Counted from the stretch's first letter, positions 1-33,017 are shown. The stretch: DNA of 33,017 bases from Acidobacteriota bacterium (GCA_031271905.1 JAISUT010000049.1:1-33017), one strand, 5' to 3'. Program-made: numbers and translations. Notes: generated from the letters alone by a model not told the origin.

Positions 1-115
1 CGCAGGGTGGTGGGATGCAAGGCGCGCGCAGGGCGGGCTCCGCAGGCGCGCCCGTGCGCGTCGAGGAAGCCCGCCCAAGCGGCAACGCGGCAGACGCGCC
101 GCCATGCGCCCGTGA
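1..115 (-). repeat. Dispersed intergenic repeat, copy A (may continue past the left edge)
   Basis: Read on the minus strand, this stretch starts with CACGGGCGCATGGCGGCGCG, runs through CGTTGC and CTTGGGCGGGC, and ends with CGCCTTGCATCC followed by CACCACCCTGCG. The same blocks in the same order occur near 30351-30492 on the plus strand, with about 50 nearly identical bases at the first end and about 27 at the second. The middle part is shorter here. Within it GGCGCGC (21-27) can pair with GCGCGCC (46-52), so it could also end transcription of the hydrogenase gene, whose stop codon is 13 bases away. It codes for nothing I recognise. Two copies at least 30 kb apart suggest a genome-wide family such as a REP- or MITE-like element; that is inference. 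Confidence 0.6.
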
Positions 116-128
116 GACAAACGTCCGT

Positions 129-3100
129 TCAGCGGCGGGACGAAGACCAGTGCTCGGACAACGGCGAGACCTCGCGCACCGAGCCGTACAGGTTCGCCAG
201 CTTCTCCGACGCGACCCGCTTGCCGTCGATGCGGACGTAGACGTCCCCCCCCTCGTGCGCGTCGCCCATGCGGATGGACTTCACATCGAGGAACTCGTTC
301 ATCTTGAGCGCGTTCACCCGCAACTGCACGTCGTCGAAAAGCTGTTCAGCCCCTTTCGCCTTGCAGTTGTCGCAGCAGCAAATCTCCAACTGGTGGACGA
401 CGAACGCCGAGTTGTCCGCTTGGTGCGCGCCCTTCTCCGGCCCGCTGCGGAAAGGCGCGTAATGCGTGTGCAACAGACGGTGCGCGACCTCCGAGTTCGG
501 CTCCCCGTAGTAGTCCTTGTACAGGTTCAATATGTCTGGGTTCTCCTGCGAGCGGCGCAGGGGCGAGTGGCTGTCGATGGTCACCAGCACGTTCTGCCGC
601 TCGTCCAGCGAGCCGGTCTTCTCCGGGATCGGATGCCCCGCGCCGCAGATGCAGCCGCCCGGGCACGCCATCACCTCGATCAGGTCGTAGCCGCAGTCCG
701 CGCCGGCAAGGATGCGCTCGGCTATCGGTGCCACGTTGCCCAAGCCCGAAACCACCGCCACGCGCACTTTCGCGCCGCCAGCCTCGACCACGGCCTCTTT
801 CAGCCCCTCGAAGCCGCGCACCTCCTCGAAGGTCATGGCACCCGCGCTGGGCGTGCCTTCCAGCTTCTCCACCGCCATGCGAAGCGTCGCCTCAGACACG
901 CCGCCCGAGGCGCCGAAGAGCACCCCCGCCGAGGAGACGCGCTTGTACGGCTCGTCGAATTCGCACGGCTCGACCGCCTTGGCGTCGATGCGCATCAGCT
1001 TGATCATGTCCAGCATCTCGGTCGTCGTCAGCACCGCGTCCACGTCGGGGTTCCCGTCCACCGAGAATTCGGGGCGCGTCGCCTCCACCTTCTTGGCGAG
1101 GCATGGGACGATCGACACAACGAACAGCTTCTCGCGCGGGATGCCCGCCAGTTGCGCGAAGTGGTTCTTCACCGTCGCCGCCATCATCTGCTGCGGCGAC
1201 TTGCAGCTCGACAGGTTGGGGATCAGCCCCGGGTAGCGGCGCTCGACGAAGTTGACCCACGCCGGGCAGCACGAGGTCAGGTGCGGCAGCCTTCCCTTCC
1301 CCTGTTGCACGCGGGCCAGGAACTCGGTCGTCTCCTCCATGATGGTCAGGTCGGCGGCGAAGGAGAAGTCGAATATCTTGTCGAAGCCGATGGCGCGCAT
1401 GAGGCCCGCCATGTAAGGGGCCGCCTCCTCGGGCGAGACGCCGAAGGTCTGCGTGATCACCGAGCGCACCGCCGGGGCGACAAAGCCCACCACCGTCAGC
1501 TCCGGGTCGTTGATGGCGCGGAACACCTTCCCCTTGGCGCGGCGGAATTCCAGCGCCCCGCAGGGGCAGGAGTTGACGCACTGGCCGCAGGAGACGCAGT
1601 CGGTGTCCTTCAGCGGCAGGCCGCTCTTGGTGCCGACCAGTTGCCGCCCCTTCTTGTAGTGCAGCGCCAGCACGTCCGGCCCCTCGATCTCGGCGCATGC
1701 CGCCACGCACCGCCCGCAGGAGATGCACTTGTTGTGGTCGCGCACGATGAACGGGTGGTCGTGGACCAGCGGCAGGCTGGGCCGCTCGTGGATGGGTTTC
1801 AGGTAGGTGATGCCATGGGCGGTCGCCTCCTTGCGCAACGTGCAGTTGTTGCGCTCGCCGCAGCCGCACTTCAGGCAGCGCTTGGCCTCCTCGCGCGCCT
1901 CCGCCTCCGTGTAGCCCAGCTCGACCTCCTTGAATCCGCCGACCCGCTCCGCCTTGCCCTCGATGTAGTGCATCGGGGCGCGTATCAGCAACGGCATCTC
2001 CTCGAACTCCCAGCGCGGCAGGTCTTCCAGCGTCCCCCGGCTGCAACTGTACGCCGTGTTCTCCTCGTGGACGTACCCCTTGGTGAGGAACGAGTGCATC
2101 GACTCGGCGGCATGGCGTCCGGCGGCGACCCCCTGGATCACGGTCGCGGGCCCGGTCACGCAGTCGCCCCCCGCGAAAACCTTCTCGGCGGAGCTTTGGA
2201 ACGTCTTGGGGTTGACGTCGATGTCGCCCCACTTGTTCAGCCGCACCGGCAGGTCGTTGTACAAGAAGCGGACGTTCGTGCTCTGGCCGATGGCGCCAAT
2301 GACGGTGTCGGCCTCGATGATGAACTCCGAGCCGTCGATGGGGACCGGCTTGCGGCGGCCCGACTGGTCTTTCTGCCGCCCCAAGTCCATCTTCATGCAG
2401 TGGACTTCCTTGCGCCCGGCGGAGTTGAGCGAGATGCGCACCGGGGACGCGAGGAAGATCATCTCCACCCCCTCCAGCAGCGCCTCGCGCACCTCGAACT
2501 TCTCGGCGGGCATCTGCGCGTGGGTGCGTCGGTAGATGAGCCGCACCTTCGTCGCGCCGCGCCGCATCGCCGTGCGGGCGCAGTCGATGGCGGTGTTGCC
2601 GCCGCCGACCACCACGACGGACTTGCCCGGATGCGCGTCGATGCCCTTGGCCACCTGCTCGAGGTAGTGGATGCCGAGCCGCACGCCGTCGATGTTCTCC
2701 CCCTCGATCTGCAACGGCGTCGCCAGCCAGGAGCCGACCGCCAGGTACACGGCGTCGAAGTCGCGCTGGAGGTCTTCGAGCCGGACGTGCGTGCCGAGCG
2801 CCTTGCCGGTCACGATGCGCACGCCGAGGCTGCGGATGACGTCGATCTCTTTCTCCAGCGTCTCCTTGGGAAGCCGGTACTCGGGGATGCCGTAGCGCAT
2901 CATCCCGCCGGCGTGGGGCTGGCGCTCGAACACCGTCACCTCGTGCCCGTGCAGCGCCGAGTAGTAGGCGGCCGAAAGCCCCGACGGGCCTGCGCCCACG
3001 ACGGCGATGCGCTTGCCGCTCGCCTCCTCCCTATTGGGGATCCAAGGCGTCTCCTGCGCCATGTCCCAGTCGGCGGCGAAGCGCTTGACGTGGTTGATCG

Positions 3101-3614
3101 CCACCGGCTCGTCCACCAGGTTGCGGCGGCAGGCGGCCTCGCAGGGGTGCGGGCAGACGCGGCCGCAGACCAGGGGGAACGGGTTGCGGTCCTTGATGAT
3201 CTTGAGCGCCGTCGCGAAGTTGCCGTTGCCCACCTGGCGCAGATAGCTCTGGATGTCGACGTTGGCGGGACAGGTGTTGACGCAGGGGGCGACGCAGTCG
3301 GCGTTGTGGTCGGACAGCAACTGCTCCAGGCGGATCTTCCGGTAGGCGTCCAGCTTGTGGCTGGTGGTGCGGATGACCATCCCCGGCAGGATCGGCGTCT
3401 GGCACGACTTGACCTCGCGCCCCTCGGGCCCCACCTCGACCACGCACATCCCGCAGTTGCCGTTGGAGCGTTCCACACGGATGTCGTAGCAGAGGTGCGG
3501 CACATGGATGTTCTCCTGCAGCAGCGCCTGGAGGATCGTCAGCCCCGCATAGACCTGGACCTCCCGGTCATTGACCGTCACGGTGATTCGGTTGTTCGCG
3601 TCGAGTGTTGCCAT
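129..3614 (-). CDS. [FeFe] hydrogenase fused to a GltD-like NAD(P)H/FAD domain
   Basis: A 1161-residue soluble iron-sulfur flavoprotein predicted to interconvert H2 and protons with NAD(P)H. Domains in order: NuoG-like [2Fe-2S] ferredoxin (Cys42, 54, 57, 71); a cysteine-rich junction (His103, Cys107, 111, 115); a glutamate-synthase-small-subunit-like FAD/NAD(P) domain with GAGPSG near 207 and GGGN near 337; a Cys580/583/585/591 cluster motif; two ferredoxin clusters (Cys630-640 and Cys673-683); then the H-cluster domain. The three H-cluster motifs are present: TSCCP (780-784), VPCLAKKVE (836-844, Val where Met is usual) and MACPGGCICGAG (982-993). The second TSCCP cysteine is kept, so catalysis is expected. 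The last ~90 residues look like a thioredoxin-fold ferredoxin that has lost its second cysteine pair. Start chosen at ATG preceded by AAGGA at about 10 bases. The maturation genes hydE, hydF and hydG are not in the window. It stands alone, with its own promoter region. Confidence 0.93.
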   Translation of the reverse strand: MATLDANNRITVTVNDREVQVYAGLTILQALLQENIHVPHLCYDIRVERSNGNCGMCVVEVGPEGREVKSCQTPILPGMVIRTTSHKLDAYRKIRLEQLLSDHNADCVAPCVNTCPANVDIQSYLRQVGNGNFATALKIIKDRNPFPLVCGRVCPHPCEAACRRNLVDEPVAINHVKRFAADWDMAQETPWIPNREEASGKRIAVVGAGPSGLSAAYYSALHGHEVTVFERQPHAGGMMRYGIPEYRLPKETLEKEIDVIRSLGVRIVTGKALGTHVRLEDLQRDFDAVYLAVGSWLATPLQIEGENIDGVRLGIHYLEQVAKGIDAHPGKSVVVVGGGNTAIDCARTAMRRGATKVRLIYRRTHAQMPAEKFEVREALLEGVEMIFLASPVRISLNSAGRKEVHCMKMDLGRQKDQSGRRKPVPIDGSEFIIEADTVIGAIGQSTNVRFLYNDLPVRLNKWGDIDVNPKTFQSSAEKVFAGGDCVTGPATVIQGVAAGRHAAESMHSFLTKGYVHEENTAYSCSRGTLEDLPRWEFEEMPLLIRAPMHYIEGKAERVGGFKEVELGYTEAEAREEAKRCLKCGCGERNNCTLRKEATAHGITYLKPIHERPSLPLVHDHPFIVRDHNKCISCGRCVAACAEIEGPDVLALHYKKGRQLVGTKSGLPLKDTDCVSCGQCVNSCPCGALEFRRAKGKVFRAINDPELTVVGFVAPAVRSVITQTFGVSPEEAAPYMAGLMRAIGFDKIFDFSFAADLTIMEETTEFLARVQQGKGRLPHLTSCCPAWVNFVERRYPGLIPNLSSCKSPQQMMAATVKNHFAQLAGIPREKLFVVSIVPCLAKKVEATRPEFSVDGNPDVDAVLTTTEMLDMIKLMRIDAKAVEPCEFDEPYKRVSSAGVLFGASGGVSEATLRMAVEKLEGTPSAGAMTFEEVRGFEGLKEAVVEAGGAKVRVAVVSGLGNVAPIAERILAGADCGYDLIEVMACPGGCICGAGHPIPEKTGSLDERQNVLVTIDSHSPLRRSQENPDILNLYKDYYGEPNSEVAHRLLHTHYAPFRSGPEKGAHQADNSAFVVHQLEICCCDNCKAKGAEQLFDDVQLRVNALKMNEFLDVKSIRMGDAHEGGDVYVRIDGKRVASEKLANLYGSVREVSPLSEHWSSSRR

Positions 3615-3707
3615 AAGTCGTCCGTCCTTCGATGTAGCGTTTTATCATGTGCCGATGGTGAAAACCCCTTGGAAGCGTGGTGCGGCGTCCGAGGCCGCGC
3701 ATCTAAT

Positions 3708-3730
3708 GGTTCCGAATCGGCGCTGGAACC
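3708..3730. repeat. Short inverted repeat in the hydrogenase leader
   Basis: GGTTCC (3708-3713) and GGAACC (3725-3730) form a perfect 6-bp inverted repeat with an 11-base loop. It lies just downstream of one of the two possible hydrogenase promoters and could be an operator or a leader hairpin. Function not shown. Confidence 0.35.
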
Positions 3731-3740
3731 AAAACCATTA

Positions 3741-3806
3741 AAATTACCTTACCTGATGCGGTCATGCAAACTTATTGTGTATATTTTAACAGTTTCGACA
3801 TTTCAC
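3741..3806 (-). promoter_or_regulatory. Candidate promoter(s) for the hydrogenase gene
   Basis: Two sigma70-like arrangements can be read on the minus strand. The first has TTGCAT (3769-3764), a 17-base spacer and TAATTT (3746-3741). The second has GTGAAA (3806-3801), a 17-base spacer and TATACA (3783-3778). Both sit in the only AT-rich patch upstream of the hydrogenase start, leaving a leader of roughly 120-160 bases. In the second arrangement the Rex-like palindrome overlaps the -10 element, the usual position for a repressor. Hexamer matches are partial. Confidence 0.4.
3775..3792. promoter_or_regulatory. Rex-like operator palindrome
   Basis: TTGTGTATATTTTAACAG matches the TTGTTAA-N4-TTAACAA type of Rex site at 11 of 14 defined positions (right half 6/7, left half 5/7). 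Rex is the NADH/NAD+-sensing repressor that often controls NAD-linked hydrogenases and fermentation genes. The site is in front of an NAD(P)-linked hydrogenase gene, which supports the reading. No rex gene is in the window. Confidence 0.4.
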
Positions 3807-3916
3807 ATTTGGCACGGTGAAACCACAGGCACATTTACTGGCGAACCACGGCTTGCGCCAGCTCTGTTTCAGGGGGTGGGCGGGAGCATGGGAAACGTAG
3901 GCGCACGCAAGGGCAA

Positions 3917-3943
3917 GGGGGGCGCGGCCATGCCATGCCCCCC
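3917..3943 (-). terminator. GC-rich stem-loop after the molybdoenzyme operon
   Basis: GGGGGGC (3917-3923) pairs perfectly with GCCCCCC (3937-3943) around a 13-base loop. It lies about 65 bases past the stop codon of the last gene of the minus-strand operon and before the hydrogenase promoter region. There is no U-tract, so it may act as a Rho-independent terminator only weakly, or as a 3'-end stabiliser. Confidence 0.4.
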
Positions 3944-4008
3944 AAATCGAAACGGCGCCGGGTTCGCGACACGGGCGAAAGGCGGGACGGCGCCTCGTCC
4001 GGTCGCGG

Positions 4009-4719
4009 CTAGTGGGCGGCCTCCAAGGCGGGGGCGGTTTCAACAGCCCCGCCTTTATCGAGGCGATTGCGCCTCAGGCGCAGGACGCCGTATGACGCGA
4101 AGAGCGCCGCATACACGGCCAGGCTCACGGCGACGTCCACCGACCCGGCCAGCGCCGAGGGGAGCAGCACCAACGCCAGGTGCAGGAAGATGAGCAGGAA
4201 GAACGGGTATGCCAGCGTCTGCACCCGCTTCCACCGCGCCGGCGCGATGAGCTTGCGCACCGCCACGGGCGATGTGGCGGCCAGCGCGGCCAGCAACAGG
4301 GTGACGGCCAACGCGACCGCGAGCGAGGCGACGATGTTGCGGTCGAGCCGGATGTCGTCGTCGAAAAGCTGCGGCGCGAACGTCGCCGTGTAGACGACGA
4401 TATGCCCGAGCGCGAGGATGAACCCGATGATGGCGAGCTGGCGGCGCAACGGGAGCAGCAACGCGCGCGGCTTCGAGCCTTTGGCGAACACCCCGGCGAA
4501 CATCACGAGCGCGAACAACGCCAGCGCGACCCCTCCCCGCTGGACGAGCGCCAGCGGCCAAGGCGCGCCGTACAGGGAAGTGTCGATGTAGTTCGCGTAA
4601 AGGTAGAACCCGGTCGAGAGCAGCGCCAAGGCGTAGAACACGCCCGGCCGCCGTTGCAACGGCTTGCGCAGGGCGAGCGCCAGCGCGGTGGTAATCGCCA
4701 ACGTCAATAGAAACGACAT
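4009..4719 (-). CDS. Ferric-reductase-like heme b membrane protein (MsrQ-like fold)
   Basis: A 236-residue hydrophobic protein with six or seven predicted membrane helices (about 1-17, 28-45, 58-78, 92-112, 127-147, 167-190 and 196-212). The core resembles the ferric-reductase-like transmembrane domain of MsrQ and YedZ: an RRQLAIIGF..LGH segment with His106, and a YPFFLLIFLHL segment with His180. These are the only membrane-embedded histidines, enough for one bis-His heme b. It would pass electrons between the quinone pool and a periplasmic partner. It is the last gene of the molybdoenzyme set, 44 bases after the aminotransferase gene, and no NrfD/PsrC-type anchor is present, so I infer it may be the membrane partner of the molybdoenzyme. 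The start has a GGGAGG about 8 bases upstream. No cysteines. Family membership is by pattern only. Confidence 0.7.
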   Translation of the reverse strand: MSFLLTLAITTALALALRKPLQRRPGVFYALALLSTGFYLYANYIDTSLYGAPWPLALVQRGGVALALFALVMFAGVFAKGSKPRALLLPLRRQLAIIGFILALGHIVVYTATFAPQLFDDDIRLDRNIVASLAVALAVTLLLAALAATSPVAVRKLIAPARWKRVQTLAYPFFLLIFLHLALVLLPSALAGSVDVAVSLAVYAALFASYGVLRLRRNRLDKGGAVETAPALEAAH

Positions 4720-4763
4720 GGAACCAACCTCCCTCCTTTATCAGAAAACCGCGCTTCGCGTCG

Positions 4764-6116
4764 CTAGGCCGCGAGTTTGCGCACAACCGCGAGCAGGCGG
4801 TCGATCTCCTCCGGCGAGTTGTAGACGTGCGTCGAGACGCGCACCCCCTGCACGTCCGGCTCGTTCACCGAACGGGCGTAGATCTTCTCCGCCTCCAGCG
4901 CCCGCAGGATTTCGCCGGGCTCCGCATTGCCGAGGCCGAAGGTCGTGAGCCCCGCCGAGAACTCCGGCTGCGGCGAAGTCCACAGCCTCACCCCCGGCAA
5001 CGCCGCCACCCCTTGCTTCAGGCGGTCGGCGAGGTGATGGACGCGCGCCTCGACGTTCGCCGCGCCTATGGTCTGAAGCAGCTCCACCCCGGCGGCAAGC
5101 CCCGCGTAGGCGGGGATGTTGAGCTGCCCGGTGTTCTCGTAGCGCTGCGCCGACGCGCCGCGCCCGCTTTCATCCTCGACGAACCCGTTGCGCGGCCATA
5201 TCTTGCCTTGGACGTCCCTCTTCACGTAGGTGAAGCCCGTCCCCGTGCCGCCCAGCAGCCACTTCTGGCCGCCGGCGGCGTAATGGTCGATGCCCGCCTC
5301 CTTGACGTCGAGGCCGACGGCGCCCAGCGCCTGCACGCCGTCCACGGAAATCAGCGCGCCGTGCCGGTGCGCCAGCTCCGCCAGCTCCTTGAGCGGGGTG
5401 CGCAGGCCCGTGATGTAGGTGACGTGGCTGACGAAGAGCACGCGCGTCCTGGGGGTGATCGCCTTTTCATAAGCCTCCACGATCTGCCCTGCGCCGCCTG
5501 TCTGCGACGGCGGCGCGGGCGTCTCCACTTGGACGATCTTGACGCCGTAGCGCTTCGCCAGCCCCTCGTAGGCGGCGACGGGCCCGAAGTGCTCGTGCCG
5601 TTTGACGACCACCTCGTCGCCCGGCTTCCAGTCCAAGCCCGCAGCGAAGATGTTCACCCCGTCGGTGGTGGCGTGGGTCAGGGCGACCTCGTCCTCGCCC
5701 GCGCCGATGAAGGACGCCAGACGCCGGCGCACCGCCCCCAGCTCGCCTTGGCGGAAGTTGTTGCGCGGGTCGAGCCCGAGCTCCAAGTCGTATTTGCGGC
5801 GCGCCTCGATGACGAACCGCGACGTGGGGCCGTAGGCGCCGTTGTTGAAGAACGTGATGCCCGGGTCGAGGACGAACTCGCCGCGCAACCGTTTCCAATA
5901 GCCTTCGTCCGGCGCGCCGGACGGCTTGAACGCGGCGATGTCCGGCACCGAGATGTCCACCAGCGGCATCTTGGGCTTCGACTTCCCTTCCGGAGGCGCC
6001 TTGCGCGCCCCGCCGCCTTGGGCGAAAAGGCCGGTCGCGCCGCCGGCGGCCGCCAGCGCCGTCCCCGCCGCCCCTGCCAAAAGCTCCCTCCTAGACCACT
6101 GCTGTGCGTTTCTCAT
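4764..6116 (-). CDS. Tat-exported class-V aminotransferase / NifS-fold PLP enzyme
   Basis: A 450-residue PLP enzyme of fold type I (isopenicillin-epimerase, EgtE and NifS branch). PLP-site residues are visible: SVDGVQ with Asp259 and Gln262, and AAGGQKWLLG with Lys285 as the Schiff-base lysine. The N-terminus has a Tat signal, with Arg9-Arg10 in SRRELLAG followed by a Gly/Ala-rich hydrophobic stretch to about residue 32, so it should be exported folded with its cofactor. The protein has no cysteine at all, so it cannot form the cysteine persulfide of a true NifS/SufS desulfurase. A C-S lyase, an epimerase or another reaction is possible. The start codon lies one base after the stop of the ferredoxin gene, which implies translational coupling with the molybdoenzyme operon. 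Substrate unknown. Confidence 0.85.
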   Translation of the reverse strand: MRNAQQWSRRELLAGAAGTALAAAGGATGLFAQGGGARKAPPEGKSKPKMPLVDISVPDIAAFKPSGAPDEGYWKRLRGEFVLDPGITFFNNGAYGPTSRFVIEARRKYDLELGLDPRNNFRQGELGAVRRRLASFIGAGEDEVALTHATTDGVNIFAAGLDWKPGDEVVVKRHEHFGPVAAYEGLAKRYGVKIVQVETPAPPSQTGGAGQIVEAYEKAITPRTRVLFVSHVTYITGLRTPLKELAELAHRHGALISVDGVQALGAVGLDVKEAGIDHYAAGGQKWLLGGTGTGFTYVKRDVQGKIWPRNGFVEDESGRGASAQRYENTGQLNIPAYAGLAAGVELLQTIGAANVEARVHHLADRLKQGVAALPGVRLWTSPQPEFSAGLTTFGLGNAEPGEILRALEAEKIYARSVNEPDVQGVRVSTHVYNSPEEIDRLLAVVRKLAA

Positions 6117-6117
6117 G

Positions 6118-6726
6118 TCATGCCTTTCCCGCAGAAGAGTTTTCCGATAAAAACACCTTCACATACTTGTCCACGTCCGTGTCCGCGAACGACTTGACCA
6201 GCACGGCGGACGGGTTCGTACGGCCCTGCAATTTCGTATGGCCGCCCACCGCGCCCTTGGGTTTTCCGTCCTTGAGCCACTGGCCGATGTCGCCCACTTC
6301 GAGGGCTTCCCCCGGGCAGGTGCTCGCGCACACCGGCTGCCTGCCTTTCGCCAATCGATCCAGGCACAGGTTGCATTTCTGCATCTTGCCGTTCTTCCCG
6401 TACTTGGGAACCTTGTACGGGCACGCCTTCTCGCAACTCCGGCAGCCGATGCACTTTTTCGCGTCCACGGTCACGATGCCGTCCTCGGCGCGCTTGGTGA
6501 TCGCCTTGACCGGGCAGATCGAGGCGCAGGCGGGCTTGGCGCAATGCAGGCACGACTGCGGCAGGGCGATGTTGACGACCCGCGCCGGGGTCTCCTCCCA
6601 ATAGACTCCGACCGTGCGCCACTTCACGCCGTACTCCACGGCGTTGGCGGCCTTGCATGCCACTTCGCAGGCGGCGCACTGGACGCAACGCCCCAGATGG
6701 ATTTTGAATCCCAGTTGTTTTGCCAT
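6118..6726 (-). CDS. Four-cluster ferredoxin subunit (PsrB/PhsB/DmsB-like)
   Basis: A 202-residue electron-transfer subunit with 16 cysteines in four ferredoxin-type groups: Cys14/17/20/24, Cys59/62/67/71, Cys92/95/98/102 and Cys118/121/133/137. This is the usual layout for the B subunit of membrane-linked molybdopterin oxidoreductases, carrying electrons between the catalytic subunit and a membrane anchor. There is no signal peptide, as expected for a subunit that is exported together with its Tat-bearing partner. The last 50 residues carry no clusters. The gene starts 3 bases after the stop of the molybdoenzyme gene and ends 1 base before the aminotransferase start, so all three are probably made together. 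Confidence 0.93.
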   Translation of the reverse strand: MAKQLGFKIHLGRCVQCAACEVACKAANAVEYGVKWRTVGVYWEETPARVVNIALPQSCLHCAKPACASICPVKAITKRAEDGIVTVDAKKCIGCRSCEKACPYKVPKYGKNGKMQKCNLCLDRLAKGRQPVCASTCPGEALEVGDIGQWLKDGKPKGAVGGHTKLQGRTNPSAVLVKSFADTDVDKYVKVFLSENSSAGKA

Positions 6727-6729
6727 TTC

Positions 6730-9153
6730 CTATCCTTTCGTCGCCGATTGCGACGGGTCTTTGACCACCTCGACCAGCGTCTGGCTCGACATCGCCGTCA
6801 CCAGCGGGTCGTAGGCCTTCTCGCCCACGGAGTACATCGAATTGGTGTTCGCTCCGTACTTCAAGCGCGGCAGCTCCGGTTTTTTCAACTCCGCGCACCC
6901 CTCCCACCAGCCGTGCAGCGCCATCACCGTGTCGCGCCGGATGCCGGGGTTGACGTCCGCCCGCAGCCGGATGGTGTTGTGGGGCGATGAGACCAGCACC
7001 CAGTCGCCCTGCTTGATGCCGCGCGCCCTCGCGGTCTCCGGATGGATCTGGATCGTCGGGTCGGGCATGACCTCCCGCAGGTAGGGGACGTTGCGCAGCC
7101 AGGAGGCGTTGTAGACCTTCGATGTGTGGAAGTCCGAGAGCAGCAAGGGGTACTTTTTCACCAGCTCCGGCGTGCCGGTCAGGCTCTCCGGCGGCTCGCG
7201 CCACTCCGGCAGGGGGTTGTAGCCCGCCTTCTCGAACAGGGTGTTGTAGATCGCAACCTTCCCCTCGGGCAGGTACGGGCCGCGGTCGAAGCGCCCGCTG
7301 CGCGCGGCGAACGCCTGCGCGTACTTCTCGTAGGCCGGCTGGCGAGCGGCAGGGCGGACGATGCCCTGCGGCTTCGCCGTCAGCTCGGCGAGGGTGATGC
7401 CGCGCGAGCGCAACTGCGACTCCTTCCATTCCTTCACGCTGCCGTGCCAGAAGTGCTCGCCGTAGCCCATCCGGGCCCCCAGCTCGATCCAGAACTCGTA
7501 GTCCGACTTGGTGTCGCCGATGGGGTCGATGACTTTGCGGCGCGGCATGATCCAGTTGCCGCCCCCCTCGAAGGGGTGGTCCACCTCGTACATGGTCGAG
7601 ATCGGGATCACGATGTCGGCGTAGTTCATGTCCGAGGTCTTGGCCACGTCGAGGACGACGTAGAAATCGACCTTCTTGAGCGCCTCCAGCACGTTCTTGG
7701 TGCCGCGCGTGCTGGTCGCGGGCTGGGTGCCGGGGGAGATGATCGTCCTGATCTGGTATGGCTTCCCGGTCAACACGCTCTCGAAGATGCGGTAGTACGC
7801 CGAAGTCGGGCTGCCGCTGGTCTGGAAAGGCAACGGGAATTCGGGGCCGACCAGCTTGTTGACGACCTCCTGCGTGTAGCTGAGCCCCCCGTCTTGCCCG
7901 CCGGGGCCTCTGGAGCCGCCGGGCGCGCTCTTGGCTTTGGGCGCGGGGCCGCCCGGCCCCAGTTTCGCCGACGGCTTGGGATTGGCGGCCAGGTTGCCCG
8001 GATCCCCGGGCCCGCCCGGGCCGCCCGGGCCGCCGCCGCCCAGGAGGTTGCCTCCTTTTCTGTCGAGGTGGCCGCAGATGGCGATGAGGATGCCCACCGC
8101 GCGCACCGCGTCGTTGCAACTCGGCGCGTGCTCGAAGCCGTTGCCCGCGTCGATGCACGAATGCTTGGTGGTGGCGAAAAGCCTCGCCACCTCGCGCGTC
8201 TGCGCCGCAGGCACGCCCGAGACCTTCTCCGCCCATTCGGGCGTGTACTTCTGAACGTGCGGCACGAGCTTGTCGAAGCCGTGGGTCCACTTCTCGACGA
8301 ACTCCTTGTCGTAAAGCTTTTCATTGACGACGACGTGCAAAAGCGCCAGGGCGAACGCCGCGTCGGTCCCCGGCCTCACGGGCACCCAGATGTCGGCGAC
8401 GGCGACGTCCGGCTCCATCGTCGGCTTGACGGCGATGATCTTGACGCCGCGCGCCTTGGCGGCCAAGAGCGCGCGCAGGTTCCCCTTGGAGCTGCCGGCG
8501 TAGACCGGCTGCTTCGCCCAGACGACCAGCAGCTTGGTGTTGGCGATGTCCGGGCTGGGCGATCCCCCAAGGGTGTACTGGAAGGAGAAGCCGCGCTGCA
8601 TGGCGCAGATGCCGCTGTGGGCGTAGTTGGGGCTGCCGTGCGCGGCCAGGAAGCGCCGGAAGTAGGAGTTGTACGACCGGGCGGCGGGCGAGAGGATCGC
8701 CAGAGACTCCGCGCCGTACTTTTCCTTCTGCTCCTTCAGCTTCGCCACGATGGTGTCGAGCGCCTCGTCCCAACCGATGCGCTGGAACTTCCCCTCCCCT
8801 TTCGCGCCGACGCGCTTGAGCGGGTAGCGCAGGCGCTCGGTGGAATAGACCCACTGCGGCGCGGCGTGCGACTTGCCGCAGTTGCGCCCCAGGTTCAGCG
8901 GCGCCTCCGGCAGCGGCTCGATGCCGACGAAACGGCCGCCGCGCACGACGGCGTTGATGCCGCATCCCTGGCTGGGGCCGCACATGCCGCACATGGTCGG
9001 GATCAGTTTTTCCTCGGGCTGGGCGGCTCGGGCGATCCCGGACGGCGCGAGCAAGGGCGAGATCGCGCCCCAGACCGCCGACTGGACGCCCAGCGCGCCC
9101 GCCGCCTTCAAAATGCTGCGTCGGGTGACTTCGGTGTCATTGGATTCAAGCAT
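6730..9153 (-). CDS. Tat-exported molybdopterin oxidoreductase (PsrA/PhsA-like)
   Basis: An 807-residue catalytic subunit of the DMSO-reductase superfamily, most like polysulfide/thiosulfate reductase A. A Tat signal is at the start (TRRSILKAAG, residues 10-19, then a hydrophobic stretch ending near Ala44). The N-terminal [4Fe-4S] motif is Cys55, Cys58, Cys64 and Cys92, which spaces the second and third cysteines by five residues rather than the usual three. Cys183 in HSGICAMQRG is the likely molybdenum ligand. The C-terminal region (about 670-800) looks like the dinucleotide-binding domain. Residues 373-423 form a Gly/Pro-rich insertion with repeated GGPGGPG, absent from relatives I recall. 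The physiological substrate cannot be read from sequence; sulfur compounds are favoured by the YezD-like neighbour. The start is before a clear Tat signal, with only a weak ribosome site. Confidence 0.88.
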   Translation of the reverse strand: MLESNDTEVTRRSILKAAGALGVQSAVWGAISPLLAPSGIARAAQPEEKLIPTMCGMCGPSQGCGINAVVRGGRFVGIEPLPEAPLNLGRNCGKSHAAPQWVYSTERLRYPLKRVGAKGEGKFQRIGWDEALDTIVAKLKEQKEKYGAESLAILSPAARSYNSYFRRFLAAHGSPNYAHSGICAMQRGFSFQYTLGGSPSPDIANTKLLVVWAKQPVYAGSSKGNLRALLAAKARGVKIIAVKPTMEPDVAVADIWVPVRPGTDAAFALALLHVVVNEKLYDKEFVEKWTHGFDKLVPHVQKYTPEWAEKVSGVPAAQTREVARLFATTKHSCIDAGNGFEHAPSCNDAVRAVGILIAICGHLDRKGGNLLGGGGPGGPGGPGDPGNLAANPKPSAKLGPGGPAPKAKSAPGGSRGPGGQDGGLSYTQEVVNKLVGPEFPLPFQTSGSPTSAYYRIFESVLTGKPYQIRTIISPGTQPATSTRGTKNVLEALKKVDFYVVLDVAKTSDMNYADIVIPISTMYEVDHPFEGGGNWIMPRRKVIDPIGDTKSDYEFWIELGARMGYGEHFWHGSVKEWKESQLRSRGITLAELTAKPQGIVRPAARQPAYEKYAQAFAARSGRFDRGPYLPEGKVAIYNTLFEKAGYNPLPEWREPPESLTGTPELVKKYPLLLSDFHTSKVYNASWLRNVPYLREVMPDPTIQIHPETARARGIKQGDWVLVSSPHNTIRLRADVNPGIRRDTVMALHGWWEGCAELKKPELPRLKYGANTNSMYSVGEKAYDPLVTAMSSQTLVEVVKDPSQSATKG

Positions 9154-9296
9154 GCTGGTATCCCGGATTCAGACGAGGGCTTCCGGTCGTCCGGTCTGCC
9201 GTCGGTTCGCTGTTTCAATTCAAAGCCGGCTTGGCGCTCCGGTTGATCCGGTCGTGCGTGAAAAGCCGTTTTCCGTAAGGGCGCACCCCATGGCCC

Positions 9297-9317
9297 CGAC
9301 CCCGGGAAGCGGGGTCG
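9297..9317 (-). terminator. Stem-loop between the DUF2292 gene and the molybdoenzyme gene
   Basis: CGACCCC (9297-9303) pairs perfectly with GGGGTCG (9311-9317) around a 7-base loop. It lies 25 bases past the stop of the DUF2292 gene and about 145 bases before the molybdoenzyme start. With no U-tract it may be an attenuator or an mRNA-processing boundary rather than a full terminator. Confidence 0.35.
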
Positions 9318-9341
9318 CGCCGCGCAAGGGGCGCCCCTCCG

Positions 9342-9557
9342 TCAATTCGTCACCACTCCGGATTGGACCCGGATCTTCCTCTTGCATTCGATCAAGACCA
9401 CCCGGGAGTCGTGGATGGTGACCTCCACCGAGCCGTAGCGGATGCCGCGCACGGCGCTCAGTATCGCCGACTCGGCGCTCTCCGCCCGCTCGACGCCGGA
9501 AAAATGATAGTTCTTCACGACGCCCCCTTCGTTCCCCCCGTTGCTGGCTTCGGACAT
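9342..9557 (-). CDS. DUF2292 (YezD-like) small protein
   Basis: A 71-residue protein whose second half, ILSAVRGIRYGSVEVTIHD and the following VVLIE segment, matches the DUF2292/YezD family. That family of 50-70 residue proteins is often found beside sulfate or sulfonate assimilation genes; its biochemical role is not known. The first 25 residues are Gly/Asn/Glu-rich and not conserved. Two starts are possible: ATG at 9569 has its AAGGAGG too close, while ATG at 9557 has GGAGG with a 5-base spacer, so I chose the latter. It is in line with, and 188 bases before, the molybdoenzyme gene. Confidence 0.75.
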   Translation of the reverse strand: MSEASNGGNEGGVVKNYHFSGVERAESAESAILSAVRGIRYGSVEVTIHDSRVVLIECKRKIRVQSGVVTN

Positions 9558-9638
9558 CTCCACCTCCATCCTCCTCCTTCTTCCCTGTGACGGGCGCGCC
9601 GCGCGGCGGCCCTCGGCGCACGATGCGCCCCACGCCCC

Positions 9639-10037
9639 CTATTCCCGGCCCGCCCGCGCCTGGTAGCGCAAGATCGCGTCTTCGATGTCGGCGAACTTCT
9701 CCCGGCGGATGACGACCATCTCGCGCCCTAGGCGGCGGGCGCAGTCCTTTGCCAGGAACATGCTTCCGTGGCTGTTGAGCTGGGTGATCACGAACACGAT
9801 GTCGGCGCGGCCGATCTGCGACCGCAACACCTTCGCGCCGCGCCCCCCCACCGCGCCGGGGTGCGTCTCGACCTTCCAGCCCGCCGTCTCGCCCCGCTCT
9901 ATCAGGTGTTTGGACGTCCTTTCGTGCCCGCCGATGAGGACCACCCGCAGCGGCCTCGCGAAATAACCGGCGCCCCCCGCCGGGGCGATCCCGCCCCTTT
10001 GCACCCCTCCGAACCCCTTCTGCAACCCCTTTCGCAT
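9639..10037 (-). CDS. DUF2325 domain protein
   Basis: A 132-residue protein. The core, VLIGGHERT (near 38-46), GGRGAKVLRSQIGRAD (near 65-80) and VITQLNSHG (near 83-91), is the signature of DUF2325, a small Rossmann-like family of unknown function found in many anaerobes and thermophiles. I placed the start at ATG 10037 because GGAGGG lies 5 bases before it and the reading frame upstream of that has no conserved content. The gene is 81 bases before the DUF2292 start in the same direction and may head the operon. No catalytic residues can be named with confidence. Confidence 0.78.
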   Translation of the reverse strand: MRKGLQKGFGGVQRGGIAPAGGAGYFARPLRVVLIGGHERTSKHLIERGETAGWKVETHPGAVGGRGAKVLRSQIGRADIVFVITQLNSHGSMFLAKDCARRLGREMVVIRREKFADIEDAILRYQARAGRE

Positions 10038-10115
10038 GAAACCCTCCGTCAAGCCTTGCGCCCGATTTTCCGGTCTCCGCTGGTGTTTGCAGTCGTCCGG
10101 ATGCCTATGTGCCGC

Positions 10116-10134
10116 GCGACAGGGCGACTGTCGC
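10116..10134. other. Perfect short hairpin in the DUF2325 leader
   Basis: GCGACAG (10116-10122) pairs with CTGTCGC (10128-10134) around a 5-base loop. If transcription starts near 10280 on the minus strand, the hairpin is in the 5' leader of the DUF2325 gene. It could also be an operator. Confidence 0.35.
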
Positions 10135-10286
10135 ATATCTTGGGAAGTGCTTGCCGATCAGTGTGTCTGCGGAGAGTCTACAGTCGCTATGCCCTTGCCG
10201 CAGGACACGCCGCCGGCCTGCTACAACACATCCTGCGGCATCCATACTCAAGTGTGCCCATCAGCTTTATAGTCATAACGCCGCTA

Positions 10287-10337
10287 TTTTTACCAAGGAA
10301 TAGCTGACAATGTCAATGGAAATTAATATATTTGACA
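10287..10337 (-). promoter_or_regulatory. Back-to-back TTGACA elements in an AT-rich island
   Basis: On the minus strand a perfect TTGACA (10316-10311) is followed after 18 bases by TAAAAA (10292-10287), a reasonable promoter for the DUF2325 gene 250 bases downstream. A second perfect TTGACA lies on the plus strand at 10332-10337, but no good -10 hexamer follows at 16-18 bases. Together the two hexamers form an inverted repeat TGTCAA-N15-TTGACA, so the pair may instead be a regulator site between divergent genes. Confidence 0.4.
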
Positions 10338-10505
10338 AAAAAACTTTTCTGAGAACTTTTCGAGGTTGGAAAATCTATAGAACGCGACGGAGGGATGTGC
10401 GGATTTCGATCCATGGGTTGCAATCCCCCCATCGTGCGCATGGAGTATCCGGCGCGACTGGTTGCAATCCCGGCGGCGCAGGTATACCTTATACGAATCA
10501 TGTTC

Positions 10506-10537
10506 TTGTTCGGGGGGTTCGTGAGCCTCTCGAACAA
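10506..10537 (+). other. Stem-loop in the lipoprotein mRNA leader
   Basis: TTGTTCG (10506-10512) pairs with CGAACAA (10531-10537). The stem can extend by five more pairs, two of them G-U, leaving an 8-base loop. It lies about 45 bases before the lipoprotein start codon, followed at once by an AAAGGAG copy and later by the real ribosome site, also AAAGGAG. It could control translation or mRNA stability. Confidence 0.4.
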
Positions 10538-10582
10538 AGGAGTCAAGCTTTCCGCGAATTTTTTTCAAAGGAGACCGATACC

Positions 10583-11590
10583 ATGAGACACCGTTTTTCA
10601 CTGTTTTGCCTGCTCACCCTCGGTTTGGCTCTCGCCCTGGGCGGTTGCTCGAGATCTCAGCAAGCGCAGGCGCCAGAGGCGGTGGAGCCCCTGGCGGACC
10701 AAGATGCGACGGAGGCGGAGGACGCATTGGACGCAGCCGCAATGCCTGAAACCATAACGCTCGACGGCAAGACCTACCAGCTCCTGGATCCATCCCAGCC
10801 GATCCCGGACGGAACTGTGACGACGACCTTCGAGGGCAGGACTTACAAGCTCGTGCCCACGCCGGCGGCGGGCTCGCCGAGACCCACGACGACGCCGAAG
10901 CCGTCCACTCCGCCGTCCTCGGCGTCCAACCAGCCGACCACGACGACTCCCCCCGCCGCAGCCGCTCCTGAGGCGCCCGCCGCATCGACACCCGCCACGC
11001 CGCCCGCCCCGACGCGCGCGACGCTGGCCGCGGGAACCCCGATCAACATCATCACCTCTTCCGAAATCTCCACCAAGACCGCCAAGGTCGGGGATTCCTT
11101 CGAAGCGGTGCTCAACGAGAACCTCAGCGCCGACGGTACGGTCATCGCACGGCGCGGCGCCCTCGTCACGGGCGTGGTCACCGAATCCGACCCCGGCGGG
11201 CGGGTCAAGGGCACGGCGTCCATGGCGTTGCAACTGACCAGCCTGGCATTGGCCAGCGGCCGGACCGCCACGGTTAAAACCAACAACTACGAAGTGACGG
11301 CTGAAAGCTCCAAGAAGAAGGACGCCACCAAGATCGGCATCGGCGCGGGCATCGGCGCCGCCATCGGCGCGATCGCGGGCGGCGGCAAGGGCGCGGCCAT
11401 CGGCGCGGGCGTAGGCAGCGCGGCGGGCACGGGCACGGTGCTGGCGACGCGCGGCGACCCGGCCGTCGTCGAGGCCGAAGTCCCCCTCACATTCAACCTG
11501 ACCTCGCCGCTGACCGTCACCCTCGGGGACGGCGCCGCCCAAGGGGCCCGCGGCAACCGTGGCGAGCGCCGCGAGAGGACGAACCAGTAA
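10583..11590 (+). CDS. Glycine-zipper lipoprotein
   Basis: A 335-residue predicted lipoprotein. The signal peptide ends in LALGGC, with Cys22 as the lipidated residue. Residues 55-95 hold two short repeats (ITLDGKTYQLL and TTTFEGRTYKLV). Residues 96-145 form a Pro/Thr/Ala/Ser-rich linker. A conserved domain begins near ATLAAGTPINI (147-157) and contains a run on preventing or limiting exposure typical of acidobacterial envelope proteins (ARRGALVTGVV). Residues 251-285 form a glycine zipper (GIGAGIGAAIGAIAGG and onward), which usually packs membrane-inserted helices. The tail is Arg-rich. The start is fixed by AAAGGAG 8 bases upstream and by the signal peptide; the open frame continues upstream without meaning. 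Probable periplasmic or outer-membrane location; exact function unknown. Confidence 0.82.
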   Translation: MRHRFSLFCLLTLGLALALGGCSRSQQAQAPEAVEPLADQDATEAEDALDAAAMPETITLDGKTYQLLDPSQPIPDGTVTTTFEGRTYKLVPTPAAGSPRPTTTPKPSTPPSSASNQPTTTTPPAAAAPEAPAASTPATPPAPTRATLAAGTPINIITSSEISTKTAKVGDSFEAVLNENLSADGTVIARRGALVTGVVTESDPGGRVKGTASMALQLTSLALASGRTATVKTNNYEVTAESSKKKDATKIGIGAGIGAAIGAIAGGGKGAAIGAGVGSAAGTGTVLATRGDPAVVEAEVPLTFNLTSPLTVTLGDGAAQGARGNRGERRERTNQ

Positions 11591-11617
11591 CGGCGCGGCT
11601 CGCGCGCATTCAGGGGG

Positions 11618-11645
11618 CGCCCCGGCGACGGCATCCGCCGGGGCG
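11618..11645 (+). terminator. Strong stem-loop after the lipoprotein gene
   Basis: CGCCCCGGCG (11618-11627) and CGCCGGGGCG (11636-11645) form a perfect 10-bp stem with an 8-base loop, 28 bases past the lipoprotein stop codon. There is no U-tract. It ends only 17 bases before the DUF763 start codon, so it may also affect translation of that gene. Confidence 0.5.
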
Positions 11646-11662
11646 ACCGCCCAACCGCCCTT

Positions 11663-12928
11663 ATGAAACGCTCGGGATTCGCAGACTTGCCGCTCCACCG
11701 CGGGCGCGTGCCGCATTGGCTCGCCGACCGCATGGCGAAGCTGGGCGCCGCCGTCGTCGAGGCGATCCTAGTCCATTACGGCCACGCCGAGTTCCTGTCC
11801 CGCATCGCCGACCCGTTCTGGTTCCAGGCGCTGGGCGCGGTCATGGGGATGGATTGGCATTCCTCGGGCATCACCACCTCCGTCATGAACGCCCTCAAGC
11901 GCGGCTTGGCGCCGCGCGCGGAGGAGTTGGGCGTCTACATCTGCGGCGGGCGCGGCAACAGATCCCGCAACACCCCGGCGGAGCTGTTGCGCGTCGCCGA
12001 GCGCCGGTCCCTGGACGGCGACGCCTTGGTGCAGACCAGCCGCCTCACCGCCCGCATCGACAACAACGCCATCGCCGACAGCTTCCAACTCTACCTGCAC
12101 ACGTTCGTGCTCTGCTCTGACGGGGAGTGGGCGGTCGTGCAGCAGGGGATGAACGAGGCGACGGGCATGGCGCGCCGCTACCATTGGCATTCGGCGGCAG
12201 TCCGCGACTTCACCTCCGCCCCGCACACGGGCATCGTGGGGGAGCCGCAGGGGATGATCATGAACCTGGTGGACGCCGCGGCGGGGGAGGCGCACCAGGC
12301 GATGCTCGCCATCGTCAAGGATGCTCCGGACAAGACCGTGGGCGAGGCGAGGCGGCTCCTCATGCCGCGCCATCACGAAGTCCGCGCTGGCGACGTCGAT
12401 CTGAAACGGCTGGGCGCGGTGCTGGCGCTGGCATACGAGCGGGACTTCCGCGATTTCGCCTCGCTCTTGCTGCTGGAGACCCTGGGCCCGCGCACGCTCC
12501 AGACGCTGGCGCTCGTCGCCGAGGTCGTCCACGGCGCGCCGACGCGCTTCTCCGACCCGGCGCGCCACTCCTTCGCGCTGGGCGGCAAGGACCGCCACCC
12601 CTTCCCCGTCCCGCTCAAAACCTACGACGAGTCGGTCTCCGTGCTGCGCAGGGCGTTGGATGCCGCCAAGGTGGGGGACGGCGAAAAGCTGGAGGGGTTC
12701 CGCCGCCTGGAGCGGTTCGCGCGACGCATCGAGGAACGTTGCGACCCTCGCGCCGATTTCGCGGCGACGGTCGCGCACGAGTTCGCCGTCTCGAAGCGAT
12801 ACGGGGGGCGCACCGTCTTTGACGGCGCCGACGACGCGCGCAACGCCAGGGCGTCCGAGGCGGCCGGCCCCGGCACGGCGGAAAAGCCGCGCCCCGCCCG
12901 CAAAGGGCAGATGCCGTTGTTCGGTTAA
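11663..12928 (+). CDS. DUF763 domain protein
   Basis: A 421-residue protein of the DUF763 family, best known from archaea and thermophilic bacteria and without an established function. Family hallmarks are KRSGFADLPLH at the N-terminus, GMDWHSSGITT near 62-72, GVYICGGRG near 89-97 with SRNTP, the HWHSAAVRDF segment near 173-182 and LMPRHHEV near 233-240. The many conserved His, Asp and Arg residues suggest an enzyme, possibly acting on nucleic acid, but this is inference. The last ~40 residues are low-complexity and end in KGQMPLFG. The start is fixed by the conserved N-terminus, although no ribosome-binding site is visible in front of it. The gene converges on aroQ. Confidence 0.85.
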   Translation: MKRSGFADLPLHRGRVPHWLADRMAKLGAAVVEAILVHYGHAEFLSRIADPFWFQALGAVMGMDWHSSGITTSVMNALKRGLAPRAEELGVYICGGRGNRSRNTPAELLRVAERRSLDGDALVQTSRLTARIDNNAIADSFQLYLHTFVLCSDGEWAVVQQGMNEATGMARRYHWHSAAVRDFTSAPHTGIVGEPQGMIMNLVDAAAGEAHQAMLAIVKDAPDKTVGEARRLLMPRHHEVRAGDVDLKRLGAVLALAYERDFRDFASLLLLETLGPRTLQTLALVAEVVHGAPTRFSDPARHSFALGGKDRHPFPVPLKTYDESVSVLRRALDAAKVGDGEKLEGFRRLERFARRIEERCDPRADFAATVAHEFAVSKRYGGRTVFDGADDARNARASEAAGPGTAEKPRPARKGQMPLFG

Positions 12929-12963
12929 CCCGTCACCGCCCCCTCTGCCCCCGCATTGCGGGC

Positions 12964-13416
12964 TTACGGGCGGCCTTTGTCTTGGAGGATGCCGACCAGC
13001 GCGACCAAGCCGCATTCGTAGCTGCGCCAGCCGAGGCCTGCGACGCACCCGGTCACGACGGGGGCTGTCACCGTCTTGTGGCGGAACTCCTCGCGCGCAT
13101 GTATGTTCGACAAATGCACCTCCACCGTCGGCAGGTTCGCCGCCGCCAAGGCGTCGCGCAACGCATAGGAGTAATGGCCGTAGGCACCGGGGTTGATCAC
13201 GATGCCGTCCGCCCAGCCCGCCGCGTCCTGCACCGCATCGACGAGCGCGCCTTCGCTGTTGGACTGGAACGTGCGCAACTGGACGCCGCGCTCCTCCGCC
13301 AGACGCGCCATCCGGGCGTCGATCTCCCCGAGCGTCACGGTGCCGTAGTGCGCCGGCTCCCGCTTCCCCAGCAAATTCAGGTTCGGCCCATGTATGAGCG
13401 ATATCTTGTACGCCAT
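12964..13416 (-). CDS. aroQ: 3-dehydroquinate dehydratase, type II
   Basis: A 150-residue enzyme of the shikimate pathway that dehydrates 3-dehydroquinate to 3-dehydroshikimate; type II forms dodecamers in the cytoplasm. The family motifs are all present: [12 protein letters not shown] (9-20), catalytic Arg19 and Tyr24 on the mobile loop, [17 protein letters not shown] (74-90) with Asn75 and His81, and the [16 protein letters not shown] segment (101-116) with catalytic His101 and Arg112. Length is normal. The start is set by GAAGGAGG upstream and by the family N-terminus. It lies 79 bases after the alcohol dehydrogenase start-side gene in the same direction, but no functional link is evident. 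Confidence 0.95.
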
Positions 13417-13495
13417 CGACCCCCTCCTTCCCCTTTGCCATCGCGCCCCCGGGACGCCGCCCGCCGCGCCCCGCACCATCCCGCCATCTCACATC

Positions 13496-14509
13496 TCACA
13501 TGCCGCCCCACTTGCCCAGCATGTCCACCAAGACCTTGCCGGAGGCGCCGCCCGCCGCCCGCTCCAGCGCCGCGCCGATCTCCGCCAAGGGGTAGACGTC
13601 CGTCACGACCTTCGACGGCGAGAGCCGCCCCGACGCCACCAGCTCCACGGCGCGCGCGAAATCCGCCGGATGGTCGTAGATCATCGAGGTGAGGATGGAG
13701 ACCCCCTCGCGGACGACGCGCACCGGGACGAGGCTCGCCGGCCGGGACGAGAGCCCGAGGAGCATCACGTCCGCCCCGCGGGGCGCGGCGGCGAAAGCCA
13801 GCTCCGCCGTCGCAGGCGCCCCGGCGCACTCGAACACCGTCCTCACGCCGCGCCCCCCCCAGAACGCCGCGACATCCTCCCCGTCCGGCATGGGCTCCGC
13901 GCCCAGGGCCCGGGCCATCGCCACCTTGTCCGGGAAACGGTCGTGCGCGATCACACGCACCCCCATGTCGGTCGCCGCATGCACCAAGAGCAAGCCCACC
14001 ACGCCGCAACCCAGCACCGCCACCGTGTCCCCCGGCTTCGCGCCCGAGCGCCCGAGGCCGCTCAGCGACACCGCGAGCGGTTCGATCGTCACCGCGTCCC
14101 GGTCCCCGACCGAGTCCGGCACCCGCCAGACGAACTCCTCCGGCGCGACGGCATATTCCGAGTAGCATCCGGGGATGTTGACCCCCATCGCCCCCTTGCG
14201 CGCGCAGACCGCGCCGCGCCCGCGACGGCACAGCGCGCATTCGCCGCAAGGGTAGTTCGGCTCCACGACGACGCGCTGGCCGGGCGCGACCTTGGTGACA
14301 TCCTTCCCCAGCTCCGTGACGAGCCCCAGCACTTCGTGGCCGAGGACGAACGGATGCTCCACGGGGCGGTGCCCTTGGTAGATGGAGACGTCGGTGCCGC
14401 AGACCCCCGCGCACACGGGCTGGAAGCGCACCTCGTCCGCCCGCAACGGGGGGGCGGGGACGTCCCCGAACACGATCTTCCCTGGACTCGCAAGCAACGC
14501 GGCTTTCAT
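13496..14509 (-). CDS. Zinc-dependent alcohol/polyol dehydrogenase (MDR family)
   Basis: A 337-residue medium-chain dehydrogenase. Catalytic zinc ligands are Cys37 and the GHE motif (His58-Glu59). Structural zinc ligands are Cys88, 91, 94 and 102. The Rossmann motif VAVLGCGVVG (163-172) is followed by an acidic residue, Asp190, that favours NAD+ over NADP+. It resembles the threonine, sorbitol and butanediol dehydrogenase group; the substrate cannot be assigned. The start is the ATG with GGGGAGCG just upstream; the open frame runs on for nearly 300 codons further but without conserved content. The gene reads toward aroQ and is divergent from the ferredoxin gene; the 282 bases between the two starts hold no gene. 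Confidence 0.88.
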   Translation of the reverse strand: MKAALLASPGKIVFGDVPAPPLRADEVRFQPVCAGVCGTDVSIYQGHRPVEHPFVLGHEVLGLVTELGKDVTKVAPGQRVVVEPNYPCGECALCRRGRGAVCARKGAMGVNIPGCYSEYAVAPEEFVWRVPDSVGDRDAVTIEPLAVSLSGLGRSGAKPGDTVAVLGCGVVGLLLVHAATDMGVRVIAHDRFPDKVAMARALGAEPMPDGEDVAAFWGGRGVRTVFECAGAPATAELAFAAAPRGADVMLLGLSSRPASLVPVRVVREGVSILTSMIYDHPADFARAVELVASGRLSPSKVVTDVYPLAEIGAALERAAGGASGKVLVDMLGKWGGM

Positions 14510-14791
14510 CGCTCCCCTCCCCCGATGGTTTCGTCGATTCCGCGACCCCGCCCCCGTCCGGCGGTCGCGCCGACCGCGTAGAAGCCTAGCACAACTCCAC
14601 GTCTGCGAATAGGGGCTCGACGCCCCCGCCGTCCTCCACGCGCCGCCCACCCCAAGCCCGCGACACGCGCATCCCGCACGTGAGACCCGCTTGCGGCCCA
14701 CTTGAAATATCGCCTTCACGCGGGGGAATAAAGTGCTAATATGAAGGCTCCGTTTACAAACGACTTTGTTCTTGTTGGAGGATTGAGAGAA

Positions 14792-14989
14792 ATGGCCATG
14801 AAAATCAGTGACGAATGCATCAGTTGCGGCGCCTGTCAGCCGGAGTGCACGGCTGAGGCGATCTACGAAGGCGGCGCCGGCTACGACGGCAAGCCCGCCC
14901 TTTCCGACGACCACTACTACATCGCACCGGAAAAATGTACGGAGTGCGGCGCCTGCAAGTCGGTGTGTCCCACCGAGTCCATCCAGTAA
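14792..14989 (+). CDS. 2[4Fe-4S] ferredoxin
   Basis: A 65-residue bacterial-type ferredoxin. Cluster ligands are Cys9/12/15/19 and Cys49/52/55/59, the last followed by Pro as usual, while the first group is followed by Thr. The longer loop between the motifs (residues 20-48, with EGGAGYDGKPALSDD) is typical of the Azotobacter/Chlorobium-like subgroup of low-potential ferredoxins. It could serve the hydrogenase or other anaerobic oxidoreductases, but the gene stands alone. The start follows GGAGG at 10 bases; ATG at 14798 is an alternative. TTGAAA at 14702 and AT-rich DNA to 14740 suggest a promoter close by. Confidence 0.93.
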   Translation: MAMKISDECISCGACQPECTAEAIYEGGAGYDGKPALSDDHYYIAPEKCTECGACKSVCPTESIQ

Positions 14990-15015
14990 CCGGGACGTCG
15001 GTTTCACGATTGCTT

Positions 15016-15076
15016 CCAGGTTCCAGGCTCCCCCGCGCGTCAGACCGGACGGCCGAAGGGAACGCCTGGAGCCTGG
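15016..15076 (+). terminator. Long stem-loop after the ferredoxin gene
   Basis: CCAGGTTCCAGGC (15016-15028) pairs with GCCTGGAGCCTGG (15064-15076), 13 pairs with one G-U, around a 35-base loop. Each arm is itself a near repeat of CCAGG. It begins 27 bases past the ferredoxin stop and is followed by GACTTTCTC, a poor U-tract. Confidence 0.5.
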
Positions 15077-15226
15077 GACTTTCTCGCCGCCCCGCCGCGC
15101 CCCCCCGGCCCCGCCCCAAAGATTTTCCCTTTTCCTAACACTATTTTGCTCATCCCCAACCCGCGCCGCGCCGATACCTACGATAAGTTTGGTAAGAATC
15201 ACACGACTTGGCGACGGAGGTGGGGC

Positions 15227-15457
15227 ATGGCCACATGCAGTTTTCAGAAGCTGGTGCAGTTGCTTGACAACGAACTCGGCATAGACGACAGGCTGGAAGT
15301 CCTCGAACACGTGGACTCCTGCGACATCTGCCGCGACGCGGTGTATCAGATCACGCTCGACCGCGACGAGGCGCTTTTCGTGCGCAACGCGCACACGGCG
15401 TCCCTGATGTCCCAGGAGGCGGGCTCCTGGGCGCCGCGCTCCCGGCGGCTGTCCTAA
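15227..15457 (+). CDS. Small zinc-finger (anti-sigma-like) protein
   Basis: A 76-residue protein with the His-x3-Cys-x2-Cys pattern (His28, Cys32, Cys35) of zf-HC2/anti-sigma-factor domains, preceded by the usual helix that ends in LDNELGIDDRLEVLEH. No membrane segment follows, unlike classical membrane anti-sigma factors, and no sigma-factor gene lies beside it. The last 30 residues are not conserved. The start is chosen by GGAGG six bases upstream. It lies 212 bases before the pseudokinase gene in the same direction, so a regulatory pair is possible but unproven. Confidence 0.7.
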   Translation: MATCSFQKLVQLLDNELGIDDRLEVLEHVDSCDICRDAVYQITLDRDEALFVRNAHTASLMSQEAGSWAPRSRRLS

Positions 15458-15540
15458 GCCCCGATTCCAAAGGCGTCCGCACCACCCTTCTCCGCGACGG
15501 CGACGGCGCAGGCTCGAATCGCCGCCACGGGAGGCGTGCG

Positions 15541-15568
15541 CTTCGGCTTGGGAGCTTCGGCTTGGGAG
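15541..15568 (+). repeat. Perfect tandem duplication of 14 bases
   Basis: CTTCGGCTTGGGAG occurs twice without a gap (15541-15554 and 15555-15568), just upstream of the candidate pseudokinase promoter. It may be a regulator-binding pair or slippage. Confidence 0.6.
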
Positions 15569-15580
15569 ACGCGGCCGTCT

Positions 15581-15608
15581 TTCACAATCGCCCGTTCTTT
15601 GCTATCCT
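15581..15608 (+). promoter_or_regulatory. Candidate promoter of the pseudokinase gene
   Basis: TTCACA (15581-15586), a 16-base spacer and TATCCT (15603-15608) make a fair sigma70-like promoter, leaving a ~55-base leader before the start codon at 15670. Confidence 0.35.
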
Positions 15609-15669
15609 CACTGCGGACAATGGCGCCGGCTCCGGATTTTACGAAGGTGCGCAATAGACAAGGGGAGGC

Positions 15670-18588
15670 ATGGCCGAGATCGTCGCGCATTACGAGATAG
15701 GGGAGAAGCTGGGCGAGGGGGGGGCGGGTGCCGTCTATCGCGCCTACGACACCCGGCTCGGATGCGACGTCGCGCTCAGGCTCCTGCCGGAACGCCTCTC
15801 CGCCGACCCTCGCTGGAGCGCCCGTTTCGAACGCGAGGCGAACGCCGCCGCCTCGTTCCACCACCCCGGGTTCTGCCATGTCTACGAGGTCGGGGAATCC
15901 GGCGGGCGGCGCTACGTCGCGACGGAGCTGCCTGCGGGGCAGACCCTCCGGCGGCTCCTCGCCGCCAGGGACGGGCGTCCGCTCCCGCCGGAGCAGATAC
16001 TGCGGATAGGGGCCGAGGTCGCCGAGGCGCTGGACGCCGCCGCCGCCCACGGGCTCGTCCACGGGCGGCTGACCCCCTCGAACATCCTCCTGGCCGATGA
16101 CGGCCATGTGAAAATCCTCGACCTGGGGTTGGTGCGGCCTGCGGACGGCGCCCGCGCCGGGCGGGACGGCGGCGACGACGCGCCGGAGATACCGCCGGAA
16201 TACCGGGGCTCGGTCAGGACGCGCCCCGCCGCCTTCCCCTGCATGTCGCCGGAGCAGGCGCATGGAGAGGAGCCGGACGCGCGCTCCGACCTGTTCTCGC
16301 TCGGCGCGACGCTGTATGAGCTCGCCACCGGCGTCCCGGCGTTCGCGGGTGGGGACGCGCCGATGCTCTTCCAGGAAATCCTCACAAAGAACCCCGCCCC
16401 GCCCGACAGGTCGAACCCGGAGCTGGGGCGCCCGCTCTCCGAACTCATCTTGCGGTTGCTGGAGAAAGACCGCCGGTTGCGCTACCAGTCCGCCGCCGAC
16501 GTCGCGGCGGAGTTGAAGCGCATCGGGAACGACCGCAAGCGGCGGGATGAGGAAGCCCTGCAGGAGGGGGGGGGTGCCGACGCGGCTCGCGGCGACCGCG
16601 CAGGGGCTGCCGCGCGGGGGCGGCCTTTCCGCAGGTCGGCGCTGCCGCTCTCGCTGGGCGCGCTGGTCGCCGTCGCCGTCGCTTTGGCGCTCATGCGCGC
16701 GGCGGCGGCGCCCGACTACATCCCCTGCATCGAATTCGCCCCCTTCGGGGACGACGGCGGGACGGGGTATGCGGCGGCGGCCGAGGACATCCTCCGGCAG
16801 GCGGTCTCGCAATTCCCGGACATCCGCGTCCTGACCCCCGACGAGTTCGCGCACCTGCGGGAAAACACGCTGGGGCGCGACGCCCTCGCCCCGGCTGGCG
16901 CCGGGCGCAGGCGGTCGCTCCCGGAAAGGCTCGGCGTCTGGCGGCGCGCCGAGCCGGAGCCGGCGCTGCGCGTCGCCGGCGTCGTCCGGGGCGGGGGGGT
17001 GCCGCTGGAGGTCAGGTTGGACTGCACGGTGCGCGGACGTCGGCGGACGCTCGCGGCGCAGTTCGCCGGGACGGACGATTTCCTGAACCGCGCCGCAGAC
17101 CTGCTCGCCGGACAGGTGCTCGAACTCTGGGCGCCGGGGGACGGCGAGCGCCTGCGGGGCGCATACCGCCCCGCCGCGCAACTCCTCTCTCCGCGTTGGG
17201 ACGCCATCGACCACTACGCCCGGGGCGCGGAGGCGTGGAGGCGCTTGAACATAGGGGAGGCGGAGCGCGAACTCCGCGCCGCGCTCGCCATCGACCCCAA
17301 CTTCGCGCTGGCGCACCTCGCCTTAGGCAAGGTGCGCATCTTCCAAAACCAATGGGACGCGGCGCAATCGGAGATACTGGCGGCGCGCCGACGCGCCTCC
17401 ACCTTGACAGAGGCGGACCAGTGGCGCGTGGAGGCGCTGCTCGCCCGGGTCTTCGTCAAGCCTTTGGACGAACGCCGCTACCTGCAAAAGGTCATCGATC
17501 TGCAACCGTACCGGCAGGAAAACGTCTACGAGCTGGCGGAGTCCTATTTCCACACCGCCGACGCGGACGAGGCCGTCGAACGGTACATGGAGGCGCTCAA
17601 GCTGGCGCCGGACTACGCGCCGGCGTGGAACCACCTCGCCTATTGCTACTCCTGGAAGGGGGAGCACGACAGGGCCGTCGCATCCGGGAAGAGGTACCTC
17701 GAGCTCGACCGTTCGGCGAACGCCGCAGACAGCCTCGGCGACGCCTACATGCAGGCGGGGGACTACGGGAACGCGCGGGCGATGAAGCTCGAGGCGCTCG
17801 CGCTGGATCCGCAAATCCACTACGCGACCCGCACGCTCGCCTTCATCGACGCGTTGCACGGCGACTTCGCCGCCGCGAAGGGCAAGCTCCAGTCGCTGCT
17901 CGACGTCACCGACGACAGGGTGCAGGCGGCGCAGTATTACGCGGACCTGGGCTTCCTGCATTACCGCGCCCGCAAGTTCGAGGAGGCGGAGAGGCTGTGC
18001 GCCCGGGGCTTGCGCCTGCTGGAGGCGGCGCAGTACGAGGTGCCGCACGACGAGTTGACCTGGATACGCGGCCTGGTCGCCGTCGCGCGGGGCGACCTCG
18101 CCGCCGCCCGCGCGGCGCTGGGGAAGTTGCGCGTCCTGCTCGACGTCGGCGCCATAGACGCCGCGAACTACAAGCCCGCCTACAAGTATTGGCTGCACCT
18201 GGGCGCCGCCGTCCTCGCCGAGGAGGTGGCCGCGGGGAAAGGGGACGGGAAACGGGCGGAGGCCGTCGCCCTGCTCAACGACCTGAACTTCATCAAGGAC
18301 AAGCTCGGCTACTGGAGCACCCCCTACGATTGCGCCTTCTTCATGGACGCCGCCGGGCAGTTGTATCGGAAGATGGGGCTCGCCCGGCAGGCGGAGGACG
18401 CCTTCCGGGCGGCGGTCGCCTACAACCGGAACCTCCCCGCCGGGCACCTGCACTTGGCGGAAGTGCTGCTGTACAACGGCGCCCAGGATGAGGCGCGCAC
18501 CGAGATCGAGCTGTTCCGCGCGGCTTGGAGGGACGCGGACGGGGTTTTCCCGGAAACGCTCGACGCCAGGCGCATCGCAGGCGATTGA
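15670..18588 (+). CDS. Membrane Ser/Thr kinase-like protein with TPR domain; predicted pseudokinase
   Basis: A 972-residue protein with an N-terminal Hanks-type kinase fold (8-285), one membrane helix (about 326-345) and a long extracytoplasmic part with tetratricopeptide-like repeats from about 505 to the end. The glycine loop (GEGGAGAVY, 15-23), DLG (151-153), CMSPEQ (191-196) and the SDLFSLG helix are kept. The VAIK lysine is replaced by Arg37 (VALRLL), and the HRD-x-K-P-x-x-N loop reads HGRLTPSN (131-138), so the catalytic Asp is Arg and the following Lys is Thr. Both phosphotransfer essentials are thus missing, which predicts a pseudokinase that might still bind nucleotide. The start follows GGGGAGG. 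The layout resembles acidobacterial kinase-TPR proteins. A run of nine Gs at 16566-16574 is an error- or slippage-prone site. Confidence 0.9.
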   Translation: MAEIVAHYEIGEKLGEGGAGAVYRAYDTRLGCDVALRLLPERLSADPRWSARFEREANAAASFHHPGFCHVYEVGESGGRRYVATELPAGQTLRRLLAARDGRPLPPEQILRIGAEVAEALDAAAAHGLVHGRLTPSNILLADDGHVKILDLGLVRPADGARAGRDGGDDAPEIPPEYRGSVRTRPAAFPCMSPEQAHGEEPDARSDLFSLGATLYELATGVPAFAGGDAPMLFQEILTKNPAPPDRSNPELGRPLSELILRLLEKDRRLRYQSAADVAAELKRIGNDRKRRDEEALQEGGGADAARGDRAGAAARGRPFRRSALPLSLGALVAVAVALALMRAAAAPDYIPCIEFAPFGDDGGTGYAAAAEDILRQAVSQFPDIRVLTPDEFAHLRENTLGRDALAPAGAGRRRSLPERLGVWRRAEPEPALRVAGVVRGGGVPLEVRLDCTVRGRRRTLAAQFAGTDDFLNRAADLLAGQVLELWAPGDGERLRGAYRPAAQLLSPRWDAIDHYARGAEAWRRLNIGEAERELRAALAIDPNFALAHLALGKVRIFQNQWDAAQSEILAARRRASTLTEADQWRVEALLARVFVKPLDERRYLQKVIDLQPYRQENVYELAESYFHTADADEAVERYMEALKLAPDYAPAWNHLAYCYSWKGEHDRAVASGKRYLELDRSANAADSLGDAYMQAGDYGNARAMKLEALALDPQIHYATRTLAFIDALHGDFAAAKGKLQSLLDVTDDRVQAAQYYADLGFLHYRARKFEEAERLCARGLRLLEAAQYEVPHDELTWIRGLVAVARGDLAAARAALGKLRVLLDVGAIDAANYKPAYKYWLHLGAAVLAEEVAAGKGDGKRAEAVALLNDLNFIKDKLGYWSTPYDCAFFMDAAGQLYRKMGLARQAEDAFRAAVAYNRNLPAGHLHLAEVLLYNGAQDEARTEIELFRAAWRDADGVFPETLDARRIAGD

Positions 18589-18595
18589 GCCGCCG

Positions 18596-18632
18596 GTCGC
18601 CGTCTTGGCGACGCGGAGCCCCGCCCCGCGTC
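18596..18632 (+). terminator. Two overlapping hairpins after the pseudokinase gene
   Basis: GTCGCC (18596-18601) pairs with GGCGAC (18607-18612), and GACGCGG (18610-18616) pairs with CCGCGTC (18626-18632). Both are perfect but share three bases, so only one can form at a time. They start 8 bases after the stop codon. No U-tract. Confidence 0.4.
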
Positions 18633-18668
18633 CCGGCTTCTGGCAACGTCCGTCATGCCAACCTTCCC

Positions 18669-18704
18669 CATCCCGAACCCATCCCGAACCCATGCGGAAC
18701 CCAT
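18669..18704 (+). repeat. Three tandem 11-bp units before the secreted-protein gene
   Basis: CATCCCGAACC occurs at 18669-18679 and 18680-18690, then as the variant CATGCGGAACC at 18691-18701, followed by a further CAT. Eleven bases is about one DNA turn, so a protein could bind the copies on one face. AT-rich DNA (TTGAATATTGAATTG) follows directly, where the promoter of the next gene is likely. Confidence 0.55.
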
Positions 18705-18788
18705 TGAATATTGAATTGCTTTTTTCCGCGGCTTACGCAAAAATGGCGCGGTTGCGACCGATACGCTAATTTTTTCAAGGAGGTTCCT

Positions 18789-19622
18789 ATGGCTCGGGTC
18801 TTGGTCATTTTGGCGGTTTTGTTGGGCGGCGCCGCTTCCATGCGCGCCGAAGACGCCTGCACGCGGCAGATGCTCGTCGCCGCCGCCGACAGCTACATCG
18901 CGGCGCAGAAGGCGGGCGACCTCTCCAAGGTGAGGCTGGCGGAGAAGGTGGCGTACACGGAAGACATGTCCGAGACCACGAAGGACAAGGGGATCTGGAA
19001 CACGGCGCTCCCCATCGCCCACCACCTCAGCATCTACGACGTGGCGCGTTGCAAGACCTTCACCGAGATCATCGTCACCGAGGGGCACCAGTATGTGCTG
19101 GGCGTCCGCTTGAAGGTCGCCAAGGACGGGCGCGTGAGCGGGATCGACAGCATGGTCACCGACAAGGACGACTGGCTCTTCAACGCCGACGACTACCTGA
19201 AATACTCCAAGGCCGAGGACTGGTCCGTCCTCCCCGTGGACGACCGCGTCACGCGCCAAGACCTGATCGACGCCGGCAACCAGTACTTCGACTTCGTCTT
19301 CTTGGACAAGTTCGTCCGCGCGCCCTGGGGCACCCCCTGCGCCCGCCTCGAAGGCGGCGCCTACACCAACCCCGAAGGGAACGACAAGGACAACTGCCAG
19401 ATCCCCGCGCCGCTCGGCGAGATGTTCATGGTCAACCGGAGCTACGTCGTGGACGAGGAGATGGGCACGGTCAACGTCTGGTGCCGCTTCGCCAACGAGA
19501 ACGGGATGCCCGACTCGCACCTGTTCCGCCTGGTCAAGGGGCGCTACCGCTACATCCACACCCTGAGCGTGAACCTGACCGGCCAGCCCGTGGTGGTGCC
19601 CGAGTACAAACCGGAGGATTGA
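18789..19622 (+). CDS. Secreted protein of unknown function, possibly NTF2/SnoaL-like
   Basis: A 277-residue protein with a signal peptide (ARVLVILAVLLGGAASMRA, cleavage near residue 20). Two segments resemble each other in layout: an opening helix (LVAAADSYIAAQKAGD near 29-44, and DLIDAGNQYFDFVF near 158-171) followed by a sheet region. This would fit a doubled NTF2-like fold. The motif PWGTPCARLEGGAYT near 180-194 is distinctive and, as I recall, marks the DUF8021 family of secreted proteins. No catalytic residues can be named. The start is firm, with AAGGAGG 5 bases upstream. The gene is flanked by 11-bp repeats upstream and a strong stem-loop downstream, so it may be transcribed by itself. 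Confidence 0.72.
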   Translation: MARVLVILAVLLGGAASMRAEDACTRQMLVAAADSYIAAQKAGDLSKVRLAEKVAYTEDMSETTKDKGIWNTALPIAHHLSIYDVARCKTFTEIIVTEGHQYVLGVRLKVAKDGRVSGIDSMVTDKDDWLFNADDYLKYSKAEDWSVLPVDDRVTRQDLIDAGNQYFDFVFLDKFVRAPWGTPCARLEGGAYTNPEGNDKDNCQIPAPLGEMFMVNRSYVVDEEMGTVNVWCRFANENGMPDSHLFRLVKGRYRYIHTLSVNLTGQPVVVPEYKPED

Positions 19623-19648
19623 CCGCCAACCGCGGTTTGCGCCGCTTC

Positions 19649-19685
19649 GGAGCGCGGCGACTCGCCGTCGCGCCCGCCGCGCTCC
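19649..19685 (+). terminator. Strong stem-loop after the secreted-protein gene
   Basis: GGAGCGCGGCG (19649-19659) pairs perfectly with CGCCGCGCTCC (19675-19685), 11 bp, around a 15-base loop, 27 bases past the stop codon. ATTGAAAC follows instead of a U-tract. Confidence 0.5.
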
Positions 19686-19741
19686 ATTGAAACAGCGGTT
19701 CGCCGCCGCATCGCAACCTAAGCCAGACAGGAGCCATGCCG

Positions 19742-21868
19742 ATGTCGATGGATTCTTATGAAAAGCTGCTCGAACCGGGACGCATCGGTTCCGTCGCCAC
19801 CCGCAACCGCATCGTCAAGCCGGGGGCGGGGATGCTCATGTGGCACGAGGACGACACCCACATGCGCGAGGAGGTCAAGGCCTTCTACGAGCGGTTCGCC
19901 AAAGGGGGGGTGGGGCTTCTGATCGTCGAGGCGGTCACGGTCGATTACCCGTGGGGCGCACGCTACCGCAACCGCTACCGCATCGACGACGACAAGTTCC
20001 TGCCGGGCCTCTGCGAACTGGCCGAGGTCATCCATCGGCACGGCTGCCCGACCTTCCTCTCCACCAACCACGACGGCCCTTGGCAGACGCGCTGGGGCAG
20101 CGAGCAGAGCCCGCTCTACGGCGGCCCGCCCGTCGCCGCGTCGAACGTCTGGCTGAAAAACCCCTACGACCACCACAACGAGGAGCCGCGCCCGCTCACC
20201 GTGGGCGAGATCGCGGGCATCGTGGAGAAGTTCGCCAACGCCGCCGAGCGCGCCCAAAAGGCGGGCTTCGACGGCATAGACGTCAACGCCGCCAGCAGCC
20301 ACCTGTTCCAGAGCTTCCTTTCGCCGTATTGGAACAAGCGCGAGGACGATTACGGCGGCGGCGTGGAGAACCGGGCGCGCTTCCTCGCCGAGGTCGTCCG
20401 GGCGATGAAGGATCGCACTGGCGGCGACTTCCCCGTCTCGGTCATCCTCAACGGCGTCGAGATCGGCCTCGACGTCGGCGCGGACGGCGAGCGGTGCCTC
20501 ACCCCCGAAGACAGCCGCCGCGCCGCGCAGATCGCCGCCGAGGCGGGCGCGGACATGGTGCAGGTGCGCAGCCACTGGATAGGGCGGCACGTCGCGGGCT
20601 TCCTCCCCGACCTGCTCTTCTTCCCCGAGCCGCCGCTCCCGGTCGCGCAGTTCCCCAAGGAGTACGACGCCAGCCGCAAAGGGGCGGGGGCGAACGTGCT
20701 GCTCGCCGAGGGGATGAAGCAGGCTGTGGCGATCCCGGTCGCCGTCGTGGGGCGCATGTCGCCGGACCTGGGCGAAGAGATGCTGCAAAAGGGCGCGGCG
20801 GACTTCATCGCCATGAACCGGCGGTTGCACGCCGACCCGGACTTGCCCAAGAAGCTCGCCGCCGGACATCCGGAGGACGTCGCCCCCTGCACCGCCTGCG
20901 ACTTCTGCCTGGGCGGGGCGGGGCGTTGCCGCATCAACGGCGTCTCCGGCACGACCCACACGGCGCTCCCGCGGGCGGGGAAAAGCAAGAACGTCGTCGT
21001 CATCGGCGGCGGGCCCGCGGGGATGGAGGCGGCGCGCGTCTCGGCGCAGCGCGGCCACCGGGTGACGCTGCTGGAGAAGTCCGCGAAGCTCGGCGGCATG
21101 CTGCCTCTGGCGGCGATGGTCAAGGGTTCGCACCCCGAGGACGTCATGGAGATCGTCGCCTGGTTCGAGCGCCAGTTGCGCAAGCTCGGCGTCGAAGTCG
21201 CCCTCGGCATGGAGGTGAAGCCCGACCTGGACGCCGTCAAGGCGCTCAAGCCGGACGCGGTGTTCCTCGCCACCGGCGGCAAGGCGGCCGTCCCCGACAT
21301 CCCCGGCGTCAACCGGTCGAACGTCGTCAGCGGCGCGGAGCTGCACCGCCGCCTGAAGTTCTTCTCGCGCTTCTTCTCGCCGGAGACCCTGCGCAGCCTG
21401 TCGCGCTTCTACATGCCCGTCGGCAAGCGGGTCGTCATCGTCGGAGGGAGCCTCCAAGGGTGCGAATTGGCGGAGTTCCTCCTCAAGAGGGGGCGTGAGG
21501 TCACCATCGTCGAGAAGGCCGACCACTTGGGCGAGGGGCTCACGCTCGCGATGCACGAGCAGATCTTCCGCTGGTTCGAAAAAAAGAAAGTCCCCCTGCT
21601 CCCCGGCGTGCTCGACTACGCGGAGGTCAACGCGCAGGGGCTGGTCGTCATCACCGGGAAGGCTGGCGCGGAGGGAGGGGACGAAGGGGTGAAGCGGACG
21701 CTCGCCGCAGACACCGTGATCCCCGCCTTGCCGCTCGAACCGGACACGTCCCTGCTGGAAGGCTTGCGCGCCTTCGTCCCGGAGGTCCACGCCCTGGGCG
21801 ACTGCCTCAAACCCGGCCTGATCGTGGACGCCGTGGGCTCGGCGACCTTGGCGGCGCTGGAAGTCTGA
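19742..21868 (+). CDS. Old-yellow-enzyme/2,4-dienoyl-CoA-reductase-like Fe-S flavoprotein
   Basis: A 708-residue flavoenzyme of the enoate reductase / dienoyl-CoA reductase / trimethylamine dehydrogenase type. Layout: FMN TIM barrel (1-370), iron-sulfur motif (Cys383, 386, 389, 396), then FAD- and NAD(P)H-binding Rossmann domains (VVIGGGPAG near 419 and VVIVGGSLQG near 565). It would move electrons from NAD(P)H through FAD and the cluster to FMN and reduce an unsaturated or related substrate. The SPYWNKREDDYGGGVENR segment is well conserved. The usual catalytic VHGAHGYL reads VNAASSHL, and the cluster spacing CX2CX2CX6C differs from the common CX2CX3CX11C, so chemistry may differ. I chose ATG 19742, which has AGGAG 8 bases upstream; ATG 19736 is possible. 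The next gene follows after 47 bases. Confidence 0.88.
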   Translation: MSMDSYEKLLEPGRIGSVATRNRIVKPGAGMLMWHEDDTHMREEVKAFYERFAKGGVGLLIVEAVTVDYPWGARYRNRYRIDDDKFLPGLCELAEVIHRHGCPTFLSTNHDGPWQTRWGSEQSPLYGGPPVAASNVWLKNPYDHHNEEPRPLTVGEIAGIVEKFANAAERAQKAGFDGIDVNAASSHLFQSFLSPYWNKREDDYGGGVENRARFLAEVVRAMKDRTGGDFPVSVILNGVEIGLDVGADGERCLTPEDSRRAAQIAAEAGADMVQVRSHWIGRHVAGFLPDLLFFPEPPLPVAQFPKEYDASRKGAGANVLLAEGMKQAVAIPVAVVGRMSPDLGEEMLQKGAADFIAMNRRLHADPDLPKKLAAGHPEDVAPCTACDFCLGGAGRCRINGVSGTTHTALPRAGKSKNVVVIGGGPAGMEAARVSAQRGHRVTLLEKSAKLGGMLPLAAMVKGSHPEDVMEIVAWFERQLRKLGVEVALGMEVKPDLDAVKALKPDAVFLATGGKAAVPDIPGVNRSNVVSGAELHRRLKFFSRFFSPETLRSLSRFYMPVGKRVVIVGGSLQGCELAEFLLKRGREVTIVEKADHLGEGLTLAMHEQIFRWFEKKKVPLLPGVLDYAEVNAQGLVVITGKAGAEGGDEGVKRTLAADTVIPALPLEPDTSLLEGLRAFVPEVHALGDCLKPGLIVDAVGSATLAALEV

Positions 21869-21915
21869 TGTCAAAACAGGAAATATGAAATTTGATCGTA
21901 ACGGGGGGGGGCGTC

Positions 21916-24726
21916 ATGGCGTTTTGCACCAACTGCGGCGAACGGAACTCTGACGACGGCAAGTTCTGCCGGAATTGCGGACGGGAGATCGGGGCGCGGC
22001 AACCCGCGCAGGCGGCTCCGCCGCCCCCTCCCGCACACACCCTGCAGCCGCAGTACGCATCCGCGCCGCCGCCAGCGGCGGCACCCCCCGGGCGGGGATG
22101 GAACAGGAAAGCCGTCTTGGCCGTGGCTGCTGCGGCGGTGCTGGCGGTGACGTGGATGGTCTTCGTGCATTTCCACATCTGGCCGTTCCACCACATCGGC
22201 GGGCGGTTCAAGCTCGAACCGCTCACGGCGGCGCAACTGGAGGGCAAGGCGCCGATAACGCCCCCCACCGCCGAGGAGAGGGAGCGCTACCAGGAGTACG
22301 TCGCCAAGGTGCGCCGTTACGCCGAGGCGCGCATCGGCCGCGAGGAGGGGAAAAGCGCCTCGGGCATGAACGCCTTCTTCACCATGCTCGCCAAAGGCGA
22401 GGCGCCGGCAAGCGAACAGGCGCTCAAGGCGCGCCTCGAAGACCTCTCCGAAGGGGAGGCCAAGGTCGAAGGCTCGTTCTTCGGATGGGCGAAGAGCTGG
22501 ATCGTCCCGCTGTTTCACACGCCGGTGTATGCCGCCGGGCCCGCCGGGGGCAAGATCAGCCCGGTCATGCTCAACAACCTCGCCAACAACATGCTGCTGG
22601 ACGGGAAGTTTTTCAGCCCGGTCATCTTCGCCACCCTGGCGGCGGCGGAGGATCCCGACAGCCCGGAGATCGCCTGCACCATCGCCAACCTGCTCAAGTC
22701 GGCGGAGGACTACGAGAACGCCATGTCCCTCGTCGCCTACGGCCTGAAGCTCCAGCCGAGGTCGGAGCAGTTGCTTTACACCGGCGGCGTGGCGGCGCTG
22801 GAATACGGCGACTTCGACATGGCGGAGTACCTGTTCCTGCGCGCCCTGAACATCAGCGGCGGCCCCGGCCCGTCCAACCAGGGGATGATGCTGACCTCGA
22901 TGGCGCGCAAGGACTACCCGTCGGCGTTCCTCTACATGCTCGAGGGGGGGCGCGACGCCTTCAACGAGTCGATCTGGCTGACCTACCAGAAACTGCGCCT
23001 CACGCCGGATTACTTCGAGATGTCGGGCAGGATCTTCGACCAGTACACGCTGATGCAGTTGATGGACTTCAAGCGTTGCCGCACGGCGTTCGACCCGACG
23101 CTCGACACCGTGGGGCAGCAGATCAAGGTCGATGGGAGTTTCTTCTTCCCCGACAACATCGGCGACCTGAACTTCTCGGGCGACGCCATGGGGATGGCGA
23201 CCATCGACTATTTCAAGGCGGTCGCCAAGTTCTACGAGGAGGACGCCAAGCAGCTCGGCGAGGCGTTCGAAATCCTCTCGGCGGGCGGCCTGAAAGAGAT
23301 GAAAGACCGCTTCGACAGGTCGAGCCTCGCGCCCAAGCAGAAGACCGAGGCCGAGCAGCAGGTCACCTACTACCAGGAGATGTTCTGGCTCAGCATCCTG
23401 AACGACTACTTCGCCTGGGAGAAGAAGAAGATCGACAAGCAGTTCAAAAAAGAGTACGAGGGATTCGACCTCGACGACTTCGGCATCAGCTTTGACAAGA
23501 TCACGGATGAGTACGACAAGAAGTTCGAGGCGGCTGAAAAGGCTGGCGGCATGGCGGTGTTTGCGGTGGGGATACCGCACATGATGGCGATGATAGACGA
23601 CAATGCGTTCACGCTCCCCAAGGATCAGAAAATCCTGGCGTCCGACCTGAACAGGGCGTTCAAAATCCTCAGCGACGCGCTGGGCAAGCAGTACAAGGAC
23701 ACGAAGGTCCTGGTGGAGGAATACTGGGTCTATTCCAACGCCATCCTCGGCTTGATCGCCGACGACGCGATTTACAACGAATACCGCAGAAAGCAGCGCG
23801 ACAACGCCATGTTCGCGCTCTCCGGGCCGGTCTTCTTCTCCGGCGGCGCCGCCGGCCTCATGGTCGGGACGCGCGTCGGGCCGATGTACACCATGGTGGT
23901 CGGCAAAGATGTGGCCCTCAAGGGCTCGAACACCGGCAAGATACCCAAGGCGCCCGTGCTCCCCATCAGCGGCAAAGGGGCGTCGGTGACCGAGATGATG
24001 GAGTGGCAGACCTACACGCCACCCCCCATGCTCGACACCGCCACCAAGGTGGTAGCCAACCTGCCGGAAAAGCCGTTCATAACGGAGGAGGAGCTGGAAT
24101 ACAACCGGCAGATCTGGGAAAAGCAACATTCGCAGATGACGGTGCAAGACCAGGCGGCGGCGTGGACCGCCGAACAGCTCCGCCTGTTGAACATCAAGCG
24201 GGCGAAGGCGGGCCTGCCGCCCACAGACAAGCTGGACACGAAGCTGTGCCTCTACCCGGACGGCTGGCTGGACAAGCTGGTGAACTGGGATTGCATCGAG
24301 GAAGAGACCCCCCGCGACTCCAGCGTCGTCTACAAAGGCGTCACCATCGTCGCCGACCCGACCGGGAAGGTGAAGAGCATCGGCGTGGACACGACCGTGG
24401 GCGCGGTGCCCGTCAACCTCTCGACCGACGGGACGGTCTTTGTGGGCCCGAACGTGTCCGCCCCCACGCCCAACTCCGGCATGTACAGCGCCTCGGCCAA
24501 GGCCGGGGTCGAATGCACCCTCGACATGCAGAAGCGGGCGGTCTCCGGCTGCAGCCTCAAGGGGTCGGCGTCCGCCTCCGTGCTGGACGCCAGCGTCGGC
24601 GGCGAAGTCTACGTCAACGCCGCAAAGGGGGTGGGGGCGGAGCTCAACGCCACCCTCGACGGCAAGAAACGCACGAAGAAATTCAGCAAGTCCATCCGGG
24701 ACTTCCTGATGACGAAGGTCAACTGA
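21916..24726 (+). CDS. Zinc-ribbon membrane protein with large repeat-rich region, function unknown
   Basis: A 936-residue protein. An N-terminal zinc ribbon (Cys4, 7, 18, 21 in FCTNCGERN and FCRNCGRE) is followed by a Pro/Ala-rich linker (27-60), one membrane helix (about 65-84) and a long soluble region. Residues ~190-330 look helical and TPR-like (VMLNNLANNMLLDGKF, ACTIANLLKSAEDYENAMSL, TGGVAALEYGDFDMAEYLF). Residues 330-650 are charged and helical. A hydrophobic, Gly-rich segment lies near 635-650. The last ~130 residues look like a beta-rich domain with alternating Ser/Ala/Val. I do not recognise the whole; the zinc ribbon plus helix arrangement is common in bacterial proteins of unknown role. 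The start is ATG after a run of nine Gs. An upstream ATG at 21885 is in another frame. It is probably co-transcribed with the flavoenzyme gene. Confidence 0.75.
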   Translation: MAFCTNCGERNSDDGKFCRNCGREIGARQPAQAAPPPPPAHTLQPQYASAPPPAAAPPGRGWNRKAVLAVAAAAVLAVTWMVFVHFHIWPFHHIGGRFKLEPLTAAQLEGKAPITPPTAEERERYQEYVAKVRRYAEARIGREEGKSASGMNAFFTMLAKGEAPASEQALKARLEDLSEGEAKVEGSFFGWAKSWIVPLFHTPVYAAGPAGGKISPVMLNNLANNMLLDGKFFSPVIFATLAAAEDPDSPEIACTIANLLKSAEDYENAMSLVAYGLKLQPRSEQLLYTGGVAALEYGDFDMAEYLFLRALNISGGPGPSNQGMMLTSMARKDYPSAFLYMLEGGRDAFNESIWLTYQKLRLTPDYFEMSGRIFDQYTLMQLMDFKRCRTAFDPTLDTVGQQIKVDGSFFFPDNIGDLNFSGDAMGMATIDYFKAVAKFYEEDAKQLGEAFEILSAGGLKEMKDRFDRSSLAPKQKTEAEQQVTYYQEMFWLSILNDYFAWEKKKIDKQFKKEYEGFDLDDFGISFDKITDEYDKKFEAAEKAGGMAVFAVGIPHMMAMIDDNAFTLPKDQKILASDLNRAFKILSDALGKQYKDTKVLVEEYWVYSNAILGLIADDAIYNEYRRKQRDNAMFALSGPVFFSGGAAGLMVGTRVGPMYTMVVGKDVALKGSNTGKIPKAPVLPISGKGASVTEMMEWQTYTPPPMLDTATKVVANLPEKPFITEEELEYNRQIWEKQHSQMTVQDQAAAWTAEQLRLLNIKRAKAGLPPTDKLDTKLCLYPDGWLDKLVNWDCIEEETPRDSSVVYKGVTIVADPTGKVKSIGVDTTVGAVPVNLSTDGTVFVGPNVSAPTPNSGMYSASAKAGVECTLDMQKRAVSGCSLKGSASASVLDASVGGEVYVNAAKGVGAELNATLDGKKRTKKFSKSIRDFLMTKVN

Positions 24727-24738
24727 CCGCCGCCGCGC

Positions 24739-27279
24739 CTACAGCAGCGACAGCGGATCCACGTCGATGTGGACGCGGTGGACGCGCGTCGAGCCCCGTC
24801 GCTTTTCCAAGGCGGCGAAACACTCCTCCAGGAGCGCGCCGGGGGAGGCGCCGGGAACGCCCTTCAGGAGGATCTGCACGCGGTACTGCCCCCGCAGCTT
24901 CTCCATCGGCGCGGCGGCTGGCCCCAGGAGGCGCAGACGCCCCCGCTCCGGCATCCGGGCGAAGCACTGCTTCAGCGCGTCGGCGATCTCCCCCGCCCCG
25001 CGCAGCGCCTTGGACTCGTCCGGGTCGCTCACCAATATCTGCGTCAGGTTCTGGTAGGGCGGGTAGCCCATCAGCTTGCGGAACTCGATCTCCTTCCTGA
25101 AAAAGCCTGCGTAGTCCTGGCTGCAGGCGAAGCGCAGGGCGTAGTGCTCCGGATGCCACGACTGCAGGATCACGCGGCCGGGCGATGCGCCGCGCCCCGC
25201 CCGCCCCGCCACTTGCGTCAGCAACTGGAAGGTCTTCTCCGCCGCGCGGAAGTCGGGGAAGTTGAGTCCCGCGTCCGCCGACACCACCCCCACGAGCGTC
25301 ACGGCGGGGAAGTCGTGCCCCTTGGCGAGCATCTGCGTCCCCACCAGCAAGTCGATCTCGCGCTTGGAGAACGCCAAAAGCGTGGAGCGGAGCACGCCGC
25401 GCCGCTGCGTCGTGTCGCGGTCCAGGCGCGCCACGCGCGCCTGGGGCAGCAGTTCCCGCAACAGCGCCTCCAGTTGCTCGGTCCCCGCGCCGGCGTAGTG
25501 GATGTACGCGCCGCCGCATTCCCCGCACCTGGACGGGCTCGGCGCCTCCTTGCCGCAGTAGTGGCAGACGAGCCTGCCCGCCTCGCGGTGGTAGGTCATG
25601 CTGATGCTGCAATCGGGGCAAAGGTAGACGTGCCCGCAACTGCGGCACAGGATCGTCCGCGCAAAGCCCCGCCGGTTGAGCAGCACGATGGCCTGCTCCC
25701 CGCGCTCCATGCAGGAGCGCAACTCGTCCTGGAGCGGCTGGGAGAGCACCGCGTTCTTCCCGGAGCGTTGGAACTCCTCGACCATGCTCACGACGCGCAC
25801 CTCCGGCATCGGGCGCGCCTCGACCCGCTCCGGGATGTGGAAGCAGCTCCCGTCGCGCGACGCCTGGAAATAGCTCTCGACCGCAGGGGTGGCGGAGCCC
25901 GTCACCAGCACCCCGCCGCGCCGCGCCTCCTGCAAGCGCCGCCAGGCGACCTCGCGGGCGTGATAACAAGGGGTCTCGTCCTGCTTGTAGGAGCCGTCCT
26001 GCTCCTCGTCGATGATGACGAGGCGCAGATCCCTCAACGGCGCGAAGACGGCGGAGCGGGTGCCGACAACCACCTTGGACTCGCCGTCGCGGATGCGCGT
26101 CCACTGGTCGAAGCGCTCGCCCGCCGACATGCCGCTGTGCATCAGGGCGACCAACCCGGGGAAGCGTGAAACCACCTGGCGGCTCAAAAGCGGCGTCAGG
26201 CCTATTTCCGGCACCAGGAAGATGGCGGTGCCGCCGAGCCTCAGCGCCTCGGCGATGAGATGCAGGTAGACCTCGGTCTTGCCGCTGCCGGTCACGCCGT
26301 GGACCAGGAAGCGCGCGGCCTGGCCGCCCCCCCCCTCCCCGTCCCGGCGGATGATGGCGGTGACACGCTCGATCAGCTCCCGCTGGTAGCGGGTCAGGGT
26401 CACGTCCCGCCCCGCCCTTCCCACCGCATCCAGGTCGGCGGGGAAGCGCTCGACTCGCAACGGGGCGATCTCGACCAGCCCCTTGCGCGCCAAGGCGTCC
26501 GCCGCCGCGCGGGCGCAACCTGCGGCGTCGAGGATCTCCTGCAACGGCACCGCGCCCGCGACCGACGCCAACGCCGCGTACAGGCGCATTTGCGCGGCGG
26601 GGAGCTTCGCCACCGCATCCGGCGGCCCGTCCGGGGCGGCGGACGCGGCACCGGTCCCAGGCGCGCCGACGCCGAGCCGCCGGATGCCGAGCCGCTCCTT
26701 CGCTTTGACCTTGGGGGAGTCGCGGTAGGTCTCCAGCCGTATCCAGCCCGCCGCCTCCAGCGGCTCCAGCCAGCTCTCCCCCCCCCGCACCCCCGCCTTC
26801 TTGACCAGCTCCGGCACCGGCAGCGGGCCTTCCGCCGCCAGCACGTCCAGCAGCGCGTCCTCCTGCCTGCGCAACCCGGAGGGGCGCAAGCCGCCCAGCA
26901 ACAGGGTGGAGGCTTTCGGCGTGAGTGACGTCATGCGCCCGCCGGACGTCTCCGAACCTGCGGGGAAGAGGGCGCGAAAGACCTCGCCGGGGGGCGCGAA
27001 GTAATACTCCGCCACCCAGAGCGCCGTGCGCACCAGCTCCGGCGTGATGGCGGGCGTCTGGTCCAGCAGATCCTCGACCGCCTTCAACCTGAACCCCGCG
27101 ACCGCATCCCTCCCCGGGAAGCCGACCACGTACCCGGTGAGCGGCTTGCGCCCGAAAGGGACTAAGACGCGCATCCCGGGCGCGACCCTGCCGCGCATCG
27201 CCGGCGGCACGGCGTAGGCGAAGGTCTTGCGGAGCCCGACGGGAACCGCCACATCGACATATTCGGGAAGTTCGGCCAT
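24739..27279 (-). CDS. priA: Primosomal protein N' (replication restart helicase)
   Basis: An 846-residue superfamily 2 helicase that reloads the replisome at stalled forks. Domains: N-terminal 3'-end-binding domain (1-105), winged helix, then the helicase core with Walker A GVTGSGKT (328-335), Walker B DEEQ (424-427, where DEEH is usual), GSATP near 461 and VAGRAGRG near 690-697. The zinc-binding insertion has eight cysteines (545, 548, 554, 557, 572, 575, 585, 588). A Gly/Ala/Pro-rich stretch near 203-226 may be a linker. The start MAELPEYVDVAV matches the family and has GAGGG 8 bases upstream; the open frame runs further up through the ung gene without meaning. It is the last gene of the housekeeping operon and converges on the zinc-ribbon protein gene with a 12-base gap. 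Confidence 0.97.
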   Translation of the reverse strand: MAELPEYVDVAVPVGLRKTFAYAVPPAMRGRVAPGMRVLVPFGRKPLTGYVVGFPGRDAVAGFRLKAVEDLLDQTPAITPELVRTALWVAEYYFAPPGEVFRALFPAGSETSGGRMTSLTPKASTLLLGGLRPSGLRRQEDALLDVLAAEGPLPVPELVKKAGVRGGESWLEPLEAAGWIRLETYRDSPKVKAKERLGIRRLGVGAPGTGAASAAPDGPPDAVAKLPAAQMRLYAALASVAGAVPLQEILDAAGCARAAADALARKGLVEIAPLRVERFPADLDAVGRAGRDVTLTRYQRELIERVTAIIRRDGEGGGGQAARFLVHGVTGSGKTEVYLHLIAEALRLGGTAIFLVPEIGLTPLLSRQVVSRFPGLVALMHSGMSAGERFDQWTRIRDGESKVVVGTRSAVFAPLRDLRLVIIDEEQDGSYKQDETPCYHAREVAWRRLQEARRGGVLVTGSATPAVESYFQASRDGSCFHIPERVEARPMPEVRVVSMVEEFQRSGKNAVLSQPLQDELRSCMERGEQAIVLLNRRGFARTILCRSCGHVYLCPDCSISMTYHREAGRLVCHYCGKEAPSPSRCGECGGAYIHYAGAGTEQLEALLRELLPQARVARLDRDTTQRRGVLRSTLLAFSKREIDLLVGTQMLAKGHDFPAVTLVGVVSADAGLNFPDFRAAEKTFQLLTQVAGRAGRGASPGRVILQSWHPEHYALRFACSQDYAGFFRKEIEFRKLMGYPPYQNLTQILVSDPDESKALRGAGEIADALKQCFARMPERGRLRLLGPAAAPMEKLRGQYRVQILLKGVPGASPGALLEECFAALEKRRGSTRVHRVHIDVDPLSLL

Positions 27280-27290
27280 GCGGGGCGCCC

Positions 27291-28196
27291 TCACCAGTCG
27301 ATCGGCGCCTTGCCGTGCGAGGCCAGGTACTCGTTTGCGCGCGAGAAGTGGTGGTTGCCGAAAAAGCCGCGAGAAGCCGAGAGCGGCGACGGGTGGACGG
27401 ATTTCAGCACCAGGTTGTCCGACGTGCTTATCAGCGCGCCTTTGTCCTGCGCGTACTTGCCCCACAGGATGTAGACGAGGTTCCGGCGCGCGCCGAGGAC
27501 GCGGATCACCGCGTCGGTGAACCGCTCCCACCCCTTGCCCGCGTGCGAGGCCGCCGCATGCGCCTGGACGGTCAGGACGCTGTTCAACAGCAAGACCCCT
27601 TGGCGCGCCCATTCGGTCAGGTCGCCATGCGTCCGGCTCGGCCGCCCCAAGTCGTTCTCGATTTCTTTGAAAATGTTCACGAGGGACGGCGGCGGCGGCG
27701 TGGGCGGCTTCACGGAGAAGCACAGCCCGTGCGCCTGCCCAGGCTCGTGGTACGGGTCCTGGCCGATGATGACGACCTTGACGTCATCAAGCGGACACAG
27801 GTCGAAGGCGGCGAAGATGTTCTTGCCCGCAGGGTAGATCTGCTTGCCCGACCCGTATTCGGAGCGGACGAACTCCGTGAGCGTCTTCCAGTACGCCTGC
27901 TCCCACTCCGCGACGAGCGCGTCTTTCCACGACTGCTCGATCTTCACCTTGCCGTACCCTTCCCCGCCCCGCACGGGCGCGGGGGGCGCAGGAGCGGCTT
28001 TCTCCGCACGGGCGGGCGGGATGGACGGGGCTTCCGTCGGGCGCGGCGGGGGCGCGGCGGGGGCGTCCCGAACCGCCGCCGGCACCGTCTTTTTCAGATA
28101 GCGCACGCCGAGGTCTTGATACAGGCGGAGATGGGCGTGAAGCTGCCCCGCCAGGGATTCGCAGGACTCGCGCGCGTCAGGGGGGTCGCCGCTCAT
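27291..28196 (-). CDS. ung: Uracil-DNA glycosylase, family 1, with N-terminal extension
   Basis: A 301-residue base-excision-repair enzyme that removes uracil from DNA. Family-1 motifs are present: GQDPYH (145-150) with catalytic Asp147, LLLNSVLTVQA (202-212), and HPSPLSASRGFFG (268-280) with the catalytic His268 and the minor-groove intercalation loop. The catalytic domain begins near residue 84, following an unusual leader: a helical segment (11-36, with YQDLGVRYLKK) and an Ala/Pro-rich linker (38-76). Typical Ung proteins are about 220-230 residues long. The start codon overlaps the era stop codon (ATGA), which fixes the start and supports the extension as real. priA starts 11 bases downstream. 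Confidence 0.95.
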   Translation of the reverse strand: MSGDPPDARESCESLAGQLHAHLRLYQDLGVRYLKKTVPAAVRDAPAAPPPRPTEAPSIPPARAEKAAPAPPAPVRGGEGYGKVKIEQSWKDALVAEWEQAYWKTLTEFVRSEYGSGKQIYPAGKNIFAAFDLCPLDDVKVVIIGQDPYHEPGQAHGLCFSVKPPTPPPPSLVNIFKEIENDLGRPSRTHGDLTEWARQGVLLLNSVLTVQAHAAASHAGKGWERFTDAVIRVLGARRNLVYILWGKYAQDKGALISTSDNLVLKSVHPSPLSASRGFFGNHHFSRANEYLASHGKAPIDW

Positions 28197-29083
28197 TGGC
28201 CCAGCTCCAGTTCGTCCAGCACCACGTTGTCGTTGCGCCAGTCGGGCGCAGTCTTCACCTGCAGGCCCAAGTACACCTTGCAGCCGAGGAGCTGTTCGAG
28301 GTCTTGCCGGGCGGCGATGCCGATGGCCTTGAGCTGCGCCGCCCCCGCCCCCAGCACGATCCCCTGCTGCGAGCGCTTCTCCACGAGGATGTCGGCCTCG
28401 ATGCGCACCAGCTTCTTCGTCTCGCGGGCGCCCTCGTCGAAGTTGCGGACGATCACCGCGCAGGCGTAGGGCAGCTCCTCGCGCACGCGCCCGAGGATCT
28501 TCTCCCGGACGAGCTCCCCCGCCAGGAACCGCTCCGTCCGGTCGGTGAGGTATTCCCCGTCGTAGAGCGGCTCCCCTTCGGGCAGGTTCTCGAATATCTT
28601 GTCGAGCAGCAGGCCGAGGTTCTCCCCCGTCATCGCCGACAGGGGGATGATGTCCAGAAAATCGCACGCCTCGCCGTAACGTTGCATGACGGGCAGCAGC
28701 CTCTGCTTGGCGATCTTGTCGATCTTGTTGAGCGCGAGGATGGCCGGGGTCTGCGCCCGCTTGACCGTCTCCAACACATAGCCCTCCCCCGCGCCGAAGG
28801 CGATGGAGGCGTCCACCATGAGGATCGCCAGATCCACGTCGCGCAGGCCGTCATGCACCGTCTGGAGCATGCGCCGGTTCATGGCGTAGGCGGGCTTGTG
28901 GATGCCGGGGGTGTCCATGAAGACGACCTGCCCCCGCGCCTCGGTCGTCACGCCGATGATGCGGTGGCGCGTCGTCTGCGGCTTGTCCGAGACGATGGAG
29001 ACCTTCTGCCCGACCAGCGCGTTCAGGAGCGTGGACTTGCCGGAGTTCGGCCGGCCGATGATGACGACGGTGCCGGATTTCAT
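28193..29083 (-). CDS. era: GTPase Era
   Basis: A 296-residue GTPase that binds 16S rRNA and assists 30S ribosome assembly. G motifs: GRPNSGKS (10-17), the PQTT switch (35-38), DTPG (57-60), NKID (119-122) and SAM (149-151). The C-terminal KH domain is recognisable (DILVEKRSQQGIVLG, then LKAIGIAARQDLE), but its GXXG loop reads GAGA (245-248) instead of GKGG, losing the lysine and the last glycine. The start overlaps the coaBC stop and the stop overlaps the ung start, both as ATGA, so translation is coupled through the three genes. Confidence 0.96.
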   Translation of the reverse strand: MKSGTVVIIGRPNSGKSTLLNALVGQKVSIVSDKPQTTRHRIIGVTTEARGQVVFMDTPGIHKPAYAMNRRMLQTVHDGLRDVDLAILMVDASIAFGAGEGYVLETVKRAQTPAILALNKIDKIAKQRLLPVMQRYGEACDFLDIIPLSAMTGENLGLLLDKIFENLPEGEPLYDGEYLTDRTERFLAGELVREKILGRVREELPYACAVIVRNFDEGARETKKLVRIEADILVEKRSQQGIVLGAGAAQLKAIGIAARQDLEQLLGCKVYLGLQVKTAPDWRNDNVVLDELELGQ

Positions 29084-30306
29084 TCAGGTGCCTCCCCCCG
29101 CCGCCCGCGCCGGATCAGCACCTCGTCAAGCAGCCGGTCGGCGACGGCGGCTTTGGGTTGCGCTTCGAGCGCGACCTCCGCGCCGTCCGGGGCGAGGATG
29201 TGGACGGCGGCGGCGTCCTCGCCGAACACGCCCCGGGAGACGTCGTTGGCGACGACGAGGTCGAGGTTTTTCCCCCGCAGCTTCTCGCGCGCGGACGCGA
29301 GCACGTTTTCGGTTTCGGCGGCGAAGCCGACCAGGAACTGGCGCTTCTTCCTGTTTCCCAGAAGCGCGAGGATGTCCTCGGTGCGCTCCAGTTCAAGCGC
29401 GCGGACGCCGCCGGCTTTTTTGATTTTCTGCCCGGCGGGCGCGGACGGGCGGTAGTCGGCGACGGCCGCCGCCTTGACGACGACGTCCGCCGCGTCGTAG
29501 CGCGACAGCACCGCGTCCAGCATCTCGGCGGCGGAGCGCACGTCGATGCGCTCGACCCCGTCGGGCGCGTCGAGCGCCGTGGGGCCGGAGACCAGGCAGA
29601 CCTGCGCCCCCCGGCGCGCGGCGGCGGCGGCCACGGCGTAGCCCATCTTCCCCGAACTGCGGTTGGAGATGAAGCGGATTGGGTCGATGTCCTCGACCGT
29701 CGGACCGGCCGTGACCAGCACCGAGAGCCCGGCCAAGTCGCCCGCGCCCTTGTCTGCGGCGGCGCCCGCCGGACCGGCTCGAAGCGCCGCCAGCACCCGC
29801 GCCACGATGGTTTCGACCGGCGCCAGCCTCCCGTCCCCCTCCATGCCGCAGGCGAGCATCCCCGCCTCGGGGGCGACGACCTTGCAGCCGCGGCGGCGCA
29901 GCGCCTCGACGTTGGCCCTGACGGCGGGGTGGCGCCACATCGCCGAGTTCATGGCCGGGGCGAGCAGCACCGGCGCGGGGGTGGCCAGATAGAGCGTGGA
30001 GAGGAAGTCGTCCGCGATGCCGTGGGCGAACTTGCCGATGATGTTGGCGGTCGCCGGGGCCACCACGAGCATCTGGATGGACTGCGCCAAGGCGATGTGG
30101 TGGATGTCCAGGTTCCTGCCCGTCTGGAACATGTCGGTGACGACGTTGCGCCCGGTCAGCGATTCGAAGGTCAGCGGGGGGACGAACCGCGCCCCGGCGC
30201 GGGTCAAGACCACCTCGACCTGGACGCCGGCCTTTTGCAGGCCGCGCATGACCTCGACCGCTTTATAGGCGGCGATGCAACCGGTGACGCCGAGAGCGAC
30301 CTTCAT
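29080..30306 (-). CDS. coaBC: Bifunctional phosphopantothenoylcysteine decarboxylase / phosphopantothenate-cysteine ligase
   Basis: A 408-residue two-domain enzyme of coenzyme A synthesis. The N-terminal CoaC half is an FMN decarboxylase: VTGCIAAYK (7-15), His70, the APATANIIGK segment (83-92), PAMN (117-120), and Cys153 in LACGMEG. The C-terminal CoaB half ligates cysteine: VTAGPTVEDIDPIRFISNRS (198-217), SSGKMG (217-222) and KAAAVADYRP (288-297). The start at MKVALGVTG is the family start. The open frame continues upstream for 70 codons, but that part is the dispersed repeat and not conserved protein. The stop overlaps the era start codon. Confidence 0.96.
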   Translation of the reverse strand: MKVALGVTGCIAAYKAVEVMRGLQKAGVQVEVVLTRAGARFVPPLTFESLTGRNVVTDMFQTGRNLDIHHIALAQSIQMLVVAPATANIIGKFAHGIADDFLSTLYLATPAPVLLAPAMNSAMWRHPAVRANVEALRRRGCKVVAPEAGMLACGMEGDGRLAPVETIVARVLAALRAGPAGAAADKGAGDLAGLSVLVTAGPTVEDIDPIRFISNRSSGKMGYAVAAAAARRGAQVCLVSGPTALDAPDGVERIDVRSAAEMLDAVLSRYDAADVVVKAAAVADYRPSAPAGQKIKKAGGVRALELERTEDILALLGNRKKRQFLVGFAAETENVLASAREKLRGKNLDLVVANDVSRGVFGEDAAAVHILAPDGAEVALEAQPKAAVADRLLDEVLIRRGRRGEAPE

Positions 30307-30336
30307 GACTGGCACCTGTTCCTCGATGAAATACAA

Positions 30337-30551
30337 CCGCCGTTTTGCCGCACGGGCGCATGGCGGCGCGTCTGCTGCGTTGCTGCTTGGGCGGGCGTGC
30401 TCGACGCATGTCCCTATACGCCTACCTGCCTCCGGCATGCCGCCCGACCTTTTTATTCCTTTGGGCGCGCCTTGCATCCACACCACCCTGCGCCCGTGCG
30501 CCTGTGCGACGGCCACTGTGGTGCGGCAAAACCGCCGTTTGCCGTGCGGGT
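30337..30551 (+). repeat. Dispersed intergenic repeat, copy B, between rpoZ and coaBC
   Basis: The block from CACGGGCGCATGGCGGCGCG (30351 on) to CACCACCCTGCG (ending 30492) shares its first ~50 and last ~27 bases with copy A at the left end of the window, in inverted orientation. The copy here has a longer, AT-richer middle. It is flanked by related short ends: ACCGCCGTTTTGCCGCACGG (30337 on) and ACCGCCGTTTGCCGTGCGGG (30532-30551), nearly direct repeats; GTGCGGCAAAA (30520-30530) is also the inverse of part of the first. No protein is encoded. It separates two genes of an otherwise tight operon, so it was probably inserted there. Confidence 0.62.
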
Positions 30552-30557
30552 GCGAAA

Positions 30558-30758
30558 CTACCTGGCGGCGGGTTCGGGCAGCGGCAAGATCTCGTAAGAA
30601 ATCAGTTTTTGCTCGATCTCCTGCATCGCGATGTGGGCGGGCTTGGTCGATTTGGTCTTGATCTTGGGCCGGGCGTTGTTCTGCAACTGCTTGGCGCGCT
30701 CGGCGGCGAGAATGATGAAACGGTACTTCGAACCGATGTCGTCGGGTATCTTAGACAT
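30558..30758 (-). CDS. rpoZ: RNA polymerase omega subunit
   Basis: A 66-residue omega subunit that helps assemble RNA polymerase by holding the beta' C-terminus. The segment SKYRFIILAAERAKQLQ (10-26) and the later AHIAMQEIEQKLISYE match the family. It is slightly short but complete. The start ATG lies inside the last codons of gmk (8-base overlap) and its ribosome site GGAGGATTAA is within gmk coding sequence, so the two are translationally coupled. The dispersed repeat follows 6 bases after the stop. Confidence 0.93.
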   Translation of the reverse strand: MSKIPDDIGSKYRFIILAAERAKQLQNNARPKIKTKSTKPAHIAMQEIEQKLISYEILPLPEPAAR

Positions 30759-31404
30759 TTAATCCTCCAAAGTGTTCCAATATCGAAGCTGCGGCATGCT
30801 TGCGGGCGTCCATCCGGCACCGTGCGGCGAGGATGATCGCGTCCAGCTCCCGCTCCGCCCTGCCCAAGTCGTCGTTGACGATCAGGTAGTCGTAGTCGGG
30901 ATAATGGCTGATCTCGTCGCGCGCCATGCCGAGGCGTTTCTCGATCACGGCTTCGCCGTCCAAGCCCCTCCGGCGCAAGCGCTCCCGCAACACGTCGAAC
31001 GAGGGGGGCAGCACCAAGACCGCGATGGCGTCGGGGCGCTTTTTCTTGATGATGCCCGCACCTTGGACGTCGATGTCGAGGATCACGTCCATCCCCTGTC
31101 GCAACAGGGCGTCGATGAAGTTCTGCGAAGTCCCGTACAGGTTGCCGTGGACCTCCGCCCATTCCAGGAACTCCCCCGCGTCGCGCAACGCCTCGAACTC
31201 GCGCCGGCTTACGAAAAAATACTCGACGCCGCTCCGCTCCGCCCCGCGCGGCGACCGCGTCGTATAGGAGACGGAGAATTTGATGTCCGGCAACGCCCCC
31301 AGGGCGTGCGTGGTCAGCGCCGACTTGCCTGCGCCAGAGGGGCCGGAGACGATGACCAGGTTCCCGTCGCCGGCGGCGGCCGGCCGGTTCGGCTTATTCG
31401 ACAT
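30751..31404 (-). CDS. gmk: Guanylate kinase
   Basis: A 217-residue enzyme that converts GMP and ATP to GDP and ADP. The P-loop is SGPSGAGKSA (20-29). The GMP-binding region contains SVSYTTRSPRGAE (43-55), GVEYFFVSR (59-67) and EWAEVHGNLYGTS (80-92). DIDVQGA (109-115) follows. Length and order are normal. The start overlaps the last 11 bases of yicC, and the end overlaps rpoZ, the common arrangement in many bacteria. Confidence 0.96.
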   Translation of the reverse strand: MSNKPNRPAAAGDGNLVIVSGPSGAGKSALTTHALGALPDIKFSVSYTTRSPRGAERSGVEYFFVSRREFEALRDAGEFLEWAEVHGNLYGTSQNFIDALLRQGMDVILDIDVQGAGIIKKKRPDAIAVLVLPPSFDVLRERLRRRGLDGEAVIEKRLGMARDEISHYPDYDYLIVNDDLGRAERELDAIILAARCRMDARKHAAASILEHFGGLNV

Positions 31405-32320
31405 TCTGGATCTGCTCGCGAAGTTTTTCGATGTCGGTCTTGATGGCGATCCCTCGATGGGTGATCTCCAAGATCACGGATTTCGAAAGGATGGTGTTCG
31501 CCTCGCGCTGCATCTCCTGGAGCAGGAAGTCGAGCTTCTTCCCCGCCTTCTCCTTCGCCCCGATGAGCGCGCGGTACTGTTCGATGTGGCTCGCCATGCG
31601 CGCCAGCTCCTCGGAGATGTCGCACTTGTCGGCGATGATCGCCGCCTCCTGCGCCAGGCGTTGCGGCTCCACGCCGCCTTGGGAGAGGAGCTGATCCAAG
31701 CGCGTCCGCAACTTCGCGAGGTATTCCGCCGGGGCGTTTTGCGCCAGGCCGCGAATCGCGTCCGTGTCCTCCTCGATGGCGGCGAGGTTGCGCAACATGT
31801 CCGCGCGTAGCGCGTCACCCTCCCGGCGACGCATCGCCAACACGCTCTCCAACGCCTCGAGCGTCCCTTGGCGCGCCAGCTCGGTGATCGCCGCCGCCGC
31901 CTCGGGCGAGGCGGCGGCTCCGTCTTCCCTGTTGCGCAGGACGCCGGGCAACCCCAAGAGCGCCACCATGTCCGGAAGCGGTTTTTTCGCGGTCGCGCCC
32001 GACGCGCCCACTTCGAGCGCAGCCGAGGTGCGCGCCGCATACAGCCCGTCCACGAATTCGAGGTAGCGGTGCGCCAATTCCGCGTCGACCTTGAAAACGT
32101 CGGACTCGGCGTTCCTGACCGCGACCCCCACGTCCACGCGCCCCCTGTCTATCGTGGTGCGCACCAGCGCGGCGACCTCGGTCTCAAGGAACTGGTACTC
32201 GCGGGGGACGCGCACGTGCAGATCCAAAAAGCGGTGGTTCACCGTGCGCACCTCCACCGCGACGGCGATCTTCTCCCCACGCGCCTCCGCCGCCCCATAC
32301 CCCGTCATGCTCAGAATCAT
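31394..32320 (-). CDS. yicC: YicC/YloC family endoribonuclease
   Basis: A 308-residue protein of the YicC family, shown in E. coli and Bacillus relatives to be an endoribonuclease. The N-terminus MILSMTGYGAAE, the NHRFLDLHVRVPRE segment (28-41) and the C-terminal KLDFLLQEMQREANTILSKS signature (262-281) with ITHRGIAIKTDIEKLREQIQNVE-type ending are all present, so it is full length. It is the first gene of the run yicC-gmk-rpoZ-coaBC-era-ung-priA. The start has CAGGG about 8 bases upstream, and an AT-rich patch with a T-run (minus strand, near 32340) precedes it. Confidence 0.95.
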   Translation of the reverse strand: MILSMTGYGAAEARGEKIAVAVEVRTVNHRFLDLHVRVPREYQFLETEVAALVRTTIDRGRVDVGVAVRNAESDVFKVDAELAHRYLEFVDGLYAARTSAALEVGASGATAKKPLPDMVALLGLPGVLRNREDGAAASPEAAAAITELARQGTLEALESVLAMRRREGDALRADMLRNLAAIEEDTDAIRGLAQNAPAEYLAKLRTRLDQLLSQGGVEPQRLAQEAAIIADKCDISEELARMASHIEQYRALIGAKEKAGKKLDFLLQEMQREANTILSKSVILEITHRGIAIKTDIEKLREQIQNVE

Positions 32321-32456
32321 ACGAATCCCTGTTTCGTTAAAAAAGCAAGCAGTTTAGCGCGTCCCACCCCATTGGTCAATGCCCCAGCGCATCGCTCGCG
32401 TCGTTCGCGTCGCCGAAGAGGCGAACCACCCGGGGCGCCCGGAGGTTCCATGGTTT

Positions 32457-32488
32457 CCGCAAGGGGCGGCGGATGCCGCAGTTTGCGG
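32457..32488 (-). terminator. Two-tier stem-loop after the edge gene
   Basis: CCGCAA (32457-32462) pairs with TTGCGG (32483-32488), and inside it GCGGC (32466-32470) pairs with GCCGC (32475-32479) around GGAT. It lies 27 bases past the stop of the edge gene and upstream of yicC. No U-tract on the minus strand. Confidence 0.35.
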
Positions 32489-32514
32489 GTGCCTCCTTTT
32501 CTGCCGTCGAAATT

Positions 32515-33017
32515 TCAGCAGCCGAGGACGGTCACGTCCCCGTGCCGCTCCCACTTGACGCGCTCGTCCCACGGGAGCTTCTTGCCCTCGGAGCGGCGGT
32601 CGAAGACCAGCAGGTAGCAGGGGGGGCCCGCCCCCATCTTGTCGCGGTAGCCGCGAACCTGCTCCAGCCCCTCCTCCAAGACGGCCCCCGGCGTGTCGTA
32701 GTCGCGCAGGAGCTTGATCTCGATGATGTAGGACCGCCCGGCGAACTCCACCCGCAAGTCCATGCGCCCGCGCCCCGCCGCGTATTCGCGGTCGATGCTC
32801 CCGTCGCCGTTGGTGACGCGCTGCAAAAAAGCCATCAGGAGCAGATGGGGGAAGGCTTCCGTGTAGTCCGACTGCCGCTCCCAGACGTCGGAGTTCCGCC
32901 GCCAGAACTTCTGGAACTCGCGCAGCAGCGCGTCCATGTCGAGCGAGCCGTCGTCCTTCCGCCAGCGGAAGTCCAGACCCTGTATGGCCATCTGCGCCCC
33001 GTAGGTCACCTGCCGCG
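32515..33017 (-). CDS. C-terminal part of an AAA-ATPase-like / PD-(D/E)XK nuclease-like protein (partial)
   Basis: The frame is open to the window edge, so the true start lies outside; GTG at 33009 is probably an internal Val. The visible 167 residues end a protein like the AAA-like ATPases with a C-terminal PD-(D/E)XK domain (DUF1703 type): SLDMDALLREFQKFW, the EAFPHLLLMAFLQRV helix, then GRGRMDLRVEF followed by SYIIEIKLL, which gives the Asp...Glu-x-Lys nuclease core, and CYLLVFDRR. Such proteins are common, multicopy and of uncertain role; some are accessory or mobile-element linked. The ATPase half cannot be judged here. Confidence 0.75.
   Translation of the reverse strand, partial: RQVTYGAQMAIQGLDFRWRKDDGSLDMDALLREFQKFWRRNSDVWERQSDYTEAFPHLLLMAFLQRVTNGDGSIDREYAAGRGRMDLRVEFAGRSYIIEIKLLRDYDTPGAVLEEGLEQVRGYRDKMGAGPPCYLLVFDRRSEGKKLPWDERVKWERHGDVTVLGC

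Follow-up and report, generated by a model that had tools for sequence, protein, structure and literature searches.

Gene Content of the Locus

The window, meaning the whole stretch of DNA analyzed here (33,017 nucleotides), is contig 33 of a 3.4-Mb Acidobacteriota genome. Its minus strand carries a series of seven genes running from position 10136 to 129, which encode a DUF2325 protein, an OscA/DUF2292-like protein, a molybdopterin catalytic subunit (MopB), a ferredoxin, a class-V aminotransferase-fold PLP enzyme (AT5), a PF01794 membrane protein, and a hydrogenase fusion. The four genes from MopB to the PF01794 protein are separated by 3, 1, and 44 bases, as the original prediction had described. 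Each of the four proteins passes its own Pfam cut-off, and third-position GC supports the coding status of all four genes.

MopB (6730–9153; 807 residues) is a Tat-exported, bis-MGD-type catalytic subunit with an N-terminal 4Fe-4S site, a metal-ligand Cys183, and the Tat motif TRRSILKAAG. The ferredoxin (6118–6726; 202 residues) is of the DmsB/PsrB type. Its 16 Cys residues account for four 4Fe-4S sites, in agreement with the four clusters predicted earlier, and it has neither a Tat motif nor any other signal peptide of its own. AT5 (4764–6116; 450 residues) carries the PLP Lys285 and, as had also been recognized, its own Tat signal (SRRELLAG). The ferric-reductase-like PF01794 protein (4009–4719; 236 residues) is the only membrane protein of the operon.

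The operon probably extends upstream to the gene of the small OscA/DUF2292-like protein (9342–9569; 75 residues), located 188 bases from MopB and overlooked in the original prediction. The DUF2325 gene (9639–10136), identified at the Pfam level, is perhaps also a member and possibly the first gene of the MopB transcription unit. Downstream, the [FeFe]-hydrogenase group A-type protein (129–3614; 1161 residues) contains fused NuoG-like 2Fe-2S and GltD-like flavin/NAD(P) domains. A gap of 394 bases that includes an AT-rich stretch precedes its gene, which is therefore probably separate; a single operon that includes the hydrogenase is unlikely. On the opposite strand, a DUF763 protein gene (11663–12928; Pfam score of 412 bits) has no relation to the MopB operon.

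MopB Represents a Rare, Separate Family

The catalytic subunit had been described as PsrA-like, a designation that does not hold. The best named family in NCBIfam is the thiosulfate reductase PhsA, with 358.8 bits against a cut-off of 694. In the PDB, acetylene hydratase (AH) and Thermus PsrA are equal matches (261 and 256 bits, respectively, and 307 bits each by profile). Phylogenetic analysis places the window MopB, its 77% identical paralog from the same genome, and their relatives in a 23-row clade (support 99/95), separate from AH and from PsrA and PhsA, which group together (100/99), in a tree with long branches among the reference sequences. Assignment to PsrA/PhsA was rejected based on the PhsA score below the cut-off, the separate clade, and the lack of an NrfD/PsrC/PhsC anchor in the operon. 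The family retains Cys183, which aligns with the metal-ligand Cys of AH and PsrA. It also retains Q186, Q477, and a CGP motif, which are absent from AH and PsrA where these align. The catalytic Asp13 of AH adjoins a cluster Cys; the residue following Cys58, the second cluster Cys of MopB, is Gly59, in a stretch that the AH alignment did not reach. Judged by these sequence features, MopB is a member of a rare, separate, and uncharacterized MopB family.

The exported MopB also contains a collagen-like Gly/Pro-rich insert (GGGGPGGPGGPGDPG...) at residues ~372–424 (window positions 7880–8040, minus strand). The insert is shorter in the paralog, Gly-rich in the Bryobacterales locus L034, and missing from most relatives. 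The paralog itself lies on another contig (locus L015, G000:C25, 1–4068), which stops at the 3′ end of its gene, and immediately before it, in the same direction, is the gene of an exported M28 peptidase.

The majority of the 18 loci returned by a search of genome contigs with MopB are clear relatives, with 53–64% identity in the best segment. These come from Acidobacteriota, Opitutaceae, Thermodesulfobacteriota/Myxococcota, Chloroflexota, and Actinomycetota; three (L019, L023, and L030) are Acidobacteria MAGs of the same genus as the window genome. The family is rare, occurring in 6 of 396 Acidobacteriota genomes (about 1.5%), in 1 of 388 genomes from the phylum of the Opitutaceae, and in 1 of 257 from the order of the Bryobacterales genome. 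Plasmid searches with the operon proteins retrieved just distant PhsA/DmsA proteins and haloarchaeal PLP enzymes. Tat signals are present on MopB from the window, its paralog, L019, both copies of the Opitutaceae locus L020, L024, and L032. For around a dozen relatives that lack a Tat signal, a cytoplasmic location is presumed.

A four-cluster ferredoxin adjoins nearly every MopB relative, and no other neighbor is constant. The standard unit of the family is thus MopB plus ferredoxin, which bears on the claim that the usual NrfD anchor is missing. NrfD is indeed missing from the window operon: a whole-genome search with PF03916 detected just one NrfD, whose gene adjoins that of another MopB on contig 45. 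(PF14589, NrfD_2, was dropped as a probe because it matched none of the controls.) Its absence is the norm for the family, so it reflects no replacement event. L024 also encodes a second MopB (39%), which is accompanied by a separate ferredoxin and a nearby NrfD. A NapH-like, quinol-dehydrogenase-type protein encoded upstream at L020 suggests that the membrane partners of MopB–ferredoxin vary where present.

The Exported PLP Enzyme

AT5 of the window contains no Cys residue, and no Cys is conserved across the AT5 family. Cysteine desulfurase (SufS/IscS) and Moco sulfurase were therefore dropped as candidate activities, as the persulfide-forming Cys is absent. PLP Lys285 and the substrate-carboxylate residues Arg415 and Arg426 are conserved. 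The top solved structure is the L-cyst(e)ine C-S lyase C-DES (1elq) with 125 bits, barely above PvdN (119) and SufS (112), so the structure matches do not pin down the reaction. Among the NCBIfam families, PvdN matches best, with 148 bits where the cut-off is 650. An AlphaFold model of AT5 was too weak for fold searches (pLDDT 48). Eight further Acidobacteriota genomes, none of which yielded this MopB, encode AT5 relatives with 47–50% identity, so AT5 has a role of its own. An M19 dipeptidase gene lies beside AT5 relatives of one family (f36).

Recurrence of MopB, Ferredoxin, and AT5

The original prediction proposed a functional link between the exported molybdoenzyme and the PLP enzyme, and looked to conservation of the four-gene order for confirmation. 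The exact order was conserved in none of the genomes found. MopB, ferredoxin, and AT5 do co-occur in two other genomes, and the membrane protein does not accompany them. In Opitutaceae L020, the order is MopB–ferredoxin–MopB–MOSC/MobA–AT5–MoaA-like radical SAM, and both MopB and AT5 carry Tat signals. In the Bryobacterales MAG (L034), AT5 is convergent with the MopB–ferredoxin pair. This locus (9001–12250) is damaged by decay or assembly error: MopB is missing the N-terminal region and some internal sequence, the ferredoxin ends early, and AT5 is frameshifted. It consequently weighs less as an instance of the pairing. The SRR motif is present in AT5 of both loci, and the best AT5 match in either genome is the copy adjoining MopB. 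Six other MopB-bearing genomes searched contain no close AT5.

The three AT5 copies linked to MopB are monophyletic in the AT5 tree (100/99). Their clade spans two phyla and its terminal branches are long, as would suit an ancient association that has been retained. Unsupervised clustering of the neighbors at 22 loci places AT5 among the most recurrent after MopB and ferredoxin. Assuming one AT5 per ~4-Mb genome and ~15 independent MopB loci, a rough estimate gives ~0.04 occurrences of AT5 within 5 kb of MopB by chance, compared with three seen.

A competing explanation is that MopB–ferredoxin is a lone exported oxidoreductase whose transcription unit happens to include AT5 and the membrane protein as unrelated passengers. 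Most MopB–ferredoxin loci are without AT5, AT5 is found without MopB, and the membrane protein is a singleton, all of which would be expected of such an enzyme. However, the 1-base gap between the ferredoxin and AT5 genes, the recurrence in two further genomes, and the single clade of linked AT5 copies make coincidence improbable for AT5, and we consider this explanation rather unlikely. Since it is found again in another phylum, the combination of MopB–ferredoxin with the exported AT5 is probably a real recurrent module. Co-inheritance with AT5 would point to an extracytoplasmic substrate of the amino-acid type, possibly one that contains sulfur.

The PF01794 Membrane Protein

The membrane protein matches PF01794, a domain of the MsrPQ/ferric-reductase superfamily, with 33.3 bits against a gathering score of 28. 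About six helices appear in an AlphaFold model of low confidence (pLDDT 59) that is too weak for a fold search. The only His residues besides one at the C-terminus are His106 and His180, which would allow at most one bis-His heme; heme binding is putative. No match was detected at an E-value of 1e-10 among 396 Acidobacteriota genomes, and none lies near any MopB relative. The protein looks like a lineage-specific singleton added locally to the module, to which its sole link is the 44-base gap. The claim that it stands in place of NrfD could therefore be true at most for the window lineage. A role in electron transfer is tentative and somewhat doubtful, and the odds that the membrane protein alone is an unrelated passenger are about even.

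Sulfur-Related Neighbors

Several neighbors of MopB are related to sulfur metabolism. The OscA/DUF2292-like protein upstream of the window MopB belongs to a sulfur-starvation-associated family, which it matches at 43 bits against an equivalog cut-off of 85. CoA-disulfide reductase and rhodanese are encoded near MopB at L032, L037, and L038; the neighbors at L032 also include TauE and Nitro_FeMo-Co. An octaheme cytochrome of the tetrathionate-reductase family is encoded directly upstream at L038, and L039 contains a fragment that carries this domain. Because L037–L039 all belong to one genus, these sulfur neighbors, which were picked out post hoc, amount to two lineages, and they occur in relatives without AT5. 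Neighbors of other MopB relatives include AFOR (identified by eye), GlcD, sulfolactate/malate-dehydrogenase-like proteins, TRAP transporters, and an amidohydrolase. In the closed Acidobacteriota genome of L037, a single multidomain protein (3829–6306, minus strand), ~0.8 kb downstream of MopB–ferredoxin, combines CoA-disulfide reductase, rhodanese, TusA, and DsrE2.

Sulfur chemistry, which the original prediction had also raised, is the best-supported theme for the module. Besides the neighbor genes, C-DES as the top solved structure of AT5 and PhsA as the best named family of MopB, though far below its cut-off, speak for it. Together they make sulfur the leading theme without proving it. We would give a sulfur-containing substrate even chances.

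Proposed Function and Alternatives

The explanation that best accounts for the whole is that the exported MopB–ferredoxin acts together with the exported AT5 on a sulfur-bearing amino acid, to which we assign a probability of roughly 40%. MopB and the four-cluster ferredoxin would form a Tat-exported, two-subunit molybdo- or tungsto-enzyme working outside the cytoplasmic membrane. AT5, exported separately by Tat, would most likely need no catalytic Cys to cleave or rearrange its substrate, which could be cystine, cysteine, or a cysteine substituted at sulfur. MopB–ferredoxin might next reduce, oxidize, or transfer the sulfane-type sulfur set free by AT5, and in the window lineage alone, the PF01794 protein could act as the electron carrier linking the ferredoxin and quinones. 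Within this scheme, a C-S lyase role for AT5 is a minority possibility. A still more speculative and improbable extension is extracytoplasmic sulfur transfer, in which C-S or S-S bonds would be formed or broken by a Cys-free PLP C-S lyase in cooperation with a molybdoenzyme from a new family.

The strongest alternative is a non-sulfur, amino-acid-type substrate, which MopB–ferredoxin would hydroxylate, dehydroxylate, or reduce and AT5 would transaminate, epimerize, or oxidatively decarboxylate in a PvdN-like manner. PvdN is the best NCBIfam match of AT5 and ranks just behind C-DES in the PDB; the M28 peptidase gene upstream of the MopB paralog and the M19 dipeptidase gene beside the f36 AT5 relatives also suit a substrate of this type. 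MopB matches AH as well as it does PsrA, and the catechol dehydroxylases, which are either soluble MopB and FeS pairs or Tat complexes, are AH relatives (PMC7028382). However, siderophore or aromatic-degradation genes were not recognized beside the window operon, and sulfur-transfer genes are among the recurrent named neighbors of the relatives. This alternative is unlikely in absolute terms, though a serious competitor to action on a sulfur-bearing amino acid.

Lastly, AT5 might be a sulfuration factor, a cysteine desulfurase that activates the Mo/W center as Moco sulfurases or the MES desulfurase domain (see below) do, given its class-V fold and its location at L020 between MOSC/MobA and the MoaA-like radical SAM gene. 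This is very improbable, as Mo cofactors are inserted into Tat substrates prior to export while AT5 has its own Tat signal, and as AT5 is free of Cys while MES requires Cys1074 and Cys1135 (PMC9516567).

The analysis defines a rare molybdoenzyme family to which no substrate has been assigned. Its sequence signature is clear: CGP following the first cluster motif, and SGICAMQ at the metal site. If the module does act on sulfur, it would be the second case, after MES, of a molybdoenzyme and a PLP enzyme joined in sulfur chemistry and, as far as we know, the first that is exported.

Comparison with Known Systems

Literature searches that paired MopB with class-V aminotransferases or with ferric-reductase-like membrane proteins and NrfD gave nothing of use, nor did those on DUF2292/yezD. 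PsrABC and PhsABC share with the window system a Tat-exported catalytic subunit with a 4Fe-4S site and Cys ligand, and a PsrB-like four-cluster ferredoxin. The window system differs in that MopB belongs to another clade and scores about half the PhsA cut-off, the NrfD/PhsC anchor is absent, and a PLP enzyme is added. AH is as close to MopB in sequence as PsrA is, yet it groups elsewhere in the tree.

PvdN is a Tat-exported class-V PLP enzyme that tailors pyoverdine in the periplasm. AT5 shares its fold class and export route but falls far below the PvdN cut-off, and to our knowledge PvdN has no tie to a molybdoenzyme. C-DES resembles AT5 in its conserved PLP Lys and carboxylate Arg and in that a catalytic Cys is not needed, whereas the Trp of its ‘VGWRS’ stretch is not conserved in AT5. 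We know of neither export nor a molybdoenzyme tie for C-DES.

The gut catechol dehydroxylases occur as soluble MopB and FeS pairs or as Tat-exported complexes with an anchor (PMC7028382). They resemble the window system in that anchor-free MopB and FeS pairs exist; a PLP partner is not described for them in the text consulted.

The original prediction held that no system of this composition had been described, which overlooks the metallopterin-dependent ergothioneine synthase (MES) of Caldithrix abyssi, a single chain that unites a class-V PLP desulfurase with an AH-like MopB module (PMC9516567). MES transfers sulfur from cysteine to trimethylhistidine (PMC9516567). Both systems combine an AH-related MopB bearing a Cys metal ligand with a class-V PLP enzyme, in MES for sulfur chemistry and in the window putatively so. 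EgtD, the histidine methyltransferase co-encoded with MES, was not recognized beside the window operon. In MES, the MopB module is fused to an IscS/NifS-type desulfurase that depends on a catalytic Cys, whereas the window proteins are encoded by separate genes and AT5 is Cys-free. Neither a ferredoxin subunit nor export is described for MES, while the window encodes a four-cluster ferredoxin and Tat signals on both MopB and AT5. By analogy, MES is the closest precedent, in that it shows sulfur chemistry shared between a class-V PLP enzyme and a MopB-like module, and were extracytoplasmic sulfur transfer to apply, the window module would be its split, exported, and mechanistically different counterpart.
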